Shown: positions 1 through 64,000 of the stretch, in pieces
Layout: each line of letters begins with the position of its first letter
Numbering within the stretch: the stretch's first letter is position 1
Assembly (NCBI RefSeq): GCF_006517815.1
Contig: NZ_CP041198.1
Span: forward strand, 3,162,001 to 3,226,000
Direction of reading: 5' to 3'
Length of the DNA stretch: 64,000 bases
From: Pseudarthrobacter sp. NIBRBAC000502770
GTDB taxonomy: Bacteria > Actinomycetota > Actinomycetes > Actinomycetales > Micrococcaceae
Translations under genes and position numbers: made by a program
Notes under the pieces: model-generated
Told to the model about the DNA's origin: nothing
The model's input: the letters and a program-made list of their open reading frames with translations, nothing else
The model's database searches: none

Positions 1-413
1 CCCCTGCCGTCCTGGCGAAGGGGGTCCGGTCGGTTGCCGCCCTTCCCTTCCGGCTCGAAGGTGAAACCAAGGCAGCACTGCTGCTGTACTCCCGCCGAGC
101 CCATCGCTTCGGGGGCCGGGTACTGAAGTTCGCCGAGGATTTCGTCAGCCAAACATCCCTGGCGCTCCGCCTTGCAGTGCGCTTTGCGCATTACAGCGAG
201 ACGGCGGCGAACCTCCGCGCCACCCTGGAGTCCCGCACGGTAATCGACATGGCGGTGGGCATCATCATGGCCCAGAACCGGTGCAGCCAGGAGGACGCTT
301 TCGCCATCCTGAAGACCGCGTCGAGCACCCGCAACACCAAGCTCCACGATGTGGCCGCGGCCGTGGTGAACGCCCTGGGCCAAGGGCCTGCGCGCACCCA
401 TTACGACGGCTAG
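1..413 (+). CDS. GAF-ANTAR domain regulator, C-terminal part (5' truncated by window)
   Basis: Reading frame is open from base 3 to the TAG at 411-413, so about 136 C-terminal residues are visible and the start lies before the window. The first part (LEGETKAALLLYS and FAEDFVSQTSLALRLAV) reads as the end of a GAF sensor domain. It is followed by a complete ANTAR domain with the usual signature SRTVIDMAVGIIMAQNRCS. ANTAR domains bind paired RNA hairpins and cause antitermination; the GAF ligand is unknown. The protein is closely similar in layout to the ANTAR proteins encoded at 16.1-18.6 kb, so this neighbourhood holds several paralogues. Confidence 0.85.
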   Translation, partial: PAVLAKGVRSVAALPFRLEGETKAALLLYSRRAHRFGGRVLKFAEDFVSQTSLALRLAVRFAHYSETAANLRATLESRTVIDMAVGIIMAQNRCSQEDAFAILKTASSTRNTKLHDVAAAVVNALGQGPARTHYDG

Positions 414-481
414 GCCCCGCGGCCTGCTGCATCCCCGCCCGCCCAGTAGAATGGTGCCAACTTTTCGCCGGGGGGCTCAAT

Positions 482-892
482 TTGGAACAGCAGCGTGTTT
501 GCCTTGTCGTAGAAGATGACGACGATATCCGGGGCCTGATCTCCGTGGTCCTTGCCCATGCGGGCTTCAAGGTCACAGCCGTGGCCACAGGCGCGGAGGG
601 CATCGCCGCAGCGGCCGATCCCGCCATCGCCCTGGTCACCCTGGACCTTGGCCTTCCGGATATGGACGGGCACGTGGTGGCGCAAGCCATCGGAAACCTC
701 ACCACCGCGCCCCTGCTGTTCCTCACCGCCCGCTCCGAGGAGGACGACGTCCTTGCCGGCATGGCGTCCGGGGCCGCCGGCTACCTCACCAAACCCTTCC
801 ATCCGAAGGAACTGAAGGAGCTCGCCGGGCAGCTGTGCCCGGCGGCGGCCGCCTCAGGGGAGCCGCACCTACCCGGCAAATCGCACTGCTGA
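482..892 (+). CDS. Single-domain response regulator (receiver only)
   Basis: A 136-residue CheY-like receiver domain with no output domain. Acidic pocket EDDDD at residues 11-15, predicted phospho-acceptor Asp55 (LVTLDLGLPDMDG), Thr82 in FLTAR and Lys104 in YLTKPF are all in the expected order. I choose the TTG at 482 because a GGGGGG run lies just upstream and the receiver fold begins immediately after it; the frame is open much further upstream but that part does not look like protein. No histidine kinase lies nearby, so it is an orphan regulator that follows a GAF-ANTAR gene, which may suggest a shared signalling role. Confidence 0.8.
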   Translation: MEQQRVCLVVEDDDDIRGLISVVLAHAGFKVTAVATGAEGIAAAADPAIALVTLDLGLPDMDGHVVAQAIGNLTTAPLLFLTARSEEDDVLAGMASGAAGYLTKPFHPKELKELAGQLCPAAAASGEPHLPGKSHC

Positions 893-932
893 GCCCGCCG
901 GCCGCGCGGCAGAACGCCTCGGCGGCGGGACA

Positions 933-967
933 GCGTCCGACGGCGGCGCGTTGCCGCCGTCGGACGC
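933..967. terminator. Hairpin terminator after response regulator
   Basis: Perfect inverted repeat, arms 933-946 and 954-967 (core GTCCGACGGCGG), loop of about 5-7 bases. It lies 40 bases after the response regulator stop and before the ArsR-type gene. It is a variant of the hairpin family found at many gene ends in this window. Confidence 0.65.
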
Positions 968-1042
968 GCGCCCTTCCTACTGCCGGTCGCCCAGGGGGGA
1001 GCCGTGGATCCGTGTGCACCACGGCCGAAGGTATGACACTAT

Positions 1043-1426
1043 ATGCGCATGAATGCAGATAAGAATGCTTGCGCCCTGGGCACCGACAGCCAGTACGTGG
1101 AGCTGGCAGTGGAGGTGTTCGCCATGCTGGCGGATGCCACCAGGGTGCGCATAGTCCTTGCGCTCCGCGAGGGGGAGATGGCGGTGGGCGCCCTTGCGGA
1201 CGTTGTGGGCAAATCTCCCGCCGCCGTATCCCAGCACCTGGCAAAAATGAGGCTGGCACGAATGGTGTCTACCCGCCAGGACGGAACCCGGGTGATGTAC
1301 CGGCTGGAGAACGAACACGCCCGGCAGCTGGTGGCCGACGCGATTTTCCAGGCCGAGCATGCCCTCGGCGGGGAACCGGCCCACCACCGGGCCGCCAACC
1401 ACACCGCGCAACGGAGTGCCTCATGA
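1043..1426 (+). CDS. kmtR: ArsR/SmtB-family metal sensor, KmtR-like (Ni/Co)
   Basis: A 127-residue winged-helix repressor (LADATRVRIVLALR; recognition helix KSPAAVSQHLAKM). The C-terminal region carries His92, Glu105, His106, His114 and His115. Their spacing (0, +13, +14, +22, +23) is exactly that of the five nickel/cobalt ligands of Mycobacterium tuberculosis KmtR (His88, Glu101, His102, His110, His111). KmtR is known to repress a CDF exporter, and here the stop codon overlaps the ATG of a CDF gene by four bases. I infer Ni(II)/Co(II)-released repression of this two-gene operon. ATG at 1049 is an alternative start. An ATGCGCAT palindrome lies across the start codon region and could be part of the operator. 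Confidence 0.82.
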   Translation: MRMNADKNACALGTDSQYVELAVEVFAMLADATRVRIVLALREGEMAVGALADVVGKSPAAVSQHLAKMRLARMVSTRQDGTRVMYRLENEHARQLVADAIFQAEHALGGEPAHHRAANHTAQRSAS

Positions 1427-2514
1427 GCCGGCCGCACCAGGAGTCAACGCACACCCACGGGCACGGGCATGACCATGACCACGGGCACGACCACGACCAC
1501 GACCACGACCACCACCATCACGACCACGACCACGACCACCACCATCACGACCACGACCACGACCACGACCACCATCACCATTCCGGGTTCAAGGGCTGGC
1601 TGTTCGAACTGTTCGTGCCGCACACGCACGACGCCGCAGATTCCATTGACGACGCGATGGAAGCCAGCACCGAGGGCATCCGTGCGCTGAAGATCAGCAT
1701 GTTCGTGCTGCTGGCCACCACCGTGCTGCAGTTCCTGGTGGTCCTGTTCAGCAGCTCGGTGGCCTTGCTGGCGGACACCATCCACAACTTCTCCGATGCC
1801 CTGACCGCGGTGCCCCTGTGGGTTGCCTTCATCCTCGGGCGCAGGGCCGCCAACCGCCGGTACACCTACGGCTACGGCCGGGCAGAGGACCTGGCCGGCC
1901 TGTTCATCGTGGCTGTGGTGGCGCTCTCCGCCGTCGTGGCCGGTTGGCAGTCGGTGGACCGGCTGATCCATCCCCAGCCGCTCCAGAACCTGGGCTGGGT
2001 CATGGCCGCGGGCCTTATCGGCTTTGCAGGAAACGAGGCCGTAGCCATTTACCGCATCCGGGTCGGCCGCAGGATCGGTTCCGCAGCGCTGGTGGCCGAC
2101 GGCGTGCACGCCCGGACCGACGGTTTCACCTCGTTGGCTGTGGTGATCGGCGCCGTCGGCGTCATGCTCGGTTTTCCGCTGGCGGATCCCATCGTTGGCT
2201 TGGTCATTTCAGCAGCCATCATGGTGCTGCTCTGGGGCACCGTCCGGAGCATCGGCCGGCGGCTCATGGATGGCATCGAACCAGACCTGGTTTCGCGCGC
2301 ACTGCTGGCACTGGAGGAGACGCCGGGCGTCCTCGCGGTAGGAAACCTGCAGCTGCGGTGGTCCGGCCACCGCCTCCAGGGATCGGCACGGATCGAACTC
2401 GCTGACACGGAGTTGTCGCAGGCCGAAGAGATCCTTGACCGCGCCGGCCACCGGCTCCGGCACGCACTGCCCAAGCTTGACCACATGCTCCTGGCTCCCG
2501 CCACCCGGCGGTAG
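1423..2514 (+). CDS. CDF (cation diffusion facilitator) efflux transporter with His/Asp-rich N-tail
   Basis: A 363-residue inner-membrane metal/proton antiporter of the CzcD/ZitB group. The first 53 residues contain 28 histidines in an HD/HHHH pattern, probably a cytosolic metal buffer. Transmembrane site residues follow the CDF pattern: His121-x3-Asp125 (DTIHNFSD) and a second HARTD motif in the later helix pair. The C-terminal domain after LMDGIEP is the usual cytoplasmic dimerisation domain. The ATG at 1423 overlaps the TGA of the upstream sensor, so translation is coupled. Given the KmtR-type sensor, the likely substrate is Ni, Co or both, though zinc cannot be excluded from sequence alone. 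Confidence 0.9.
   Translation: MSRPHQESTHTHGHGHDHDHGHDHDHDHDHHHHDHDHDHHHHDHDHDHDHHHHSGFKGWLFELFVPHTHDAADSIDDAMEASTEGIRALKISMFVLLATTVLQFLVVLFSSSVALLADTIHNFSDALTAVPLWVAFILGRRAANRRYTYGYGRAEDLAGLFIVAVVALSAVVAGWQSVDRLIHPQPLQNLGWVMAAGLIGFAGNEAVAIYRIRVGRRIGSAALVADGVHARTDGFTSLAVVIGAVGVMLGFPLADPIVGLVISAAIMVLLWGTVRSIGRRLMDGIEPDLVSRALLALEETPGVLAVGNLQLRWSGHRLQGSARIELADTELSQAEEILDRAGHRLRHALPKLDHMLLAPATRR
1441..1581 (+). repeat. CAY-GAY codon repeat encoding His/Asp tail
   Basis: A low-complexity tract of alternating CAC/CAT and GAC codons inside the CDF gene, with blocks of four His codons separated by HD dipeptides. Such tracts change length easily by slippage, so copy number may vary between strains. 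Confidence 0.85.
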
Positions 2515-2523
2515 CAGGCACAA

Positions 2524-2566
2524 AACGCAGAAGTGGCCCTGCCAGACGGCGGGCCACTTCTGCGTT
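2524..2566. terminator. Bidirectional hairpin terminator
   Basis: Perfect 16-bp inverted repeat, arms 2524-2539 and 2551-2566 (AACGCAGAAGTGGCCC and its complement), 11-base loop. It sits exactly between the convergent CDF (+) and desaturase (-) genes and can serve both. Confidence 0.8.
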
Positions 2567-2581
2567 GATGGGATTTCCGGC

Positions 2582-3751
2582 CTAGGCCCGGGCAGGCTTT
2601 CCAGGCAGCGCCAGTTTGAAGACCTTGGCCCAGGACGAGCCCACCTGCTTCAGGAGCGGACCGGTGGTGTACTTCAGGCCGTAGCGCTGGCAGATCTCAC
2701 GGACCCTCGGCGCCACCTCCGCGTACCGGTTGGAGGGCAGGTCCGGGAAGAGGTGGTGCTCAATCTGGTGCGAGAGGTTGCCCGTCATAAGGTGCATGAA
2801 TTTCGAGCCTGAGATGTTGGCTGAGCCAATCATCTGCCGGACATACCAGTCACCGCGGGTTTCGCCGTCCACCATCTCTTCGGTGAAGGTGTCGGTTCCT
2901 TCCGGGAAGTGGCCGCAGAAGATGACCGCGTGGGCCCAGACATTGCGGATGGCGTTGGCAGTGATCGTGCCGAACAGCGCCTGCTTGGCGGATCCGGTCA
3001 GCATGGCGACGGCAGGAGTGGCCGCGTAGTCCTTGGTGAACTGGGTTACGACCTTCTTGCCCAGCGCCTTGAGGTCCTTGAGCAGGGCTTCCTTGGACTT
3101 GGTGCCTTCCTTGTACTCGGTCAGCTCGAGGTCGTAGATGGCGATGCCCCACTCGAAAACCGGCGCCAGGATGGCGTTGAACAACGGGTTGGCCAGATTG
3201 ATGGGCTTCCACGGCTGGTTCTCGTCCATGCGCAGGAGGTTGTATCCGACGTCGTTGTCCTTGCCCACCACGTTGGTCCACCGGTGGTGCAGGTCGTTGT
3301 GGGTGTGCTGCCAGGACCGCGAGGGGGTGACGAAGTCCCATTCCCAGGTGGTGGAGTGGATGTCCGGGTCCCGCATCCAGTCCCACTGGCCGTGCAGGAT
3401 GTTGTGGCCCAGCTCCATGTTTTCCAGGATCTTGGCCAGGCTGAGCAGGGTGGTCCCCGCGACCCACGCGGCTTTGTTCTTGCTGACCAGGAGGGCGGCG
3501 CGGCCGGAAATCTCCAGGCCACGCTGGATCTTGATCATCCGGCGGATGTAGGCGGCGTCCTCCGCCCCGCGCTTGCCCAGGATCTCGTCCCGGATGGCGT
3601 CGAGCTCACGGCCCAGCTCCGCTACCTGCTCATCGCTGAGGTGCGCGGCTGCGGGGGGCCGGACGGCGGGGCTGCCGGATTCGGCAAGCTTCCCGGGCCG
3701 GGTTCTCGAGCTTCCCGCGGGGGTGACCTTGCTTGGTGTGATTACAGACAT
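2582..3751 (-). CDS. Membrane fatty-acid desaturase (acyl-lipid/acyl-CoA type)
   Basis: A 389-residue integral-membrane di-iron desaturase. The three histidine boxes are visible: H116NILH120, H151NDLHH156 and H328QIEHH333. The last box, with Gln in HQIEHH, resembles the linoleoyl-CoA/DesA3-like branch. The ATG at 3751 is preferred over the upstream in-frame ATG at 3805 because GAGGAG stands just before it and the upstream start would overlap the reductase gene. It lies 13 bases downstream of the reductase stop, so the two form an operon in which the reductase delivers electrons. The likely product is a membrane-lipid unsaturated acyl chain; the double-bond position cannot be read from sequence. 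Confidence 0.9.
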   Translation of the reverse strand: MSVITPSKVTPAGSSRTRPGKLAESGSPAVRPPAAAHLSDEQVAELGRELDAIRDEILGKRGAEDAAYIRRMIKIQRGLEISGRAALLVSKNKAAWVAGTTLLSLAKILENMELGHNILHGQWDWMRDPDIHSTTWEWDFVTPSRSWQHTHNDLHHRWTNVVGKDNDVGYNLLRMDENQPWKPINLANPLFNAILAPVFEWGIAIYDLELTEYKEGTKSKEALLKDLKALGKKVVTQFTKDYAATPAVAMLTGSAKQALFGTITANAIRNVWAHAVIFCGHFPEGTDTFTEEMVDGETRGDWYVRQMIGSANISGSKFMHLMTGNLSHQIEHHLFPDLPSNRYAEVAPRVREICQRYGLKYTTGPLLKQVGSSWAKVFKLALPGKPARA

Positions 3752-3764
3752 TCCGTGGTGCTCC

Positions 3765-4910
3765 TCAGATTTCGAGGTTGACGGGTCCGGCGGCTGCCGA
3801 GACACACGTTTGGATGAGTTGGCCTGGTTCCCCGTGGATTTCCCCGGTCCGCAGGTCGCGGACCTGCCCCGCCAGGAGTGGTGTGAGGCAGCTGTGGCAG
3901 ATGCCCATCCGGCAGCCGCTGGGCATCAGCACCCCGGCGTCCTCGCCGATGTCCAGGATGGGGGTGTCGCCGTCGGCTTCCACCTCCCGGTCGGATGCCT
4001 CGAAGGTGACCAGGCCGCCGTCGTGCCCTACGCCGGCGTTGAAGGTGGTGTTGAAGCGTTCGATCATGAGGTTGCCGGCGTCTCCGGCAACGGCGACGTC
4101 GGTTCCGGGTGCCCTGGTGGTCAGGGCGGCGCGCTTCCAGAGGGCCTCGGCGTCGTCCAGGAAGCTGTCCGGGCCGCAGGCGTAGGCCGCCCGTTCCTTC
4201 CAGTCGGGGCAGATCTCGTCCAACTCTTTGGTGCTGGAGAAGTCCATGCGGCCCTGCTCACCGGTGTACCAGTGCGCCAGGCGGAAGTTGGGGAACTGGT
4301 CCGCGAGCTCGGCCAGCTCTTCACGGAACAGGCTGTCACCCGGGGTGCGTGCGGAGTGGACCAGCACGACGTCGGCATCCGGACGCCGCGGCACAAGGGT
4401 ACGGATCATGGACATCACCGGAGTGATGCCACTGCCGGCGGTGACCATGAGAAGGGGGCGGGGGTGCTCCGGAAGGACGAAGTCGCCCTGCGGCGGAGCC
4501 AGAAACAGGACATCGCCGGGCTTGGTGGTGCGCACCAGCGTGCCGGACACTGCGCCGACGTCGGTGACGGTGATGGCAGGATCCTTGCCTGCGGGAGCGC
4601 TAAGGGAGTAGGAACGCCAGTGCCGCACGCCGTCGAGCTCGACGCCGATGCGGGCCCACTGCCCCGCCAGGTGCGCCTTCCACCCGCGGCCGGGGCGGAA
4701 AAAGATGGTTGCCGACTGCGCGGTTTCCTGCACCACGCGGGTGACCACGCCCCGAAGCTGGCGAGCCGAGTAGACAGGGTTGAACAGGGCCAGAATGTCT
4801 TCCGGCGCCAAGGGGGTGGTAAGCACTGAGGCCGCCTGGGCCAGCTGACGTAGCCGGATCATACGGTTAAGCCTAGAGCGGTGTGAGCCATATTTCTCTC
4901 TCTCCGTCAT
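3765..4910 (-). CDS. Ferredoxin--NAD(P)H reductase with C-terminal 2Fe-2S domain (desaturase partner)
   Basis: A 381-residue flavoprotein. An FAD-binding motif RSYSLSAP comes first, then an NAD(P)-binding motif VTAGSGITPVMSM, and finally a plant-type 2Fe-2S domain with C-x4-C-x2-C (SGCRMGICHSC) plus a distal Cys in IQTCVSA. The same architecture is found in Rv3230c, the reductase that feeds the DesA3 stearoyl-CoA desaturase in M. tuberculosis. Its position just upstream of the desaturase supports that role. The start is uncertain: ATG 4910 is used, but ATG 4862 (MIRLRQLAQ) also fits the family and neither has a clear ribosome-binding site. Confidence 0.88.
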   Translation of the reverse strand: MTEREKYGSHRSRLNRMIRLRQLAQAASVLTTPLAPEDILALFNPVYSARQLRGVVTRVVQETAQSATIFFRPGRGWKAHLAGQWARIGVELDGVRHWRSYSLSAPAGKDPAITVTDVGAVSGTLVRTTKPGDVLFLAPPQGDFVLPEHPRPLLMVTAGSGITPVMSMIRTLVPRRPDADVVLVHSARTPGDSLFREELAELADQFPNFRLAHWYTGEQGRMDFSSTKELDEICPDWKERAAYACGPDSFLDDAEALWKRAALTTRAPGTDVAVAGDAGNLMIERFNTTFNAGVGHDGGLVTFEASDREVEADGDTPILDIGEDAGVLMPSGCRMGICHSCLTPLLAGQVRDLRTGEIHGEPGQLIQTCVSAAAGPVNLEI

Positions 4911-5065
4911 ATGACCGTTCCGCAGTCACACGCTAGTTATCGGCGCGAAGCCCCCACGTCGCCCTCTAAGAGTAACGGTTAGGTATCAAGGAAGGTTCCC
5001 GCCGTCCATTCGGCTCCCTCCCAGGGCCCCCGCCGGGCCGCATTACCGGCTGGCATGATGGCTTC

Positions 5066-5425
5066 GTGGGTATCCCTGGCGAGTCTGTCAATGTTTTCAA
5101 GACCATCGTGCTGTTCGTGCTGGCCGCCGCCGCGGAAATAGGTGGGGCCTGGCTGGTGTGGCAGGCCGTGCGCGAAGGCAGGGACTGGTGGTGGGCCGGG
5201 CTTGGCGTGATCGCGCTGGGAGCTTACGGTTTCGTGGCCACGCTCCAGCCAGATGCCCATTTCGGCCGGATCCTTGCGGCCTACGGCGGCGTGTTCGTGG
5301 CCGGTTCCCTGGCCTGGGGCATGGCCTTTGACGGCTTCCGCCCGGACCGGTGGGACATCACCGGGTCCCTGGTGTGCCTCCTGGGGGTTGCCGTGATCAT
5401 GTTTGCTCCCCGCAGCGGCGGATAG
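5066..5425 (+). CDS. YnfA/UPF0060 family small membrane protein
   Basis: A 119-residue protein with four hydrophobic segments and the family pattern [12 protein letters not shown] near the start, [24 protein letters not shown] in the middle and [21 protein letters not shown] at the end. The length is close to the roughly 110 residues usual for YnfA proteins. These are relatives of small multidrug resistance transporters, but the substrate is unknown. A GTG at 5066 is the only plausible start in frame near the first helix. The last 20 bases approach the next gene, which may be cotranscribed. Confidence 0.8.
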
Positions 5426-5483
5426 CAGGAGCGCGTGGGCAGCGGCGGTGGCTAAGATCTACCCACGACGAAAGGCGGGCCCT

Positions 5484-6686
5484 GTGGACCGGGTGGACTA
5501 CTGCGTTATCGGCGGCGGAATCATAGGCCTGGCAACCGCCTACCAGCTGCTGCAGAAGCAACCGGGAGCTTCGCTGGTCCTGCTGGAGGCCGCGGAGTCC
5601 CTGGCATCACACCAGACCGGACACAACAGCGGCGTCATCCACTCCGGGATCTACTACGCCCCGGACAGCCTCAAGGCACGGTTCAGCAAGGCGGGGTCGC
5701 AGCAGACCAAGGAGTTCTGCCGGGAACACGGCATCAGGTACGCCGAGCCGGGCAAACTGCTGGTGGCAACGTCCGCGGTGGAATTAGACAGGCTGGACCG
5801 CCTGGAAGAACGCGCGGCCGTCCATGGGCTGCCCTGCGAGCGCATTGGCCAAGACGAACTCAACCGGCGCGAGCCCAACGTTTCGGGCCTGGGCGCCCTG
5901 TTCATTCCCAGCACCGGAATCGTGGACTACCGGGACGTGGCGCGGAAACTGGCTGACCTCATCTCCGCTGCCGGCGGCCGGGTCATCACCGGAGCCAGGG
6001 TGGACTCCATCGTGGAGCATTCAGACCGGGTGGACGTTGGCACAGCCCACGCCCTCTATTCCTGCCGCCGCCTGGTGGCCTGTGCGGGCCTGCAGTCGGA
6101 CCGCCTGGCGGAAATGGCCGGAATGAACATCGACGTGCAGATCATTCCCTTCCGCGGAGAATATTTTGAGTTGCCGGACGCCAAGTCGGATTACGTTACG
6201 CACCTCATCTACCCGGTACCGGACCCGGACCTGCCTTTCCTGGGGGTACATCTCACCCCCACCATCCACGGCAGCATCACGGTGGGACCCAACGCGGTGC
6301 TGGGCCTGGCCCGGGAGGGCTATCCCAAATTCTCGGTGGACCTCAGGGATGTGGGCCGCTACGTGCGCTTTCCGGGGCTGTGGCGTGTGGCCCGGTCCAA
6401 CGCAGCCACCGCGGTGCGCGAGGTCCGCAACTCGCTGTTCAAGGGAAGCTACCTGCAGGAATGCCGCAAATACGCTCCGGGCCTGGCCAAAGCGGACCTG
6501 CTGCCGTACGGGGCAGGCATCCGTGCACAGGCTGTACGCCGGGATGGAACGCTCCTCCACGACTTCCTGCTGGCGGAGACAGAGCGGATGATCCACGTCC
6601 TGAGCGCCCCTTCCCCCGCCGCAACAGCCGCCCTGCCCATTGGGGATCACCTTGCCGGCAAAGCCGCGCTCCGCCATATTTCCTGA
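5484..6686 (+). CDS. lhgO: L-2-hydroxyglutarate oxidase (FAD-dependent)
   Basis: A 400-residue FAD oxidoreductase of the DAO fold. The N-terminal dinucleotide motif is YCVIGGGIIGLATAYQL, followed by the LhgO signature HQTGHNSGVIHSGIYY. Both are characteristic of L2HGDH/LhgO enzymes that return L-2-hydroxyglutarate to 2-oxoglutarate at the membrane or via an electron acceptor. The GTG at 5484 is chosen because AAAGGCGGG lies just upstream and it starts directly before the FAD fold; the frame is open upstream to 5403 but overlaps the previous gene. Length agrees with the family. Confidence 0.88.
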   Translation: MDRVDYCVIGGGIIGLATAYQLLQKQPGASLVLLEAAESLASHQTGHNSGVIHSGIYYAPDSLKARFSKAGSQQTKEFCREHGIRYAEPGKLLVATSAVELDRLDRLEERAAVHGLPCERIGQDELNRREPNVSGLGALFIPSTGIVDYRDVARKLADLISAAGGRVITGARVDSIVEHSDRVDVGTAHALYSCRRLVACAGLQSDRLAEMAGMNIDVQIIPFRGEYFELPDAKSDYVTHLIYPVPDPDLPFLGVHLTPTIHGSITVGPNAVLGLAREGYPKFSVDLRDVGRYVRFPGLWRVARSNAATAVREVRNSLFKGSYLQECRKYAPGLAKADLLPYGAGIRAQAVRRDGTLLHDFLLAETERMIHVLSAPSPAATAALPIGDHLAGKAALRHIS

Positions 6687-6723
6687 CCGGCAGCCCCTCA
6701 CCCGCCGCGGCTAAACTGGCCCG

Positions 6724-7128
6724 GTGATCAACAGTGAGCAGCCCCCCAGGCCCACCGTCCCGCCATCGCGCGGAAGGATGGCCGAACGGCTGCTCCCCGG
6801 CGGCGAGGAACCGGACCCGCGCTTCACGCTGGCGAACGAACGCACCTTCCTGGCCTGGATCCGGACGTCGCTGGCGCTGCTGGCAGGGGGCATCGCCATC
6901 GAGGCATTCACCTCCGGCCTCTTCATCGAACCTGTCCGGAAAGGCCTGGCCATCCTGTTGCTGCTGCTGGGCATGATGCTCAGCGGTGGCGCCGCCCTTC
7001 GGTGGCTTCGGGTGGAACGGAGCATGCGCAATAAGGCGCCGCTGCCGCTGCCGCTTTTTGTGCCCCTGTTGGCCGGCGCAGGCGCGCTGGCCGCCGCCGT
7101 CGTACTGGTCTTCATCCTCTGGCGCTGA
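6724..7128 (+). CDS. DUF202 (YidH-type) membrane protein
   Basis: A 134-residue protein with GTG start. A cytoplasmic N-terminus carries the DUF202 hallmark DPRFTLANERTFLAWIRTSLALLAGG, then three hydrophobic helices to the end. Function of the family is unknown. It is followed after three bases by a second DUF202 gene, an arrangement that is common in actinobacteria and suggests the two small proteins work together in the membrane. Confidence 0.82.
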   Translation: MINSEQPPRPTVPPSRGRMAERLLPGGEEPDPRFTLANERTFLAWIRTSLALLAGGIAIEAFTSGLFIEPVRKGLAILLLLLGMMLSGGAALRWLRVERSMRNKAPLPLPLFVPLLAGAGALAAAVVLVFILWR

Positions 7129-7131
7129 ACT

Positions 7132-7464
7132 GTGGCAGCACACGCACCCAGCCCCCACGGCGATCCCGGCCTCCAGCCCGAGCGGACCGCCCTCGCATGG
7201 GGGCGGACTATGCTGGCGCTGGCTACGGCGAGCGCTTTCTTCCTGCGCTGGCTCCCCACCTACGGCGCGCCCATCCTGGTACTGCCGGTGATTTCGGGCG
7301 GGGCTGCCCTTGCCATCTACCTCACCCAGCGCCGCCGTTACCGGGCCAGGTCCCACGGCCTGGCAGGCGAAAGCATCGAGGCCGACCTGCCCGCCGTCCT
7401 TTGGACTGCCTTTGCGGGCGTCGCCCTGGGGTGCCTGGGAATAGTGGTGGTCCTGGTCAGCTAG
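7132..7464 (+). CDS. DUF202 membrane protein, second copy
   Basis: A 110-residue GTG-start protein with the shortened DUF202 motif LQPERTALAWGRTMLALATASAFFLRW and three transmembrane segments. It follows its paralogue by three bases and shares the terminal CTAG with the convergent gene on the minus strand, so the two stop codons overlap. Function unknown. Confidence 0.8.
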   Translation: MAAHAPSPHGDPGLQPERTALAWGRTMLALATASAFFLRWLPTYGAPILVLPVISGGAALAIYLTQRRRYRARSHGLAGESIEADLPAVLWTAFAGVALGCLGIVVVLVS

Positions 7465-7859
7465 AACATCGGCAGGACGAAGCCGGCCAGCAGCGCCACG
7501 GCGCCGATTGCCGTGAGGCAGCGGCCCAGGACCGAGGCCGTCCTGCCCGCCTCTTCCGGCCTGGTGGTCTGCCACTGCGTGGGGCGCTTGGGGTGGTAAT
7601 AGATGGGGAGGGTGTCCCCAGCGGCCATGTCCCTGATGTCGTAAGGGGACATTGGGGCGTGGTGCACCTGGTGCTTCCGGTCGAGCCAGCGGAAGCCCAC
7701 ACCGGTGGAATCCGAGTACACCACGCCCTCTGCAACATCCCAGGGGTGCACGAAGCGGCGGAGGAATCCGGTGTAGAAGAGCAGCCCCAACCCTGCGGGC
7801 AGGCACAACCAGGTGAGCACTTCCAGGATGGGACCTGCCATATCGAGCGCAGTGGGCAT
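7461..7859 (-). CDS. DUF3592-like membrane protein
   Basis: A 132-residue protein with one hydrophobic segment near each end (LEVLTWLCLPAGLGLLFYTGF and LTAIGAVALLAGFVLPM) flanking a soluble middle. The middle contains a conversion-type motif GDTLPIYYHPKRPTQW that is typical of DUF3592 proteins (V/IxYxPxxP). No catalytic residues are evident and the role is unknown. It is a single gene convergent with the DUF202 pair and divergent from the DUF2630 gene. Confidence 0.65.
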   Translation of the reverse strand: MPTALDMAGPILEVLTWLCLPAGLGLLFYTGFLRRFVHPWDVAEGVVYSDSTGVGFRWLDRKHQVHHAPMSPYDIRDMAAGDTLPIYYHPKRPTQWQTTRPEEAGRTASVLGRCLTAIGAVALLAGFVLPMF

Positions 7860-7944
7860 GAAGTTGATGGTACCGCTCAGGGGCTGGCTCCTTCAGCACC
7901 GGGTACGTACGCTGAAGGGGACCGGACCGGAGTTAGGGGTAGCC

Positions 7945-8181
7945 ATGAATGATCAGGATATTTTGTCGCACATCCAGGCCCTGGTGGAGGAGGAGCACTC
8001 GCTGCGCGAAGGCTCGGGTGACGGGCAGGCGCCGGACCAGGCACGGCTCAAGTATGTGGAAGAAAGCCTGGACCAGTACTGGGACCTGCTGCGCCAACGG
8101 CGGGCCAAGAAGGATTCGGGCGAGAACCCGAACGACGCCGAGGCCCGCCCGATCAGCGAAGTGGAGGGTTACAGGCAGTAA
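7945..8181 (+). CDS. DUF2630 small protein
   Basis: A 78-residue highly charged helical protein (ILSHIQALVEEEHSLRE, then ARLKYVEESLDQYWDLLRQRRA) that matches the DUF2630 family common in actinobacteria. The ATG at 7945 follows AGGGG at a good distance; the frame upstream overlaps a promoter region and is not used. The TAA stop shares its last base with the ATG of the downstream nitrilase-family gene (TAATG), so translation is coupled. Function unknown. Confidence 0.8.
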   Translation: MNDQDILSHIQALVEEEHSLREGSGDGQAPDQARLKYVEESLDQYWDLLRQRRAKKDSGENPNDAEARPISEVEGYRQ

Positions 8182-8975
8182 TGCGGATTGCAGTAGCGCA
8201 GATCATCAGCGGCGCCGACCCCACGGCCAACCTGGAACTCGTTTGGGAGTATGCCGCCCAGGCCAAGAACGCCGGCGCCCAACTGGTGGTCTTTCCCGAG
8301 GCGACCATGCGCGCCTTTGGCCATTCCCTGAAAGACATTGCCGAGCCCGTGGACGGGCCGTGGGCCGGCGAGGTCCGCAGGATGGCTGCCGAGCTGGACC
8401 TGGCGATCGTGGCCGGCATGTTCACGCCGGGGAAAGACGGCCGGGTCCGTAACACCCTCCTGGTCACCGGGCCCGGGCTGGAGGCGGCGTACGACAAGGT
8501 CCACCTTTTTGACGCTTTTGGCTTCACGGAGTCCAGGACGGTGGACGCCGGGGAAGCCCCGGTGACGTTCGAGCTCGATGGGACCGTGTTTGGCCTGGCC
8601 ACCTGCTACGACGTCCGCTTTCCAGGGCTGTTCACGGCAAACGCCAATGCAGGCGCCCAGGTGAATATCGTGTGCGCCTCGTGGGGCGCCGGTGAAGGCA
8701 AGGCGGAGCAGTGGGACCTGCTGGTGCGCGCCCGGGCTCTGGACAGCACCACATTTGTGGTTGCGTGCGGACAGGGCGATCCCCAAACGGTGGGTGCCGG
8801 CCCGGCGGGCACAGCACCCACGGGCATCGGGCACAGCGCGGTGATCACACCCCTGGGGAAGCCTGTGGTTGCCCTGGGCGGGAAACCTGAACTCGCCGTC
8901 GTCGACATCGACCCGTCAACCGTGGAGGACGTCCGGGCCACACTGCCGGTCCTCGCCAACGCCCGCACCTTCTGA
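8181..8975 (+). CDS. Carbon-nitrogen hydrolase (nitrilase superfamily amidase)
   Basis: A 264-residue cytosolic amidohydrolase. The Glu-Lys-Cys triad is present: Glu40 in VVFPEAT, Lys106 in YDKVHLF and Cys142 in LATCYDVRFP. The length and motifs fit the Nit/omega-amidase and predicted-amidase branches of the superfamily, which act on deaminated glutathione, 2-oxoglutaramate or similar small amides. The exact substrate cannot be told from sequence. It is coupled to the DUF2630 gene and followed by a noncoding stretch before the ammonium transporter; release of ammonia would fit that neighbour but this is only inference. Confidence 0.85.
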   Translation: MRIAVAQIISGADPTANLELVWEYAAQAKNAGAQLVVFPEATMRAFGHSLKDIAEPVDGPWAGEVRRMAAELDLAIVAGMFTPGKDGRVRNTLLVTGPGLEAAYDKVHLFDAFGFTESRTVDAGEAPVTFELDGTVFGLATCYDVRFPGLFTANANAGAQVNIVCASWGAGEGKAEQWDLLVRARALDSTTFVVACGQGDPQTVGAGPAGTAPTGIGHSAVITPLGKPVVALGGKPELAVVDIDPSTVEDVRATLPVLANARTF

Positions 8976-9299
8976 CGGGGTGAGGTGCCGTTCACGGCTT
9001 CGAAACAGCCGGCACAGGGGCGGACGACGGCGGAGCTCACCTGCCGCAGGCCCCTCCAGCCTGCGGTTGCAGGGAACGGGCCGGGTGAAGGGATGTCGAA
9101 GCAGCCGCCGGAGGAGAGGCCGTTTACACGCCCGAAACATAGTTGATACGTGAACTTCACGCACGGGCAATTTGTGTAACGTGGCCGCAACTTTAGGCGG
9201 CATTGATTGAAACACACGCCGCGAAAAATGGATCCCGGGGGAAATGCCGCGGGGCCACACGGGTCCCGCACCACGTTCACATCGCGAAGGGACCCACCG
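8976..9299. other. Noncoding region between nitrilase-family gene and amt
   Basis: 324 bases without a convincing gene. It holds a hairpin with arms 9044-9051 and 9059-9066 (CCGCAGGC/GCCTGCGG) that may terminate the upstream gene, a solitary GGACGACGGCGG half-arm near 9022, and a GlnR-like box near 9176. Short frames here have no ribosome-binding site. Confidence 0.6.
9176..9191 (+). promoter_or_regulatory. Candidate GlnR-type nitrogen box upstream of amt
   Basis: GTAAC-N6-GCAAC matches the actinobacterial GlnR half-site consensus GTnAC-N6-GnAAC. A weaker copy, TTCAC-N6-GCAAT, lies 20 bases upstream at 9156-9171. The site is 108 bases before the amt GTG. This is a pattern match only; some relatives use AmtR instead. 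Confidence 0.45.
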
Positions 9300-10619
9300 G
9301 TGGAAATCACTGCCCAACACGTCTGGCTGATGATTTCGGCCGCAATGGTCCTCCTGATGACCCCCGGGCTTGGCCTCTTCTACGGCGGCATGACCCGCGC
9401 CAAGGCTGCCCTGAACATGATCATGATGAGCTTCATCTCGGCGGGGATTGTCGGCGTGGTCTGGGTCCTCTGGGGCTACTCCATGACCACCGGGAACGGC
9501 ATCCTGGGACTGTTCGGCAACCCCTTTACCAGCTTTGGCCTGCAGGACCTGATGGGTTCACCGGACCTCCTCAAGGCCGGCTACAGCGCTACCTTCGCCA
9601 TTGTCACCGTCGCCCTGATCAGTGGCGCCATCGCCGACCGTGCCAAGTTCAGCGCCTGGGTCCTGTTCGTGCCCGTATGGATCACCCTGATCTACTGCCC
9701 CCTCGCCTACATGATCTGGGGTGGCGGACTGATGAGCGCTGGCGGGGCCGTCACGGAAATCTTCGGCCAGGTCATTGATTTCGCCGGCGGCGCCGTGGTG
9801 GAAATCAGTTCGGGAACTGCAGCCCTGGTGCTCGCCGTTATTGTTGGCCAGCGCCACGGATTCGCGAAGGACCCCAACCACCGCCCCCACAACCTGCCTT
9901 TCATCATGCTCGGCGCCGCAATCCTGTGGTTTGGCTGGTTCGGCTTCAACGGCGGAGCTGCCACCAGCGTGGAACAGGCCGGCCTCATCTGGATCAACAC
10001 CCTTGTGGCTCCTGCCGCGGCCATGCTGAGCTGGCTGGTCACCGAAAAGATCCGCCACGGACACCCGACCTCCCTGGGTGCAGCCTCCGGCGTGGTCGCC
10101 GGGCTGGTGGCCATCACCCCGTCCTGCGCCAACATCAGCCCGGTGGCCGCCATCGGCCTGGGCCTGGTGGCGGGAGCCGCCTGCTGCGTGTTCGTGGACC
10201 TCAAGTACCGGTTTGGCCTTGATGACTCCCTGGACGTGGTGGGTGTCCACCTGGGCGCAGGCCTTATCGGCACCCTTTCGCTGGGGTTCATCGCCCTCCC
10301 GGTGAACGGCCAGGGCGGCGGTCTCTTCTACGGCGGCGGAGTCCAGCAGCTCATCGCCCAGGTGGCCGCGGTAGTCATCACGCTCCTGCTGTCCGGCGCA
10401 GGAACCGCGGTCATCGGCCGGGTGATCCACAAGACTGTTGGCTTCCGTGTCAGCCACGAGGCTGAGACCGCCGGCGTGGACCTGGCTGAGCACGCCGAGA
10501 CGGCCTACGCCTTCGGCGAGATCGGAGCGGGCTTCAATCCCCTGCGCCACGCCGCGGCCCACATTCCAACGGCCCCGGCTCCCGCTGAACGGCATGCCAA
10601 GGAAGACTCCTTCGCGTAA
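9300..10619 (+). CDS. amt: Ammonium transporter, Amt family
   Basis: A 439-residue channel with eleven predicted helices and strong family motifs: GLGLFYGGMTRAKAALN near the N-terminus, FSAWVLFVPVW, ISSGTAALVLAV, and ILWFGWFGFNGGAA. The GTG at 9300 is chosen because GAAGGGA stands at the right distance and the protein then starts at the first periplasmic segment; the open frame upstream contributes low-complexity sequence. It carries ammonium/ammonia across the membrane under nitrogen limitation. No glnK or glnD follows, unlike the classic amtB-glnK-glnD operon; the next gene is convergent and unrelated. Confidence 0.92.
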   Translation: MEITAQHVWLMISAAMVLLMTPGLGLFYGGMTRAKAALNMIMMSFISAGIVGVVWVLWGYSMTTGNGILGLFGNPFTSFGLQDLMGSPDLLKAGYSATFAIVTVALISGAIADRAKFSAWVLFVPVWITLIYCPLAYMIWGGGLMSAGGAVTEIFGQVIDFAGGAVVEISSGTAALVLAVIVGQRHGFAKDPNHRPHNLPFIMLGAAILWFGWFGFNGGAATSVEQAGLIWINTLVAPAAAMLSWLVTEKIRHGHPTSLGAASGVVAGLVAITPSCANISPVAAIGLGLVAGAACCVFVDLKYRFGLDDSLDVVGVHLGAGLIGTLSLGFIALPVNGQGGGLFYGGGVQQLIAQVAAVVITLLLSGAGTAVIGRVIHKTVGFRVSHEAETAGVDLAEHAETAYAFGEIGAGFNPLRHAAAHIPTAPAPAERHAKEDSFA

Positions 10620-10627
10620 GTCCTGCC

Positions 10628-11254
10628 CTAGTCCGCAAGGATCTTGTAGAGCGCGCGGCGCAGTTCGTCCATCTTTTCCATCGCGGCGGCCCGCTGCTCC
10701 TCGCTCACCCCGGTGCGGAACTGATGGATGGCGCCCATCAGCTTGGCAATGCTCTGGTGGAAGTCCCTGTCGGCGCTGTCCGGTTCAGCGTTCCAGGCGT
10801 TCTCCATCTCCTCGGCGTGTTCGGCGACGTAGGCCTTCCCGGCGTCCGTCAGCGCAAACTCTGTTCCCCGGCCCTCGCCCACGGCCTCGATCAGCCCCTC
10901 GTCCACCAACTGCTGGAGCGTGGGATAGATGGATCCCGGGCTGGGCCGCCACATTCCGCCGGTCTTTGCGGCGATGGTCTTGATCAGTCCGTAACCATTG
11001 GACGGGGCCTCCGCCAGCAGCGACAGGATGGCTGAGCGGACGTCACCCCGGCTGGCACGCCGGCCGCCCCGTCCGAAACCCGGGCCAAAGCCCGGCCCAA
11101 ACCCAGCTCCGAATCCGGGCCCAAAACCAGGCCCGAAGCCGGGACCGAAGCCGGGACCCCGGTGCCCGTGCGGCCCCCTGTGGCCCCTCCCCCGCTCGAA
11201 GCGTCCCTTGCCGAATTCCGGGCCGGGATTCTTGTCATCAAATATGCCTTTCAT
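10628..11254 (-). CDS. PadR-family transcriptional regulator with Gly-Phe-Pro repeat linker
   Basis: A 208-residue protein. After a charged start there is a repetitive segment of GFGPGF units (about residues 30-58), then a PadR winged helix from about residue 65 (RGDVRSAILSLLAEAPSNGYGLI, GMWRPSPGSIYPTLQQLVDEGLIE), and a C-terminal helical dimerisation arm. PadR proteins repress their own gene and nearby efflux or stress genes in response to small ligands. An almost perfect inverted repeat 40-80 bases upstream of the start is the likely autoregulatory operator. The gene is convergent with amt and divergent from the PBP gene. Confidence 0.85.
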   Translation of the reverse strand: MKGIFDDKNPGPEFGKGRFERGRGHRGPHGHRGPGFGPGFGPGFGPGFGAGFGPGFGPGFGRGGRRASRGDVRSAILSLLAEAPSNGYGLIKTIAAKTGGMWRPSPGSIYPTLQQLVDEGLIEAVGEGRGTEFALTDAGKAYVAEHAEEMENAWNAEPDSADRDFHQSIAKLMGAIHQFRTGVSEEQRAAAMEKMDELRRALYKILAD

Positions 11255-11295
11255 GGTGGCATCGCCCTTTCATTTTTCATGTGCTCGCTGCGTCT

Positions 11296-11333
11296 TCAGC
11301 GATAGTTAACGATATGTCGGTAACTATCGCTGA
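11296..11333. promoter_or_regulatory. PadR operator candidate (17-4-17 inverted repeat)
   Basis: Arms 11296-11312 and 11317-11333 (TCAGCGATAGTTAACGA and near complement, one mismatch) separated by TATG. It lies in the divergent region between the PadR gene and the PBP gene and is too A/T-rich and too symmetric to be chance in this genome. Probably the PadR binding site. Confidence 0.7.
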
Positions 11334-11432
11334 GTCAAGGGTTCAGCGTGACCAAATCCTGACCTTCCGCCCCTGTTTCACCTCTTTGCAGGGGCGTATT
11401 CTGATCCCACCTTCGAGGACGAGGGCCGAGGA

Positions 11433-13603
11433 ATGGTGAAGAAGCGGAAGCGCAGGCGCGGCTTTGGCGCCGCCCTGGGAAGGCTCCTGGGTTTCCTTGC
11501 TGCGAGCGTCATGTGCGGAGTGCTGGCGGCCAGCCTGGTGGTTCCTGCCGTGGCAGCCGCTGGGATGGGCGTCAGTTCCTCCATTGGTTTCTTCGAAAGC
11601 CTGCCCACGGAGCTGACCGTCCAGCCGCCGTCGCAGGCCACCAAAGTCCTCACCTCCGACGGGCAGGCTATTGCCACTTTCTACGCGGAAAACCGCGTCA
11701 GGGTTCCACTGGACCAGATGTCCCCCTTCATCAAGGACGGCATCATTGCCATCGAGGACAGCAGGTTTTACACCCACGCCGGCGTGGATCCGCAGGGCAT
11801 CCTGCGCGCACTGGTGTCCAACCTGACCAAGGGGGCGAGCAGGGTGCGTCCACCATCACGCAGCAGTACGTCACGAACGTCCTGAACGAGGCGCAACTCT
11901 CGCAGGACCGGCCGGACGCGGTGGTGCTGAACGGGCAGAAGGACTTCGGTGACAAGCTGCGTGAAATGAAGCTCGCCATCGCGCTGGAGAAGAAGTACAC
12001 CAAGGACCAGATCCTTGAGGGCTATCTCAACATCGTGTTTTTCAGCAGCAATGCCTACGGGATAGAAGCCGCGGCGCGATACTTCTTCAGCACCACCGCG
12101 AAGGACCTCACCCTGCCCCAGGCCGCGTTGCTGGCCGGGCTGGTCAACAGCCCCACCCTGTACAACCCGGCCACCAATCCGGACAAGTCGATCGTGCGCC
12201 GGAACCAGGTCCTGTCCGAGATGCTCCGCCTGCGAAGGATCACGCAGGCCCAGTACGACGCGGCAGTGGCCACCCCTATCGAGCTGAAGATCACGCCGCA
12301 ACAGCAGGGCTGCGCCAATGCCGCAATGGCGCCCTACTTCTGCGACTACATCTCCCACCTGATCCTGAACAATCCTGCCTACGGCGCCACCGAAGTGGAG
12401 CGCGAGCGCAGGCTGTACCGCGGCGGCCTCACTATCGTCACCACCCTGGACAGCAGGCTCCAGACGGCCGCCCAGGCCCAGGTGGACGGTACAGCGGGTG
12501 CAAATCCGGACCGGTGGGCAGCCTCGCTCCTGACCCTGCAGCCAGGCAGCGGCAAGATCCTGGCCATGGCCCAGAACACGGTATTCCTCCCCCAGCCTGG
12601 CAAATTTGACACCAACCTGAACTTCAACGTGGACGCCAGGGACGCCCAGGGCAATGACCTGAATGGCGCCGGCGGGTTCCAGCCGGGCTCCACCATGAAG
12701 CCCTTTACCTTCGCGGAGTGGTTGAACGAGGGCAAGCCGCTGACCGCGGAAGTGGATGCCTCACGCCGGGTCTATCCCCTGGGGTTCCCGTGGAAGGACA
12801 GCTGCGGGAAGGTGCTGGGCGCGTACAGCACGGCGCAGGCCAACCCGGCCCTTGGCGCTGCCGATGACCTGCAGAACGCCGAGGACGGCTTCTACCGGCC
12901 GATGCCCGTCAACTACGGCCTGTACAACTCCATCAACACCGCTACCTTCGCCTCGGCTGCCCAGCTCGATTTTTGCGGCATCCAGAAGATGGTGGACTCC
13001 GTGGGCCTGCACAGTGGCTTGGACAGCACCCCGGTCAACATGCATCAGCTGGGCAACCTGCTGGGCGGCACGGGCGTGGCTCCGCTTACCCTGGCAAACG
13101 CCTTCGCCACCTTCGCCACGGAGGGCCGCTACTGTGCGCCGATCGCCCTGGCCGAGGTGACCGATGCGGCAGGGGCGAAGCTGCCCGCCCAGGCCCCCGA
13201 CTGCCACGACGCCGTCAAGCCCGACGTGGCCCGGGGCGTCAATTCAGTGCTCCAGGACGTCCTGAAGAAGGGGTCCGGTGTCTGGATCAACCCGAAAGTA
13301 CAGGACACGGTGCCCACCGCCGCCAAGACTGGAACCTCCAACAACAACGGTTCCACGTGGGTGGTGGGTTACACCACCGGCCTTGTCACGGCTTCCTTCT
13401 TCGGCGATGCACTGGAAGGCCAAAAGCGGGCCGGGCAGAACGTGACCATCAACGGAACCTTCTATCCCCGCCTCGACGGGTACATGATTGCCGGGCCGCA
13501 GTGGGCCAACTACATGCTCAAGGTGGCGCCGCTGTATCCCGCAACCCCGTTCGCGCCACCGCCCGCTTCGATGATCGGCCCTAACCCCAACTACAGGCCG
13601 TAG
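11433..13603 (+). pseudogene. Class A penicillin-binding protein (transglycosylase/transpeptidase) with -1 frameshift
   Basis: Two overlapping frames encode one protein. Frame one (11433-11885) gives the cytoplasmic basic start, a transmembrane helix and the first glycosyltransferase motif EDSRFYTHAGVDPQG. It then loses frame at a run of five G (11831-11835). The other frame continues with GASTITQQYVTN, and the transpeptidase motifs SxxK (GSTMKPF), SxN (YNSINTA) and KTG (AAKTGTSNN), to the TAG at 13603. Adding one G restores the expected sequence NLTKGGEQGASTITQQ and a 723-residue enzyme that polymerises and cross-links peptidoglycan. No other lesion is visible, so an assembly error is as likely as a true mutation. 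Confidence 0.85.
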
Positions 13604-13638
13604 GCACTTGGCGCATCCATGGTGGATCTGGATGCCGC

Positions 13639-14229
13639 CTAACCCGTCCCCTTCCACAGCCGCTTCCACCACGGGCGTTCCGGCTCCGGCGCGGGCGGCG
13701 CCTCGTCCACCTGCACAGCACGCCGGCTGCGCCAACGCTCCACTTCCCCATCCACGTCACGGGTCTTGGTGACCACCGGTGGGCCGCCCTGCAACTGGCG
13801 GCGGGCATCAACCACCCTCCGGTTGAAATCCGCCACGACATCGCGGACCTGCTGCTCGGTGTATTGGGCGTCCAGTTTCGCGTCGAGCTCGGCGTCCTCA
13901 GCGCGGAGGAGGATGGCCGCCGGCCCCAGGCCGCTGATGTTCTCCCGCTGGATCAGCCCCTTCACCCACCAGTCGGGATCGTACGACTCGCCCAGGCCGG
14001 GAATTGGTTTGCCCGCATACTTCAGGTTGTCGAACTTGCCCTGCGCCATGGCGTCGCGGACCAGGTATTCCGCGCGGGCGGCATCGCTGACTTTCCTGCG
14101 CTTCTCCCGCTCCTGCGCGTCGAGGGCATCCAGCGCGGCTTCCTCCTCGGCGCTGATGCCGGCGCCACGGTACGACCGCACCTCGGCCGCACGCTCCAGG
14201 CGCTTGCGGAATTCCCCTGCGCCGCTCAT
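13639..14229 (-). CDS. DUF1992 (DnaJ-homologue subfamily C28-like) protein
   Basis: A 196-residue charged protein. The DUF1992 core is recognisable as DAMAQGKFDNLKYAGKPIPG followed by DPDWWVKGLIQRENISGLGPAAILLR. Family members are linked to DnaJ-like proteins but this one has no J domain; function is unknown. ATG at 14229 is chosen over the GTG at 14238 since GGAAGG is then at a workable distance. The C-terminus is Pro/Trp-rich. It is convergent with the PBP gene, with only 35 bases between stops. Confidence 0.78.
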   Translation of the reverse strand: MSGAGEFRKRLERAAEVRSYRGAGISAEEEAALDALDAQEREKRRKVSDAARAEYLVRDAMAQGKFDNLKYAGKPIPGLGESYDPDWWVKGLIQRENISGLGPAAILLRAEDAELDAKLDAQYTEQQVRDVVADFNRRVVDARRQLQGGPPVVTKTRDVDGEVERWRSRRAVQVDEAPPAPEPERPWWKRLWKGTG

Positions 14230-14282
14230 TGCTGCCACCGCCTTCCCTCGCCGGGTCCCAACCTCCAGTATTCAGCGGCGGG

Positions 14283-14342
14283 CCTGGGCGTTCAACGCCC
14301 AGGGTTGGCGGACGACGACGGAACGTCCCGCCGTCGTCCGCC
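14283..14342. terminator. Two adjacent hairpins after the SRPBCC gene
   Basis: First hairpin: arms 14283-14292 and 14294-14303 (CCTGGGCGTT and complement). Second hairpin: arms 14307-14321 and 14328-14342 of the GGCGGACGACG family with one mismatch. They lie downstream of the ArsR-SRPBCC operon on the minus strand. Confidence 0.65.
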
Positions 14343-14380
14343 CACCTGGCGCCGTGGCAAAGGAAGTGGCTGTTGCACTG

Positions 14381-14878
14381 TCAGGCGTTGGCGTGCTCGG
14401 CAAGGAGTCCGTCGATCTGGCCGACCGCTGCCTTGAGGCCCTCCTCCATGCCCATCTTGATCATCTCTTCCAGCTGTTCTTCAGACTCGAAGGCGGACAG
14501 CATGGTCATCCGGGTGCGCTCCCCCACCGGTTCCAGCGTCACTGTGGCATGGCTGACGCCATGGTCACCGGTGGGGTTGCCGTCGCTGTCCGCGAAACCG
14601 TCGTTGAATTCAAGCTGGCGCGGCGATTCGATGCTGGTGAATTCCCACCAGCCGTGGAACTTCTCCCCATCCGGGCTTGTCATGTAGTAGCTGGCGCGGC
14701 CGCCCGGAACGAAGTCGTGCTTGTAGAAGGTAGCCGGATACGTGGGCGGACCCCACCAACGCTCCAGCTGCCGCGGGTCCTCAAAGAGCTGCCAGACGCG
14801 TTGCATGCCGGCGTCGAACTCGGCAACGAGGGTGAGGCTCAGGGCCTCGGGGTTTTTATCCGTACTGATGACTGTCAT
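14381..14878 (-). CDS. SRPBCC / AHSA1-family protein
   Basis: A 165-residue START-like fold protein (AHSA1 C-terminal-like, formerly COG3832). Recognisable segments are TLVAEFDAGMQRVWQLFEDPRQLERWWGPPTYPATF at the start and HATVTLEPVGERTRMTM with QLEEMIKMGMEEGLKAAVGQID at the end. These proteins bind hydrophobic ligands, and the ligand is unknown. It sits 12 bases downstream of an ArsR-type regulator gene, a conserved pairing in actinobacteria. A second such pair occurs at 50.9-51.7 kb. Confidence 0.85.
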   Translation of the reverse strand: MTVISTDKNPEALSLTLVAEFDAGMQRVWQLFEDPRQLERWWGPPTYPATFYKHDFVPGGRASYYMTSPDGEKFHGWWEFTSIESPRQLEFNDGFADSDGNPTGDHGVSHATVTLEPVGERTRMTMLSAFESEEQLEEMIKMGMEEGLKAAVGQIDGLLAEHANA

Positions 14879-14890
14879 GGCCTTGCCTTC

Positions 14891-15235
14891 CTAACCTTCA
14901 GTGAGAATGGCTGCCATCCGGGCGGCGCGCTGCCGCCAGATTTGTTCATATTCGTCGAGCAGCCGCCGGGCTTTCAGCAGGCCTTCATGGTTGCCCCGCA
15001 CGATCTGCTCCCTTCCGCGCTTTTCCTTGGTGACAAGGGAGGCGCGCTCCAATACCGCCACATGTTTCTGTACGGCGGCGAAGCTCATGGCGTAGAGGGC
15101 GGCGAGACCGGAAACTGAAAACTCCTCTACGGTCACCCTGCGGACAATGTCGCGGCGGGTGGAATCGGCGAACGCGTGGAAGAGGCGGTCCAGTTCGGCC
15201 TCACGAAGCGGATCTACAACCATTTGGTTGTACAT
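14891..15235 (-). CDS. ArsR-family winged-helix regulator
   Basis: A 114-residue winged-helix protein (FADSTRRDIVRRV; recognition helix YAMSFAAVQKHVAVLERASLV; wing KRGREQIVR). There are no cysteine or histidine metal-site motifs, so it belongs to the non-metal branch that is usually paired with SRPBCC proteins. It precedes the SRPBCC gene by 12 bases and probably autoregulates the pair. ATG 15235 has an alternative GTG/ATG a few codons on (MVVDPLREAE). Confidence 0.82.
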   Translation of the reverse strand: MYNQMVVDPLREAELDRLFHAFADSTRRDIVRRVTVEEFSVSGLAALYAMSFAAVQKHVAVLERASLVTKEKRGREQIVRGNHEGLLKARRLLDEYEQIWRQRAARMAAILTEG

Positions 15236-15313
15236 TATCCCTTTAGGTAGCCCCGGTCAATGGCTTTTTCCGTCGTCCCCGCCAGGCAAGTTCTGGCCGG
15301 TATCTTGAAGCTC

Positions 15314-16042
15314 ATGAGCATCTTCCTTGCCGGGGCGGGCCCTGATCCACTGGGCTTTCCGGATGTCTTTGACCAGTTTGCGGATGCAGTCCGCCGGCAT
15401 GCGGCACCTGGCCGGGCTGTCCGGATTGCCGTGGCCGTACACCATCGAGGAGGAAGCCCGGAGGAACTCATTGAGACCTGCTCGGCGCCCCTCCAAGCCA
15501 GGCTTGACTGTGGGATCGTGGCCATCCCGCTGCGCGGGGACAAGCCGGCGGATCCTGCCGCATTCGATGGCGTGGATGGCGTGGTGGTGGGCGGCGGGTT
15601 GACGCCGGCCTATTGGGAAGGCCTGCTCCCCGCGGCCGCCGCCATTTCCCGCCTGGTGGCCGCCGGCAGCCCCTACCTGGGGTTTTCCGCCGGGGCCATG
15701 GTGGCGCCGAACCGTGCACTGATCGGCGGCCACCGTATCAACGGGGTGGACGTGTGCGGGGAGGAATGCTCGGAAGGCCTGGAGGCAGTGGAGATCCGGC
15801 AGGGCCTGGGACTGGTCCCGTTCGCGGTGGATGTCCACGCGGCGCAAGCGGGAACGGTAAGCCGCGCAGTGGGGGCCGTAGCGGCCGGCCAGGTGGATTG
15901 GGCGGTCGCCATTGATGAGAACACGGCAGTGGTGCTGGAACCGGCAGGCGCCGATGGATACAGGGTTATCGGCAGCGGCAACGCCTGGGATATCCGCAAC
16001 GCAGGGGGCGGCACTGTCGTCTCGATCCGCGCCGGCGCCTGA
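15314..16042 (+). CDS. Peptidase S51 / cyanophycinase-like Ser hydrolase
   Basis: A 242-residue class I glutamine-amidotransferase-like fold. The nucleophile elbow is GFSAGAMV, and the GVVVGGGLTPAYW segment is typical of the S51 (dipeptidase E/cyanophycinase) superfamily. The substrate is unknown; acyl-Asp dipeptides are the family norm. ATG 15314 (MSIFLAGAG) begins right at the first beta strand and is preferred over the ATG at 15260, which would add a non-family extension. It stands alone between divergent ArsR and convergent ANTAR genes. Confidence 0.7.
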   Translation: MSIFLAGAGPDPLGFPDVFDQFADAVRRHAAPGRAVRIAVAVHHRGGSPEELIETCSAPLQARLDCGIVAIPLRGDKPADPAAFDGVDGVVVGGGLTPAYWEGLLPAAAAISRLVAAGSPYLGFSAGAMVAPNRALIGGHRINGVDVCGEECSEGLEAVEIRQGLGLVPFAVDVHAAQAGTVSRAVGAVAAGQVDWAVAIDENTAVVLEPAGADGYRVIGSGNAWDIRNAGGGTVVSIRAGA

Positions 16043-16046
16043 CGGG

Positions 16047-16070
16047 GCCTGGACAGTTTGTGGTCCAGGC
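16047..16070. terminator. Bidirectional hairpin terminator
   Basis: GCCTGGAC at 16047-16054 pairs perfectly with GTCCAGGC at 16063-16070, 8-base loop. It lies between the convergent S51 and GAF-ANTAR genes. Confidence 0.6.
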
Positions 16071-16075
16071 GCAGG

Positions 16076-16819
16076 CTAGGAGTCGAAGTGCGTCTGGACA
16101 CTGCCTCCGGAGAGCTGTTCAATCAATTCCTTGGCCACGTCCCTCAGCTTCTTGTTGCGGTTGCTGGAGACCCTGGTGAGGATCTCCATCGCGTCTTCTT
16201 GCGAACAACGGTTTTGCGCCATGATGACGCCGCAGGCCAGGTTGATGGCGGTCCTGCTTTCCAGGGCGGCTTCCAGGTCATCAGCCCTGTTCTGCGCCGT
16301 GCTGATGCGGACCGAAAGGTGCAAGGTGTTGTGGGCAGCGGCGGCGAAGCCCACCGCTTTGTCATAAACCTCCGCCGTGAACACTCCCGGCCTCGTGGCG
16401 AAAAAGTTCAGTGCGGCACTGGCCTCGCCGCTGATCTCCAAAGGAACACCCAGGGTGCTGTGCACGCCCCGCCCCACCAGCTCCTGGTTGTACGTGGTCC
16501 ACCGGCCGTCCTGCCCGACGTCGTCAATCAGCACGGGCGCCATCTCGCGCAGCGCCTTGATGCAGGGACCGTCCCCCAGCGCCTGCTCGATAAGGTCCAG
16601 TTCCAGCGCCCTGGCACTGCTGCCCGCAGCAGTGGTGGGGCGCCGGCGGAGCTTCATGGTCACCGCGCACTCAATGTCGTCACCGGCTGCCTTGGAGACA
16701 GCCGCTGCCGCCAGTCCCGAGAGTCCGGAAAGGAACTCAACGGCATTCTCGGCCCCCACCAGGACCTCTTGGAGGTGCTCGACTGTCACACTGTTGGCAG
16801 GATTCAGCATGGGGTTCAT
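16076..16819 (-). CDS. GAF-ANTAR domain regulator
   Basis: A 247-residue cytosolic protein: GAF-like sensor at about residues 20-170 (GDDIECAVTMKLRRRPTTAAGSS, GDGPCIKALRE, GVHSTLGVPLEISGEASAALNFFA) and ANTAR RNA-binding domain at about 180-240 (LEAALESRTAINLACGVIMAQNRCSQEDA). ANTAR proteins act by binding nascent RNA and preventing termination. The start ATG at 16819 has a weak ribosome-binding site; ATG 16810 is an alternative. It is divergent from a small gene starting at 16871 and shares architecture with the proteins at the window start and at 17.8-18.6 kb. Confidence 0.88.
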   Translation of the reverse strand: MNPMLNPANSVTVEHLQEVLVGAENAVEFLSGLSGLAAAAVSKAAGDDIECAVTMKLRRRPTTAAGSSARALELDLIEQALGDGPCIKALREMAPVLIDDVGQDGRWTTYNQELVGRGVHSTLGVPLEISGEASAALNFFATRPGVFTAEVYDKAVGFAAAAHNTLHLSVRISTAQNRADDLEAALESRTAINLACGVIMAQNRCSQEDAMEILTRVSSNRNKKLRDVAKELIEQLSGGSVQTHFDS

Positions 16820-16870
16820 CTTACGGTTACCGGCCCCTGCGCGGCAGCGGAGGCGGCAGCGGAGGCGGCA

Positions 16871-17257
16871 ATGAAGACAGCCGAAATCTCCCTGTCCGCA
16901 TTGCGGCTGAAGTACTTCAGCCCGTCCGGCGACGCCGGCGAATATGAAGTGGAGGCCTGCCTGCAGGTACCGCTTTCGCGGCCGGCTATCCAGCGCGATT
17001 TGCTGGCGCTGGCCGCCAATGAACTCATCGATGACCTGCCGCGTCCCCGTGCCCCTATTCCGAGGATTTCGGCACGCGCCAACCGCGTCCGCTGCCAACC
17101 AGCCACAGGCCGGGGATGCGGAGGGCCCGGGCAGTCCAGCGGAGGCAGAACGGGACAACGACGGCGGCAGCGAACCGGGGACGACGACGGCGGACCCGGT
17201 AGGGGCCAAGCTCCGGGCCGAAGGAGCCGCTTATCAGATCCATCACCAAGGGCGTAG
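16871..17257 (+). CDS. Small conserved-looking protein, possibly frameshifted at its 3' end
   Basis: ATG 16871 follows GGAGG with 5-base spacing. The first ~70 residues look like real protein (MKTAEISLSALRLKYFSPSG, then LALAANELIDDLPRPRAP) with good third-position GC bias. After about 17085 the frame becomes Arg/Gly-rich with poor codon usage. Meanwhile the +1-related frame reads naturally (PTASAANQPQAGDAEGPG...), continuing beyond 17250. This pattern suggests an indel near 17070-17090, or that the true gene ends early. No family recognised. It is divergent from a GAF-ANTAR gene, so it may belong to the same regulatory unit. Confidence 0.45.
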   Translation: MKTAEISLSALRLKYFSPSGDAGEYEVEACLQVPLSRPAIQRDLLALAANELIDDLPRPRAPIPRISARANRVRCQPATGRGCGGPGQSSGGRTGQRRRQRTGDDDGGPGRGQAPGRRSRLSDPSPRA

Positions 17258-17354
17258 TGTCAAAGGTAGGAGATTTCGGGATGGTGTCACTATCCGGAAG
17301 TTGAATAAACGGGCCCACCGTGCGAAGAGCGGCGGCCGCCAGCCAGGACAGGCA

Positions 17355-17564
17355 ATGACTGGCGCAACTATGGATCGAGGCCCGATGGCCGGGAAAAACG
17401 CTCTGGCCGCCGCAGACGAATACCAGGACCTGCTGCGGGAATGCCCCGGAATCCCTGGGTTCCTCCTCGCGCTGGGCACCAGCTCTGCTTCGCGGCTCCG
17501 AACGGATGCCAGCACCCTGGACGGCGGGGAATTGTCCGCACCGCCGGTTGGACCGCGCGGATGA
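17355..17564 (+). pseudogene. Truncated GAF N-terminus (fragment of a GAF-ANTAR gene) or short relic ORF
   Basis: A 69-residue frame (ATG 17355; alternatives at 17370 and 17385 with GAGG upstream). Residues 18-50 (EYQDLLRECPGIPGFLLALGTSSASRLRT) align with the N-terminal helix of the complete GAF-ANTAR protein downstream (QLVLESPDIKGFLTELAILASSRLST). The frame ends at TGA 17562-17564 before any GAF beta sheet, and its stop overlaps the next ATG by four bases. It may be the head of a decayed paralogue that now serves as a leader for the downstream genes. Confidence 0.5.
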
Positions 17565-17809
17565 ACGCCGACTGGACCGGCGGCCCCGACAAACTGCTGG
17601 AGGCCGACCAGCAGCGGAAGGACGTGGCCCGGCGGTTCCGCAACACCCAGGTCCCGATGATAAAACTGTGGACTTACTACTACGGCCTTGGCGGCGACGC
17701 CGACGAGATGTCGCTTGACGCCTACCTCAACGAAGCGCTCCATCTTCCAGCTGCCCAGGTGGGCCTGATTGCGACGGCCATGAGGGAATTGTCCGAGGAC
17801 GAGGATTAA
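17561..17809 (+). CDS. Small acidic hypothetical protein
   Basis: An 82-residue protein (MNADWTGGPDKLLEADQQRK..., PMIKLWTYYYGLGGDADEMSLDAYLNE, ending RELSEDED). No family recognised. Its start overlaps the preceding stop (ATGA) and its TAA overlaps the ATG of the GAF-ANTAR gene (TAATG), so three frames are translationally coupled. The conserved-looking WTYYYGLGGDADEMSLDAYL segment suggests a folded helical protein. The tight coupling suggests a partner or modulator of the ANTAR regulator, which is inference. Confidence 0.7.
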   Translation: MNADWTGGPDKLLEADQQRKDVARRFRNTQVPMIKLWTYYYGLGGDADEMSLDAYLNEALHLPAAQVGLIATAMRELSEDED

Positions 17810-18576
17810 TGACCGCCGGCGAAGGGCAGCCGTTCCAGGAACCCGACGGGCAGCCCCTGGAAGATGTGGAACAGTCCCTGCAGCAGCTGGTGCTGGAAAG
17901 CCCGGACATCAAGGGTTTCCTCACCGAACTGGCAATCCTGGCCAGTTCGCGGCTGTCCACCGCGGGCAACTCCATCCACAGCGGCGTCACCGTAATGAGG
18001 CACAAAAGACCCAAGGCCGTAGCAGCAAGCGATGCTGCGGCAAAGGCCCTTGACGAACTGCAGAACGGATTTGGCCAGGGCCCCTGCCTTACGGCGCTCG
18101 GGCAGGGAACCACCCTCCTGGTGCCGGAGCTTGCCGCCGAAACCCGCTGGGGACCCTACGCCCGGGCCGCAGCCCGGCACGGCGTCTCCTCCATCCTCGC
18201 CGTCCCGCTGGATCTTGCGGGCGACGCGGAGGCGGTATTGAATCTCTACTCGGGCAGGAGCAACGGGTTTTCCGCCGAGGACATCGCCACCGTTGAGGCG
18301 TTCGCAGCCCAGGCCGCCAGTTCGCTGAGGCTGATCCTGCGGATATCCCAGCTCAGCGGAGCCAGGGATGACCTGGCCGCCGCCATGCACTCACGCACCG
18401 TGATCGACATGGCCGTGGGGGCGGTCATGGCCCAGAACCGGTGCGACCGGGAGACGGCCTTCAGCATCCTTACCCGCGCGTCGAACACCCGCAACATCAA
18501 GCTCCGCGAGGTTGCAGGAACCGTTATCACCTCGATTTCGGGCGAGCAGAAGATCACCGCCTACTTCGAAGAGTAG
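17809..18576 (+). CDS. GAF-ANTAR domain regulator
   Basis: A 255-residue protein with GAF domain at about residues 25-175 (NSIHSGVTVMRHKRPKA, GQGPCLTALGQGTTLLV, GVSSILAVPLDLAGDAEAVLNLYS) and ANTAR domain at about 185-250 (MHSRTVIDMAVGAVMAQNRCDRETA). It is the third such gene in the window and closest in sequence to the one at the window start. Translation is coupled to the small upstream gene through TAATG. A short palindrome CATCAC-AC-GTGATG follows its stop. Confidence 0.88.
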   Translation: MTAGEGQPFQEPDGQPLEDVEQSLQQLVLESPDIKGFLTELAILASSRLSTAGNSIHSGVTVMRHKRPKAVAASDAAAKALDELQNGFGQGPCLTALGQGTTLLVPELAAETRWGPYARAAARHGVSSILAVPLDLAGDAEAVLNLYSGRSNGFSAEDIATVEAFAAQAASSLRLILRISQLSGARDDLAAAMHSRTVIDMAVGAVMAQNRCDRETAFSILTRASNTRNIKLREVAGTVITSISGEQKITAYFEE

Positions 18577-18802
18577 CTGTGCCGTGCATCACACGTGATG
18601 AGATTCACTCGCAATAAATGCGCGATTTGGTTGAGTCGGTTGATCAGCCACGGGCACTATGGATAGGCAGGGTCGGACCATCCGCCCTTGACATCCTGGT
18701 GACGCAACGAGGCCCACCGGTGAGCGCAGGCCACCGACCCTCCGAGCGCGGACAGGCCACTGCCGGACGCTGCGCCGGCTTGACACAGGAAAGTACTGAA
18801 CA
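18577..18802. other. Intergenic stretch
   Basis: 226 bases with a short dyad (18587-18600, CATCAC..GTGATG) just after the ANTAR gene, and a TTGACA hexamer near 18688 that could be a -35 element for the downstream small gene, although no good -10 is seen. A 62-codon frame runs through it and overlaps the next ATG, but it has no ribosome-binding site and no protein-like character. Confidence 0.4.
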
Positions 18803-18997
18803 ATGACGTTTAACACTGCCGAATCCGTGACGCTGAAGATCTGGGACCGGGCTTCCCTCCACGAGACCCTCGACTCCGCGGTCTCCGACCTCTCCGCGCG
18901 CCACAACACCACCACCTGCCGCATCGCCGTCACCTGCAGCGGACCCAACACCTTCACGCTGAGCGTGCGCGGGAACGAGCCGGCACTGGCCCTCTAA
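18803..18997 (+). CDS. Small hypothetical protein (64 aa)
   Basis: ATG 18803 is preceded by AGGAAAG at about nine bases and the gene ends in front of a strong terminator, so it is a self-contained transcription unit. The protein (MTFNTAESVTLKIWDRASLHETLDS..., CRIAVTCSGPNTFTLSVRGNE) looks like a small alpha/beta fold with two strands at the end. No family recognised. Confidence 0.65.
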   Translation: MTFNTAESVTLKIWDRASLHETLDSAVSDLSARHNTTTCRIAVTCSGPNTFTLSVRGNEPALAL

Positions 18998-19013
18998 GCG
19001 GCCCACCACCAAA

Positions 19014-19058
19014 GGGGCGTGGACGACGGCGGGACCTACCCGGCGTCGTCCGCGCCCC
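19014..19058 (+). terminator. Rho-independent terminator
   Basis: GGGGCG-t-GGACGACG pairs with CGTCGTCC-g-CGCCCC followed by TTTT. It belongs to the GGACGACGGCGG hairpin family and ends the 64-residue gene. Confidence 0.75.
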
Positions 19059-19166
19059 TTTTCCGTCCAGTCAAACGTGCGGCACGACCGCACCTGCTTC
19101 CGTCCCAACTACCCCTGCAGACCGGCGTAGCATTCGTCAGGGATACCCAAACGACGGGAAGGGCTC

Positions 19167-20204
19167 ATGGCAACGCAGCAGAGGCACGCACGGTTCATGT
19201 TCGAATCGCTGGAGCTCCCCGTCATCCAGGCACCGATGGCCGGCGGGCCTTCCACCCCGCAACTGGCAGCAGCGGTGAGCGCAAGCGGCGGACTGGGCTT
19301 CGTAGCGGCGGGCTACAAAACCGCCGCGGCCATGCGGGCCGAGATCGCGGCTGTGAGGGAACAGACGGACAAGCCCTTCGGCGTGAACCTGTTCGTGCCC
19401 CAGGCATCGGTCGCCAGCCCTTCCGCCCTGCAGCAATACGCCGGCGCGCTGGCCCCGGATGCCGAACGCTTCGGGGTGGCCTTGGGCGAGCCGAGGCATG
19501 ACGACGACGGCTGGGAACCAAAGCTCGAAGCACTGCTGGACCTTGCGCCCGCGGTCGCGTCGTTCACCTTCGACTTCCCCGAAGCCAGCGTGGTGGAAGC
19601 CCTCCACCAGCGAGGGATTTATGTGATCGCCACCGTCACTGCACGCGGCGAAGCGCTGCAGGCGCTCGCCGCCGGCGCCGACGCCCTCTGTGTCCAGGGC
19701 CCCGAAGCCGGCGGCCACCGGGGCACGTTCAAAGCGGATGCGCCTCCTCCCCTGGTGCCCCTCCACGGGATCCTTGGCGAACTCGCCGACCTGGAGGTGC
19801 CCCTGGTGGCAGCGGGCGGTATTGCCACGGCGGATCACACCCGTGCCGCGCTGGCCCTCGGTGCGGTGGCAGTCCAGGCAGGAACTGCGTTCCTCTGCGC
19901 GGACGAAGCAGGCACCAAGGCCGCGCACCGGGCCGCGTTGGCAGCACCGGACCGTTTCACCACCACGGCCGTCACCCGGGCTTTCTCGGGCCGCAATGCC
20001 AGGGGCCTGGACAACGAGTTCATGCGCCGCCATGACGGCGAGGCGCCCTACGGCTACCCGGAAATCCACCATCTCACTACGCCCTTGCGCGCCGCCGCGG
20101 CGGCAGCAGGAGAGCCTGACTGGCTGAACCTATGGGCTGGCATCAACTACCGGAACACGGTGGAAGGCCCCGCAGTATCCATACTGCGGAGCCTTCAGCC
20201 TTAG
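19167..20204 (+). CDS. Nitronate monooxygenase (2-nitropropane dioxygenase family)
   Basis: A 345-residue FMN TIM-barrel enzyme. Family marks are VIQAPMAGGPSTPQLAAAVSASGGLGFVAAGY at the start, PFGVNLFVPQ, a phosphate-binding GPEAGGHRGTF and GGIATADHTRAALALGAVAVQAGTAFL near the FMN site. The GPEAGGHRG stretch places it with class I nitronate monooxygenases that detoxify propionate-3-nitronate and related nitronates. GAAGGG precedes the ATG. It is a single gene, convergent with the alcohol dehydrogenase. Confidence 0.9.
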   Translation: MATQQRHARFMFESLELPVIQAPMAGGPSTPQLAAAVSASGGLGFVAAGYKTAAAMRAEIAAVREQTDKPFGVNLFVPQASVASPSALQQYAGALAPDAERFGVALGEPRHDDDGWEPKLEALLDLAPAVASFTFDFPEASVVEALHQRGIYVIATVTARGEALQALAAGADALCVQGPEAGGHRGTFKADAPPPLVPLHGILGELADLEVPLVAAGGIATADHTRAALALGAVAVQAGTAFLCADEAGTKAAHRAALAAPDRFTTTAVTRAFSGRNARGLDNEFMRRHDGEAPYGYPEIHHLTTPLRAAAAAAGEPDWLNLWAGINYRNTVEGPAVSILRSLQP

Positions 20205-20219
20205 AGGATCGCCCGTGCC

Positions 20220-21260
20220 TTAGAGGGTGGCGGTGTCGATTACGAAGCGGTACCTGACATCCGATGCCAGCACGCGTTCGTAGGCGTCGTTGATCTTCTC
20301 AGCCGGGATGACCTCGATCTCGGCGCCCAGGCCGTGCTCGGCGCAGAAGTTGAGCATTTCCTGGGTCTCGCGGATGCCGCCGATCATGGATCCGGCAAAG
20401 GAACGGCGTCCGCCGATCAGCGCGAAGGCATTGACGGGAAGCGGTTCCGCGGGGGCGCCGACGTTGACCAGGGCGCCATCGAGCTTCAGCAGGCCCAGGT
20501 AGGCGCTGATGTCGATCGAGGCGCTGACCGTGTTGATGATCAGGTCGAATGAGCCGGCGAGATCGGCGAAGGTGTTCTCGTCGCTGGTGGCGTAGTAGTG
20601 GTCGGCGCCGAGCTTCAGGCCGTCCTCCTGCTTCTTCAGCGACTGGGACAGCACGGTTACTTCGGCGCCCATGGCGTGGGCCTGCTTGACGGCCATGTGG
20701 CCCAGGCCGCCAAGGCCGACCACTGCGACGTTCTTGCCGGGCCCTGCGCCCCAGTGCCGCAGCGGTGAGTAGGTGGTGATGCCTGCGCACAGCAGCGGTG
20801 CGGCGACGTCCAGGTCGATGCCCTCGGGGATGGTGACAACGAAGTCTTCGGTCACCACAACGTGGGTGGAGTAACCGCCCTGGGTGATGGTGCCGTCCCG
20901 GTCAACAGCGCCGTAGGTGCCGATGTTGCCCTTGAGGCAGTACTGCTCCTCGCCCTTCTGGCAGTTGACGCACTCCTGGCAGGAGTTGACCATGCAGCCA
21001 ACGCCAACACGGTCGCCCACTGCGTGCTTGGTGACGGCGGAACCTACCTCGGTGACAATGCCGGCGATCTCGTGGCCGGGAACCAGCGGGTACTGCTGCG
21101 GGCCCCAGTCACCGCGGACAGTGTGGATGTCCGAGTGGCAGATGCCGGCGAACTTGATGTCGATCAGGACGTCGTGGGGACCCACTTCGCGGCGCTCGAT
21201 GGTGGTTGCCACCAGGTCCTCCGTGGCGGACGGGGATGCATAAGCCTTGACGGTAGTCAT
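20220..21260 (-). CDS. NAD(P)-dependent zinc alcohol dehydrogenase, YahK/AdhC-like
   Basis: A 346-residue medium-chain dehydrogenase. Catalytic zinc ligands sit in [15 protein letters not shown] and PGHEIAGIV; the four structural-zinc cysteines are in the segment [16 protein letters not shown]. The nucleotide fold is [22 protein letters not shown]. These features match the cinnamyl-alcohol/aldehyde reductase group (YahK, mycobacterial AdhC) that reduces aldehydes with NADPH. AGGAGA precedes the ATG. Its promoter region carries one of three copies of an operator-like element shared with the next dehydrogenase and an MFS gene. Confidence 0.9.
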
Positions 21261-21315
21261 GGTTCTCCTGTGATCTGTTGGGGGATATTCACGATGCTAC
21301 CGGGGTTGTTCGGAG

Positions 21316-21384
21316 CAAACCCCGGAAAAGGACGGGCCAGCGTGGCCCTGCTGAAACTGGTCTTGGGAGTCCTACCCTTGGCGA
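21316..21384 (-). promoter_or_regulatory. Operator-like element, copy C (upstream of YahK/AdhC-like gene)
   Basis: Contains CCTGCTGAAACTGG, TTGGGAGT and a CAAACC box 24 bases before the first block, in the same order and spacing as the elements at 22461-22530 and 30200-30269. The position is 56-124 bases upstream of the dehydrogenase start. Confidence 0.55.
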
Positions 21385-21404
21385 TGTTCCTGGACGGAAC
21401 CTGG

Positions 21405-22421
21405 TCACGGGCGGAGGAGCACCTTGATGGCGCGGCGTTCGTCCATGGCCTTGTACGCCTCCGCAGCCTGTTCCAGCGGCAGTTCGAGGTCGAACACTTT
21501 GCCGGGGTTAATGTCGCCGCGGAGGATCAGGTCGATCAGGTCCGGCAGATATTGCCGCACCGGGGCGGGGCCGCCGTGCAGGTGGACGTGCGAGGAGAAC
21601 AGGTCGCGGCCGGGCAGCGAGACGTCATGGGAGACGCCCACGAAACCCACATGCCCGCCGGCCCGTGTGGCGTGGATGGCCTGCAGCATCGACTCCTGTG
21701 TTCCCACGGCTTCGAGGACGGAATGCGCGCCGAGGCCGCCGGTAAGTTCCTTGATCTTCTTCACGCCCGCGTCACCGCGCTCCACCACAATATCGGTGGC
21801 ACCAAACTCGCGCGCCAGTGCCTGCCGGTCCGTGTGGCGCGACATGGCGATGATCCGCTCGGCACCCATTTGCCTGGCTGCCAGGACCCCCAAAAGTCCG
21901 ACGGCGCCGTCGCCCACCACTGCCACTGTCTTCCCGGGGCCCACCTGGGCCGCCTTCGCGGCAAACCATCCGGTGCCCAGGACATCGGAGGCGGCCAGCA
22001 GCGACGGAACCTTGTCGGCGTCGGGCATGCCGGGCGTGGCCACCAACGTGCCATCCGCCAGCGGGACGCGGAGGTACTCCGCCTGGGAACCGCTTACGCC
22101 CTGGCGGTGGACACACCCGCTCTGGTAGCCGGAACGGCAGATCTCGCAGGTGTTGTCCGATGCGATGAAGGACCCCACGACGAACTGGCCGGGCGTAACG
22201 TTCTTCACGTCGGCTCCGACTTCCTCGACGATCCCCACGTACTCGTGGCCCATGGGAACGGGCCTGGAGATTTTGTCGGCGCCGCGGTAGGGCCAGAGAT
22301 CGGACCCGCACACACAGGCGGCCGCGAGTTTGATAACTGCGTCGGTCGGCTTCTGGATGGTGGGCTTGTCACGATCCTCGACGCGGACGTCTCCGGGCGC
22401 GTGCATGATGGTTGCGCGCAT
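21405..22421 (-). CDS. Zinc-dependent alcohol dehydrogenase family protein
   Basis: A 338-residue medium-chain dehydrogenase. Zinc ligands are in ACVCGSDLWPYRG and MGHEYVGIVEEVG; structural-zinc cysteines occur in DNTCEICRSGYQSGC. The Rossmann motif is VVGDGAVGLLGVLAARQMGAERII. The family includes threonine/sorbitol-type and broad-range dehydrogenases, so the substrate is open. ATG 22421 has GGAAGGACC upstream; the frame runs on to 22487 but without a ribosome site. It is divergent from an MmyB-like regulator across a shared element, which suggests control by that regulator. Confidence 0.88.
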   Translation of the reverse strand: MRATIMHAPGDVRVEDRDKPTIQKPTDAVIKLAAACVCGSDLWPYRGADKISRPVPMGHEYVGIVEEVGADVKNVTPGQFVVGSFIASDNTCEICRSGYQSGCVHRQGVSGSQAEYLRVPLADGTLVATPGMPDADKVPSLLAASDVLGTGWFAAKAAQVGPGKTVAVVGDGAVGLLGVLAARQMGAERIIAMSRHTDRQALAREFGATDIVVERGDAGVKKIKELTGGLGAHSVLEAVGTQESMLQAIHATRAGGHVGFVGVSHDVSLPGRDLFSSHVHLHGGPAPVRQYLPDLIDLILRGDINPGKVFDLELPLEQAAEAYKAMDERRAIKVLLRP

Positions 22422-22460
22422 GCTGGTCCTTCCAAGAATGAAACGGCTGAACGGGACATC

Positions 22461-22530
22461 TCCATCAAACCCGGCCCGTGCCTCCATGGCGAGGGTCCTG
22501 CTGTAACTGGTTCTGGCAGTACCTCCTTAC
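22461..22530. promoter_or_regulatory. Operator-like element, copy A (dehydrogenase/MmyB-regulator divergent region)
   Basis: Ordered blocks TCCATCAAAC, then 28 bases on GCGAGGGTCCTGCTG, AACTGGTTCTGGCAGT and ACCTCCTTA. Copy B at 30200-30269 has the same blocks at the same spacing. The centre is a rough palindrome ACTGG-N5-CAGT. It lies 40-109 bases upstream of the dehydrogenase and 31 bases before the regulator start. Confidence 0.65.
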
Positions 22531-22560
22531 GGTCCCGCCATTCGTCGTAACGTGTTCTTT

Positions 22561-23454
22561 ATGGATAACCGAGCCGAGGTCCGGCAGTTCCTCTCCTCAC
22601 GCCGTGGACGGATCACCCCGGAACAGGCAGGGATCGAACCCTATGGCGGCCGCCGGCGCGTGCCGGGGCTGCGCCGCGAGGAAGTGGCCCGGCTGGCAGG
22701 CGTCAGCGTGGACTACTACACGCGGCTGGAACGGGGAAACCTCCACGGTGTTTCGGACAGCGTCCTGGACGCCATCGCCGGTGCCCTTGAACTGGACCGC
22801 GCCGAGCATGACCACCTCTACGACCTGGCCCGGGCGGCCAACACGTCGGGCCGCAAGCGTGCCGCAGGCGCCGGAGGTTCCGCGCCGTCGAAGGTCCGGC
22901 CCGAACTGCAATACCTGCTGGACGCCATCACGGAAGCGCCTGCCTTCATTGGCAACAACCGCCTGGACATCGTTGCCGCCAACACGCTGGGTTATGCGCT
23001 GTATTCGGACATGTACCGCAACCCGTCACGGCCGGCCAACCACTCGCGGTTCATTTTCCTCGACCCCCGCGCCCACAACTTCTACACGGACTGGGACCGG
23101 GCTGCCCACACCAACGTAGCCATCCTCCGCCGGGAGGCCGGCCGCAACCCCCATGACAAGGGCATCGCCGAACTCATCGGTGAACTCTCCATGCGCAGCG
23201 ACGTGTTCCGCACGCTCTGGGCGGCCCACAACGTCCGCCGCCACTACGCGGGCACCAAGTTCTTCCAGCATCCCGTGGTGGGGCTCCTTGAGCTGAACTA
23301 CCAGGTGCTTGGGCTCGAAGAAGATCCGGGGCGCACCCTCACGGTCTATCCCGCTACGCCCGGCAGCACGTCGGCGGAAGCCCTCAAGCTCCTCGCCTCC
23401 TGGGCGGTCACCGAGAACATCGTGGAAACGGCGCAGGCAAAGGTCGGCAGCTAA
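22561..23454 (+). CDS. XRE-family regulator with MmyB-like ligand-binding domain
   Basis: A 297-residue regulator. An N-terminal helix-turn-helix reads [24 protein letters not shown], and a PAS-like MmyB domain follows (LLDAITEAPAFIGNNRLDIVAANTLGYALYSD, FIFLDPRAHNFYTDW, VRRHYAGTKFFQHPVVGLLELNYQVL). MmyB-type regulators in actinobacteria usually control an adjacent oxidoreductase; here a zinc alcohol dehydrogenase is divergent. ATG 22561 is preferred over the GTG three codons earlier. A paralogue is encoded at 34.0-34.9 kb. Confidence 0.88.
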   Translation: MDNRAEVRQFLSSRRGRITPEQAGIEPYGGRRRVPGLRREEVARLAGVSVDYYTRLERGNLHGVSDSVLDAIAGALELDRAEHDHLYDLARAANTSGRKRAAGAGGSAPSKVRPELQYLLDAITEAPAFIGNNRLDIVAANTLGYALYSDMYRNPSRPANHSRFIFLDPRAHNFYTDWDRAAHTNVAILRREAGRNPHDKGIAELIGELSMRSDVFRTLWAAHNVRRHYAGTKFFQHPVVGLLELNYQVLGLEEDPGRTLTVYPATPGSTSAEALKLLASWAVTENIVETAQAKVGS

Positions 23455-23843
23455 GAAGGCTGCCCTGTCCTGGGAGCCGGCCGGGCTCGCAGCCAACGAG
23501 CCAGTGGAGTCCGTACATGAAGCGGCGTTGCAGTCCCCTTAACCCAGGTTTCGGTTCGTGGCGCCGCGTTGCCTGCTTTGTCTCCAGGATGGCGCCATAA
23601 GAAGCGCCGTTGCGCAGGGTTTAGCGCGCGTTTCATACCGGTGGCCAACGCACCGCGAGCCGTGTTTAGGTGTTTCCACGGCACCGGCCACGCCGCAGGC
23701 ACCACCCCACAGTCCCGCCAGTACGCATCATCCCGCAGCACCCTGATCCCGCCGTTTGGGCGGACCAACCACCCCTTCACGCCCGCCCGGACACACACCC
23801 CGGGTGCCGTCGTCGTACCCGGATCCTCCTCGAAAGGAACACC
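23455..23843. other. Long leader region before the sulfonate-type ABC operon
   Basis: 389 bases with no convincing gene; the frames crossing it lack ribosome-binding sites. It contains GC-rich segments able to fold (for example around 23590-23625, GGCGCC) but I recognise no known riboswitch. Given the length it may hold a promoter with upstream sites or a structured leader controlling the operon. Confidence 0.4.
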
Positions 23844-24959
23844 ATGACCTTCCCAGCACCCCCACCCCAAACGAGCCAACGTGCTGCCTTTAGCCGGCGC
23901 CGTGCGCTGGGCGCACTCCTGGCTGTTCCCGCCGTCGGCCTGCTGTCCGCCTGCGGCGGGACCGCCACCGCAGGAGGAGCCCGCATCAGCCAGGGCGCCC
24001 TTGAACCGCTGGCGGCCTCGGTGCCTGCCGGCACCTCCATTAAGGTGGGCGATCCCAGCATCAAAGTGGCGCTGGAACTGTCCGGCCTGGTCAAGGACCT
24101 GGACGGCTTCACGGTGGAGTTCGCCAACATCTCCGGCGGCCCCCAGACCACCGAGGCCTTCCGCGCCAACGCCCTGGACGTCGGGTCCGTGGCCGACATT
24201 CCTCCCATCCACGCCACCTGGACCGGGCTGGACGTCCGCATCATCGCCGCCGGCTACCGGCAGGACGCGGTGAACCACCCCATCTACGAGCTCGGTGTGG
24301 CACCGGGAGCCGTCATCGGCAAGCTCGAAGAGCTGCGCGGGAAGAAAGTGGCCTACTCCCCGGGCCAGGCGCAGGGCGCCCTGGTGCTGCGGATCCTGGA
24401 CAAGGCCGGCCTCAAGCAGGACGACGTCAAGCTCGTGGAGCTCCCCAGTACCGGGGACGCCTACGCCACCGCGCTGGCCAGCAAGCAGGTGGACGCGGCT
24501 CCCCTGGGCGGCGTCCAGATCAAGCGCTACCTGGCCAAGTACACGGCCGACGGCGCCACCACCCTCCGCCACGGGCTGCGCGATGATCCCAGCCTCCTCT
24601 ATTCCCCCGCCAAAGTCCTGGCTGATCCCGCCAAGGCCGCCGCCCTTGCCGCCTACGCGAAGGTCTGGGGCAAGGCGCAGCGCTGGATCGAGGACCACCC
24701 GGCCGAGTGGCTGGAGGGCTACTACGTCAAGGACCAGGGCCTGTCCCGCGAGGACGGCCAGTACCTGATCGACGCCACCGGCAAGCGCGACCTGCCGACG
24801 TCCTGGACGGAGGCCATCGCACGGCACCAGGAAACGATCGACCTGCTGTCCCGCGAGCAGAAGAAACCGCAGTTGAAGGCAGCGGACCTCTACGACACCC
24901 GCTTCGAGGCCATCGCCGGCACGGCGTTCGCCTCCGCCGCCAAGGTTGGCGCGGCATGA
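23844..24959 (+). CDS. ssuA: ABC transporter substrate-binding lipoprotein (sulfonate/nitrate/taurine type)
   Basis: A 371-residue protein. The start has twin arginines (FSRRRALGALLAVPAVGLLSAC) with a lipobox LLSAC, so it is probably a Tat- or Sec-exported lipoprotein. The mature part has the SsuA/NMT1 pattern: DLDGFTVEFANISGGPQTTEAFRANALDVGSVADIPP, then ELRGKKVAYSPGQAQGALVLRIL. AAAGGA precedes the ATG. It is the first gene of a four-gene operon with permease, ATPase and flavin monooxygenase, which together point to uptake and oxidation of an organosulfur compound. Substrate within that class is open. Confidence 0.85.
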   Translation: MTFPAPPPQTSQRAAFSRRRALGALLAVPAVGLLSACGGTATAGGARISQGALEPLAASVPAGTSIKVGDPSIKVALELSGLVKDLDGFTVEFANISGGPQTTEAFRANALDVGSVADIPPIHATWTGLDVRIIAAGYRQDAVNHPIYELGVAPGAVIGKLEELRGKKVAYSPGQAQGALVLRILDKAGLKQDDVKLVELPSTGDAYATALASKQVDAAPLGGVQIKRYLAKYTADGATTLRHGLRDDPSLLYSPAKVLADPAKAAALAAYAKVWGKAQRWIEDHPAEWLEGYYVKDQGLSREDGQYLIDATGKRDLPTSWTEAIARHQETIDLLSREQKKPQLKAADLYDTRFEAIAGTAFASAAKVGAA

Positions 24960-25810
24960 GCGCCGTGCTGGACCGTCCCGTCGTCGCACCGCACCAGGAC
25001 CCCGCGCTGGCCGGGCGGCCGGACGTGCGGCCCACTGGCAGGAGGCTGGGGCCAGGACGACGGCGGCGGCTCGCCTGGCTGGGCCCGTCCGCCTTGCTTC
25101 TGCTCTGGACAGCTTCTTCCGCCACGGGGTTGCTTGACCCACGGATCCTGTCCGAACCCTGGACCGTCGTGGCCACCGCCGGAGAACTGACCGCCGACGG
25201 CCGGCTCCAGGAAAACCTTGCCATCTCCGCCCAGCGCGCCGGCCTGGGACTGTTCTTCGGCATCCTGGTGGGAGGGGTGCTGGCCCTGCTCTCCGGACTG
25301 AGCCGGATCGGTGAAGCACTGATCGACGGTCCGGTGCAGATCAAGCGCGCTATCCCCGGCCTGGCCCTGATCCCGCTGCTGATCCTGTGGTTCGGCATCG
25401 ACGAGACCATGAAGGTCCTCACCATCACCCTGGGCGTCTTTGTCCCCGTCTACCTGCAGACCCATGCCGGGCTGCGCGGCATCGACCTGCGGTTCGTCGA
25501 ACTTGCCCAGACGGTGGGCCTGGGCCGGGCGGGCTTCATCCGCAAGGTGGTCCTCCCCGGCGCCCTGCCCGGATTCTTCCTGGGCCTGCGCTTCGCGGTG
25601 ACCGGCGCCTGGGTGTCCCTGGTGGTGGTGGAACAGATCAACGCCACCAGCGGGATCGGCTACATGATGGAACTCGCCCGCACCTATGGCCAGACCAACA
25701 TCATCATCCTGGGCCTGGCCGTTTACGGCGTCCTTGGCCTCCTCTCCGACGGAATTGTCCGCTTCATCGAACGAAAGGCCCTCTCATGGCAGCGCACCCT
25801 GGCGGGCTGA
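24956..25810 (+). CDS. ssuC: ABC transporter permease (sulfonate/taurine type)
   Basis: A 284-residue inner-membrane permease with about six helices after a charged, Arg-rich N-terminal tail. The BPD_transp_1 coupling motif reads ELAQTVGLGRAGFIRKVVLPGALPGFFLGLR. ATG 24956 overlaps the TGA of the binding-protein gene (ATGA) and the frame is open further upstream only as a shadow. It pairs with the SsuA-like lipoprotein and the downstream ATPase. Confidence 0.87.
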   Translation: MSAVLDRPVVAPHQDPALAGRPDVRPTGRRLGPGRRRRLAWLGPSALLLLWTASSATGLLDPRILSEPWTVVATAGELTADGRLQENLAISAQRAGLGLFFGILVGGVLALLSGLSRIGEALIDGPVQIKRAIPGLALIPLLILWFGIDETMKVLTITLGVFVPVYLQTHAGLRGIDLRFVELAQTVGLGRAGFIRKVVLPGALPGFFLGLRFAVTGAWVSLVVVEQINATSGIGYMMELARTYGQTNIIILGLAVYGVLGLLSDGIVRFIERKALSWQRTLAG

Positions 25811-26568
25811 CCGCCGCCGGCCCCGCACGTCCCGTACCTTCCGCCGTTTCAGTCCGCGGGCTTATCCGCAGCTTCGGTACCAAGAGTGTCCTGGACGGCG
25901 TGGACCTGGACATCGCGCCCGGCGAATTCGTGGCCCTGCTGGGACCCAGCGGTTGTGGCAAAAGCACCCTGCTGCGCGCCCTGGCCGGCCTGGACCACGA
26001 GGTCCGCGGCATCGGCGTGATCAGCGTCCCGGACCGCGTGTCCGTGGTTTTCCAGGATTCCCGGCTGCTGCCGTGGGACACCGTGCTGGGCAACGTCACG
26101 CTGGGCGTCCGGGAGCACGACGCCGATGCCCGGGCCCGCAAGGCACTCGCCGAGGTGGGGCTCGCCGGACGTGAAAAAGCTTGGCCGCACCAGCTTTCCG
26201 GCGGTGAGCAGCAACGCGTGGCGCTGGCGCGGTCCCTGGTCCGGGAACCGCAGCTGCTGCTGGCCGACGAGCCGTTCGGCGCGCTGGACGCCCTGACCCG
26301 GATCAGGATGCACGGGCTCCTCCAGGACCTGGTGGCGGCCCACCGGCCAGCCGTCCTGCTGGTCACCCACGACGTGGACGAGGCCATCGCACTGGCCGAC
26401 CGGATCGTGGTCCTGGACCGCGGCCGCATCGCCACCGTCCGCCCGGTGGCACCCGCAATCCGATCTTCCGCCGATGCCGCGGGGCACGAAGCCCTGCGCC
26501 GCGACCTCCTCACGGCGCTGGGCGTCGAACCCGTGCACACACCTGAACCGGCCGCCGTCGGCCGCTAA
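25786..26568 (+). CDS. ssuB: ABC transporter ATP-binding protein (sulfonate/taurine type)
   Basis: A 260-residue ATPase: Walker A GPSGCGKST, Q-loop VVFQDSRLLPW, signature LSGGEQQR, Walker B LLLADEPFGALD, H-loop LLVTHDVDEAI. The closest architecture is SsuB/TauB. ATG 25786 lies inside the last codons of the permease gene, 25 bases before its stop, and AAAGG is upstream. It energises the SsuA/SsuC pair. Confidence 0.9.
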   Translation: MAAHPGGLTAAGPARPVPSAVSVRGLIRSFGTKSVLDGVDLDIAPGEFVALLGPSGCGKSTLLRALAGLDHEVRGIGVISVPDRVSVVFQDSRLLPWDTVLGNVTLGVREHDADARARKALAEVGLAGREKAWPHQLSGGEQQRVALARSLVREPQLLLADEPFGALDALTRIRMHGLLQDLVAAHRPAVLLVTHDVDEAIALADRIVVLDRGRIATVRPVAPAIRSSADAAGHEALRRDLLTALGVEPVHTPEPAAVGR

Positions 26569-26587
26569 CCTCCAAAGGAGCAAACCC

Positions 26588-27955
26588 TTGACTACCCAGA
26601 ACCCATCCCTGCGCCAACTCCACCTCAACGCCTTCCTCATGAGCACCGGCCACCACGAGGCCTCATGGCGGCTGCCGGAAAGCGATCCCCATGCGGGAAC
26701 CAAGGTGGAGCATTACCAGCAGCTCGCCCGCACTGCAGAGCGCGGCAAGCTGGACTCCATTTTCTTCGCCGACTCCCCTGTCCTGTTCGGCGAGGTGGGG
26801 CGCCGTCCTGCCGGGAAGCTGGAGCCCACCGTGCTGCTCACGGCCATCGCCGGCGCCACCGAGCGGATCGGGCTGATCGCCACCGCTTCCACCACCTACA
26901 ATGAACCGTTCAACCTGGCCCGCCGCTTCGCGTCCGTCGACTGGGCCAGCGGCGGACGGGCCGGCTGGAATGTGGTGACCACGGCAGGCCCGGACGCGGC
27001 GCGCAACTTCGGCGTGGACGACCAGCCCGCCCACGCCGTCCGGTACGAACGCGCCGCCGAGTTCATCGAGGTGGCGCAGAAGCTCTGGGACAGCTGGCAG
27101 GAAGACGCCGTCCTCGCGGACAAGGCGGAGGGCGTGTGGGGCGATGCGGACAGGATCCGCACCGTCGACCACGAAGGCAAGCATTTCAAGGTCCGCGGGC
27201 CGCTCAATGTTCCGCGGTCACCCCAGGGACACCCCCTGATCGTCCAGGCAGGTTCGTCCGAGGACGGCAAGGGCCTGGCCGCGAAGTACGCCGACGCCGT
27301 CTTCACCGCGCACCAGACCCTGGCCGACGCGCAGGAGTTCTACCGCGACTTGAAGTCCCGCACCACTGCCGCCGGCCGCGATCCGGAATCCATCAAGATC
27401 CTCCCGGGCATTGTCCCGGTCATCGGTGCCACCGAGGAGGAAGCCCTGGAACTGGAACGCGAACTCGACCGGCTGATCAAGCCCGAGTACGCCCGGATCC
27501 AACTGGCCAGGACCCTGCGAGTGGACCCGGAGGACCTGCCGCTGGACCGGCAGCTGCCGGACAACCTGCCCAGCGAGGATGAGATCGAGGGGGCAAAGAG
27601 CCGCTACACCCTGATCGTCCAGCTGGCGCGCCGGGAGCAGCTCACCGTGCGGCAGCTGATCGGCCGCCTGGGCGGCGGCCGCGGGCACCGCACCTTCACC
27701 GGCACGCCGGTACAGGTGGCCGACGCCATCCAGGAATGGTTCGACGGCGGGGCCGCGGACGGCTTCAACATCATGCCGCCGGTGCTTCCCTCCGGGTTGG
27801 AGGCGTTCGTGGACCAGGTGGTGCCGATCCTCCAGGAACGCGGGCTTTTCCGGACGGAGTACGCCGGAAAGACGCTGCGGGAGCACTACGGGTTGGCCCG
27901 GCCCGGCAACAGGTATGCGGATGCTGCCGTACCCGGGCTGGCTGGGATTGGTTAA
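26588..27955 (+). CDS. LLM-class flavin-dependent monooxygenase (NtaA/DszA type)
   Basis: A 455-residue FMN-dependent two-component monooxygenase oxygenase. The family pattern is LHLNAFLMSTGHHEASWRLP at the start, FFADSPVLF, LIATASTTYNEPFNLARRFASVDWASGGRAGWNVVTT and PQGHPLIVQAGSS. The length (about 450) fits NtaA/SnaA/DszA rather than SsuD (about 380). TTG 26588 is chosen: AAGGAG is eight bases upstream and the protein then starts at the family N-terminus. It lies 19 bases after the ABC ATPase, so the operon probably imports and cleaves a C-S bond or oxidises a sulfur compound. A reductase partner is not seen here. Confidence 0.86.
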   Translation: MTTQNPSLRQLHLNAFLMSTGHHEASWRLPESDPHAGTKVEHYQQLARTAERGKLDSIFFADSPVLFGEVGRRPAGKLEPTVLLTAIAGATERIGLIATASTTYNEPFNLARRFASVDWASGGRAGWNVVTTAGPDAARNFGVDDQPAHAVRYERAAEFIEVAQKLWDSWQEDAVLADKAEGVWGDADRIRTVDHEGKHFKVRGPLNVPRSPQGHPLIVQAGSSEDGKGLAAKYADAVFTAHQTLADAQEFYRDLKSRTTAAGRDPESIKILPGIVPVIGATEEEALELERELDRLIKPEYARIQLARTLRVDPEDLPLDRQLPDNLPSEDEIEGAKSRYTLIVQLARREQLTVRQLIGRLGGGRGHRTFTGTPVQVADAIQEWFDGGAADGFNIMPPVLPSGLEAFVDQVVPILQERGLFRTEYAGKTLREHYGLARPGNRYADAAVPGLAGIG

Positions 27956-28045
27956 ACCAAAGGCCGTGATACCCGTACTCCACGCGGGTAGTCCCTAAAC
28001 TGGCAGATGGATTTGAATGCCAGGACTATACGAAGGAGCGAGTGA

Positions 28046-28468
28046 ATGGCCAATGTAGTGGTTGTAGGGGTGGACGCCAGCCCGTCCGCGCGGAAGGCAG
28101 CGGAAGTCGCGCTGGACCTGGCCGGGTCGCTGGGGGCCTCACTGCACATAGTGACCGCCTTCGAGATGGAGACCGCCGAAACCTTTGGGGTGGGCTCGGA
28201 CAAGGTGAGGATTTCCAACGCCGACAGCTCCGAGATCGTGGCGAAGTCCCTGGGCGCATCCCGGCCGGGAGTGGAAATCACCCACTTCGCAGCCCGTGGC
28301 AAGCCGGCGGATTCGCTGATCAAGGAAGCCATCCGCCTGGACGCCCGGGTGATCGTGGTGGGCAACCGCAGGATGCGCGGGATTGGCCGGCTGCTGGGCA
28401 GCGTCGCCAACAGCGTGGCGCACAACGCCCCGTGCGATGTCTACATCGCGAACACGTACGAGGACTGA
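28046..28468 (+). CDS. Universal stress protein, UspA family
   Basis: A 140-residue single-domain UspA protein: VVVVGVDASPSARKAAEVALDLA at the start, the variable middle, and VIVVGNRRMRGIGRLLGSVANSVAHNAPCDVYI at the end. The ATP-binding loop G-x2-G-x9-G(S) is altered: the second Gly is Arg109 and the spacing is one residue short, so ATP binding is uncertain. AAGGAG stands before the ATG. Monocistronic, with a perfect terminator downstream. Confidence 0.88.
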   Translation: MANVVVVGVDASPSARKAAEVALDLAGSLGASLHIVTAFEMETAETFGVGSDKVRISNADSSEIVAKSLGASRPGVEITHFAARGKPADSLIKEAIRLDARVIVVGNRRMRGIGRLLGSVANSVAHNAPCDVYIANTYED

Positions 28469-28482
28469 CCTGCCTCACGCAC

Positions 28483-28530
28483 AAGGAGGGCGGACGACGG
28501 CGGACCTTCCCGCCGTCGTCCGCCCTCCTT
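28483..28530. terminator. Perfect bidirectional terminator
   Basis: 21-bp perfect inverted repeat, arms 28483-28503 and 28510-28530 (core AGGGCGGACGACGGCGG), loop ACCTTC, then TTTTT. It separates the convergent stress-protein and cupin genes and is the best example of the repeated hairpin family in this window. Confidence 0.9.
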
Positions 28531-28539
28531 TTTGTGTGG

Positions 28540-28935
28540 TCAGGCGCTGTATTCTTCGTCAGTGACGTGATCGAGCCAGGTGACGACCTGCCCCTCAGCA
28601 TCCGCTTCCTGCATGGCGACGTGCGCCATGAAGCGCTCCGGGGTTGCCCCGTGCCAGTGTTCTTCCCCGGGTTCGATGTAGACCACGTCACCGGGACGGA
28701 TTTCCTGGATCTCCCCGCCCCGGCGCGCTACCAGCCCCACGCCGTCGGTGACATAGAGGGTCTGGCCCTTGGGGTGGTGGTGCCACGCGGTCCGGGCACC
28801 GGGGGCGAACCGGACGTGCGCGCAACCGATGGCTGACTGTTCGTCAGGATTCCGGATCCCGTCGATCTGCACGGTCCCGGTGAACCATTCCTTCGGGCCG
28901 GCCGCCGTCTGGCCGCCGCTCTTGGTGTACTTCAT
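28540..28935 (-). CDS. Cupin-domain protein
   Basis: A 131-residue single-cupin protein. Metal-site motif 1 (ARTAWHHHPKGQTLYVTDG) and motif 2 (RPGDVVYIEPGEEHWHGA) are intact, so it likely binds one Fe, Mn or Zn ion. Such small cupins act as isomerases, decarboxylases or ligand sensors; the arrangement with an N-terminal KEWFTGTVQIDGI resembles cupins associated with carboxymuconolactone decarboxylase-like proteins. GGAGGAGAAC lies before the ATG. It is immediately downstream of an MFS gene on the same strand. Confidence 0.8.
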   Translation of the reverse strand: MKYTKSGGQTAAGPKEWFTGTVQIDGIRNPDEQSAIGCAHVRFAPGARTAWHHHPKGQTLYVTDGVGLVARRGGEIQEIRPGDVVYIEPGEEHWHGATPERFMAHVAMQEADAEGQVVTWLDHVTDEEYSA

Positions 28936-28978
28936 GTTCTCCTCCTGTTGGGTGGGCTGGATTGAAATCTTCAGACGG

Positions 28979-30196
28979 TCAGGCGGTCCGGCCCGTGACC
29001 CTGGCAGTCAGGTACGCGAGGACCGACGAAACCGCAAGGATGGCTGCGGCCGCCAGGAAAGCCCCGCCATAGCCGGCGGAGTCGAAAAGCACGCCGCCCA
29101 ACGTTGAGCCGACCGCGATCGAGGTCTGGACCACGGCCACCATCAGGCCTCCGCCGGCCTCGGCGTCGTGCGGCATGGCCTCGGCGATCCAGCTCCACCA
29201 GCCCACCGGGGCGGACGTGGACATCAGTCCCCAGAAAGCCAGGAGGACCACGACGGCGGCAAACCAGCCGCCGGACGGAACGAGGGCCGCCGCTATGACG
29301 GCCATGAGGGCCGGAATGGCTGCCAAGGTCCGGTACAGGCCCTTGCCCAGGAAGCGGCCAATGAGCATGGTGCCGGCAAAGCCCGCCACACCGATTACCA
29401 GCAGCACCAGGGATATCGTGGCCACGTCCACGCGGGTCACCGTCTCCAGGAAGGGACGGATGTAGGTGAACAGGACGAACTGCCCCATGAAGAAGGACCC
29501 GCAGGCGGCCATCCCCCAGGCGACGGTGCGGCTCTTGAATGCGGCGAAAATCCCAAAAACCGTGCCCGTGGCCCGCGTCCCGGCCTTCATTGACGGAAGG
29601 CTGATCCATTGCCAGGCCAGGGCGAGCACCGCCACCGGAACCAGGCAGAAGAACGCTCCACGCCAGCCGATGACCGAACCCAGGTAGCTGCCCAGGGGCG
29701 CAGCCAGGACGGTGGCCAGGGCGTTGCCCCCGTTGAAGATCGCCAGGGCACGCGGCACTTGGTGGGCGGGCACCAGCCGCATGGCGGTTGCCGCAGACAT
29801 GGACCAGAATCCGCCGATCACCACGCCAATGAGGGCGCGGCCAACCATGAAGAGCAGGTATCCCGGGGCCATCGCCACCAGGGCTCCGGAGACCGCCATC
29901 AAGGTGGTCAGGCCCAAAAGGAGCGGCTTGCGGTTCAGGTTGCCGGCCAGCGTGGATACGGACAGGCTGGTGAGGACGGCAAAGAGCCCGGAGATGGCAA
30001 TGCCCTGGCCCACCATTCCCTCGGAGACCTGGAGTTCGGCGGCCATGGGGGTCAGCAGGCTGACCGGCATGAACTCGGACGCGATCAGCGCGAAGACGCA
30101 CAGGGACATGGCGAAGACGCCGCCCCAGTGCGCGGGCTGCTGCGCGCGGGGTTTTTGGGGCGCGCTGGTACTGGTGAGAAGTTTTTCGGGGGCCAT
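28979..30196 (-). CDS. MFS transporter (DHA1, sugar/drug efflux type)
   Basis: A 405-residue twelve-helix transporter. The DHA1 pattern is visible in SLLTPMAAELQVSEGMVGQGIAISGLFAVLTSL and the loop with GNLNRKPLLLG between helices 2 and 3; IGGFWSMSAATAMRLVP and the drug-resistance-like motif C region LAAPLGSYLGSVIGWRGAFF follow. Close families are the arabinose/drug exporters (AraJ, PbuE-like). Its promoter carries copy B of a repeated operator-like element shared with two alcohol dehydrogenase genes, so it may export a toxic aldehyde- or alcohol-related compound, which is inference. Confidence 0.86.
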   Translation of the reverse strand: MAPEKLLTSTSAPQKPRAQQPAHWGGVFAMSLCVFALIASEFMPVSLLTPMAAELQVSEGMVGQGIAISGLFAVLTSLSVSTLAGNLNRKPLLLGLTTLMAVSGALVAMAPGYLLFMVGRALIGVVIGGFWSMSAATAMRLVPAHQVPRALAIFNGGNALATVLAAPLGSYLGSVIGWRGAFFCLVPVAVLALAWQWISLPSMKAGTRATGTVFGIFAAFKSRTVAWGMAACGSFFMGQFVLFTYIRPFLETVTRVDVATISLVLLVIGVAGFAGTMLIGRFLGKGLYRTLAAIPALMAVIAAALVPSGGWFAAVVVLLAFWGLMSTSAPVGWWSWIAEAMPHDAEAGGGLMVAVVQTSIAVGSTLGGVLFDSAGYGGAFLAAAAILAVSSVLAYLTARVTGRTA

Positions 30197-30199
30197 GGG

Positions 30200-30269
30200 T
30201 CCATCAAACCGTGCCGTCGAAGCCCTAGCGAGGGCCCTGCTGAACCGGGTTTTGCCAGTACCCCTTTAG
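30200..30269 (-). promoter_or_regulatory. Operator-like element, copy B (upstream of MFS gene)
   Basis: Shares TCCATCAAACC, GCGAGGGCCCTGCTG, TTTTGCCAGTACC and CCTTTAG with copies A and C at matching spacing. Orientation relative to the downstream gene is the same in all three. The block starts four bases upstream of the MFS start codon, so it covers the whole promoter. Confidence 0.65.
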
Positions 30270-31162
30270 CGCAGCCCAGCGGGGCGCCGGACCTCCCGGC
30301 GTGGGGCGTTCTCCGGTTCCGGCGGCCGCGGCTTGTAGACCCAGGCCACCAGCACCACGGAAATGATCATCAGCAGGAACCAGGCCACGAGTTTTTCCAG
30401 GCCCACCGGGTGCCAGCCGTCCACCTGGCTGGGGTAGAGCCACGCGCCGGACCACGTGGCGATGTTCTCGGCCAGCCAGATGAACAGCGCCACCAGCAGG
30501 AAGGACACCACCAGTGGCATGCGGAACTCCCGCCGGAAGACGCGGAAGTGCATCACGCACCGGCCGAAGATGAGCACGACGGCGGCGAGCAGCACCCAGC
30601 GAAGGTCCCACAAGTAGTGGTGGGTGAAGAAGTTGGCGTAGATGGCGGCGGCGAGGACCGCGGTGAGCCAGCGGCGCGGGTAGGCAGCGAAGCGAAGGTC
30701 GAACAGCCGGTAGACGCGCACCATGTACGAGCCCACGGCGGCATACATGAATCCGCTGAAGAGCGGCACGGCCCCGATGCGCAGGACGCCTTCGGCCCCG
30801 TAGGACCACGAACCCATATCGGTTTTGAACAGCTCCATCACCGTGCCCACCAGGTGGAACAGGACGATCACCCGCAGTTCCCGCAGCGTTTCCAGCTTGA
30901 ACGCCACCATCAGGATTTGGATCACGACGGCGGCGACGGTCAGGAAGTCGTTGCGTGCCAGCCCTGTACCGTCCGGGTACCAGAGCCTGGCCGCCATCAG
31001 CACGGCCAGGAGTGCGGCGCCGAAAATGCAGGCCCAGCCCTGTTTGAGTCCGAAAACAATGAATTCAGTGAGTTTGGCCCTGGCGCCATTGGCGGGGGCC
31101 GTGGCCAGGAAGCGGTGGGCGCGTTCATCGATCCGCCGCTCCAACGGTGTGGGACTACGCAC
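30266..31162 (-). CDS. DUF817 integral membrane protein
   Basis: A 298-residue protein with about eight transmembrane segments. DUF817 marks include FIVFGLKQGWACIFGAALL, TVMELFKTDMGSWSYG, YMVRVYRLFDLRF, NFFTHHYLWDLRW and RRPAGLR near the end. Function unknown. The GTG at 31162 has AAGG five bases upstream and overlaps the stop of the preceding MpaB-like gene by eight bases, so the two are coupled; the frame is open upstream but only antisense-like. Confidence 0.8.
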   Translation of the reverse strand: MRSPTPLERRIDERAHRFLATAPANGARAKLTEFIVFGLKQGWACIFGAALLAVLMAARLWYPDGTGLARNDFLTVAAVVIQILMVAFKLETLRELRVIVLFHLVGTVMELFKTDMGSWSYGAEGVLRIGAVPLFSGFMYAAVGSYMVRVYRLFDLRFAAYPRRWLTAVLAAAIYANFFTHHYLWDLRWVLLAAVVLIFGRCVMHFRVFRREFRMPLVVSFLLVALFIWLAENIATWSGAWLYPSQVDGWHPVGLEKLVAWFLLMIISVVLVAWVYKPRPPEPENAPRREVRRPAGLR

Positions 31163-31973
31163 GGATGCCTTGGTGTTGTGCCGCCTGCGGGCTACGGCGG
31201 AGGTCCTTTTCCAGTTCGGCCAGGCAGTAGTCCTTGAACCAGTGCCTGATTCGCAACGGCAGCATGGGGTAGGCCACCGCAAGGATGCGCCAGGTCCGGT
31301 CGTAGCGGCGCTGGTGGAGATCGCTCCAGGCGAGCCCAAAGTCCTTGCGCAGCTGCTCCGGAAGGAGCCCCGCGGTAAGGAACCGCGCGGACGGCATGAT
31401 GGCCCGGTACCAAAGGGCAGTGTGCTTGGGAAACAGCAGTCCGCGGCCCACGCGCACGCCCTCTTCCTCGGCGTGGAGGGTGGATACCTGATCTTCCCAG
31501 TAGCGGCCGAAGGCTGCCCGGTCCTTCGGCCACATGTGCGGCGGAAGCTGCAGCGCGGTGCCGATCCGTGCGTAGTCCTGGTACATCGCGTCGGCGGCAG
31601 CGTCGTCGAGCGGGCCGTGAATCTTCTCGATGATGGTCAGCGCTGTGTCGTAAAGCGTGGCTGCCACCCAGAGCTGAAGTACCGGGTCGAAGGCGTTGTA
31701 GCCTGCGGACGACCCATCCTCCGGACGGCGTACCGGAACGTGGGCACGGTTGACCCGGCGCCGGACTTCCTTGACCTGCTCCTCGGTTCCGTACACCACG
31801 GCGTACACGTAGGTGAGCGTGCCCTTAAGCCGGTTGACGGGGCGTTCGGTGAACGTGCTGTGCGCCGCCACCCCACGGCCGATCGCAGGGTTGGCCAGCT
31901 GCAGCAGGATGGCCCGTCCTGCCCCGGCGAGCAGGATGCCTTCTGCCCGGTAATCGGCGGTTCCCTGCACCAT
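31155..31973 (-). CDS. MpaB/DUF2236-family oxygenase-like protein
   Basis: A 272-residue helical protein of the oxygenase MpaB/latex-clearing family (DUF2236): GIGAGRAILLQLANP-type start, VYGTEEQVKEVRRRVNRAHVPVR, then QLWVAATLYDT and an ending LPLRIRHWFKDYCLAEL. Family members include heme-containing oxygenases, but the substrate here is unknown. ATG 31973 begins just after the ilvD terminator. Overlap with the DUF817 start suggests they act together. Confidence 0.78.
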   Translation of the reverse strand: MVQGTADYRAEGILLAGAGRAILLQLANPAIGRGVAAHSTFTERPVNRLKGTLTYVYAVVYGTEEQVKEVRRRVNRAHVPVRRPEDGSSAGYNAFDPVLQLWVAATLYDTALTIIEKIHGPLDDAAADAMYQDYARIGTALQLPPHMWPKDRAAFGRYWEDQVSTLHAEEEGVRVGRGLLFPKHTALWYRAIMPSARFLTAGLLPEQLRKDFGLAWSDLHQRRYDRTWRILAVAYPMLPLRIRHWFKDYCLAELEKDLRRSPQAAQHQGIRA

Positions 31974-32042
31974 GGGAAAAGGCTACCGGAGTGCTGCCGC
32001 AGCGGGACGGGGACTTTTGGCCCGTCGTCGTGGGTGCCGCAT

Positions 32043-32083
32043 GCCGGGGGAGGAGGCCGGAGGACCCGACCTCCTCCCCCGGC
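32043..32083 (-). terminator. Terminator of ilvD
   Basis: 14-bp perfect inverted repeat, arms 32043-32056 and 32070-32083 (GCCGGGGGAGGAGG and complement), loop of 13. It is 12 bases after the ilvD stop. Confidence 0.7.
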
Positions 32084-32094
32084 CGGTGCGGACC

Positions 32095-33953
32095 TTACCG
32101 CTCCAGCAGGGACACGTCCCGGACAGCGCCCTTGTCCGCGGAGGTGGCCATCGCGGCGTATGCGCGCAGTGCAGCGGACACCTGCCGGTCCCGGTCCTTG
32201 GGCTTGTAGCCGCCGTTGACCAGCAGCTTCTCGCGGCGCTCGGCCAGGAGTTCATCGGATACCTCCAGCTGCAGCGAGCGCTGGCTGATGTTGATGCTGA
32301 TGATGTCGCCGTCCTCCACCAGGGCGATGGCGCCTCCGGACGCTGCCTCAGGGGAGATGTGTCCGATGGACAAGCCGGAGGTGCCCCCGGAGAAGCGGCC
32401 GTCCGTGATGAGGGCGCACTTCTTGCCCAGGCCGCGGCCCTTGAGGAACGACGTCGGGTACAGCATTTCCTGCATGCCCGGACCACCCTTGGGGCCTTCG
32501 TAGCGGATCACCACCACATCGCCTTCCTTGATGGACTTGTTCAGGATCTTTTCGACGGCCTCGTCCTGGGACTCGCACACCACGGCGGGCCCGGAGAACG
32601 TCCAGATGGACTCGTCCACGCCGGCAGTCTTCACCACCGCGCCGTCCACTGCGACGTTGCCGCGGAGCACGGCCAGGCCGCCGTCCTTGGAGTACGCGTG
32701 TTCCACCGAGCGGATGCAGCCTTCTGCGGCGTCGGTGTCCAGGGAGGTCCACTCGTTCGACTGGGAGAACGCGGTGGAGGAGCGCACGCCGCCGGGAGCG
32801 GCGTGCCACAGCGCCTTGGCTTCCTCGGTGGCCTTGCCGCCGCGGATGTCCCAGTCATCCAGCCAGCCGTCCAGGTCGGCGGAATGCACGGAGTGGACGT
32901 CCTTGTGCAGGAGGCCGCCGCGGTTCAGCTCGCCCAGCAGGGCGGGGATGCCGCCGGCGCGGTGCACATCCTCCATGTAGTAGGTCTTGTCCTTGGCCAC
33001 GTTCGGGCCACCTTGGCCAGGCAGGGCACCTGGCGGGACTTGGCATCCATCTCGGCCAGGCCGTAGTCCACGCCGGCCTCCTGGGCGGCGGCCAGCAGGT
33101 GCAGGATGGTGTTGGTGGAGCCGCCCATGGAGATGTCCAGCGCCATGGCGTTATCGAAAGCCTTGGCAGTGGCGATGGAACGGGGCAGCACGGACTCGTC
33201 GCCGCCGTCGTAATAGCGCTTGACGAGCTCGACGACGGTGGCGCCGGCTTTCTCGTACAGCGCCTTGCGGGCGGTGTGGGTGGCCAGCACGGAGCCGTTG
33301 CCCGGCAGCGACAGGCCGATGGCTTCGGTGAGGCAGTTCATGGAGTTGGCGGTGAACATGCCGGAGCAGGAACCGCAGGTGGGGCAGGCGTTCTCTTCGA
33401 TGAGGTTGATGTCGGCATCGGAGATGGACTCATCCACGGCGTCGGCGATCGCGTTCACCAGGTCCAGCGAGCGAACGGAACCGTCGGTCAGGGTCACGCG
33501 GCCGGCCTCCATGGGGCCGCCGGAGACAAAGACCACCGGGATGTTCAGGCGCAGGGCTGCCATCAGCATGCCGGGGGTGATCTTGTCGCAGTTGGAAATG
33601 CACACCAGGGCGTCGGCACAGTGGGCGTTGACCATGTACTCCACGGAGTCGGCGATCAGGTCGCGGGACGGCAGCGAGTAGAGCATGCCGCTGTGGCCCA
33701 TGGCGATGCCGTCATCCACGGCAATGGTGTTGAACTCGCGGGGCACGGCGCCGGCGGCGAGGATCGCGTCGGAGACGATCCGGCCCACCGGGGCCAGGTG
33801 GGTGTGGCCGGGGACGAACTCGGTAAAGGAGTTGGCCACGGCGATGATGGGCTTGCCGATGTCGGAGTTGGCAACGCCGGAGGCGCGCAGCAGTGCGCGG
33901 GCTCCGGCCATGTTGCGGCCGTGGGTGACTGTTTTTGAGCGAAGTGCAGGCAT
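32095..33953 (-). pseudogene. ilvD: Dihydroxy-acid dehydratase with -1 frameshift
   Basis: Isoleucine/valine/pantothenate pathway enzyme (2,3-dihydroxy-isovalerate to 2-oxo-isovalerate), with an iron-sulfur cluster. The upstream frame encodes the start [20 protein letters not shown], the cysteine motifs [12 protein letters not shown] and [18 protein letters not shown], and substrate residues to about QVPCLAKVA. Near 33005 the frame jumps; the remainder ([20 protein letters not shown]..., [19 protein letters not shown]) is in another frame. A run of three G on the plus strand (33005-33007) should be four. With that base restored the protein is 619 residues and complete. ATG 33953 has AGGATGG upstream. 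A true lesion would make the strain a branched-chain auxotroph unless a second copy exists, so an assembly error is plausible. Confidence 0.88.
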
Positions 33954-34032
33954 GCTTACCATCCTGCTGGTTCGGCGCTCCCGGCGGAAGACAGCCCTGC
34001 TACTAGTAGTGGGAGTACCAGAGTAATAGTAT

Positions 34033-34872
34033 TTGGGAGTGAACAATCCCGGACGGCGCAAGGAACTGGGCCTCTTCCTGCGGGCCAGGCGCGACCAGGC
34101 GCTGCGGGCTGACTACGGCCTGCCGCCCGTCGGCCGCACCCGTGAGCGGGGGCTCCGCCGCGAGGAAGTGGCGTTCCTTTCCGGCGTCAGCGTCACCTGG
34201 TACACGTGGCTGGAGCAAGGGCGGGACATTAGCCCTTCCCGGCAGGTTTTGGAGGCCATCAGCCGTGCGCTGCATTTGTCCAGCACCGGCCTGGGCTACG
34301 TACTGTCGCTGGGCGGCTATGCCACCGCGGCGCCCGCCGGGCCGGCAGCCGATACCGCGCCGCCCCACATCCAGCGCCTCCTGGACGCCCTCGATCCCAA
34401 TCCATCCTTCGCGTTGTTTCCGGACTGGGGCGTGGCCGGGTGGAACACGGCTTACGCGGCGTTGTATCCCAATATCGCCAAGGTGCCGGCGGCAGACCGG
34501 AATCTGTTGTGGCTGGTGTTCACCGACCCGTATGTCAGGAACCTCCTGCCGGACTGGGAGACCACCAGCAAGCGGTTCCTGGCCGAGTTCCGGGCCGAAA
34601 CCGGGCAGCGGCTGGGCGATCCGGACATCCAGTACCAGGTGGAACGGCTCAAGGAAGCGAGCCCGGAGTTCCGGCAGGGCTGGGACCTTTACGACATCCT
34701 GGGTTTCGAGTCCCGCGAGCGTCTGTTCCACCACCCCGCCGTGGGTGTGCTCCAGCTGGAACACCACCAGGTGTCGCCATCGGACCGGCCGGACCTGCAC
34801 ATCGTGGTTTATACGCCGGCCCCGGGCAGCGGCGCCGCGGCGCAGATGAAGTCGCTCCTGGCAGCAGCCTAA
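34033..34872 (+). CDS. XRE-family regulator with MmyB-like ligand-binding domain
   Basis: A 279-residue paralogue of the 22.6-kb regulator. The helix-turn-helix is [30 protein letters not shown]; the MmyB domain includes [40 protein letters not shown], and [20 protein letters not shown] 34033 or GTG 34039 could be the start; both lack a strong ribosome site. It is divergent from ilvD and convergent with the M20 gene, overlapping its stop by a few bases. The target is unknown; no oxidoreductase is adjacent, unlike the other copy. Confidence 0.82.
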
Positions 34873-36104
34873 CCGGGCGGCACTGCGAGGTAGGCGAGCG
34901 CGGCCGCCGCCTGGGCCCGCGTTGCCACGGCGAGGGTGGGGTCGACGGCAGGGAGGAACGACGGCGAGTGGTTGGCCGGGATATCGGCGTCCACCGTGCC
35001 GTTCGCCACCGCCCGCCGGTAGGTTTCCGGCGGCACGGAGCCCACCACCCAGTACACGTACGGAATTCCGAAGGCGTCGGGGATCCGGCTGAAATCCTCG
35101 GACGCTGTCTGCGGGGCAGTCTGGTAGACGGCATCCGCGCCGAAGGCCTGCGTGAATGCGGCGGCCACCCGGGCGTTGGCTTCCGGATCGTTGCTGGTCA
35201 GCGGGTACTGGTCGTAGTACTCGAACTCCGGCTCCTGGGGCGAGCCCGCAGCTGCACACTCACCTCGAACGATCCGCTCGATCGCAGCCATGATGACGGC
35301 ACGCAAATCCACGTCGTAGGTGCGGAGGTTGAGCAGCAGCTCGGCCCGGTCCGGGATGATGTTCGCCGTGGCGCCCGCCCGCAGGGAGCCGACGGTCAGC
35401 ACGGCGAACTTCCCCGGCATGGTTTCTCGGGACACGACGGTCTGGAGGCGGAGGACGATCGAGGCGGCGAGCACCACCGGATCAACCGCCTTGTGCGGCA
35501 TCGAGCCGTGGGCACCCCGGCCGTGGACGGTGATCCGGACTGAATCACCTGCCGAGAGGATGGGACCCGGCGTAGTGCCGATGGTTCCCGCCTCGGTGGG
35601 CATGACGTGCTGGGCCAGCGCCACGTCCGGCCGCGGGATCCCGGCGGCCAGGCCGTCGTCGAGCATTGCCTGCGAGCCCGCCGCCGTTTCCTCCGCCGGC
35701 TGGAAGAGGGCGGTGTAGGTTCCCCGCCAGGCATCCCGATGGTCGGCGAGGTACTTGGCCGCCCCGAGCAGGGCCACCACATGCATGTCGTGCCCGCAGG
35801 CGTGCATTACCCCCGCGTTGGCGGAGGCGTAGCTCGCGCCTGTTGCCTCCGTGACCGGAAGCGCGTCCATGTCCGCCCGGGCCAGGACACCAGGGCCGGT
35901 CCCGTTGGCAAGCACACCCACCACGCCGGTACCGCCAAAGTGCCGGACATCGAAGCCCCAGGCGGCCAGCTTCTCCGCAACTGCTGCGGAGGTCTGGTGT
36001 TCGGCGAGGCCGAGTTCCGGATTCCGGTGCAGCTGTTCATAGAACGGGACCTGCCAGTCCAGCTCCTGCCCGATGCCTTCCGCAGTGTTGTTGGCCAGTT
36101 CCAT
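34869..36104 (-). CDS. M20-family amidohydrolase
   Basis: A 411-residue zinc-dependent amidohydrolase. Motifs are ARADMDALPVTEATG, MHACGHDMHVVALLGAAKYL, FQPAEETAAGSQAMLDDG, and the lid-dimerisation segment GRGAHGSMPHKAVDPVVLA. These match the amidohydrolase/hippurate hydrolase/IAA-amino-acid hydrolase branch (peptidase M20D) acting on N-acyl or N-carbamoyl amino acids. ATG 36104 has GGAAGGAG upstream; frame further upstream is not used. It is third in a three-gene block after the PuuE-like deacetylase and NCS1 permease. Confidence 0.85.
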   Translation of the reverse strand: MELANNTAEGIGQELDWQVPFYEQLHRNPELGLAEHQTSAAVAEKLAAWGFDVRHFGGTGVVGVLANGTGPGVLARADMDALPVTEATGASYASANAGVMHACGHDMHVVALLGAAKYLADHRDAWRGTYTALFQPAEETAAGSQAMLDDGLAAGIPRPDVALAQHVMPTEAGTIGTTPGPILSAGDSVRITVHGRGAHGSMPHKAVDPVVLAASIVLRLQTVVSRETMPGKFAVLTVGSLRAGATANIIPDRAELLLNLRTYDVDLRAVIMAAIERIVRGECAAAGSPQEPEFEYYDQYPLTSNDPEANARVAAAFTQAFGADAVYQTAPQTASEDFSRIPDAFGIPYVYWVVGSVPPETYRRAVANGTVDADIPANHSPSFLPAVDPTLAVATRAQAAAALAYLAVPPG

Positions 36105-36187
36105 GTGAAGTCTCCTTCCGGCCGGCGCTGCCAGCCCTCCCGGCCACATTAGGCAGCACCGGTGGATGGTGTCCATGGGCAACTAAA

Positions 36188-36223
36188 AGCGGCCAGCGGC
36201 GGGTAATCCCGCTGCCGGCCGCT
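36188..36223 (-). terminator. Hairpin terminator after the deacetylase gene
   Basis: Arms 36188-36203 and 36208-36223 (AGCGGCCAGCGGCGGG and near complement, one mismatch and one G-U), loop TAAT. It would separate the deacetylase gene from the M20 gene. Confidence 0.55.
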
Positions 36224-36239
36224 TCCCTTGCCACGGACG

Positions 36240-37187
36240 CTAGGCCAGCACCCCCTGCCGCACGACGGCCGGCTTGAACTGTGCACCCGCGCCCGGGAAT
36301 ACCGGCACCTCGATCCGTGCGTGTGTGTGGACCTCGGTGACCGTGGCCTTTGTGTGCCGGGCAATGTCCTCCATGGTGGTCACCCACATGCCGTCCATAG
36401 CCTTTACCCGCTCCATCAGCTGCTCCAGCGCGACGGCCTTGGAGGGGCGGCCGGAAATGAAGGGGTGGTTGGTGAGGACGAAGCAGCTGCCCTGGGAATG
36501 GTGGGCTTCGGCTTCGAGCGTCCACATTTCCAGGACCTTCGCCGGGCTCTCGATCACGCCACTGCCGGTGACTCCGGGGTAGAACGCGTACTGCTCCCAG
36601 TCGTCAAGGGTCCAGTCCACAGGAATCTCCACGATGTCCCGGGGATCGTCCGCGGCGACGGCGAAGCGGTAGGGGGCGTCGCCGTCGAGCAGGCTCGAAT
36701 CGTAGAGGAAGCCGCGGTCCGCCAGGAGGCCCGGAGAGTGCCAGTTGAGCTCCCACCAGGGCGCCCGGTAGCCCACGGGCCGGACACCTGCGACTTTGGC
36801 CAGCGCCTCCAGGCCGCGGTCGATGTAGCTGGCCTCGGTGGCGGCGTCGATGCCCTGCATGGGCTCGTGCAGGTAGCCGTGGTGGGCCACCTCGTGGCCG
36901 CCGTCAACAATCTGCCGGACCACGTCGGGGTAGGACTCGGCGGTGAAACCGGGGATGAAGAAGGTGGCCTGGATTTCCTGGCGGGCCAGGATGGCGAGCA
37001 GCCTCGGAACCGCGATCTTGGGGCCATAGGACTGGTGGCTCATAAGCGACATGCGCCGGGTGCTGGTGGGATCGTGGGCGATCGTGCAGGACTCGGCGTC
37101 CACATCGAAGGTGAAGGACGCTGCGGCCTTGAAGCCTTCGGGCCAGGTGATGGGGTGCAGGGGGTCCGCGATGGCGGGCTGGTTCAC
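36240..37187 (-). CDS. PuuE/allantoinase-like polysaccharide-deacetylase-family protein
   Basis: A 315-residue NodB-like fold. Marks include AASFTFDVDAES near the start, ATFFIPGFTAESYPDVV, HEVAHHGYLHEP with metal histidines, YRAPWWELNW, and LTNHPFISGR. PuuE-type members hydrolyse cyclic amides such as allantoin without metal, and a Pseudomonas cyclic-imide hydrolase belongs to this family. Beside an NCS1 permease (allantoin/hydantoin/uracil type) and M20 amidohydrolase, a ring-opening role on a cyclic ureide or imide is more likely than a polysaccharide role. Chitin-type deacetylation remains possible. Confidence 0.78.
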   Translation of the reverse strand: MNQPAIADPLHPITWPEGFKAAASFTFDVDAESCTIAHDPTSTRRMSLMSHQSYGPKIAVPRLLAILARQEIQATFFIPGFTAESYPDVVRQIVDGGHEVAHHGYLHEPMQGIDAATEASYIDRGLEALAKVAGVRPVGYRAPWWELNWHSPGLLADRGFLYDSSLLDGDAPYRFAVAADDPRDIVEIPVDWTLDDWEQYAFYPGVTGSGVIESPAKVLEMWTLEAEAHHSQGSCFVLTNHPFISGRPSKAVALEQLMERVKAMDGMWVTTMEDIARHTKATVTEVHTHARIEVPVFPGAGAQFKPAVVRQGVLA

Positions 37188-37200
37188 GGGAAATCCTTTC

Positions 37201-37221
37201 GGCGGGCGCTGGGCGCCCGCC
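37201..37221 (-). terminator. Short GC hairpin between permease and deacetylase genes
   Basis: Arms 37201-37208 and 37214-37221 (GGCGGGCG and complement), 5-base loop. It lies in the 55-base gap and may be a processing or partial attenuation signal within the operon. Confidence 0.5.
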
Positions 37222-37242
37222 TGGTTCTACGGGATGGTGAGC

Positions 37243-38811
37243 TTAGAGGGCGGGAAGGACGGGCGTGCTTTCCGCGCCTTTGCTCTCTGCTTCCGGAGCG
37301 GCTGCGGCGTCAGGGGCGGCTTCCGCCTGCTGCGTGGTGCGCGGCTCGAGGGCGAGGTAGCGGATGTGCTGGCGCGGGCCGAGGATGGCGTACACCCCGG
37401 CGCTGGTCAGGCCGCCGGCCAGCCAGGACAGGTCCCAGCCGCCCAGGGCCACGGCGATGGGGCCCTGCATGATGGGGATCAGGCCGTACATGAACAGCCA
37501 CGTTGCGAAGATCCCGGCCACGAGGGAGATGACGCCGGCGAAGTTGACCACCGGCAGCCGCTTCGTGCCGACGCCGTCGAACAGCCGGTCGGTTCCGCCC
37601 GGCCAGCGCTTCTCCAGCCAGAAGTAGTGCACCAGCATGATTCCGCCCCAGGCGGCCACCCAGGCCACCAGGCCGATCAGCCAGGCGTCGAGTACTGCGG
37701 CGAAGTCCTCCTGGAAGATGAAGAAGACGACGGCGGCGAGCGAGAAGACGCCGACGAACAGGTTGAGCTTGCGGCGGCTGATGGAGATGTCCAGGGCCTG
37801 GGTGGCCACTGAGAACGTGTAGATGTTCAGGATATTGGTGGCAATGGGGCCGTGGAGCACCATCAGCAGTACTGGCAGCGCCATGGCGCCGAAGTTCAGA
37901 ACGATCAGCTTGCCGGGGTCGATCTCGCCGCTGTTGGTGGCGAGGCTTGCACCCAGGACGCCGAGCCACACCACGGGGATGAACTGTCCCAGTACCGAAG
38001 CGAGGTAGACCTTTTTCTTGGGGACGCTGGTGCTGACGAACCGGGAGTAGTCCGCGGCGTAGGTGAACCAGGTGATGCCCCAGCCGATGCCGATGGCGGT
38101 CATGACGGCACTCATGGCGGCGATGCGCTCGGAGCCTTCCAGGACGGCGCCGGCAGGACCGGCGTAGCTCCAGTCAATGTCCATACCGAACCACGCCACC
38201 GCGGACATGACGGCCAGGATGAGGATGGTGGGCGGTACGGTCCATTTTTCAAAGGCGGCAATCGCCTTGTAGCCGAACCAGGCGATGGCCACCTGGAGCG
38301 CCATGATGAAGGTGGCGACGCCGATCTTCCAGGCATAGTTGGGGGCGTCCGGGTCAACCCAGCCGAGGGTTCCGAAAAGTGCCATGACCAGGTCCAGGAT
38401 GATCCAGGTGTTTACTGCGCACCAGCCGATCACGAGCAGGGCCTGGATGGCGGCCGGCAGGTAGTTGCCGCGCCGGCCGAATGCCGCCCGGGCCAGGACC
38501 ATGCCGGTGGCTCCGGTCTTCTGGCCCAGGAGGACGAAGCAGCCAAAGAGCAGCATGCCGATGAGGTTGCCCAGCACCAGGACGGTGATGGTGTCCGCCA
38601 ACCCGAGTCCCAGCTGGATCCCGAGTGCCCCCAGCACCCAGTTGATGGGTGCCAGGTTGGCGCCGGCCCAGATCCAGAACTGGCCGGATACCTTGCGTGT
38701 GCGTGCTGATTCGGGGATGGGCTGCAGCCAGGCTTCGTGGTCCACGGCGTTGTGGTCCTCTGTGGCCTGGGCAGGTTGGCCGTGCGTGGCTGTTGAAAGC
38801 TTTTCTTGCAT
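37243..38811 (-). CDS. NCS1-family permease (cytosine/purine/hydantoin/allantoin type)
   Basis: A 522-residue twelve-helix importer. NCS1 patterns are FWIWAGANLAPINWVLGALGIQLG near the start, VLGNLIGMLLFGCFVLLGQKTGATGMVLARAAFGRRGNYLP, and WCAVNTWIILDLV. The C-terminus is an acidic Pro/Glu-rich tail. GGAGG precedes the ATG at 38811. The natural substrates of this family are nucleobases, hydantoins, thiamine precursors or allantoin. It is divergent from a PucR-type regulator, a family that often controls purine catabolism, which supports a ureide or nucleobase substrate. Confidence 0.86.
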   Translation of the reverse strand: MQEKLSTATHGQPAQATEDHNAVDHEAWLQPIPESARTRKVSGQFWIWAGANLAPINWVLGALGIQLGLGLADTITVLVLGNLIGMLLFGCFVLLGQKTGATGMVLARAAFGRRGNYLPAAIQALLVIGWCAVNTWIILDLVMALFGTLGWVDPDAPNYAWKIGVATFIMALQVAIAWFGYKAIAAFEKWTVPPTILILAVMSAVAWFGMDIDWSYAGPAGAVLEGSERIAAMSAVMTAIGIGWGITWFTYAADYSRFVSTSVPKKKVYLASVLGQFIPVVWLGVLGASLATNSGEIDPGKLIVLNFGAMALPVLLMVLHGPIATNILNIYTFSVATQALDISISRRKLNLFVGVFSLAAVVFFIFQEDFAAVLDAWLIGLVAWVAAWGGIMLVHYFWLEKRWPGGTDRLFDGVGTKRLPVVNFAGVISLVAGIFATWLFMYGLIPIMQGPIAVALGGWDLSWLAGGLTSAGVYAILGPRQHIRYLALEPRTTQQAEAAPDAAAAPEAESKGAESTPVLPAL

Positions 38812-38879
38812 GGGGGCCTCCGTGAGGTGAATAAGTACAAACAAGGCTATGTGGCCCTCATCACAACCAACAAGATACA

Positions 38880-40520
38880 ATGTGTCGAACAAATCCTCCT
38901 CCTACGTTACGGACTGTCGTGTCAGTGTTTCTCGGCGAAATACTCGCCCACCCCGCCCTTGCCGCCGCAGATCCAGTGGTCCACCCGGAAGGGGTCATGG
39001 CCGACGGGCAGCCGGTCCGCTGGGTGCACTCCAGTGAAGTGCTGGACATCGCTCCCCTGCTGCGCGGCGGTGAACTGCTGCTCTGCGGCGGGATCACCCT
39101 GGCCACCGCCACCCCGGCCAAACGCGGGGATTACGTCCGCGAACTGGCGCAGCGGGGCGTCGCAGCCCTGGCCATCGAGACCGGTGGCGCGCTGCCGGAA
39201 ATCCCTGCCGACATGCTTCAGAAGGCTGAGGAGTACGGCCTCCCCGTGGTGGAACTGCGGAAGGTGGTGCCGTTCGTCGGCGTCATGCAGGCCATCAATT
39301 CCATGCTGGTCAGCGAGTCCGTGGGGCACCTGCAACAGGCAGATGCCGCGACGCGCGCCATGGCCGCCGAACTTGCCCACGGCGCGGCACTGGACAAGAT
39401 CCTCGGCGTACTGGCCGGCATCACCGCGTCAGCCGTAAAACTCACTTCCCCGTGGGGCGTCACCATGGGTAGCGCGGTCCCGGACGGCTGGAACGACGGG
39501 GCGGACGCGGATGCCGGCGAAGGAACAGAGGACGACGACGGCATCGCACCGGGCGGGCACGGCGGCTTCTACGCGGTGGCCGACGGAACGGTGATCACCG
39601 TGGACATCCCCGTGCGCGGGGTCCTGATGGGGCGGCTGGAGGTACATGTGCCCGGCGCTGCGGACGCGGCCCTTGCCCAGGTGGCCGGAGAGCGGGCCGT
39701 GGACATCCTGGGCCTGGCACTCCTGCAGCACACACCCCCGGGGCTGCATGCCCTGGCAGGTGCCGAACTGATGCGCGCCGTGCTCAATGCCGCGCCGGAG
39801 TGGCGCCTGGAGCAGCTGGCCCCCGGCGCGGGTTTCCCCACGGACTCCCCCGCCGTGGTGGCAGCCATCCATGCGGCGGCACCTCAGGAGCTGCGCGGCG
39901 CCGTCGAAAATTTCCTAAGCGCGCAGCGGATCCCGTGCGCCGCATACCTGGACGACACCGAACTGGTGGTGATGATCGGGCTGCCATGCACGGAAACTGC
40001 CGGCGAGCGGCGGCAGCTCCTGGAATCCTTGAAGGACCTGGAGGGTGACCACGATGCCGTGATCGCCGTGGGGCCGCTGGCCGGCGGGGTGGCGGAGGCG
40101 GCCTGGTCACTGGCGGAAGCGCGGCGCGCCCTGGAGGTACGGCAGATCCAGCGCAGGAACGCATCGGCGCGCAGGCGGCACCCGGCACGCGGCCTGGTGG
40201 TGCTGGACGCCCAGGACACCGCCGTGGAAAGCCTGGCCCTGACATGCCTGGATGCCTCATCCCGGGAGGCGTTCATCAACAGGCAGTTGCGGGCGGTCCT
40301 GGAACACGATGCGCTGCGCCAGTCCCAGCTGCTCGAGACCCTGCAGGTGTGGCTGGACTCCGGCTGCAACACCGCGCAGTCGGCGCGCGAACTGCACCTT
40401 GAGCGGCAGTCGATGCACCACCGGCTGCAGCGGATTTTCGATCTCTGCGGCGGCGATCCGCGAGGCACCGGGCGGCTGGCGGCCCTGCATCTGGCGGCGC
40501 GGATGGCCGGGCTGCCCTGA
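38880..40520 (+). CDS. PucR-family transcriptional regulator
   Basis: A 546-residue regulator: an N-terminal purine-catabolism regulatory domain (about residues 15-130, DIAPLLRGGELLLCGG), a middle GGDEF-like or GAF-like segment, and a C-terminal PucR helix-turn-helix (LLETLQVWLDSGCNTAQSARELHLERQSMHHRLQRIFDLCG). It matches the PucR/CdaR-type activator class. Start: ATG 38880 lacks a ribosome-binding site and GTGs at 38919 and 38925 would also give a full domain, so a leaderless or later start is possible. It is divergent from the NCS1 permease and probably regulates it. Confidence 0.84.
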   Translation: MCRTNPPPTLRTVVSVFLGEILAHPALAAADPVVHPEGVMADGQPVRWVHSSEVLDIAPLLRGGELLLCGGITLATATPAKRGDYVRELAQRGVAALAIETGGALPEIPADMLQKAEEYGLPVVELRKVVPFVGVMQAINSMLVSESVGHLQQADAATRAMAAELAHGAALDKILGVLAGITASAVKLTSPWGVTMGSAVPDGWNDGADADAGEGTEDDDGIAPGGHGGFYAVADGTVITVDIPVRGVLMGRLEVHVPGAADAALAQVAGERAVDILGLALLQHTPPGLHALAGAELMRAVLNAAPEWRLEQLAPGAGFPTDSPAVVAAIHAAAPQELRGAVENFLSAQRIPCAAYLDDTELVVMIGLPCTETAGERRQLLESLKDLEGDHDAVIAVGPLAGGVAEAAWSLAEARRALEVRQIQRRNASARRRHPARGLVVLDAQDTAVESLALTCLDASSREAFINRQLRAVLEHDALRQSQLLETLQVWLDSGCNTAQSARELHLERQSMHHRLQRIFDLCGGDPRGTGRLAALHLAARMAGLP

Positions 40521-40562
40521 GCTGGAACCGGCGCCGGGGATGGACTGCGCCCGCCGGCCGCC

Positions 40563-41399
40563 TCAGCTGGCCGGCCGGCCACCCAGCCGCGTGGTCACCT
40601 TGGCGGCGGCGGCCACGCAGGCCTCGCCCAGGCTCTCGAACTGCTCCTTGGACACCCTGAACCGCGGCGCTGGAATCAGGACGGCCGCCACCACGTCGCC
40701 GCGGTGGTCCCGGACAGGCGCGGCCACGCCCACTTCGTCCATGGACGATTCGCCGTAGTTCCCCGCCCATCCCCGCTGCCCAACCTCCTGGAGCCGGGCC
40801 TCGTAGGCCGCCAGGCCGTCGTCGTCCAGCCCCGGGAATGTGATGGTGCCGCTCTTCAGCAACTCCCGCACCCGCTCGCCGGGAAGGGTGGACAGGAAAA
40901 CTTGGACGGAAGCGCTCATGGCGTCACGGTAGCGGGCACCCAGCGGGGTGGTGTGCTTGATCTGGTGGTGGCTGGCGATCTGCTCCACGCAGATGGCTTC
41001 GTCTCCGTTCCAGAGCATGAGGGCGCTGGTCTCTCCGGTCTGCTCGGTCAGCTGCCGCAGGACGGGATAGGCCACGCGGCGCTCCTCCATCTCGGCCAGC
41101 AGTGGACCGGCGACGGCAATGAGCCCCAGGCCCAACCTGAACCGCTTGGTTTCCGGGTCGCGTTCCACCAGGTTTTCCTGCTCGAACGTGGCCAGGATCC
41201 GGGAGACGCTGCTCTTGTGCATGCCCACGCGGTTGGCGATTTCCGTTACGCCCAGCAGGGGTTCGTCGGCGGTGAAGGTGCGCAGGACGGCGATGGCGTT
41301 GACGACGACGGAGGCGCCTTTGGCATCAGTCCCGCCATTGGTGCCGGCTCCGCTGGCGCTGGTGTCGGAGGTTTGTGCAGGAGTCATGGTGGAGACCAT
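40563..41399 (-). CDS. IclR-family transcriptional regulator
   Basis: A 278-residue regulator with helix-turn-helix at about residues 32-90 (LGVTEIANRVGMHKSSVSRILATFEQENLVERD) and a C-terminal IclR ligand domain (YPVLRQLTEQTGETSALMLWNGDEAICVEQIAS, GARYRDAMSASVQVFLSTLP, SSMDEVGVAAPVRDHRGDVVAAVLIPAPRFR). AGGGA stands before the ATG at 41399. It follows the creatinase gene and its terminator on the same strand and is likely the local regulator of the creatine genes. Confidence 0.88.
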   Translation of the reverse strand: MVSTMTPAQTSDTSASGAGTNGGTDAKGASVVVNAIAVLRTFTADEPLLGVTEIANRVGMHKSSVSRILATFEQENLVERDPETKRFRLGLGLIAVAGPLLAEMEERRVAYPVLRQLTEQTGETSALMLWNGDEAICVEQIASHHQIKHTTPLGARYRDAMSASVQVFLSTLPGERVRELLKSGTITFPGLDDDGLAAYEARLQEVGQRGWAGNYGESSMDEVGVAAPVRDHRGDVVAAVLIPAPRFRVSKEQFESLGEACVAAAAKVTTRLGGRPAS

Positions 41400-41428
41400 C
41401 TTTCCCTATCGTTGGCGGCAGACGCCGA

Positions 41429-41457
41429 AAGCGGCGCCGTGAAACACGGCGCCGCTT
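41429..41457 (-). terminator. Perfect hairpin after creatinase gene
   Basis: Arms 41429-41441 and 41445-41457 (AAGCGGCGCCGTG and complement), 3-base loop. It separates the creatinase and IclR genes. Confidence 0.7.
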
Positions 41458-41472
41458 CGGCTGTTCAGTGGG

Positions 41473-42729
41473 TTATGCCTCGATGATGTTCTTCTCCGGG
41501 CCGAACGGGAACTTGGTGATGTTCTCCACGGAGTTGTCCTCGCCGATGACCAGGATGTCGTGCTCGCGGTAGCCGCCGGCTCCGGGCTGGCCGTCAGCCA
41601 CGGTGATCATGGGCTCCATGGAGACCACCATGCCTGGCTCCAGGACGGTATCGATGTCCTCGCGCAGCTCCAGGCCGGCTTCACGGCCGTAGTAGTGGCT
41701 GAGGACGCCGAAGGAGTGGCCGTAGCCGAAGGTGCGGTTGGCCAGCAGCCCGTTGCTGATGTAGATCTCGTTCAGTTCGGCGGCGATGTCCTTGCACACG
41801 GCGCCGGGCTTGATGAGTTCCAGGCCGCGCTTGTGGACCTCGACGTTGATGTTCCACAGCTCCAGGGAGCGTTCGTCCGGCTGGCCCAGGAAGAGGGTGC
41901 GCTCCAGGGCGGTGTAGTAACCGGAGGTCATGGGGAAGCAGTTGAGCGAGAGGATGTCGCCCTGCTGCAGCTTGCGGGTGGTGGCCCAGTTGTGGGCGCC
42001 GTCGGTGTTGATGCCGGACTGGAACCATACCCAGGTGTCGCGGACTTCCCGGTCCGGGAAGGTCTTGGCGATCTCGTGGACCATGGCTTCGGTGCCGATC
42101 AGGGCAACTTCGTACTCGGAGATGCCTTCACGGATGGCGTTGCGGATGGCTTCGCCGCCGAGGTCGCCGATGCGGGCACCGTGCTTGATGACTTCGATTT
42201 CCTCGGCGGACTTGATCATGCGCTGGCGCATGGCGTCCTGGGAGACGTCCAGCAGCTGGGCGCCGGGGAAGGCGGCGGCGATCTTCTCGCGGGTCAGGCC
42301 CGGGAGGAAGTCGTCCTCGACACCCAGCCGCGTGGCTTTGACGCCGCGCTGGCGCAGGGCTTCCTGGAGGCCGAAGAAGAAGTTGTCGCGGCGCCAGTCG
42401 GTGTAGACGATGTTCTCGCCGTAGGAGGTGCGCCACGGCATGCCGGCGTCGATGTTGGCGGTAACGGTGACCGAGTCGTCGGCGGTGACGACCAGTGCGT
42501 AGTTGCGGCCGAACGTGGTGTACAGGAAGTCGGAGTAGTACTTGATGCCGTGGTAGCTGGTGAGGATGACCGCATCCAGCTCCTTGGCGGCCATGATCTT
42601 GCGGAGGCCGCCGAGGCGGCGCTCGAATTCCGCGTCGGAGAACGTGAGCTTGCCCTTGGTGCCGTTGTGCAGGACCTTGAGGCGCTCGAGTTCGGCGATG
42701 GAGGAGGCGTTGTCGGCAGTGATAGTCAC
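41473..42729 (-). CDS. Creatinase (creatine amidinohydrolase)
   Basis: A 418-residue peptidase-M24-like fold that hydrolyses creatine to sarcosine and urea. Segments YHGIKYYSDFLYTTFGRNYALVV, ENIVYTDWRRDNFF, FQSGINTDGAHNWATTRK, LNCFPMTSGYYTALERTLFL and EAGLELREDIDTVLEPGMVVSMEPMI are nearly the same as Pseudomonas putida creatinase. The catalytic base His232 of that enzyme corresponds to His246 here (DGAHN motif). GTG 42729 with AAAGG upstream is chosen, since the longer frame adds a Gln/His-rich, non-family stretch. It lies 106 bases downstream of an MHS transporter that may import creatine or a relative. No sarcosine oxidase is in the window. Confidence 0.92.
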   Translation of the reverse strand: MTITADNASSIAELERLKVLHNGTKGKLTFSDAEFERRLGGLRKIMAAKELDAVILTSYHGIKYYSDFLYTTFGRNYALVVTADDSVTVTANIDAGMPWRTSYGENIVYTDWRRDNFFFGLQEALRQRGVKATRLGVEDDFLPGLTREKIAAAFPGAQLLDVSQDAMRQRMIKSAEEIEVIKHGARIGDLGGEAIRNAIREGISEYEVALIGTEAMVHEIAKTFPDREVRDTWVWFQSGINTDGAHNWATTRKLQQGDILSLNCFPMTSGYYTALERTLFLGQPDERSLELWNINVEVHKRGLELIKPGAVCKDIAAELNEIYISNGLLANRTFGYGHSFGVLSHYYGREAGLELREDIDTVLEPGMVVSMEPMITVADGQPGAGGYREHDILVIGEDNSVENITKFPFGPEKNIIEA

Positions 42730-42751
42730 GGGTGGTGCCTTTCTAGTGGGT

Positions 42752-42774
42752 GCCAGCTGCTGTTGGTGCAGCTG
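42752..42774 (-). terminator. Hairpin between transporter and creatinase genes
   Basis: CCAGCTGC (42752-42759) pairs with GCAGCTGG (42767-42774) across a 7-base loop. It may reduce read-through into creatinase or protect the upstream mRNA end. Confidence 0.45.
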
Positions 42775-42835
42775 GTGTTGGTGTGCGTAGTGAGGTTGGT
42801 CTGTGTACCCGGATGGGTTGCGGGCCCCTGGTTGG

Positions 42836-44206
42836 TCAGAGGTGCTTGAGGGGTTTCCGCGAGGTTTCGGCGGCAAACAGCACGGCCGTGAGGGACACGG
42901 CAGCTGCGGCCACGAGATACCAGCCGGGTGCCAGCTTGCTCTGCGTCAAGCCGATGAGCAGGGTGGCCATGAATGGTGCAGTGCCGCCGAACAGCGCGTT
43001 GGAAAGGTTGAAGCTGACGGCGAAGCCGCTGTACCGGACTTTGGTGGGGAAGAGTTCAGCCAGGAAGCTGGGCAGCGTTCCGTCGTTCAGGGTGAGCATG
43101 CCGCCCAGCAGGATCTGGACCAGGACAATCACCAGGAAGTTGCCGGTGTCCAGCAGCATGAAGGCCGGAACAGTCAGGAGCATGAACAGTACGGAAGCCG
43201 TGATCAGCATGCGCTTGCGACCGAACCGGTCCGAGGCGAGACCGGTCAGGAAGATGAAACCGATGTAGCTGGCGAGGGCGATGGTTGTCGCCAGGAAGGA
43301 CTCAGTGGGACCGAAGCCCAGTTCCTCAGACAGGTAGGTGGGCATGTAGCTGAGGATGACGTAGAAACCGACGGCGTTGAGCAGCACGGCACCGCACGCG
43401 ATCACCAGCTGTTTGCGGTAGGTCCGGAACATGTCGAGCGCAGGGGCCTTGGGAGCGGATTCCTCCTGGTCGGCCAGTGCACGGAAGGCCGGGGTGTCCT
43501 CCAGCTTGGTGCGGATGTAGCGCCCGATCAGTCCCATCGGGGCGGCCAGCAGGAACGGCAACCGCCATCCCCACTCGTGCAGTTGGTCGGTGCTGAGTAC
43601 CGAGCTGAGGAGCGCCGCGATCAGTGAGCCGAGGAGCAAGCCTGCGGCGGTGCTGGCAGGCACGACGGCGGCATAGAGACCGCGACGGTTGGCCGGGGCA
43701 TATTCCACCAGGAAGGCTGATGCTCCGGCGTATTCGCCGGCTGCCGAGAAGCCTTGGACCACACGGACCAGCAGGAGCAGGACCGGGGCCAGCATGCCGA
43801 TGGTTCCGTAGCCGGGAATGAGGGCGATGCAGAACGTGGAGACGGACATGATGACGATCGAGAGGGAGAGTGCCTTGCGCCTGCCCAGCTTGTCGCCGAT
43901 GTGGCCCCAGAAGAAGCCGCCCAGGGGACGGACGAAGAAGGAGATCGCGAAGACGGCAAAGGTGGCCAGCAGCGCGGTCTGCCGGTCCGCTTCGGGGAAG
44001 AACACCGACGAGATGACGGCTGCGAGGTAGCCGTACACGGCGTAGTCGAACCACTCGACAAAGTTGCCGATGAAGCTCGCCGTGACCACCCGGCGTCGAA
44101 CGCTCTTACCGGCGACGGCGTTGTCCATGCCGCCGCCAGCCCCGGCGGGAGCGTTGGCGTCAGCGGCAACCACTCCTGCCCGGGGTGAGTTTTGTTGGGT
44201 ACTCAT
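42836..44206 (-). CDS. MFS transporter, metabolite:H+ symporter (MHS) family
   Basis: A 456-residue twelve-helix symporter. The MHS family pattern is ASFIGNFVEWFDYAVYGYLA, FFVRPLGGFFWGHIGDKLGRRKAL, RVVQGFSAAGEYAGASAFLVEYAP and a central loop with LEDTPAFRAL. Known substrates of the family include citrate, shikimate, alpha-ketoglutarate, proline and betaines. The neighbouring creatinase makes creatine a good candidate. ATG 44206 is used with weak GGTGG upstream; the frame upstream to 44257 overlaps probable operator DNA. Confidence 0.87.
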   Translation of the reverse strand: MSTQQNSPRAGVVAADANAPAGAGGGMDNAVAGKSVRRRVVTASFIGNFVEWFDYAVYGYLAAVISSVFFPEADRQTALLATFAVFAISFFVRPLGGFFWGHIGDKLGRRKALSLSIVIMSVSTFCIALIPGYGTIGMLAPVLLLLVRVVQGFSAAGEYAGASAFLVEYAPANRRGLYAAVVPASTAAGLLLGSLIAALLSSVLSTDQLHEWGWRLPFLLAAPMGLIGRYIRTKLEDTPAFRALADQEESAPKAPALDMFRTYRKQLVIACGAVLLNAVGFYVILSYMPTYLSEELGFGPTESFLATTIALASYIGFIFLTGLASDRFGRKRMLITASVLFMLLTVPAFMLLDTGNFLVIVLVQILLGGMLTLNDGTLPSFLAELFPTKVRYSGFAVSFNLSNALFGGTAPFMATLLIGLTQSKLAPGWYLVAAAAVSLTAVLFAAETSRKPLKHL

Positions 44207-44553
44207 AAAACCACCAATGATGTTGGAGTTGCATTCCTTGCAACCTGGTTGTTTCAAGATAGGCCGTGATGTGAAGCACAGTCAAGGGGTATACGCAGCA
44301 TTATTTTAGGAAGCTCTTCGTTGCTCCTTGCCCTGGTCCGCAGGGCACGCCTCTCCATCAGGAAAACTCCGCGTTGCATTCAAAACAACACTGTTGCCTC
44401 ATGCAGCCTGCCTTCACGACCGGAACGCGGCTTCGCGGGAATGACCGGTCCTTGAGCCGCTGCACTTACCGCTTCGCCGGAATCTGCCCAGACACGTCAA
44501 AGGCGGGCCCAAAGACTCGGGCGGAACGGCCTGCCCTGCCCCATACTTGCGTC
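44207..44553. other. Noncoding region with candidate IclR boxes
   Basis: 347 bases between divergent transporter and lipoprotein-like genes. Two related sites stand out: 44228-44244 (GTTGCA-N5-TGCAAC, perfect arms) and 44373-44389 (GTTGCATTC...AACAAC). The reverse strand shows that both share GAATGCAAC. The open frame that runs upstream of 44554 has no ribosome-binding site and is not annotated. Confidence 0.5.
44228..44244. promoter_or_regulatory. Inverted repeat GTTGCA-N5-TGCAAC, candidate IclR operator
   Basis: Perfect 6-5-6 dyad, 22 bases upstream of the MHS transporter start, with a related half-palindrome 128 bases further on (44373-44389). Its position suits repression of the creatine transporter and creatinase by the IclR-family protein. 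Confidence 0.5.
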
Positions 44554-45033
44554 ATGGACGACACTGCCAGGGACCGCACTGCGCGAAGACCGGACCGGAT
44601 CCTGCTCACCCTGGTAGGCGTTGTGGTTGTCCTGGTGGTGGTGGCCCTGGCGGTGGTCTTCACCCGCGGCGAGCCTGCACCCTTGGATGGGGAAAGCCCC
44701 GCCGGAGTGGTCCAGCGGTACAGCAAGGCAGTAATCGACGGCGACAGCACCACGGCCCAGTCCTACCTCACGGACGCTGCCAAGAGCCGGTGCCGCGGCG
44801 CCTACTACGGCGAGCCGGCGCCCGCCCGCGTTGTCCTGGTCGCGACGACGGAACGCCCCGATTCAGCCACCGTGAAAGTTTCGATTGTCCGGTCGTCCCA
44901 AGGCGGACCCTTCGGGCCTTCGGAGTATGAGATGGAGGACTCCTTCGCGCTGCTCAAGGTGGCCGGGACATGGAAGATTGACCAGCCGCCGTATCCCCTG
45001 ATGGCCTGCACCGACGTACCGGTGAAGCAATGA
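44554..45033 (+). CDS. Membrane-anchored hypothetical protein
   Basis: A 159-residue protein with a short basic N-terminus, one transmembrane helix (residues about 19-40, LLTLVGVVVVLVVVALAVVF) and an outer domain of about 110 residues (GVVQRYSKAVIDGDSTTAQSYLTDAAKSRC, SYEMEDSFALLKVAGTWKID). The outer part has the look of a SnoaL/NTF2-like or DUF4878 fold. Its stop overlaps the next start by four bases (ATGA), so it is coupled to a large membrane protein. Function unknown. Confidence 0.7.
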   Translation: MDDTARDRTARRPDRILLTLVGVVVVLVVVALAVVFTRGEPAPLDGESPAGVVQRYSKAVIDGDSTTAQSYLTDAAKSRCRGAYYGEPAPARVVLVATTERPDSATVKVSIVRSSQGGPFGPSEYEMEDSFALLKVAGTWKIDQPPYPLMACTDVPVKQ

Positions 45034-46781
45034 CGGACCCGGCAGCCCCGGTGGTCGCCGCTCCCTCGAGCGGCCTGGCAACCCTCCGCCGGCTGATCAT
45101 GTACGTCCTGTTGTTTGCCCTGGTGCTGATCTCGGCATCCGGTCTCCAGGGACTCCTCGAGCGGCTCTTCCGGACCGCATCCACCCTGGTGTCCGGTGAT
45201 GTCGCAGGACTGGCCCTGTCCCTTGCCTTCACCCTGATCGGTGGCCCGCTCGCACTGCTGCTGTGGTGGTTTGTGTGGAGGCGCCTGGACGACGAATCCG
45301 AACGCAGGGCGCCCGGGTGGGGCCTCTACCTGACCGGGATGTATGCGGTCTCGCTGATCATCAGCACCACGTCGCTGCTGAACCTTGCCACCTCCTTCCT
45401 TGACACGCAGGAGAGCCAGTGGCCGTCGCCGCTGGCCAACGGCATCGTGTGGTCAGCCATTTGGTGGTGGCACCGGTGGATGTGGAGGCACCCCCGCAAA
45501 CCGTCATCGCATCTCGAGGACGTCCGGGCCGTCGTCGGCTCCGTGTTTGGACTCCTCCTTGGCGCCGGCGCCGCCATTGCAGCGCTGGGCAGCCTGCTGG
45601 ACGTGGCAATCCGCGGTTTCGCGGCAGCGGCTTCCTTTGAGCCGTGGTGGCTGCCCATCCTGAGGTCCGTGGTGTGGGCTGCGGGCGGTGCGGCGGTGTG
45701 GTGGTGGCACTGGTTCCGGGATGGGGGCAGACGCTTCCAGACGGGACTGGTGGACGTCACCATCATTGCCGTGGGCATCTTCGTCGCCGGCATCACGGCG
45801 CTGGGTGGCCTGGGCGTCATCCTGTTTGTCCTCCTGCGGCTGGCGTTTGACCGGAGCGACCCCCTGGGCAACCTGCTCGAACCGCTCGCCCCGGCCATCG
45901 CAGCCGCAGCCATAGGCGCCCTGGTGTGGCGCTACCACCGCACCGCTTCCGTCGCGCGTTCCACCCGCACACGCCGGGCCAGCCTCCTGGTGACGTCCGC
46001 CGTGGCGCTTGCCGCGGCGGCGTCCGGCATCGGCGTCGTGGTCAACGCGCTGCTTGCCACAGCCGTGTCTCCGCTCGCCGGCGGGGCTACCCGCACGCTG
46101 CTCCTGGGCGGCCTGAGTTCCCTGCTGGTTGGGGCGCCGGTCTGGTGGCTGGCATGGAAACCGAGGCACCAGCCGGAAACCGCTGCGGACATTCCGCCCG
46201 GCCGGCGCGTCTACCTGGTGGCATTCTTCGGCGTCAGTGCCGTGGTGGCCCTCATCACGCTGCTGGTGATTGGCTACCGGCTCTTCGAATTCCTGCTGGG
46301 CGACGTCACCGGCGGAGGCCTCCTGGACCGCATCCGCGCACCCCTGGGCCTCCTGGTGGCAGCCGGGCTCGTGGCCGGCTACCACTTCGCGCTGTGGCGT
46401 CATGACCGGGTCCTGTTCGCCGCCGCGGCGCCCGCGCACAAGCACATGATCGAGCGGATCACACTCGTCAGCGGCTATCCACCCGGTTCCCCGGATTCCC
46501 AGGCATTGGCACGCGGCATCGCTGACGCCACGGGAGGTGCCAAGGTGGCCACCTGGCTGAGGGCGGACGACGGCGGCGCGGCAGTTCCGCCGTCGTCCAC
46601 CCCCGCTCCGGGGGTTGGGGAGGCCGTGCGACTGGTGGCAGCGGCCCTGGAGGGCGTCACGGCCCAGCACGTCCTGGTGATTGCGGGGCCGGACGACCGG
46701 CTGGAAGTGATTCCAATTGCTGCCGTCGGAAGCACTCCTGGCCTTGGGAGCACGGTGACTGACCGGGTCCTCCGGCCCTAG
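45030..46781 (+). CDS. DUF5671-type multi-span membrane protein
   Basis: A 583-residue protein with repeated blocks of hydrophobic helices separated by short conserved loops (LLWWFVWRRLDDESERRAPGWGLYL, WWHRWMWRHPRKPSSHLED, WWHWFRDGGRRFQTG, WRYHRTASVARSTRTRRAS, LAWKPRHQPET), a pattern of tandem DUF5671-like units of about 150 residues each. The C-terminal 120 residues are cytosolic or external and contain RADDGGAAVPPSST. Function unknown. It is coupled to the upstream small membrane protein. Confidence 0.7.
   Translation: MTDPAAPVVAAPSSGLATLRRLIMYVLLFALVLISASGLQGLLERLFRTASTLVSGDVAGLALSLAFTLIGGPLALLLWWFVWRRLDDESERRAPGWGLYLTGMYAVSLIISTTSLLNLATSFLDTQESQWPSPLANGIVWSAIWWWHRWMWRHPRKPSSHLEDVRAVVGSVFGLLLGAGAAIAALGSLLDVAIRGFAAAASFEPWWLPILRSVVWAAGGAAVWWWHWFRDGGRRFQTGLVDVTIIAVGIFVAGITALGGLGVILFVLLRLAFDRSDPLGNLLEPLAPAIAAAAIGALVWRYHRTASVARSTRTRRASLLVTSAVALAAAASGIGVVVNALLATAVSPLAGGATRTLLLGGLSSLLVGAPVWWLAWKPRHQPETAADIPPGRRVYLVAFFGVSAVVALITLLVIGYRLFEFLLGDVTGGGLLDRIRAPLGLLVAAGLVAGYHFALWRHDRVLFAAAAPAHKHMIERITLVSGYPPGSPDSQALARGIADATGGAKVATWLRADDGGAAVPPSSTPAPGVGEAVRLVAAALEGVTAQHVLVIAGPDDRLEVIPIAAVGSTPGLGSTVTDRVLRP
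46564..46598 (+). repeat. Hairpin-family sequence inside the DUF5671 coding region
   Basis: 12-bp arms 46564-46575 and 46587-46598 (GGACGACGGCGG and CCGCCGTCGTCC) identical to the core of the intergenic terminator family, here within the 3' part of a coding sequence and read as DDGGAAVPPSS. Confidence 0.6.
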
Positions 46782-46831
46782 CGGGTCCGGCCGCCGGTCC
46801 CTAGCGTAGGAGCTGGCAAAGGAGGCCGGAC

Positions 46832-48280
46832 ATGGCTGCAGGGGGAAGCGCGAAGCCCGGCAGTGGTGCACCGGGACGAAGCAGCAGCCGCCGGGCCGGT
46901 GCCCTCGCCGCAGTCCTGCTCGCGTTGGCCGGGTGTTCCCCAGGCGGCACCCCTCCGGCCAGCAGCCCGCCAGCTCCTTCCCCCGCCTCCAGTTCCGCAA
47001 CAGCGACCGCCACAGGGTCAGGGTCCGGCCCCTTCTCGGATGCGGAGCTCGCAGCCATCATCAACGGGGTGGGCAAGAGCCGCAACCTGCCTTACCCAGC
47101 AGGTGAGGATTCAACCCGCCTGCGCTCGGGCGCCGCCAGCGGGTCCTTCCCGCAAGCCCAGACGGTTACCACGCCGGGAGACTGCATAGCCCTGGTTCCC
47201 CAGGACCCGTTCACCCGCTGGGCAGACAAGGACATCTTTTTTGCGGAGGGCGGCATGCCTCCGGCAGGTGGTGAGTCCGGACCCACCACCACCATCTGGA
47301 TCCTCCTCAGGAGCGCGGACCAGGCCGCAATCGCCGCCGCCGATTTCGGCTATGCGGATGACGTGTTGCAGCGCTGCAACCAGTTCGACCTTGCTTATAC
47401 GGAGGCGGGCAGGACCTCCACCTCTGCCGTCCAGTTACTGGGCGCACCTTCCATCGGCGATAAACAGCACGCGTTTACCCAGGTCACCAAGCCCAAGGGG
47501 CCGGGAGACTTCGGCACCGTCGGGTTACGCGTCCTGCACGGCACCCTGTCCATCACCCTGACCCTTGCCGTTGCCGCACTGAATTCGGAGGCCGATGCCA
47601 AGCCGGCCCTGGATTCGATGGCGGAACTGGCGAAGGAGCTCATCAACGAAGCGGGCAAGCCCCAAGCACCAGCGGCACCAAGCGCTCCAAACTCACTCAC
47701 GCCTGACCAGATGGTGGCGCTGTTCAAGGGGATGACCGGGCCGGCCGGGGAACCGGTACGCCTGCCACAGGCAACCGTGCTCGAGCCGCCTCGTGGCTCA
47801 ACTCCCACCATTACGTCGCAGCCGCCCGCCACCCAATGCGTTTTCGACGACCAGGCGTACTTCGCGTCATTGGCCGGCTCTGTATACGGGCAGGGTCAGA
47901 TCCAGGGGGCCGCGAAGATGGACAACGCCGACTTCAAAGTCATCAGCATGCCCTCGGCCGCGATCCCGCCCTATCCTTTCGACAGTCGATCCGAACGCCT
48001 CCGCGGCTGCGCGACTGTGCAGGAAATCTCGGTGGAAGGCGGCGGCCGCACCTGGTCTACGGTTTCCACCCTGGCTACCACGATTTCCGCTGACGCCAGC
48101 TACGCTGTGGCCTACCAGCTCAGCGACGGCACAGGCGCCTGGCAGGTGCGGTGCGGGGCGCGCAGGGGAACATTCTCCATCGAGGCTTCCAGCACCGTAT
48201 CGTCGCAGCCAGACACCCAGGCTAAAGCCGATTCCCTATCCGCCATTTTCACCGCTGTTTTGGCACGCGCAGGACAGTAA
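46832..48280 (+). CDS. Putative lipoprotein
   Basis: A 482-residue secreted protein: basic start, hydrophobic signal segment and lipobox LLALAGC (Cys at about 35), then a Ser/Pro/Ala-rich linker of about 35 residues and a large outer region. That region has two halves, each with a Cys pair (GDCIALVPQDPFTRWADKD, LQRCNQFDLAY; TQCVFDDQAYFASLAG, LRGCATVQEI) and a repeated layout. No known family recognised; it may be a duplicated domain. It follows the DUF5671 gene after 50 bases on the same strand. Confidence 0.7.
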   Translation: MAAGGSAKPGSGAPGRSSSRRAGALAAVLLALAGCSPGGTPPASSPPAPSPASSSATATATGSGSGPFSDAELAAIINGVGKSRNLPYPAGEDSTRLRSGAASGSFPQAQTVTTPGDCIALVPQDPFTRWADKDIFFAEGGMPPAGGESGPTTTIWILLRSADQAAIAAADFGYADDVLQRCNQFDLAYTEAGRTSTSAVQLLGAPSIGDKQHAFTQVTKPKGPGDFGTVGLRVLHGTLSITLTLAVAALNSEADAKPALDSMAELAKELINEAGKPQAPAAPSAPNSLTPDQMVALFKGMTGPAGEPVRLPQATVLEPPRGSTPTITSQPPATQCVFDDQAYFASLAGSVYGQGQIQGAAKMDNADFKVISMPSAAIPPYPFDSRSERLRGCATVQEISVEGGGRTWSTVSTLATTISADASYAVAYQLSDGTGAWQVRCGARRGTFSIEASSTVSSQPDTQAKADSLSAIFTAVLARAGQ

Positions 48281-48412
48281 ATGTGCCGCCGGCCCTCCCC
48301 GCCGGCAGCCTTCCTCAAGATTTGCGCAGTTTATCCGGCTGCTGGATTAACTCTCTTCCCCTGGCATCCGGCGGTGCCTAGTGTGGGCACACACGCGTTA
48401 CTAGGGGGATAA

Positions 48413-48577
48413 GTGAACAGCTCAGTTGAAGGTCTTCAAGACGCCACCAACCAGGATCCGCAGCAGGTCGCAGCGGCAGATCCGCTGGATGTCCAGCACA
48501 GGGTGGCGGAATGGACGTCGGACTGCCTTCTGACCCTGCCCAGTCCCGTCCGGTTCACCCGCGCAGACTGGCCCTAG
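48413..48577 (+). CDS. Small hypothetical protein (54 aa)
   Basis: GTG 48413 with AGGGGG five bases upstream opens a frame to TAG 48577: SSVEGLQDATNQDPQQVAA then DPLDVQHRVAEWTSDCLLTL and SPVRFTRADWP. The ribosome-binding site and well-formed composition argue for a real gene, though no homologue is recognised. The sequence upstream (48375-48410) is rich in GTGTGGGCACACAC-like dyads and may be its promoter region. Confidence 0.55.
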   Translation: MNSSVEGLQDATNQDPQQVAAADPLDVQHRVAEWTSDCLLTLPSPVRFTRADWP

Positions 48578-48596
48578 CCGCCCAGCGTCCGGGGCG

Positions 48597-48845
48597 CTAG
48601 CTGGACGCGTCCCGCTCGATTTCTTCAGCCAGGTCGTCCACTTCTTCGGGGCGGGCGTCAATGCCCGCGTCCTCGAACCGCTCCTGCAGGACGTGCGCTA
48701 CGTCGTCCTGGACCTGGCCCAGCTGGATGTCATGGCGGACGTCATCGGCTATGCTCTCGGGTGTCTCGGCATGCGCTGGCCCGGCTAAGATGCCGTCATT
48801 GCCGTCGAAGGGATCGTTGGCGCCGCCCGCTCCGGAATCAGTCAT
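48597..48845 (-). CDS. Small acidic hypothetical protein
   Basis: An 82-residue acidic protein (MTDSGAGGANDPFDGNDGIL, AETPESIADDVRHDIQLGQVQDDVAHVLQERFEDAG, ending VDDLAEEIERDASS). No family recognised, though the helical second half resembles several actinobacterial small regulators. It lies 65 bases after the GHKL ATPase gene on the same strand and may be cotranscribed with it. Its start is ATG 48845. Confidence 0.6.
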   Translation of the reverse strand: MTDSGAGGANDPFDGNDGILAGPAHAETPESIADDVRHDIQLGQVQDDVAHVLQERFEDAGIDARPEEVDDLAEEIERDASS

Positions 48846-48910
48846 AATCCAGGGTTACCCTTTCGAAGCCGCTGGTAAACGCCCGGCCCCGACGGTCCTG
48901 CCAACTGGCC

Positions 48911-50845
48911 TCAGCCCAGGAAGGTGCGGTGTACCTCGCTGCCGTAGCGGCCAATGATGGCCCGTTTGGCGTTCCGGAACGCTTCGAGGTCACCTCCCTG
49001 GCCACGCTGATCCACGCTGCGCCGTGCCAGCTCATCCGAGATAACGTCAAGGAAGAGCTCGGCGAGCAGGAGCCGGGCGGAGTCGCGGAACCGCCCCCGG
49101 CCGTCGACGTAGAGCTGGACCGTGGGGGCTGCGGTGTTGATGATGACCTTCCGCTCCGCTTCGGAATACACGGCACGGTCCGTAGTGTTGTGGAGGTTCC
49201 TGAAGTCGTAGCCGGTAAAAAGGTCCACGCCGTGGTCCCGGCTCGCGCGGTGGGCCTGGCGGCGCGGGGCCGGCAATGTTCCGGCGGCCCCGCGGTGCGG
49301 CGGCTGGTCTGCGGTGCGGCGGGAAGCGTGGTCGGCGATGACCACCTCGCAGAGCGCCCAGTAGCTCCCCGCCCGTGCGGTAATCTGCCCCTGGTCCCCG
49401 GCCTGCTCCCCCGCCGCAGTCCACTCAAGCCGTAAAGTCTCCGCGAGCGCGCCGACCGGAACAGGTGCAGGCAGCGGGTCCAGCCGGATCGTGGACGGCA
49501 GGTCCAGATCGAACTCCAACATTTCCCCCCGGGGCAGCTGGTGTGGATCCAGCAGCAGGGCTACATGGAACGGATGCACGGGCGGACGGTAGTAGAAGGG
49601 CGTTGTGAACCGCAGCGCCGCCGGCAGTGGCGCCGCCGGTAGCTCCGCGCCGTTCCCATTCCGGCCCTCAGGTGCTGTTTCCAGGCCCAGGTCCCGGACG
49701 GCGGCCTCACTCATATGCTGCAGCAGGTGTTCGATCATCCCGGCCGTCCGGCCCGAGGTGGTGGCACGTTCCAAATGGGTGAGTTTTTCCTTTTCCGCCT
49801 GGACGGGTGCCGCGATCATCCGGCTTACCGCGTGCGAGAATGCTGCAACGAACGGGTCCTTGGTGTTCAGGCCCTCACGCTCGTCACTGATGATGGCTAC
49901 ACCCCTGCCCAGCATGTCGGTCAGCGCCGGGCACCGGACCATTCCAAAGAGGTATTCGGTGCCCACCTGGTTCTCGAACTCGAACATCTGGCAGTCGAGC
50001 ACGGCCATGCCGGACTCCACCACCAGACCGGCGGTGCGCTCGTCGCCCTTCAGTGTCAGCTCGACACCCTCGGCCCGCTTCAGCGTGACGGTGAACGCAT
50101 ACTCGGTTCCGCCGACACTGAAGCTGCCGGGCGCATCAGGGCCAACCAGTGTTGCCGCCGGCGGCTCCCGGAAGCGGATGATGTCGCTGCCGTCGTCCCC
50201 GTTTCCGGGGTGTCCGTGCAGCAGTTCCACCGTGCGCCGGTCCAGCACTTCCCGCAGGTAGATGTTGTCCGCGAGGAGTTGAAGCAGCGTTGACTGCTGC
50301 GTGATGGTGGCGTGCGGGTTGTCGACGACGATGGTGACCTTGGTGCCGCTGCCACCGCCGGGTATCCCGAGCCGGGCGTAGTCCGCGGGGAATGCCTGCC
50401 TGTCAGCGCCGTCGTCATCATACAAGTAGCCGCCATTGCTGCTGCGGAAGATATCGATCCGGGTAAACCGGCCGGCGTGGATGGTTTCGATCCAGCCGTG
50501 GCCCAGGCCGAAGATGGCCTGCTTGAGTCCGCGGCCGAAGTAGCCGCGGCCTGCGCCCTCGCCGCGCGCCAGCGGGCTGTGGGCGCCGCCGTAGCTGAGG
50601 ATGCGGCCGGCTTGCTGGAAGGACATGCCCTCCGCCTGGTCACTGACCGTCAGCACCGCTCCGGAGTGGTGCCGCTCGTAGCCGACCAGGATCCTGCCCG
50701 TCACGTTGCCGCCCGCTCTTTCCACCCGCGCGTAACTGTCGTCGCTGTTCGTGATGAGCTCCACGAGCGCCTTCTCAACAGAGGCGAAGCGCCGGGAATC
50801 GATCCCGATCACGCGCTGGTCCACCTGGATCTGGGCAACCGTCAT
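48911..50845 (-). CDS. GHKL (HSP90/MutL-like) ATPase-domain protein of unknown function
   Basis: A 644-residue protein whose first ~200 residues form a GHKL ATP-binding domain: N-box ELITNSDDS at residues 29-37, G1 box VSDQAEGM (Asp69 to Met74) and G2 loop GEGAGRGYFGRGLKQA. A transducer-like region follows with FVAAFSHAVSRMI and a C-terminal segment DFRNLHNTTDRAVYSEAERKVIINTAAPTVQLYVDGRG. There is no kinase, topoisomerase or MutL endonuclease signature. The small acidic gene downstream may be its partner. Stand-alone GHKL ATPases of this length occur in phage-defence loci and in DNA or protein remodelling, but none can be assigned here. Confidence 0.8.
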   Translation of the reverse strand: MTVAQIQVDQRVIGIDSRRFASVEKALVELITNSDDSYARVERAGGNVTGRILVGYERHHSGAVLTVSDQAEGMSFQQAGRILSYGGAHSPLARGEGAGRGYFGRGLKQAIFGLGHGWIETIHAGRFTRIDIFRSSNGGYLYDDDGADRQAFPADYARLGIPGGGSGTKVTIVVDNPHATITQQSTLLQLLADNIYLREVLDRRTVELLHGHPGNGDDGSDIIRFREPPAATLVGPDAPGSFSVGGTEYAFTVTLKRAEGVELTLKGDERTAGLVVESGMAVLDCQMFEFENQVGTEYLFGMVRCPALTDMLGRGVAIISDEREGLNTKDPFVAAFSHAVSRMIAAPVQAEKEKLTHLERATTSGRTAGMIEHLLQHMSEAAVRDLGLETAPEGRNGNGAELPAAPLPAALRFTTPFYYRPPVHPFHVALLLDPHQLPRGEMLEFDLDLPSTIRLDPLPAPVPVGALAETLRLEWTAAGEQAGDQGQITARAGSYWALCEVVIADHASRRTADQPPHRGAAGTLPAPRRQAHRASRDHGVDLFTGYDFRNLHNTTDRAVYSEAERKVIINTAAPTVQLYVDGRGRFRDSARLLLAELFLDVISDELARRSVDQRGQGGDLEAFRNAKRAIIGRYGSEVHRTFLG

Positions 50846-50936
50846 GGGTGCTTCCTTCGCTCAACATCCAAAGCTGATTCCCGGCCCTAAGCACAACGGC
50901 GGCCCGGCTACGTGGAGCGTAGCAGGAGGCTGGGAG

Positions 50937-51344
50937 TCAGGACACCCCGGCAAGGACCCCATCGATACGGGCCAGCAGGCCGGGCCAGCCGTTGCCCATG
51001 CCTTCGATGGCGTGGCGTCCCATAGGAGTGTCGAGCTGGAACCCGGCGTGCTCGAAGTGGAGGATGGTGCCGCCGTCCACCGGCTCAAGGCGCCAGGTGA
51101 TGGTGGTATCCAGCTGGCCTTCGGAGAAGAGGAAGCTGATGGACGCGCCGGGGTCAACGGTGAGGACTTCACACTGCTGCCGGCCCCAGGCGTCCATGTC
51201 CATGGTGAAACGGTGGCCGACCACGGGTGCGATGTTGCCCTGGGCCCACCAACGGGCCAGGAGTTCCGGTGTCGTCAGCGCGGCCCACACAGCAGCGGCG
51301 GGGTGGGGGTAGTGGCGTTCAAGCCTGATGGCATTTTCAGTCAT
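50937..51344 (-). CDS. SRPBCC / AHSA1-family protein
   Basis: A 135-residue AHSA1-type START-like protein (LERHYPHPAAAVWAALTTPELLARWWAQ, then CEVLTVDPGASISFLFSE, TITWRLEPVDGGTILHFEHAGF). Its start overlaps the stop of the ArsR-type gene by several bases, a translational coupling seen also for the 14.4-15.2 kb pair. Ligand unknown. Confidence 0.85.
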   Translation of the reverse strand: MTENAIRLERHYPHPAAAVWAALTTPELLARWWAQGNIAPVVGHRFTMDMDAWGRQQCEVLTVDPGASISFLFSEGQLDTTITWRLEPVDGGTILHFEHAGFQLDTPMGRHAIEGMGNGWPGLLARIDGVLAGVS

Positions 51345-51657
51345 TTGGTTTCTCCTCGTCCAGAAGGTCTGCCAGGGCGTCCAGCCGCTGGTTCCAGTAG
51401 TGCTCGAAGTGCTTCACCCAGCCGCCGATCTCGGCGAGGCGGGCAGGCTGCAGGTGGTACACCCTGTTCCGTCCCTGCCGTTCCTCACGGACCAGCCCTG
51501 CGTCCCGGAGCACGGCCAAGTGTTCGGATGCCGCCGGACGGCTAAGGTCCAGCAGGCCGGTAAGTTCGCCGGCCGTCCTGGACCCTTGTCGCAGTTCGTC
51601 GAGGATGACGCGCCGCGCCGGGTTGGATACGGCGGCGAAAACATCGGGAAACACCAC
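51337..51657 (-). CDS. ArsR-family winged-helix regulator
   Basis: A 106-residue winged-helix protein from GTG 51657 (VVFPDVFAAVSNPARRVILDELRQG; recognition helix DLSRPAASEHLAVLRDAGLV; wing RQGRNRVYHLQ). The longer frame has an ATG at 51687 but that would place a promoter-like TATACT and a dyad inside the gene, so the GTG is preferred and the transcript may be leaderless. It pairs with the SRPBCC gene and resembles the 15-kb regulator. No metal-binding motif. Confidence 0.8.
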   Translation of the reverse strand: MVFPDVFAAVSNPARRVILDELRQGSRTAGELTGLLDLSRPAASEHLAVLRDAGLVREERQGRNRVYHLQPARLAEIGGWVKHFEHYWNQRLDALADLLDEEKPND

Positions 51658-51667
51658 CCCAGTATAT

Positions 51668-51683
51668 GTCGGAAATATCCGAC
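51668..51683 (-). promoter_or_regulatory. Operator/promoter of ArsR-SRPBCC pair
   Basis: Perfect dyad GTCGGA-TATT-TCCGAC lies directly upstream of TATACT (51661-51666, a good -10) on the minus strand, which ends four to five bases before GTG 51657. The dyad would overlap the -35/-10 spacer, so binding of the regulator blocks RNA polymerase. Confidence 0.65.
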
Positions 51684-51764
51684 GCATAATGCCCGGGAAC
51701 CAAGTGTGCGGCATGTTCCCCGCATCACATCCGGGGCTACGCTCGGCCAAAACAGGCGTAGGCT

Positions 51765-51785
51765 GTAATTACATGCATATGCATG
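51765..51785. promoter_or_regulatory. Palindromes upstream of alcohol dehydrogenase
   Basis: GTAATTAC (51765-51772) overlaps a perfect 14-base palindrome CATGCATATGCATG (51772-51785), 32 bases before the dehydrogenase ATG. The A/T-rich palindromes stand out in this GC-rich genome and are likely promoter or operator DNA. Confidence 0.5.
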
Positions 51786-51817
51786 AACTTATCCAACGGA
51801 TCCGAAGGAGATGCCCC

Positions 51818-52774
51818 ATGAAGGCATGGCAGTTCACCGGCACCAACAACCCCCTTACGCTGAACGAAGTGGCTGAACCCAGTGCAGGTCCGGGCCAGGT
51901 AGTGGTCAGCGTCAAGGCCGCCGGGGTGTGCCACTCCGACGTCACCGCCATCGACGACGCCGGTTGGATGCCGCTGTTCCCCGAGCCCCCGCGGACCATG
52001 GGTCACGAAAATGCGGGCGTCATCACCGAAGTGGGCGCTGGCATGGAGCACTGGAAGGTCGGCGACCGGGTTGGCCTCTCCCCCGTCATGAAGGACGGCG
52101 ATGCGTTGGGTTATGGCAAGTGGGACGGCGGCTTCGGGCCCCAACTCCTCGCCACCGACGACAACCTGGTGAAGCTGCCGGACGAGGTCTCCTTCGAGTT
52201 GGGCGCGATGGCCACCGACGCAGGGCTGACCGCCTACCACGCGATCATGGCCGTGGGCGGGGCGAAACCGGGCATGAAGGTAGGCGTGATTGGCCTGGGC
52301 GGCCTGGGCTACATCGGCGCCCGGGTGGCAGCACTGTCAGGTGCGGAGGTCTATGGCGCCGAGGTAAACCCCGAGACGCAAAAGCTCGCCGGTGAGATCG
52401 GCCTCGCCGGAGTGGCCGAGTCCATTACGGCGTTCAAGGACAAGAACCTGGACCTCATCGTGGACTACGCCGGGTTCGGCACCACCACCTCCGCCGCACT
52501 CGAGACCCTCGCCGAGTTCGGCACGCTGGTCCAGGTGGGCATGGGACGCCTCGAAGCGACCATCAACACCTACCCGCTGATCATCAACCAGCTGTCCATC
52601 AAGGGATCCAAGTCGGGCACCAAGGAAGACCTCGAAAACCTTTATGCCCTCATGAAGTCCGGCCAGCTGAACCCGCCGATGAACCTCATCAAGCAGGCGG
52701 ATATCCCCGGCGCCATCGACAAGCTGCGCAAGGGCGGCGTAGTGGGCCGTTTCATCGCGGTCTACGAGGACTAA
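51818..52774 (+). CDS. Zinc-type alcohol dehydrogenase lacking structural-zinc cysteines
   Basis: A 318-residue medium-chain dehydrogenase. Catalytic ligands in AAGVCHSDVTAIDD and TMGHENAGVI are present, and the nucleotide motif is VIGLGGLGYIGARVAALSGAEVYG. The four-cysteine structural-zinc lobe found in the other two dehydrogenases of the window is replaced by LSPVMKDGDALGYGKWDGGF, so it either has no structural zinc or a modified lobe, which also explains its short length. GAAGGAGATG precedes the ATG at 51818. It is divergent from the ArsR-SRPBCC pair. Confidence 0.86.
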   Translation: MKAWQFTGTNNPLTLNEVAEPSAGPGQVVVSVKAAGVCHSDVTAIDDAGWMPLFPEPPRTMGHENAGVITEVGAGMEHWKVGDRVGLSPVMKDGDALGYGKWDGGFGPQLLATDDNLVKLPDEVSFELGAMATDAGLTAYHAIMAVGGAKPGMKVGVIGLGGLGYIGARVAALSGAEVYGAEVNPETQKLAGEIGLAGVAESITAFKDKNLDLIVDYAGFGTTTSAALETLAEFGTLVQVGMGRLEATINTYPLIINQLSIKGSKSGTKEDLENLYALMKSGQLNPPMNLIKQADIPGAIDKLRKGGVVGRFIAVYED

Positions 52775-52793
52775 GTCCGCCACGATCCTTCCC

Positions 52794-52832
52794 AAGCGGA
52801 CGACGACGGGCGTGTCCCGGCGTCGTCCGCTT
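52794..52832 (+). terminator. Hairpin terminator of the alcohol dehydrogenase gene
   Basis: Arms 52794-52810 and 52816-52832 (AAGCGGACGACGACGGG and near complement, one mismatch), loop CGTGT. A member of the GGACGACGGCGG family. Confidence 0.75.
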
Positions 52833-52940
52833 GCCGGAGCAGCGCGCCTACCTCCAGCCTTTGCTCCACTGCCGGCAGGATTGGACCGCCGGGCGGCAGG
52901 GCACCTACCCGGCCCGGCACTTCGGGTCTAGGCTGGCCGG

Positions 52941-53300
52941 ATGTTGACTATCGGAACCATTGTCCTCGGCGTCAACGACGTCAACGCCGCCACGAAGTTC
53001 TGGAACGATGCCCTCGGCTACGTCCCCCGGGAGGCCGGTGACGATACGTGGGTGACCCTGGTGCCGTCGTCGGGCCCTGGCGCGGAACTGTCCCTCATGC
53101 TCAGCGAAACCCCGGTGCAGGACCACCCGCGCATCCACCTGGACCTGTATGCGGACGACCAGTCCGCGGAGGTGGAGCGGCTGGTTTCGCTCGGCGCCCG
53201 GCGCGTGGACTGGGACTCGTACCCGGAGGATCCGGACTTCGTGGTCCTTGAGGATCCGGACGGGAACCTGTTCTGCGTTATCGACAGGAGCCCGCGGTAG
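52941..53300 (+). CDS. VOC-family (glyoxalase/bleomycin-resistance-like) protein
   Basis: A 119-residue one-domain VOC protein with the beta-alpha-beta-beta pattern: TIGTIVLGVNDVNAATKFWNDALGYVPRE, then PRIHLDLYADDQSAEVERLVSLGARRVDWDSYPEDPDFVVLEDPDGNLFCVID. The metal-site positions are a His in HLDL and a Glu in VVLEDPDGN. Function (isomerase, dioxygenase or resistance) is not determined. It follows the dehydrogenase terminator and precedes the NYN gene. Confidence 0.8.
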   Translation: MLTIGTIVLGVNDVNAATKFWNDALGYVPREAGDDTWVTLVPSSGPGAELSLMLSETPVQDHPRIHLDLYADDQSAEVERLVSLGARRVDWDSYPEDPDFVVLEDPDGNLFCVIDRSPR

Positions 53301-53326
53301 AGCTGGAGGGCTGGCACACTGAGCCA

Positions 53327-54562
53327 ATGAACAAGGCACCTGAACCTGCGCGCCGGCCTGGCATCCGTGCAGCGATGTTTGTCGATTTCGACAATGTTTT
53401 CACCGGCCTGCAGGCCTTGGACCCGGCCGCGGCGAGGCGCTTTGCCGAGGATCCCAAGCAGTGGGCCGATGCCCTGTCAGATGGCGGAGCCGCTGACGAC
53501 TCCCGAAGGTTCCTGATCCGCAACTGCTACTTGAACCCCATGGTGTACTCCAAGTACCGCCCCTACTGGACGCGGGCTGGATTTCGCGTGATCGACTGCC
53601 CGTCGCTGACGCAGCGCGGAAAGAGCAGCACGGACATCAACCTGGTGCTCGATGCCATGGATGCGCTCTCCGGAAGCGTGGCCATTGAGGAGTTCTTCAT
53701 CGCCTCGGCCGACGCCGATTTCACCTCCCTGATCCAGCGGTTCCGCGCAGCTGACCGGATGACCACCGTGATCGCCGCCGGCGCCGTTGCCTTCGCTTAC
53801 CGGGAAATGGCGGACCACGTGGTCGAGTCACATGACTTCGTGGCCATTCTCAACGGCACCACCGCCGAACCCATCAATGCCGTGGCTTCGGCGAAGCTGC
53901 CGCCCGGCCCCGCAACAGCAAAGTCAAAGCCAAAACCGGGTTCGCCCGCGGTGGCTGAGGTACTGAAGTTTGTCCGGTCCGCGTCCGGCCCGGTGAAAGG
54001 AGCCTTGGTGGCGCACCGGGCCCTGAGTGCGGAGCCGTCCTTGAAGACGGACTGGGCCGGCCTTGGGCGGTTCGGAGCGTGGGTGGCCCAGATCGGCAAG
54101 GACATCGAATACTCACCGGCCAAGGGCGGCTGGGTGTGGGACGCCAAGCGCTTCTCCGCTGAGGACCTTCCCGCTCCCGCCGAAGTTCAGCCCGGCGTCG
54201 AGGAGCGGGTCACCCGGGTGACGGACGTCCCTGCCTTGTCGGCGGCCCAGTTTCGGCAGATCTTCACCTCCATGGAGGCCCGCCTCCGGGAACATCAGCT
54301 CAACCGGAATGAGCTGGCCCGGCAGGTGCGGGATGACTGTGTCAGTGCCGGCGAACCCGTCTCCCGCAATGCCGTGAACTTTGTGCTGCAGGGCTTGGCA
54401 TACGCCGATTTCCAGCTGCGGGACGATGCGACCGCGGCCGAGATTGCTGCCGCATGGACGGCCAATGTGGAGGAACTCTGCCGGGTGGCGCTGCTGGAGT
54501 TCGATGCGTCTGAAAAGCTGGCGGTCCGGCGGTGGGCGAGCGGCGGGTTGCTGGAAAAGTAA
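53327..54562 (+). CDS. NYN-domain (PIN-like) protein with C-terminal OST-HTH/LOTUS-like domains
   Basis: A 411-residue protein. The N-terminal NYN domain carries conserved acids in AAMFVDFDNVFTGL, KSSTDINLVLDAMDAL and FFIASADADFTSLIQRFRAADRMTTVI, the pattern of a LabA/PIN-like RNase site. Two helical regions follow after a Pro/Lys linker (VLKFVRSASGPVKGALVAHRALS... GRFGAWVAQI, and LREHQLNRNELARQVRDDCVSAGEPVSRNAVNFVLQGLAYADF), which look like OST-HTH/LOTUS-type nucleic-acid binding modules. The likely role is RNA processing or decay; no partner gene is adjacent. Confidence 0.72.
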   Translation: MNKAPEPARRPGIRAAMFVDFDNVFTGLQALDPAAARRFAEDPKQWADALSDGGAADDSRRFLIRNCYLNPMVYSKYRPYWTRAGFRVIDCPSLTQRGKSSTDINLVLDAMDALSGSVAIEEFFIASADADFTSLIQRFRAADRMTTVIAAGAVAFAYREMADHVVESHDFVAILNGTTAEPINAVASAKLPPGPATAKSKPKPGSPAVAEVLKFVRSASGPVKGALVAHRALSAEPSLKTDWAGLGRFGAWVAQIGKDIEYSPAKGGWVWDAKRFSAEDLPAPAEVQPGVEERVTRVTDVPALSAAQFRQIFTSMEARLREHQLNRNELARQVRDDCVSAGEPVSRNAVNFVLQGLAYADFQLRDDATAAEIAAAWTANVEELCRVALLEFDASEKLAVRRWASGGLLEK

Positions 54563-54566
54563 GCAG

Positions 54567-54602
54567 GGCGGACGGCCGCGGATATTCATCCGCCGCCGTC
54601 CG
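54567..54602. terminator. Hairpin terminator
   Basis: Arms 54567-54582 and 54587-54602 (GCGGACGGCcGCGGAT and near complement, one mismatch), loop ATTC. It sits between the convergent NYN and DUF3846-like genes. Confidence 0.65.
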
Positions 54603-54650
54603 CTCCCCCCAACAGTGTGGCCCGGCACGCGTCATCGAGCGCCGGACCGG

Positions 54651-54995
54651 CTACGCTGCGAGCGGCAGGTCGAACAGCTGCTCGGCGAGTCTGATGAGGT
54701 GGCGGGGAGCGTCACACTCGCCGTCCACCCTGTCGCGCCCCAGGAACAGGGCAGTCCCCTGGATGGTCCCGTCGAGTTCGATGCCGGCCTCGCGGATGAG
54801 CACTTCGGCGCGCGGATTCGTGGTTGGGCTGGCGGCAGAGCTGTCCAGATAGACGTGCCAGTCAGTGCCGGCGAGGAGGCCGACGCCGCCTGACGCGATT
54901 TTCTGCAAGGCCGTCTCGTCCAGGTCGATCGGCCGGATGTGCACCGGCTGGGTGAGCCGGGTGGGAACGACGAGGGCGTTGCGGGAGGTCATCAT
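54651..54995 (-). CDS. DUF3846-like small protein
   Basis: A 114-residue protein: SRNALVVPTRLTQPVHIRPIDLDETALQKI, SGGVGLLAGTDWHVYLDSSAA, NPRAEVLIREAGIELDGTIQGTALFLGRD. The NPRAxxLxxxxG(I)xLxGTIxGxAxFLG ending resembles DUF3846 proteins found in actinobacteria and actinophages. Function unknown. Only ATG 54995 is used; the second ATG is one codon later. Confidence 0.55.
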   Translation of the reverse strand: MMTSRNALVVPTRLTQPVHIRPIDLDETALQKIASGGVGLLAGTDWHVYLDSSAASPTTNPRAEVLIREAGIELDGTIQGTALFLGRDRVDGECDAPRHLIRLAEQLFDLPLAA

Positions 54996-55101
54996 GGTGG
55001 TGTCCTTTGGCTGATCCCCCGGCTATGGGTGCGGTGGGGCTTGCCGGGGTGGTGCGGGCGGCCGCGGGCTAGGAGTCCCGGGCGGCCGCCCGCTGGCATG
55101 G

Positions 55102-55236
55102 TCAGCGCTGGTTTTTGCGCGGTTTTATAAAACTGAGCTCACTGTTTTCGCTTTTAGCTCTCTTTTCGGCACGTTTCTCCAGGATTGACTTGCCGACCTT
55201 TTTAGCGGCGCCGCTTTTGGGGGATTTTCCGGACAT
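55102..55236 (-). CDS. Small Lys/Arg-rich protein (44 aa)
   Basis: ATG 55236 to TGA 55102 encodes SGKSPKSGAAKKVGKSI, LEKRAEKRAKSE and ending SFIKPRKNQR. AAAGGCG lies about ten bases upstream. Very basic with A/T-richer codons than its neighbours; the KKxGKSxxEKRAxKRAK pattern is a common but uncharacterised actinobacterial small-protein type. It is shorter than 60 codons and easily missed. Confidence 0.65.
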   Translation of the reverse strand: MSGKSPKSGAAKKVGKSILEKRAEKRAKSENSELSFIKPRKNQR

Positions 55237-55490
55237 CGGAATCACGCCTTTCTTTGCTTTGCGTTACCGGATACCATACCTGCTTTTATTTTTTTATCCA
55301 GTTCTGCAGGGGCGCAGCGCGAGGCGCCTGATGCCCCGCCGGCGGTGCGGGAAGGCCGCGGCCAAGGCCGCCGGGATAATTTTTGAAATTGGTTGCATCG
55401 CCAAGGTTTCCGTTTCTTTTATTTTGTCCAACAAAAGCCGCCGGAAACTCCGTCCAGGCCAAGAAAACGACCCTAAATTCGCATTTTCCA
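55237..55490. other. A/T-rich intergenic stretch
   Basis: 254 bases of notably lower GC (poly-T and poly-A runs around 55280-55300 and 55395-55440) in front of the small basic gene. A 68-codon frame on the minus strand (55294-55500) shows no ribosome-binding site and its composition is not protein-like. The stretch may be a long leader or promoter of the 44-residue gene. Confidence 0.4.
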
Positions 55491-56414
55491 CTACTGCCAA
55501 AATTTAGTTAGTTTCCCGGCGAGGTCTTTGCCCTGGTTGTATCCGGCGTGAGCCGCGGCCGGACGGAGTGAGGGGTCCATGGCGTTGGCGCCGAACATGT
55601 GCTCGGCCCCGCTGCCAGGGGAGATCACTTCGACTCTGCTGCCATGCGCTTGGAGCTCCTCCACCTGCGCGGCGAGCTGCATGCCCCACTCAAGCGGCAT
55701 GCGCGTCCTGCCACCGAAGGGTGACAGGACCAGGACCCTGCCACACCCGGTGGCCAGGTCGGCGTTTTCATTTCGCCGGTAGCCGCCGTCGATGTAGCTC
55801 CTGTCTCCAATCCGGTAGGCGGAGCCGCTGGAACAACTGGCGGCGACCGCGTCGACCAGGTCGATGCCGCCGGACCGGTCGAACACTGCCGGTTCACCGG
55901 TACTGGCATCCACCGCAGGGATCAGCAGTTCATGCTCCGGCCATTCCTGTGTCGTCAGCCGGGCCGCCACGGTGGCCCGCCACCGTCCGGAATGGTCGTA
56001 GTCCTCCGCCATGTCGATGGCGGCCGCGCCCATCCTCCGACGCATGTCCGCCGCAGTTGCGGAACGGGCGATGATCCTGCCGGTCCGCTCCAGGTGGTTG
56101 GGGACCGGACTGCCGGCCGACGAAGTTCCGGCGGCCCGCAGCCGCTGTGGAAGCGGCGCGTCCATGACGGCGGCGTACAGCTCCGCCGGACTGGCGCCGG
56201 CGATCTGCGCAGCGGCCGTGGATCCTGCCGATGTTCCGATGACCCGGGGGGCGCCGGTCACGTCCAGCCCGGCGTCTGCCAGTCCGGCGAGAACGCCGAT
56301 CAGCCAAGCGTTTCCTGTGGAGCCCCCGCCACCGAGGACCAGGGCGCGCCCGGAAGTAACCGAGGGAACGGGGTGCGGGACGGGGTGCGGGATGGGAGAA
56401 GGTGTTGTGTTCAT
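55491..56414 (-). CDS. Patatin-like phospholipase
   Basis: A 307-residue patatin-domain lipid acyl hydrolase. The oxyanion motif GGGGSTGNAW, the nucleophile GTSAGS (Ser62) and the catalytic Asp in YIDGGYRRN are all present, so the Ser-Asp dyad is intact. ATG 56414 has AAAGGCGA upstream; the longer frame adds an unlikely Arg/His-rich head. It is divergent from a GNAT gene. Substrate (phospholipid or acylglycerol) not defined. Confidence 0.86.
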   Translation of the reverse strand: MNTTPSPIPHPVPHPVPSVTSGRALVLGGGGSTGNAWLIGVLAGLADAGLDVTGAPRVIGTSAGSTAAAQIAGASPAELYAAVMDAPLPQRLRAAGTSSAGSPVPNHLERTGRIIARSATAADMRRRMGAAAIDMAEDYDHSGRWRATVAARLTTQEWPEHELLIPAVDASTGEPAVFDRSGGIDLVDAVAASCSSGSAYRIGDRSYIDGGYRRNENADLATGCGRVLVLSPFGGRTRMPLEWGMQLAAQVEELQAHGSRVEVISPGSGAEHMFGANAMDPSLRPAAAHAGYNQGKDLAGKLTKFWQ

Positions 56415-56605
56415 GGGAGTCGCCTTTCGCGAATTTGCCCGAGCGGCGCTCCCTGTGGACGGCTGGGTCAGCCGCGGATCGTGGGCTGCGGGGGAGCACC
56501 CATTACGGATACAGCGTTCATGGGTCTCACCTCCTGGAGTCGGTTCACGATCAGGGGAATCTTGGCATACGGGTACCGCTGTGCGCAACGGGTAAGTTTG
56601 AGGCG

Positions 56606-57079
56606 ATGATTTCGATAGACCGGGACAGCCCCGCGCGCGACGACGTCCACCTGCTCCTCAGCGAGCACCTCGCCGACATGTTCGCCACCTCGCCGGCCGA
56701 GAGCGTGCACGCCCTGGACCATTCGGCCCTGTCCGCCCCGTCCGTCACGTTCTGGACGGCCCGCGAGGACGGCAACCTTTTGGGGTGCGGCGCTCTTAAG
56801 CTTCTGGACTCCCCCGCCGGTCCGCAGAGGCATGGCGAGATCAAGTCCATGCGCACCACGGCAACCGCCCGGGGCCGGGGCGTGGCCGCCCTCATACTGG
56901 GACATATCCTTGATGACGCCCGTACGCGGAACCTTGAGCGGGTCTATCTGGAGACCGGAACCGAGGACTACTTCGCGGCCGCGCGGCGGCTGTACGCCCG
57001 GCACGGTTTCACGGTGTGCGAGCCCTTCGCCGCCTACGTGTTGGACCCCCACAGCGTCTTCATGGAGCTCCGACTGTAG
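56606..57079 (+). CDS. GNAT-family N-acetyltransferase
   Basis: A 157-residue acetyltransferase. Motif A, the acetyl-CoA pyrophosphate loop, is visible as MRTTATARGRGVAALILGHIL, and motif B as LETGTEDYFAAARRLYARHGF. The closest type is the YsnE/ElaA-like small-molecule acetylating group; the acceptor is unknown. GAGG is just upstream of ATG 56606. It is followed by a perfect hairpin terminator. Confidence 0.85.
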   Translation: MISIDRDSPARDDVHLLLSEHLADMFATSPAESVHALDHSALSAPSVTFWTAREDGNLLGCGALKLLDSPAGPQRHGEIKSMRTTATARGRGVAALILGHILDDARTRNLERVYLETGTEDYFAAARRLYARHGFTVCEPFAAYVLDPHSVFMELRL

Positions 57080-57092
57080 CTCCCACAGGGAA

Positions 57093-57130
57093 AGCGGACG
57101 ACGGCGGGTGGGCGCCCGCCGTCGTCCGCT
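57093..57130 (+). terminator. Perfect hairpin terminator
   Basis: 16-bp perfect arms 57093-57108 and 57115-57130 (AGCGGACGACGGCGGG), 6-base loop. It lies between the convergent GNAT and metallophosphoesterase genes and belongs to the repeated hairpin family. Confidence 0.8.
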
Positions 57131-57143
57131 CTCCTTTGCGCTG

Positions 57144-58199
57144 CTACTTGCTGAAGGGGACCTTTTCCCAACTCAGCACGTCGGCGCCTTTGGCGCTGTT
57201 TCCGGCCACCGTGAAGCGGACGTAGTCCACGGCGTTGTTGGCGCCGTCCACCGTGATGCGCTGCAGGTTGTCGGCGGCGGGTGAGCCGTAGATGTCCAGC
57301 CAAGGTGAGCCCGCGGCAAGGGGCTGGTTCTCAGCGAAGACGTGGCTGTCGCCGTTGACCAGGTAGACAGGAGCGTCGAAGTTGTTGGTCTCCTCCACCA
57401 TGGCCTGGACGACCTCGCGGAAGCCGGATACCGTTGCCGGGTTTGCGGTGGCGTCGGCCAGCAGCGACGGGTCGAACATGTCGGCCTGCTGCATGAGCAC
57501 CACGGCGCGGTCGTTACTGCGCCTGGCTTCGGCGAAGGTCTGGTGGATCTGGGCGATCACGGCGTCCGTACGGTGTTCCACCTCGGCGAGCTGCTCCGGC
57601 GTGGGTTCAGTCTTGCCCAGCCCGCTCCACGGCAGGAGGGAGTTGTTGCTGCCCTGGACGTTCAGGACGGAGAAAGCCACCCGGTTCTTTTCGAAGCGGA
57701 CGTCCTCCGGCAAACCCAGGCTCTCCTGCGACTTCACCGGCATGGTGGCGCCCAGGGTCTTGCCGGGCTGGTTGAAGAAGACCTCCCGGATCTTGTCCAG
57801 GCGCTCCAGCGGGTTGTAGGCGCCATTGTTGGTGCGGTGGCAGTCCACCCACTCGTTGTCGCCAGGCGTGTAGACCAGCGGGTGGGTAAAATTGTCGAAT
57901 TGTGTGCGGATGTAGGAGAAGTACTCGTCCGAGCAGACGGAGGAACCGTTCTTTATATCGCCCACGTGTGCTACGAACTTCAGTTCCTTGTCCGCATTGA
58001 GATCCTGGATGCGGGACGGGAACTTGGCGATCTCGGCGGCGCCGTAGGGGATGTCACCGATGGCGGCGAAGGTGAAGGCCTGGTTGCCGTCGGTGGTGTT
58101 GTCCGCCTCTGCTGTTTCGGCGAAAGCGGGCTGGGACGCCAGGAGGCCGAATGCCAAGGTGAGCGCCGCCGTCGTGATTGTCAAAGTCTTTGAAAGCAT
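57144..58199 (-). CDS. Secreted metallophosphoesterase
   Basis: A 351-residue protein with a clear Sec signal peptide (TLTITTAALTLAFGLLASQPAFA). The calcineurin-like metal motifs occur in order: AAIGDIPYG, HVGDIKNG, TPGDNEWVDCH and LVNGDSHVF. It is an extracellular phosphatase or phosphodiesterase. It follows a second secreted phosphoesterase gene by 38 bases, so both probably help in scavenging phosphate or lipid head groups. Start ATG 58199. Confidence 0.85.
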   Translation of the reverse strand: MLSKTLTITTAALTLAFGLLASQPAFAETAEADNTTDGNQAFTFAAIGDIPYGAAEIAKFPSRIQDLNADKELKFVAHVGDIKNGSSVCSDEYFSYIRTQFDNFTHPLVYTPGDNEWVDCHRTNNGAYNPLERLDKIREVFFNQPGKTLGATMPVKSQESLGLPEDVRFEKNRVAFSVLNVQGSNNSLLPWSGLGKTEPTPEQLAEVEHRTDAVIAQIHQTFAEARRSNDRAVVLMQQADMFDPSLLADATANPATVSGFREVVQAMVEETNNFDAPVYLVNGDSHVFAENQPLAAGSPWLDIYGSPAADNLQRITVDGANNAVDYVRFTVAGNSAKGADVLSWEKVPFSK

Positions 58200-58237
58200 G
58201 GGGTGGTCCTGTTTCTGTTGTTGGCCTGAGTGGGGGC

Positions 58238-59104
58238 TCAGGCGCCGCGGGCGGTGAGGAATTGCTGGAGGCCGGCGAGGTCGTCGGTGTTGATGTGGTC
58301 CACGCCGGCATCGGCAAGTTCGGTCCAGACGGCGTCGCGGGCGCTACCGGGCTGGTCCGGGGTGGCCCAGAAGCGGACGCGGTAGCCGTTGGCGTTTGCG
58401 GTGGCCACGAAGGCGCCCAGCTTGGCGCGCTCGGCCTCCGGCATGGGGCCGACGCCCTGCCAGGTGAAGAGCTTGGTCCAGTTGTCGCTGACCAGCGGCA
58501 TCAGGGCAGCGGGCAGGCCGGAGGTGAGGTCGGTGGAGCGTCCGTCGTAGAAGCTGAAGCGCTTGTCCTGGGCCTGCATGGTGGCCAGCGGACGGTTGCC
58601 GCTGATGACGGCGGTGACCGGGCCGGTCTTGACGTTGCCGTTGGTGTAGCGGCTCATGATGTCGCGGTGCTCGGCCAGTTCCTGCTCGATGGCGGCGTAG
58701 GTGGCCTCGCCATCGCTCTTGATGTCGATCAGGAGCTGCAGGCTGCCGTCCCACTTGGGGTAGACGCTGTGGCCGGGGGTGCTGCGGACCAGGTCCTGGA
58801 GTGGGTCGAGGTAAAGGCTTTCGAGCGTGACGCCCTGTTTGGCGTCAGCGAGGTCGTGGGCCACGCGCAGCTCACCGTCAACCAGCCATACGTCCGCTTC
58901 GACGCTGGTGAAACCGTGCCCCAGTGCGTCGAACAGGGGACGGTCATGCTCATAGTCGTTGTGGGCATGGGTGCCGGCGAGGGGTTGGCCGACGACGACG
59001 GGCGCCGGATTGGGTGCCTCGGCCCCGGCTTGGGCAGGGGCTACGGCTGTCCCGGCCAGTGAGGCGAGGACGGCGATGGCGGCGAGGGTGCTTTTCACGA
59101 ACAC
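58238..59104 (-). CDS. Secreted glycerophosphodiester phosphodiesterase/PI-PLC-like protein
   Basis: A 288-residue exported protein with a signal peptide (STLAAIAVLASLAGTAVAPAQA). The GDPD/PLC-like core shows THAHNDYEHDRPLFDALGHGFTSVEADVWL, then ELRVAHD, and a C-terminal FWATPDQPGSARDAVWTELADAGVDHINTDDL. Two active-site His (HAHND and VAHD) and Glu/Asp (EADVW) are in place. GTG 59104 has AGGAG at eight bases. It is cotranscribed with the metallophosphoesterase. Confidence 0.84.
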   Translation of the reverse strand: MFVKSTLAAIAVLASLAGTAVAPAQAGAEAPNPAPVVVGQPLAGTHAHNDYEHDRPLFDALGHGFTSVEADVWLVDGELRVAHDLADAKQGVTLESLYLDPLQDLVRSTPGHSVYPKWDGSLQLLIDIKSDGEATYAAIEQELAEHRDIMSRYTNGNVKTGPVTAVISGNRPLATMQAQDKRFSFYDGRSTDLTSGLPAALMPLVSDNWTKLFTWQGVGPMPEAERAKLGAFVATANANGYRVRFWATPDQPGSARDAVWTELADAGVDHINTDDLAGLQQFLTARGA

Positions 59105-59222
59105 GGGAGTACTCCTGGTACCTCGGGGATGTCCGCCCGGTAATGGGGTGTTCCGGGCTTGAGGGTGCTTGAAAAGCCTGCTGGGCCTGGCGAAACGATT
59201 CAGGGCGCCTTGGTTGCATCAT

Positions 59223-59239
59223 GGTGAACGTCGGGGAAC
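59223..59239 (-). promoter_or_regulatory. Candidate phosphate-type direct repeat
   Basis: On the minus strand GTTCCCC and GTTCACC lie 10 bases apart, about 120 bases before the phosphodiesterase start. They resemble the PhoP half-sites of Streptomyces, which usually have 11-base spacing, so this is only suggestive. Confidence 0.3.
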
Positions 59240-59314
59240 ATCAACATCGGGGGATGAGTTCTCAGCCGTGAAGGGGCAGGCGGGTGTGTCCTCCGCGCAG
59301 CCAACTAACGCTGG

Positions 59315-60760
59315 TTACGAGATCGCGAGATAGTCCACAACCAGTACCTCCAGCGCGCTGGTCTCTCCCGGCAGGCAGCCCGGTGGCCAGATTGTCGGTT
59401 CCCGGTCCGGTTGTTCGGCGTTGTAGTGGCGACCGCTGGGAGAAGTCCAGCCCGGTGGCTCATTCTTGGAAGCCGCACCCGGACTCCAGCCGGTCCGATG
59501 TTTGAGCCGGTGGTGCTTGGGGCATAACTGTCCCAGGTTGCTGATTCCGGTGGCGCCCCCATGCTCCCAAGCCGTGAGGTGGTCCGCCTCGTTGTCCTGG
59601 CTGTGGTTGCTGCACGCCGGGAAAGTGCATTTCCCATCCCGCATCCTCAACCACCGTTTGAGTGACTCCGTGAGCCGGTAGTTGGTGCGGCCAAGTTCCA
59701 GCGGGGCTCCGTCGCGGGGGTCCACCAAAACCCGATAGAAAGAGCCGGCACCTTCCGTGACGAGTCTGCGTGCCATGGACGCGGGGATAGGCCCGTAGTT
59801 ATCCAGGTCGGCAGACTCGTCCGTAGCACCGAGGAGGGAAAGGATTGGCACCGTGACCAGGACATCGGCTTTGAGGGACGGCCAGGGTCCGGCCAGGTCC
59901 GTGGCGCCACCGAGTAGCAATTTGGCGGCAAGGTCTGCCTTGAGCTGGGGAAGGGTCCTTGCCTCGTCCGGTCCTTGCAGTCCACGTGCCAGGGCGGAGG
60001 TCCTGTTCCAGATGGCACAGGCCTTATCAGCAGCCAGGTAGACCGAAACCCAGGCCATGCCGTCCCGGTCCGGCGAGTATTCCATCCGTCGATCCGACAC
60101 GGACTTAACGTGCCGGGTTTCCAGGGACTCGGGATGATGGCGTTCCCGCCAGGCACGTGCCTTCCGCCGGAAACGGCCCGGCACAAGCTCTCCGGCAGAT
60201 GCACCCCGGGCCGCGTTAGGCGCCTCCGGGTCCAGGAAGTGGGCTTCCAAGGCTGCTGCGGCTGCCGAGTCCAGGCCGCTGGTTTCGTCGACCATAATCT
60301 GGGCATGCCGCCAAGAAATGGCTCCAGCCTCCATGGCCTTGAGCGTAGCCGGAAGAGAGGTGGTGAGCGCATGGGCGTCCTGCAACAGCGCGGACGCGGC
60401 TCCCTCGCCGATGGTGAGCGTGCAGGCGACTTCGGCGACGATACTCATCTCCCTGGCCGCCGACTCGAAGGCGCTTTCCGCCGGCGCTTCCATGGCGGCT
60501 GCGGCCTCCGAATGTTCTGCGAGCAGCCGGACTTTCACCGCTGCAGTAGCAGCTTCGACCCGGGCCACGATGCCCAGGCTGTCCAGGCAGGACTCTGAAA
60601 GTTCATGCAGTGGGTCGTGACCATCCGTGCGGCCCACAGCCTCGGCAGAGGTGTTCACAACTCCCGCTAGCTCGTCCACCAACCCGGTAAGGGATGCGAC
60701 TGCACCGGCCAGTCCAGCCATGCCTTTCGCATCCACAACCGCTCCGCTTTCCATAAGCAA
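59315..60760 (-). CDS. DUF222/HNH-endonuclease-domain protein
   Basis: A 481-residue protein of the 13E12-repeat family: DUF222 domain at about residues 40-330 and a C-terminal HNH motif (CTFPACSNHSQDNEADHLTAWEHGGATGISNLGQLCPKHHRLKH). Such genes occur in many copies in actinobacteria. They are thought to be mobile or selfish elements or defence nucleases, but function is not established. Start ATG 60760; ATG 60754 is also possible. The next gene is divergent. Confidence 0.85.
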   Translation of the reverse strand: MLMESGAVVDAKGMAGLAGAVASLTGLVDELAGVVNTSAEAVGRTDGHDPLHELSESCLDSLGIVARVEAATAAVKVRLLAEHSEAAAAMEAPAESAFESAAREMSIVAEVACTLTIGEGAASALLQDAHALTTSLPATLKAMEAGAISWRHAQIMVDETSGLDSAAAAALEAHFLDPEAPNAARGASAGELVPGRFRRKARAWRERHHPESLETRHVKSVSDRRMEYSPDRDGMAWVSVYLAADKACAIWNRTSALARGLQGPDEARTLPQLKADLAAKLLLGGATDLAGPWPSLKADVLVTVPILSLLGATDESADLDNYGPIPASMARRLVTEGAGSFYRVLVDPRDGAPLELGRTNYRLTESLKRWLRMRDGKCTFPACSNHSQDNEADHLTAWEHGGATGISNLGQLCPKHHRLKHRTGWSPGAASKNEPPGWTSPSGRHYNAEQPDREPTIWPPGCLPGETSALEVLVVDYLAIS

Positions 60761-60982
60761 AGACTGTCACGGGGGTCTGACATTCTAAGTTGCCTTCGGC
60801 ACACACTGTCTTGGCGGAAGCTTTGCTCACCGGATTTCGGCGCAGCGGATGGCAACATAACGGCAGCATCAACCGGTTGCGTGTAAATGTCACCCGTGCC
60901 ATGTAAGTTTTTGCTTCATCAGCTTGAAACTGCCACCGGACACGAAGCTGTGTCCGGGTAAGAGCATTACTGGGGGTAAGAC

Positions 60983-62074
60983 ATGGAATTTGCGGAGAAA
61001 CTTTCAGCGCTGGCAACGAAAGTGCGGCAGCAGAGGGGTGTAATTCAGACCGAGGAGGCAACGAAGAACGCGTTCGTCATGCCGTTCATTTCGACGATTC
61101 TTGGCTACGACGTCTTCAATCCTTTGGAGGTGGTCCCGGAGTTCATCGCGGATGTAGGGCTCAAAAAGGGCGAGAAGATCGACTACGCGATCGTCAAGGA
61201 CGGTGAGGTCCAGATTCTGATCGAGTGCAAGAAGTCGACAGAGCCTGTGAAAATCGAGCACGCCTCTCAGCTCTTCCGCTACTTTGCCGTCACAAACGCT
61301 CGTATAGCGATCCTGACCAACGGTGAGGTCTACCAGTTCTTCACAGACCTGGATGCACCGAATCGCATGGATGCCAAGCCGTTCCTCGTGCTCGACCTGA
61401 ACGACATTGACCAGATGCTGATCCCCGAGTTACAGAAGTTGTCCAAGGATGTCTTTGACTTGGATTCAATCATCAGCGCGGCCGGCGAATTGAAGTACAT
61501 CGGCGAGTTGAAGAGAACACTGGCTGCACAGTTCAGGGAGCCTGAAGACGAATGGGTCAAGTTCCTGACAGCCAGGGTTTACTCCGGGCCGTATACACAG
61601 AAGGTACGGGATCAATTCACCACGCTGGTTGGGAAGGCCACAAAACAATTCCTCAATGACCAGGTCAACGAACGGCTGAAGAAAGCTCTGGGGAACCCTG
61701 GATTCCCGCAATCGGAGGACACGACGGTACCCACCGCTGTCACCAGTGCGCCCATCGCGGAAGCAGACCTCGCCGAAGCTGACGGCCTGGAGACGACGCT
61801 TGAAGAAATCGAGGGCTACCAGATTGTGCGTGCAATCGTCTGCAGCGAGGTCAAGCCGATTCGCGTCGCCCAACGCGATGCAAAGTCCTACTTTGCCGTA
61901 CTGCTTGATGACAACAACCGCAAGCCTATTGCTCGGCTGCACTTCAACCGAACCCAGAAGTACATCGGCATTTTCAACGACAGCAAAGAAGAAACGCGCG
62001 TGGCCATCAACTCGCTTGAGGAGATTTACGAACACACCGAGGCCCTCCGGGCGACCGTCAAGAGCTACCTGTGA
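60983..62074 (+). CDS. HsdR N-terminal-domain nuclease (type I restriction R-like, stand-alone)
   Basis: A 363-residue protein with an HSDR_N-type PD-(D/E)xK fold: KIDYAIVKDGEVQILIECKKS gives Asp67, Glu81 and Lys83. A long C-terminal region (KALGNPGFPQSEDTT..., TTLEEIEGYQIVRAIVCSEVKP, HFNRTQKYIGIFNDSKEE) follows and is not a helicase, so it lacks HsdR motor motifs. Codon usage and GC are clearly lower than in surrounding genes, which suggests horizontal transfer. No hsdM or hsdS is nearby. Probably a defence-type or orphan nuclease. Confidence 0.8.
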   Translation: MEFAEKLSALATKVRQQRGVIQTEEATKNAFVMPFISTILGYDVFNPLEVVPEFIADVGLKKGEKIDYAIVKDGEVQILIECKKSTEPVKIEHASQLFRYFAVTNARIAILTNGEVYQFFTDLDAPNRMDAKPFLVLDLNDIDQMLIPELQKLSKDVFDLDSIISAAGELKYIGELKRTLAAQFREPEDEWVKFLTARVYSGPYTQKVRDQFTTLVGKATKQFLNDQVNERLKKALGNPGFPQSEDTTVPTAVTSAPIAEADLAEADGLETTLEEIEGYQIVRAIVCSEVKPIRVAQRDAKSYFAVLLDDNNRKPIARLHFNRTQKYIGIFNDSKEETRVAINSLEEIYEHTEALRATVKSYL

Positions 62075-62114
62075 CCCCTGTTAGCAATCGAATGGCGGTC
62101 ATTCAGCGAGGATA

Positions 62115-62146
62115 GACGGCGTCGCGACAAAGATCGCGATGCCGTC
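62115..62146 (+). terminator. Hairpin terminator
   Basis: Arms 62115-62127 and 62134-62146 (GACGGCGTCGCGA and near complement with one G-U pair), loop of six. It follows the HsdR-like gene and precedes the convergent ABC transporter end. Confidence 0.7.
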
Positions 62147-62195
62147 TGCCTGGGACAACTCAGGACGCCGAGCGATATCCTCCAGGATGGCCTCC

Positions 62196-64000
62196 CTAAA
62201 CCTCCGCCACCGGTGCCGCGAACTGGGCCTCGTACAGCCGCGCGTAGGCCCCGCCGGCAGCCAGCAGGGACGCGTGCGTCCCCTGTTCCACGATCTGGCC
62301 GGCCTCCATCACCAGGATGAGGTCGGCGTCGCGGATCGTGGACAGCCGGTGCGCGATCACAAAGGACGTCCGGTCGGACCGCAGCGCACTCATGGCCTTC
62401 TGCACCAGCACCTCGGTCCGGGTATCCACGGACGAGGTCGCCTCATCCAGGATCAACACAGAAGGCGAAGCCAGGAATGCCCGGGCAATGGTCAGCAGCT
62501 GCTTCTCGCCGGCGGACACGTTGGAGCCTTCATCGTCCAGCACGGTGTCGTACCCCTCGGGCAGCGAGCGCACGAACCGGTCCACATACGTTGCCCGTGC
62601 CGCCTCCAAAACCTCAGAAGAAGACGCAGCAGGCCGCCCGTACGCGATGTTGTCGCGAATGGTCCCGCCGAACAGCCACGTATCCTGCAGCACCATCCCC
62701 ATCCGGGAGCGCAGGTCGTGCCGGCTCATGGTGGTGATGTCCACCCCGTCCAAGGTGATCCGCCCGCCGTCGAGCTCGTAGAACCGCATCATCAGGTTCA
62801 CCAGCGTGGTCTTGCCCGCCCCGGTCGGCCCCACAATGGCCACCGTCTGGCCCGGCTCCGCCACCAGGGACAACCCATGGATCAGCGGCTTGTCCGGCGA
62901 GTAGGAGAAGGAGACGTCCTCAAACACCAGCCGCCCGCGCGCAGCACCATCAGGGCTCTGCAAGGCAGCCCCCACAGGATCGGCGGACTGCTCCTCCGTA
63001 TCAAGCAGCTCAAACACCCGCTCGGCAGACGCCACACCGGACTGCAGCAGGTTGGCCATGGAGCCGAGCTGCGCCAATGGCTGGGTGAACTGCCGCGAGT
63101 ACTGGATGAACGCCTGAACATCGCCCAGCTGCATCGCCCCGGACGCCACCTGCAGGCCACCCACCACGGCAATGCCCACGTACACCAGGTTCCCGATGAA
63201 CGTCATGGCCGGCATGATCAGACCGGAAATGAACTGCGCCCCGAAGCTCGCCTCATACAGTTCGGCGTTCTTCTGCCGGAACCGCTCCCCCACCTCGCGC
63301 TGCCGGCCGAACACCTTCACCAGCGCATGCCCGGTGTAGGTCTCCTCGATCTGCCCGTTCAGCTCGCCCGTGTTCTTCCACTGCTGGACGAACAGCTTCT
63401 GCGACCGCTTGGCAATCAGCGCCGTGATCCCCAGCGTCAGCGGAATGGTCACCAGGGCGATCAGCGCCAGCGTGGGCGACAGGATAAACATCATCACCAG
63501 CACGCCCAGCACCGTCAGCACGGACGTCACGGCCTGGCTGATGGACTGCTGCAGGCTCTGCGAAATGTTGTCCACGTCGTTGGTCACCCGGCTGAGCAAT
63601 TCACCGCGCTGGATCGAATCGAAATACCGCAGCGGCAGCCGGTTGATTTTGGCCTCGATCTGCTCGCGGAGCCCGAACACCGTCCGCTGTACCACGCCGT
63701 TCAGCACATACGCCTGCCCCCACATGAAGGCCGACCCCAGAACATACAGCACCAGCGCCCACGTCAGCACGTTGGCAAGCGCGCCGAAGTCGATCCCGGC
63801 ACCCGGGGTCAGCGTCATGGCGCTGAGCATGTCCGCCTTCTGGTTGTCCCCGGCCGCCCGCAGCGCCGCTATCAGCTGCGCCTGCGTCATCCCCGGCGGC
63901 AACTGCTTGGACACCACGCCGGAGAAGATCAGGTTGGTGCCCTCGCCCAGCAGCCGGGGCCCGATCACCTGCAGCACCACGCCGGCCACGGCCATGGCCA
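62196..64000 (-). CDS. ABC exporter, ATPase-permease fusion (5' truncated by window)
   Basis: At least 600 residues of a half-transporter: membrane domain (ABC type 1) at the visible start, with residues such as RLPLRYFDSIQRGELLSRVTNDVDNISQSLQQ, then a nucleotide-binding domain. Its motifs are Walker A GPTGAGKTT, Q-loop MVLQDTWLF, signature VSAGEKQLL, Walker B LILDEATSS and H-loop IAHRLST. It resembles heterodimeric lipid/multidrug exporters (YheH/BmrA-like). The start lies beyond the window, so whether a partner ABC gene precedes it is not visible. Confidence 0.88.
   Translation of the reverse strand, partial: AMAVAGVVLQVIGPRLLGEGTNLIFSGVVSKQLPPGMTQAQLIAALRAAGDNQKADMLSAMTLTPGAGIDFGALANVLTWALVLYVLGSAFMWGQAYVLNGVVQRTVFGLREQIEAKINRLPLRYFDSIQRGELLSRVTNDVDNISQSLQQSISQAVTSVLTVLGVLVMMFILSPTLALIALVTIPLTLGITALIAKRSQKLFVQQWKNTGELNGQIEETYTGHALVKVFGRQREVGERFRQKNAELYEASFGAQFISGLIMPAMTFIGNLVYVGIAVVGGLQVASGAMQLGDVQAFIQYSRQFTQPLAQLGSMANLLQSGVASAERVFELLDTEEQSADPVGAALQSPDGAARGRLVFEDVSFSYSPDKPLIHGLSLVAEPGQTVAIVGPTGAGKTTLVNLMMRFYELDGGRITLDGVDITTMSRHDLRSRMGMVLQDTWLFGGTIRDNIAYGRPAASSSEVLEAARATYVDRFVRSLPEGYDTVLDDEGSNVSAGEKQLLTIARAFLASPSVLILDEATSSVDTRTEVLVQKAMSALRSDRTSFVIAHRLSTIRDADLILVMEAGQIVEQGTHASLLAAGGAYARLYEAQFAAPVAEV

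Follow-up and report, generated by a model that had tools for sequence, protein, structure and literature searches.

The question raised by this locus was whether three similar stretches of promoter DNA, placed upstream of two dehydrogenase genes and an MFS transporter gene, are binding sites of a single regulator encoded beside one of them. The locus was analysed as one stretch of 64,000 nucleotides, referred to below as the window. In the reading favored here (probability roughly 0.84), the PF17765 regulator encoded at 22561-23454 uses the shared element as its operator and would thereby control its own gene, ADH2, the YahK-like dehydrogenase gene and the NepI-like MFS gene. Features are collected in Table 1, where MLTR denotes the regulator gene and copy A the element between it and ADH2.

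Table 1. Predicted genes, operator parts and promoter hexamers in the window
Feature	Position	Strand	Remark
YahK-like Zn-dependent alcohol/aldehyde dehydrogenase	20220..21260	-	predicted target
YahK TAGCAT	21294..21299	-	at +60; probable real -10
YahK copy TTTGCT	21314..21319	-	at +40
YahK copy core dyad	21348..21369	-	CTCCCAAGACCAGTTTCAGCAG
ADH2, Zn-dependent medium-chain dehydrogenase	21405..22421	-	predicted target
ADH2 -10-like TTTGAT	22464..22469	-	starts +40 from dyad centre
Copy A outer arm, ADH2 side	22489..22495	none	GCGAGGG
Copy A 22-bp core dyad	22498..22519	-	CTGCCAGAACCAGTTACAGCAG on - strand; centre between 22508 and 22509
Copy A perfect 15-bp odd palindrome	22509..22523	+	GGTTCTGGCAGTACC; MLTR-proximal unit
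Copy A outer arm, MLTR side	22521..22530	none	ACCTCCTTAC
MLTR -10-like TAACGT	22548..22553	+	starts +40 on the other side, 7 nt before ATG; leaderless-like
MmyB-like regulator (HTH_31 + MLTR_LBD, 297 aa)	22561..23454	+	predicted binder
MFS transporter, NepI-like	28979..30196	-	predicted target
MFS copy TTTGAT	30203..30208	-	at +40, 6 nt before ATG
MFS copy core dyad	30237..30258	-	CTGGCAAAACCCGGTTCAGCAG

All three copies were found where the initial annotation had placed them, and each has the same orientation to its own minus-strand gene. A 23-bp core pattern, derived from the copies themselves, returned three matches in the window when up to three mismatches were allowed, every one of them at zero mismatches, compared with a mean of 0.07 matches over 100 dinucleotide shuffles of the window, none of which contained three or more. 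When a 75-mer around copy A was slid along both window strands, the only stretches with at least 38 identities were the MFS copy, with 52 of 75, and the YahK copy, with 38 of 75. Across the three copies, 31 of 75 columns were identical, and the offset of GGTTTG was constant in each.

The genome-wide motif scan that had been proposed gave three exact matches to a 24-bp pattern, the window copies, and no further exact copies in 4.48 Mb. With up to three mismatches this pattern matched eight times versus four for a reversed control, and the best of the five non-copy matches (locus L006) lay inside a gene of the metallo-beta-lactamase superfamily. The 22-bp dyad alone (≤ 3 mismatches) gave five genome matches, of which three were the window copies, versus three in the control. 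Enrichment upstream of other genes, which the initial annotation had expected of a true operator, is not applicable here because the predicted circuit is local and comprises three promoter regions. The three-copy regulon described there is supported as to its promoter regions and was drawn too small as to its genes: copy A also serves the regulator gene, and therefore four transcripts are concerned.

All three copies are built as composite inverted repeats, with a core of CTGC-N3-AACC joined at the centre to GGTT-N3-GCAG and outer GAGG/CCTC arms. Read on the target-gene strand, the 22-bp core stands between AAGGRGG-type and CCCTCGCTA-type arms. The core dyad of copy A is common to ADH2 (minus strand) and MLTR (plus strand), and it occupies a fixed place upstream of MLTR orthologues. 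A single operator of ~70 bp, as first described, was rejected because the conserved parts separate into dyad, arms and a -10-like hexamer, with freer spacers; the unit is instead a dyad of ~36-43 bp plus this hexamer. The "CAAACC box", previously listed as an element of its own, is the reverse complement of GGTTTG and forms part of the -10-like TTTGAT.

Core complementarity in the window copies is imperfect (6-7 of 11 positions). Over distinct aligned sites, kept at ≥ 16/22 with an AACC, GACC or ACTAG centre (the TACC-type clade being thereby removed), mean complementarity was 0.48 for YahK (29 sites), 0.68 for ADH2 (16 sites) and 0.66 for MFS (20 sites), against a background of 0.25-0.26 over all even centres. 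A competing odd centre eight bases away (at -8), which is the 15-bp palindrome GGTTCTGGCAGTACC, gave 0.49, 0.64 and 0.57, respectively, and was slightly above the even centre for YahK. With the odd centre scoring nearly as well as the even one, a dimer may be centred on either. Palindromes of the GGTTCTGGCAGTACC class also precede MLTR genes in loci beyond the genus. In locus L227, inspection by eye shows the core half-sites exchanged between unchanged flanks. Genome G031 has the same exchange for a TACC-type core; both are what recognition by a symmetric dimer would predict.

Even on the side away from the target, the outer arm is conserved at MFS sites, at a mean of 1.54 bits per position. 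No divergent gene is present on that side in the window, where the gene that precedes MFS (DUF817) lies on the same strand, which argues against this arm being only the -35 of a divergent promoter; an MLTR gene does lie opposite some of the YahK copies. A longer, near-symmetric version of the operator (AAGGGAG...CTCCCTT) was observed in Arthrobacter sp. OV608 (L141, 5642-5683), where the genes on its two sides encode a LacI-family regulator and an aldo/keto reductase, and an MLTR match was absent within this 8-kb locus.

Copy A presents one dyad midway between two divergent promoters, with a -10-like hexamer at +40 on each side, and the geometry of the MFS promoter is the same. TTTGAT was present at +40 in 13/16 ADH2 sites, and TTTGAT or TTTCAT in 19/20 MFS sites. 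On the regulator side, 48 MLTR rows (≥ 78% identity, 45 distinct upstream sequences) were compared, and 45 of them could be anchored by a proximal half at the fixed place; a TA-initial hexamer was found at +40 in all 45 anchored rows, and it was TAACGT in 39. YahK sites carried TTTGAT at +40 in only 10/29 and TAGCA at +60/+61 in 27/29, and TAGCAT is the probable real -10 of this gene in the window.

The distance from dyad centre to ATG was 51-52 bp in 31 of the 33 MLTR rows that had a match, and 46-55 bp in 16 of 18 MFS cases. Given these fixed short distances, the MLTR and MFS mRNAs both look leaderless. With a 17-bp spacer, the mean match to TTGACA at -35 (out of 6) was 3.06 for ADH2, 3.0 for MFS, 1.03 for YahK and 0.44 for the MLTR side. 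The outer arm extends to this -35 position, where the consensus is poor on the MLTR side and reaches ~3/6 on the ADH2 and MFS side; an arm over a weak -35 fits an activator and also fits a repressor.

So rigid a distance to the -10-like hexamer would also be expected if the element were a promoter class, served by an unusual sigma factor or forming an extended core promoter, with copies alike because the promoters are alike. The rearranged loci L066, L067 and L069, which retain only the promoter-side half, point the same way. Against this, the 4.48 Mb contain just three exact copies, presence of the element tracks one regulator gene, the promoter-distal half is conserved too at MFS sites, and the half-sites of L227 (by eye) are swapped between flanks that did not change. 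We regard a promoter class as unlikely, although it is the most durable of the alternatives, and continue with the element as an operator of the regulator.

The gene next to copy A does encode an MmyB-like regulator, as had been claimed: its product scored 39.9 bits for HTH_31 (cut-off 27) and 195.9 bits for MLTR_LBD (cut-off 26.3), and it carries the N-terminal XRE-type HTH and C-terminal MLTR ligand-binding domain of PF17765. A structure model built from a 22-sequence alignment (mean pLDDT 84.3, pTM 0.61) had 3pxp/MltR as its best PDB match (Foldseek E 3.6e-12, TM 0.50, rmsd 8.4 over the whole chain). The same entry was reached by phmmer (E 7.4e-6), and the fold is that of MltR with a PAS-like domain. 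Residue 51 lies in model helix 50-57, which is taken as the recognition helix. The regulator (start 22561, plus strand) is divergent from an MDR gene, ADH2 (start 22421, minus strand), and so has the SDR/MDR neighborhood of its family.

Among the predicted targets, the YahK-like product contains ADH_N and ADH_zinc_N domains, and its best solved relative is 1uuf (YahK; E 2.1e-108). The MFS product scored 250.4 bits against the NCBIfam equivalog for the NepI purine ribonucleoside efflux pump; the cut-off of 584 was not reached, and it is therefore called NepI-like only.

A second MLTR regulator, MLTR2 (34033-34869, plus strand; PF17765, 159 bits), is ~31% identical to the first. It is divergent from an ilvD-like gene (dihydroxy-acid dehydratase, named by eye; 32095-34061, minus strand) that consists of two overlapping frames, 32095-33000 and 32925-34061, and is a frame break or sequencing error; by eye, the region upstream of MLTR2 is without a dyad-type site. 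A 54% MLTR paralogue elsewhere in the same genome (L088, C2:2881069-2883923) has a shorter palindrome-like sequence, GGGAGGGCTTGCCAGTCCCTCC, upstream of itself, and GGGAGGGCTTGCCAGTCCCTCC was also present in L105, L107 and L108.

In order to compare the distribution of site and regulator, 101 genomes of the genus were listed by hand from a core scan (≤ 1 mismatch) and an orthologue search (≥ 80% identity). The core was present in 24 genomes, the MLTR orthologue in 37 and both in 22 (Fisher p = 1.8e-10, a value that ignores relatedness, the species not being independent). MFS orthologues were present in 18 of the 37 orthologue genomes, and all 18 had the site, at 16-22 of 22 positions (17/18 at ≥ 19). 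An operator common to the set of the MmyB-like regulator, as the initial annotation had suggested, is thus supported by comparison, with an orthologue in 22 of the 24 core genomes and a site at 18/18 MFS genes. An exact dyad scan of named genomes found 71 stretches, 20 in Arthrobacter/Pseudarthrobacter and 51 elsewhere; an MLTR, YahK, ADH2 or MFS homologue was in the locus in 19 of the former 20 versus 0 of the latter 51.

At ≤ 1 mismatch the core occurred at 39 places in the 24 genomes, those beyond the fetched loci being assigned by coordinates. Places not assigned to the regulator or the three targets were in G020 (within a gene of the uracil-DNA-glycosylase superfamily), G065 (L011), G007:C25 and G075:1643525 (in front of an MLTR paralogue of 51% identity); G020 and G065 are the two core genomes that have no MLTR orthologue. 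A wider regulon was rejected, few of the places lying away from the regulator or its three targets. Among the 15 orthologue genomes lacking a core at ≤ 1 mismatch, inspection by eye showed a diverged site in front of MLTR in 12 (that of G082 lacks one base); G013, G015 and G077 (L069, L067 and L066, respectively) had only the proximal half upstream of the orthologue. Two other loci, L042 and L049 (G056 and G007), lack ADH2 and have YahK and MLTR as immediate divergent neighbors; both loci keep a YahK-type site, and MLTR retains the proximal half.

Target homologues were also collected from genomes without the orthologue. The 22 YahK relatives (≥ 85% identity, window excluded, from 28 of 30 YahK loci) comprised seven without a site (13-15 of 22 positions), 14 with a TACC-type site and one with the old site. 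TACC-type sites matched at 17-19 of 22 positions; eight shared their locus with an MLTR of 59-62% identity, and for six the fetched locus contained no MLTR. Among the site-less loci, a match resembling a half-site is seen in L188 (15 of 22), and L190 has a 48% MLTR in the locus. The old site, in G040, stands beside an internally shortened MLTR remnant with an intact-looking promoter (L181, 2709-2860), which is read as recent regulator loss.

MFS homologues (71-75%) were found in 7 of the 64 non-orthologue genomes. Three were divergent from a 70-71% MLTR, two lay tail to tail with a 53-55% MLTR, one had a 52% MLTR downstream in the same orientation, and no MLTR lay in the locus of the seventh. 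Upstream of all seven, composite sites whose arms resemble GGGAG/CTCCC were seen and looked related by eye, at scores of only 14-16 of 22 against the consensus of the window operator, like controls. ADH2 homologues (55-68% identity), which served as a negative control, were drawn from the 35 of 64 non-orthologue genomes with a match; no site was found in their 30 loci, where the best dyad score was 12-15 of 22.

That the operator is real and read by another regulator, for example the 54% MLTR paralogue or MLTR2 at 34033, is considered slightly less probable again than a promoter class. The genomes do contain several MLTR paralogues, and G040 keeps a YahK site without an intact orthologue. The 54% paralogue, however, is itself preceded by a shorter palindrome of another kind (L088), MLTR2 has no such site upstream (by eye), and the site, or at least its proximal half, precedes the orthologue itself in 45/48 rows. 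Three similar ~70-bp stretches inside 9 kb could suggest recent duplicates or a mobile repeat carrying promoter DNA, an explanation with very little left to it given that conservation falls in the dyad, arms and -10 with variable spacers, that the copies are retained at their own genes across species, and that additional genome copies are absent. The mobile repeat was rejected on the scans with pattern and dyad, which gave no further copies. The operator is accordingly discussed below as that of the adjoining regulator.

Family-wide signals were sought at the level of the order, where 55/149 genomes matched at E ≤ 1e-80; the best of these matches supplied 26 loci from outside the genus. The 15-bp palindrome GGTNCTGSCAGNACC was present at ≥ 11 of 13 positions in 13/26 of these loci versus 0.7% of shuffles, an enrichment that is partly circular because the consensus was chosen after viewing the 26 sequences. 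Its best match ended 35-39 bp before the ATG in 21/26 loci, compared with 37 bp in the window. The even 22-bp core was found in 0/26 at ≥ 17 of 19 positions.

Residue 51 of the regulator was then set against operator base +4 in 78 of 92 regulators (14 without CAG at the fixed place were dropped; a few near-identical genes are included). Asp was paired with T in 51/59 (another base in 8), and Glu with T in 0/19 (another base in 19). The pattern required four changes on the tree over all rows and three over the 78, and a phylogenetic pair test yielded two pairs on starred branches, one concordant and one not differing (p = 1). Given so few independent changes and a pair test that was not significant, the covariation is a lead, not a result. 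We offer only tentatively, and at somewhat under even odds, a general MLTR operator code in Actinobacteria, in which the site consists of inverted GAGG-N2-CTG units with GGTNCTGSCAGNACC at a near-fixed distance from a leaderless-like regulator start and residue 51 (Asp/Glu) sets base +4. Sequence would then suffice to predict operators and targets for many MmyB-like regulators that are still uncharacterised. If this wider code is true, the regulons of many family members would be readable from genomes.

The sequence comparisons show the operator, its geometry, its conservation and its co-occurrence with the regulator; binding, the direction of control and the nature of the ligand are inferred as follows. 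A dimer of the regulator (perhaps two) would bind the composite inverted repeat at the three promoter regions and so control four transcripts, its own and those of ADH2, YahK and the MFS transporter. By analogy with its family, its PAS-like domain may sense a small hydrophobic or aldehyde-type compound, and turnover of aldehydes or alcohols, together with export, would then be switched on. Ligand-dependent activation is given a slight preference over repression relieved by ligand because MmyB, the family precedent, is an activator. An unlinked MFS transporter and aldehyde-type dehydrogenases would thereby be joined in one predicted detoxification-like circuit.

The closest known systems belong to the MmyB-like/MltR family (PF17765). 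In the portions of Xu et al. 2012 (PMC3406030) that were available, the MmyB-like genes of S. coelicolor and other actinomycetes are in most cases transcribed divergently from genes of the SDR/MDR or antibiotic-related kind, and MmyB is an activator said to recognise pseudo-palindromic B-boxes. The window set has the same domain pair and fold and a regulator divergent from a medium-chain dehydrogenase. The same portions give no operator beyond the MmyB B-boxes, nor do those of PMC12565409, PMC7532634 and PMC10717218, and no published operator of the MmyB-like/MLTR kind was found in the openly available literature searched; the window set adds an operator, a promoter geometry and unlinked target copies. 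MmyB of methylenomycin control is likewise XRE-type and of the same family as the window regulator, with different target genes, and its B-boxes are likened to the window operator by description (pseudo-palindromic), not by sequence.

Further afield, the available portions of PMC7532634 describe MsrR of Corynebacterium glutamicum as an XRE regulator that likewise controls itself and a divergent MFS gene; it differs in its size (240 aa) and in acting negatively, through thiol-based sensing of oxidation. The HTH fold is shared by C.BclI and other small XRE regulators (2b5a, E 0.045, probability 1.00), and the 77-residue 2b5a chain is without the PAS-like sensor domain of the window regulator. 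MmyB-like regulators have been described, in the literature portions available, mainly as neighbors of dehydrogenase or antibiotic genes; the predicted operator makes DNA recognition and targets testable, and it hints at the DNA recognised by this poorly understood family. The system appears to add a well-supported case to the MmyB-like family, with the predicted operator and its exact promoter geometry as the new part.
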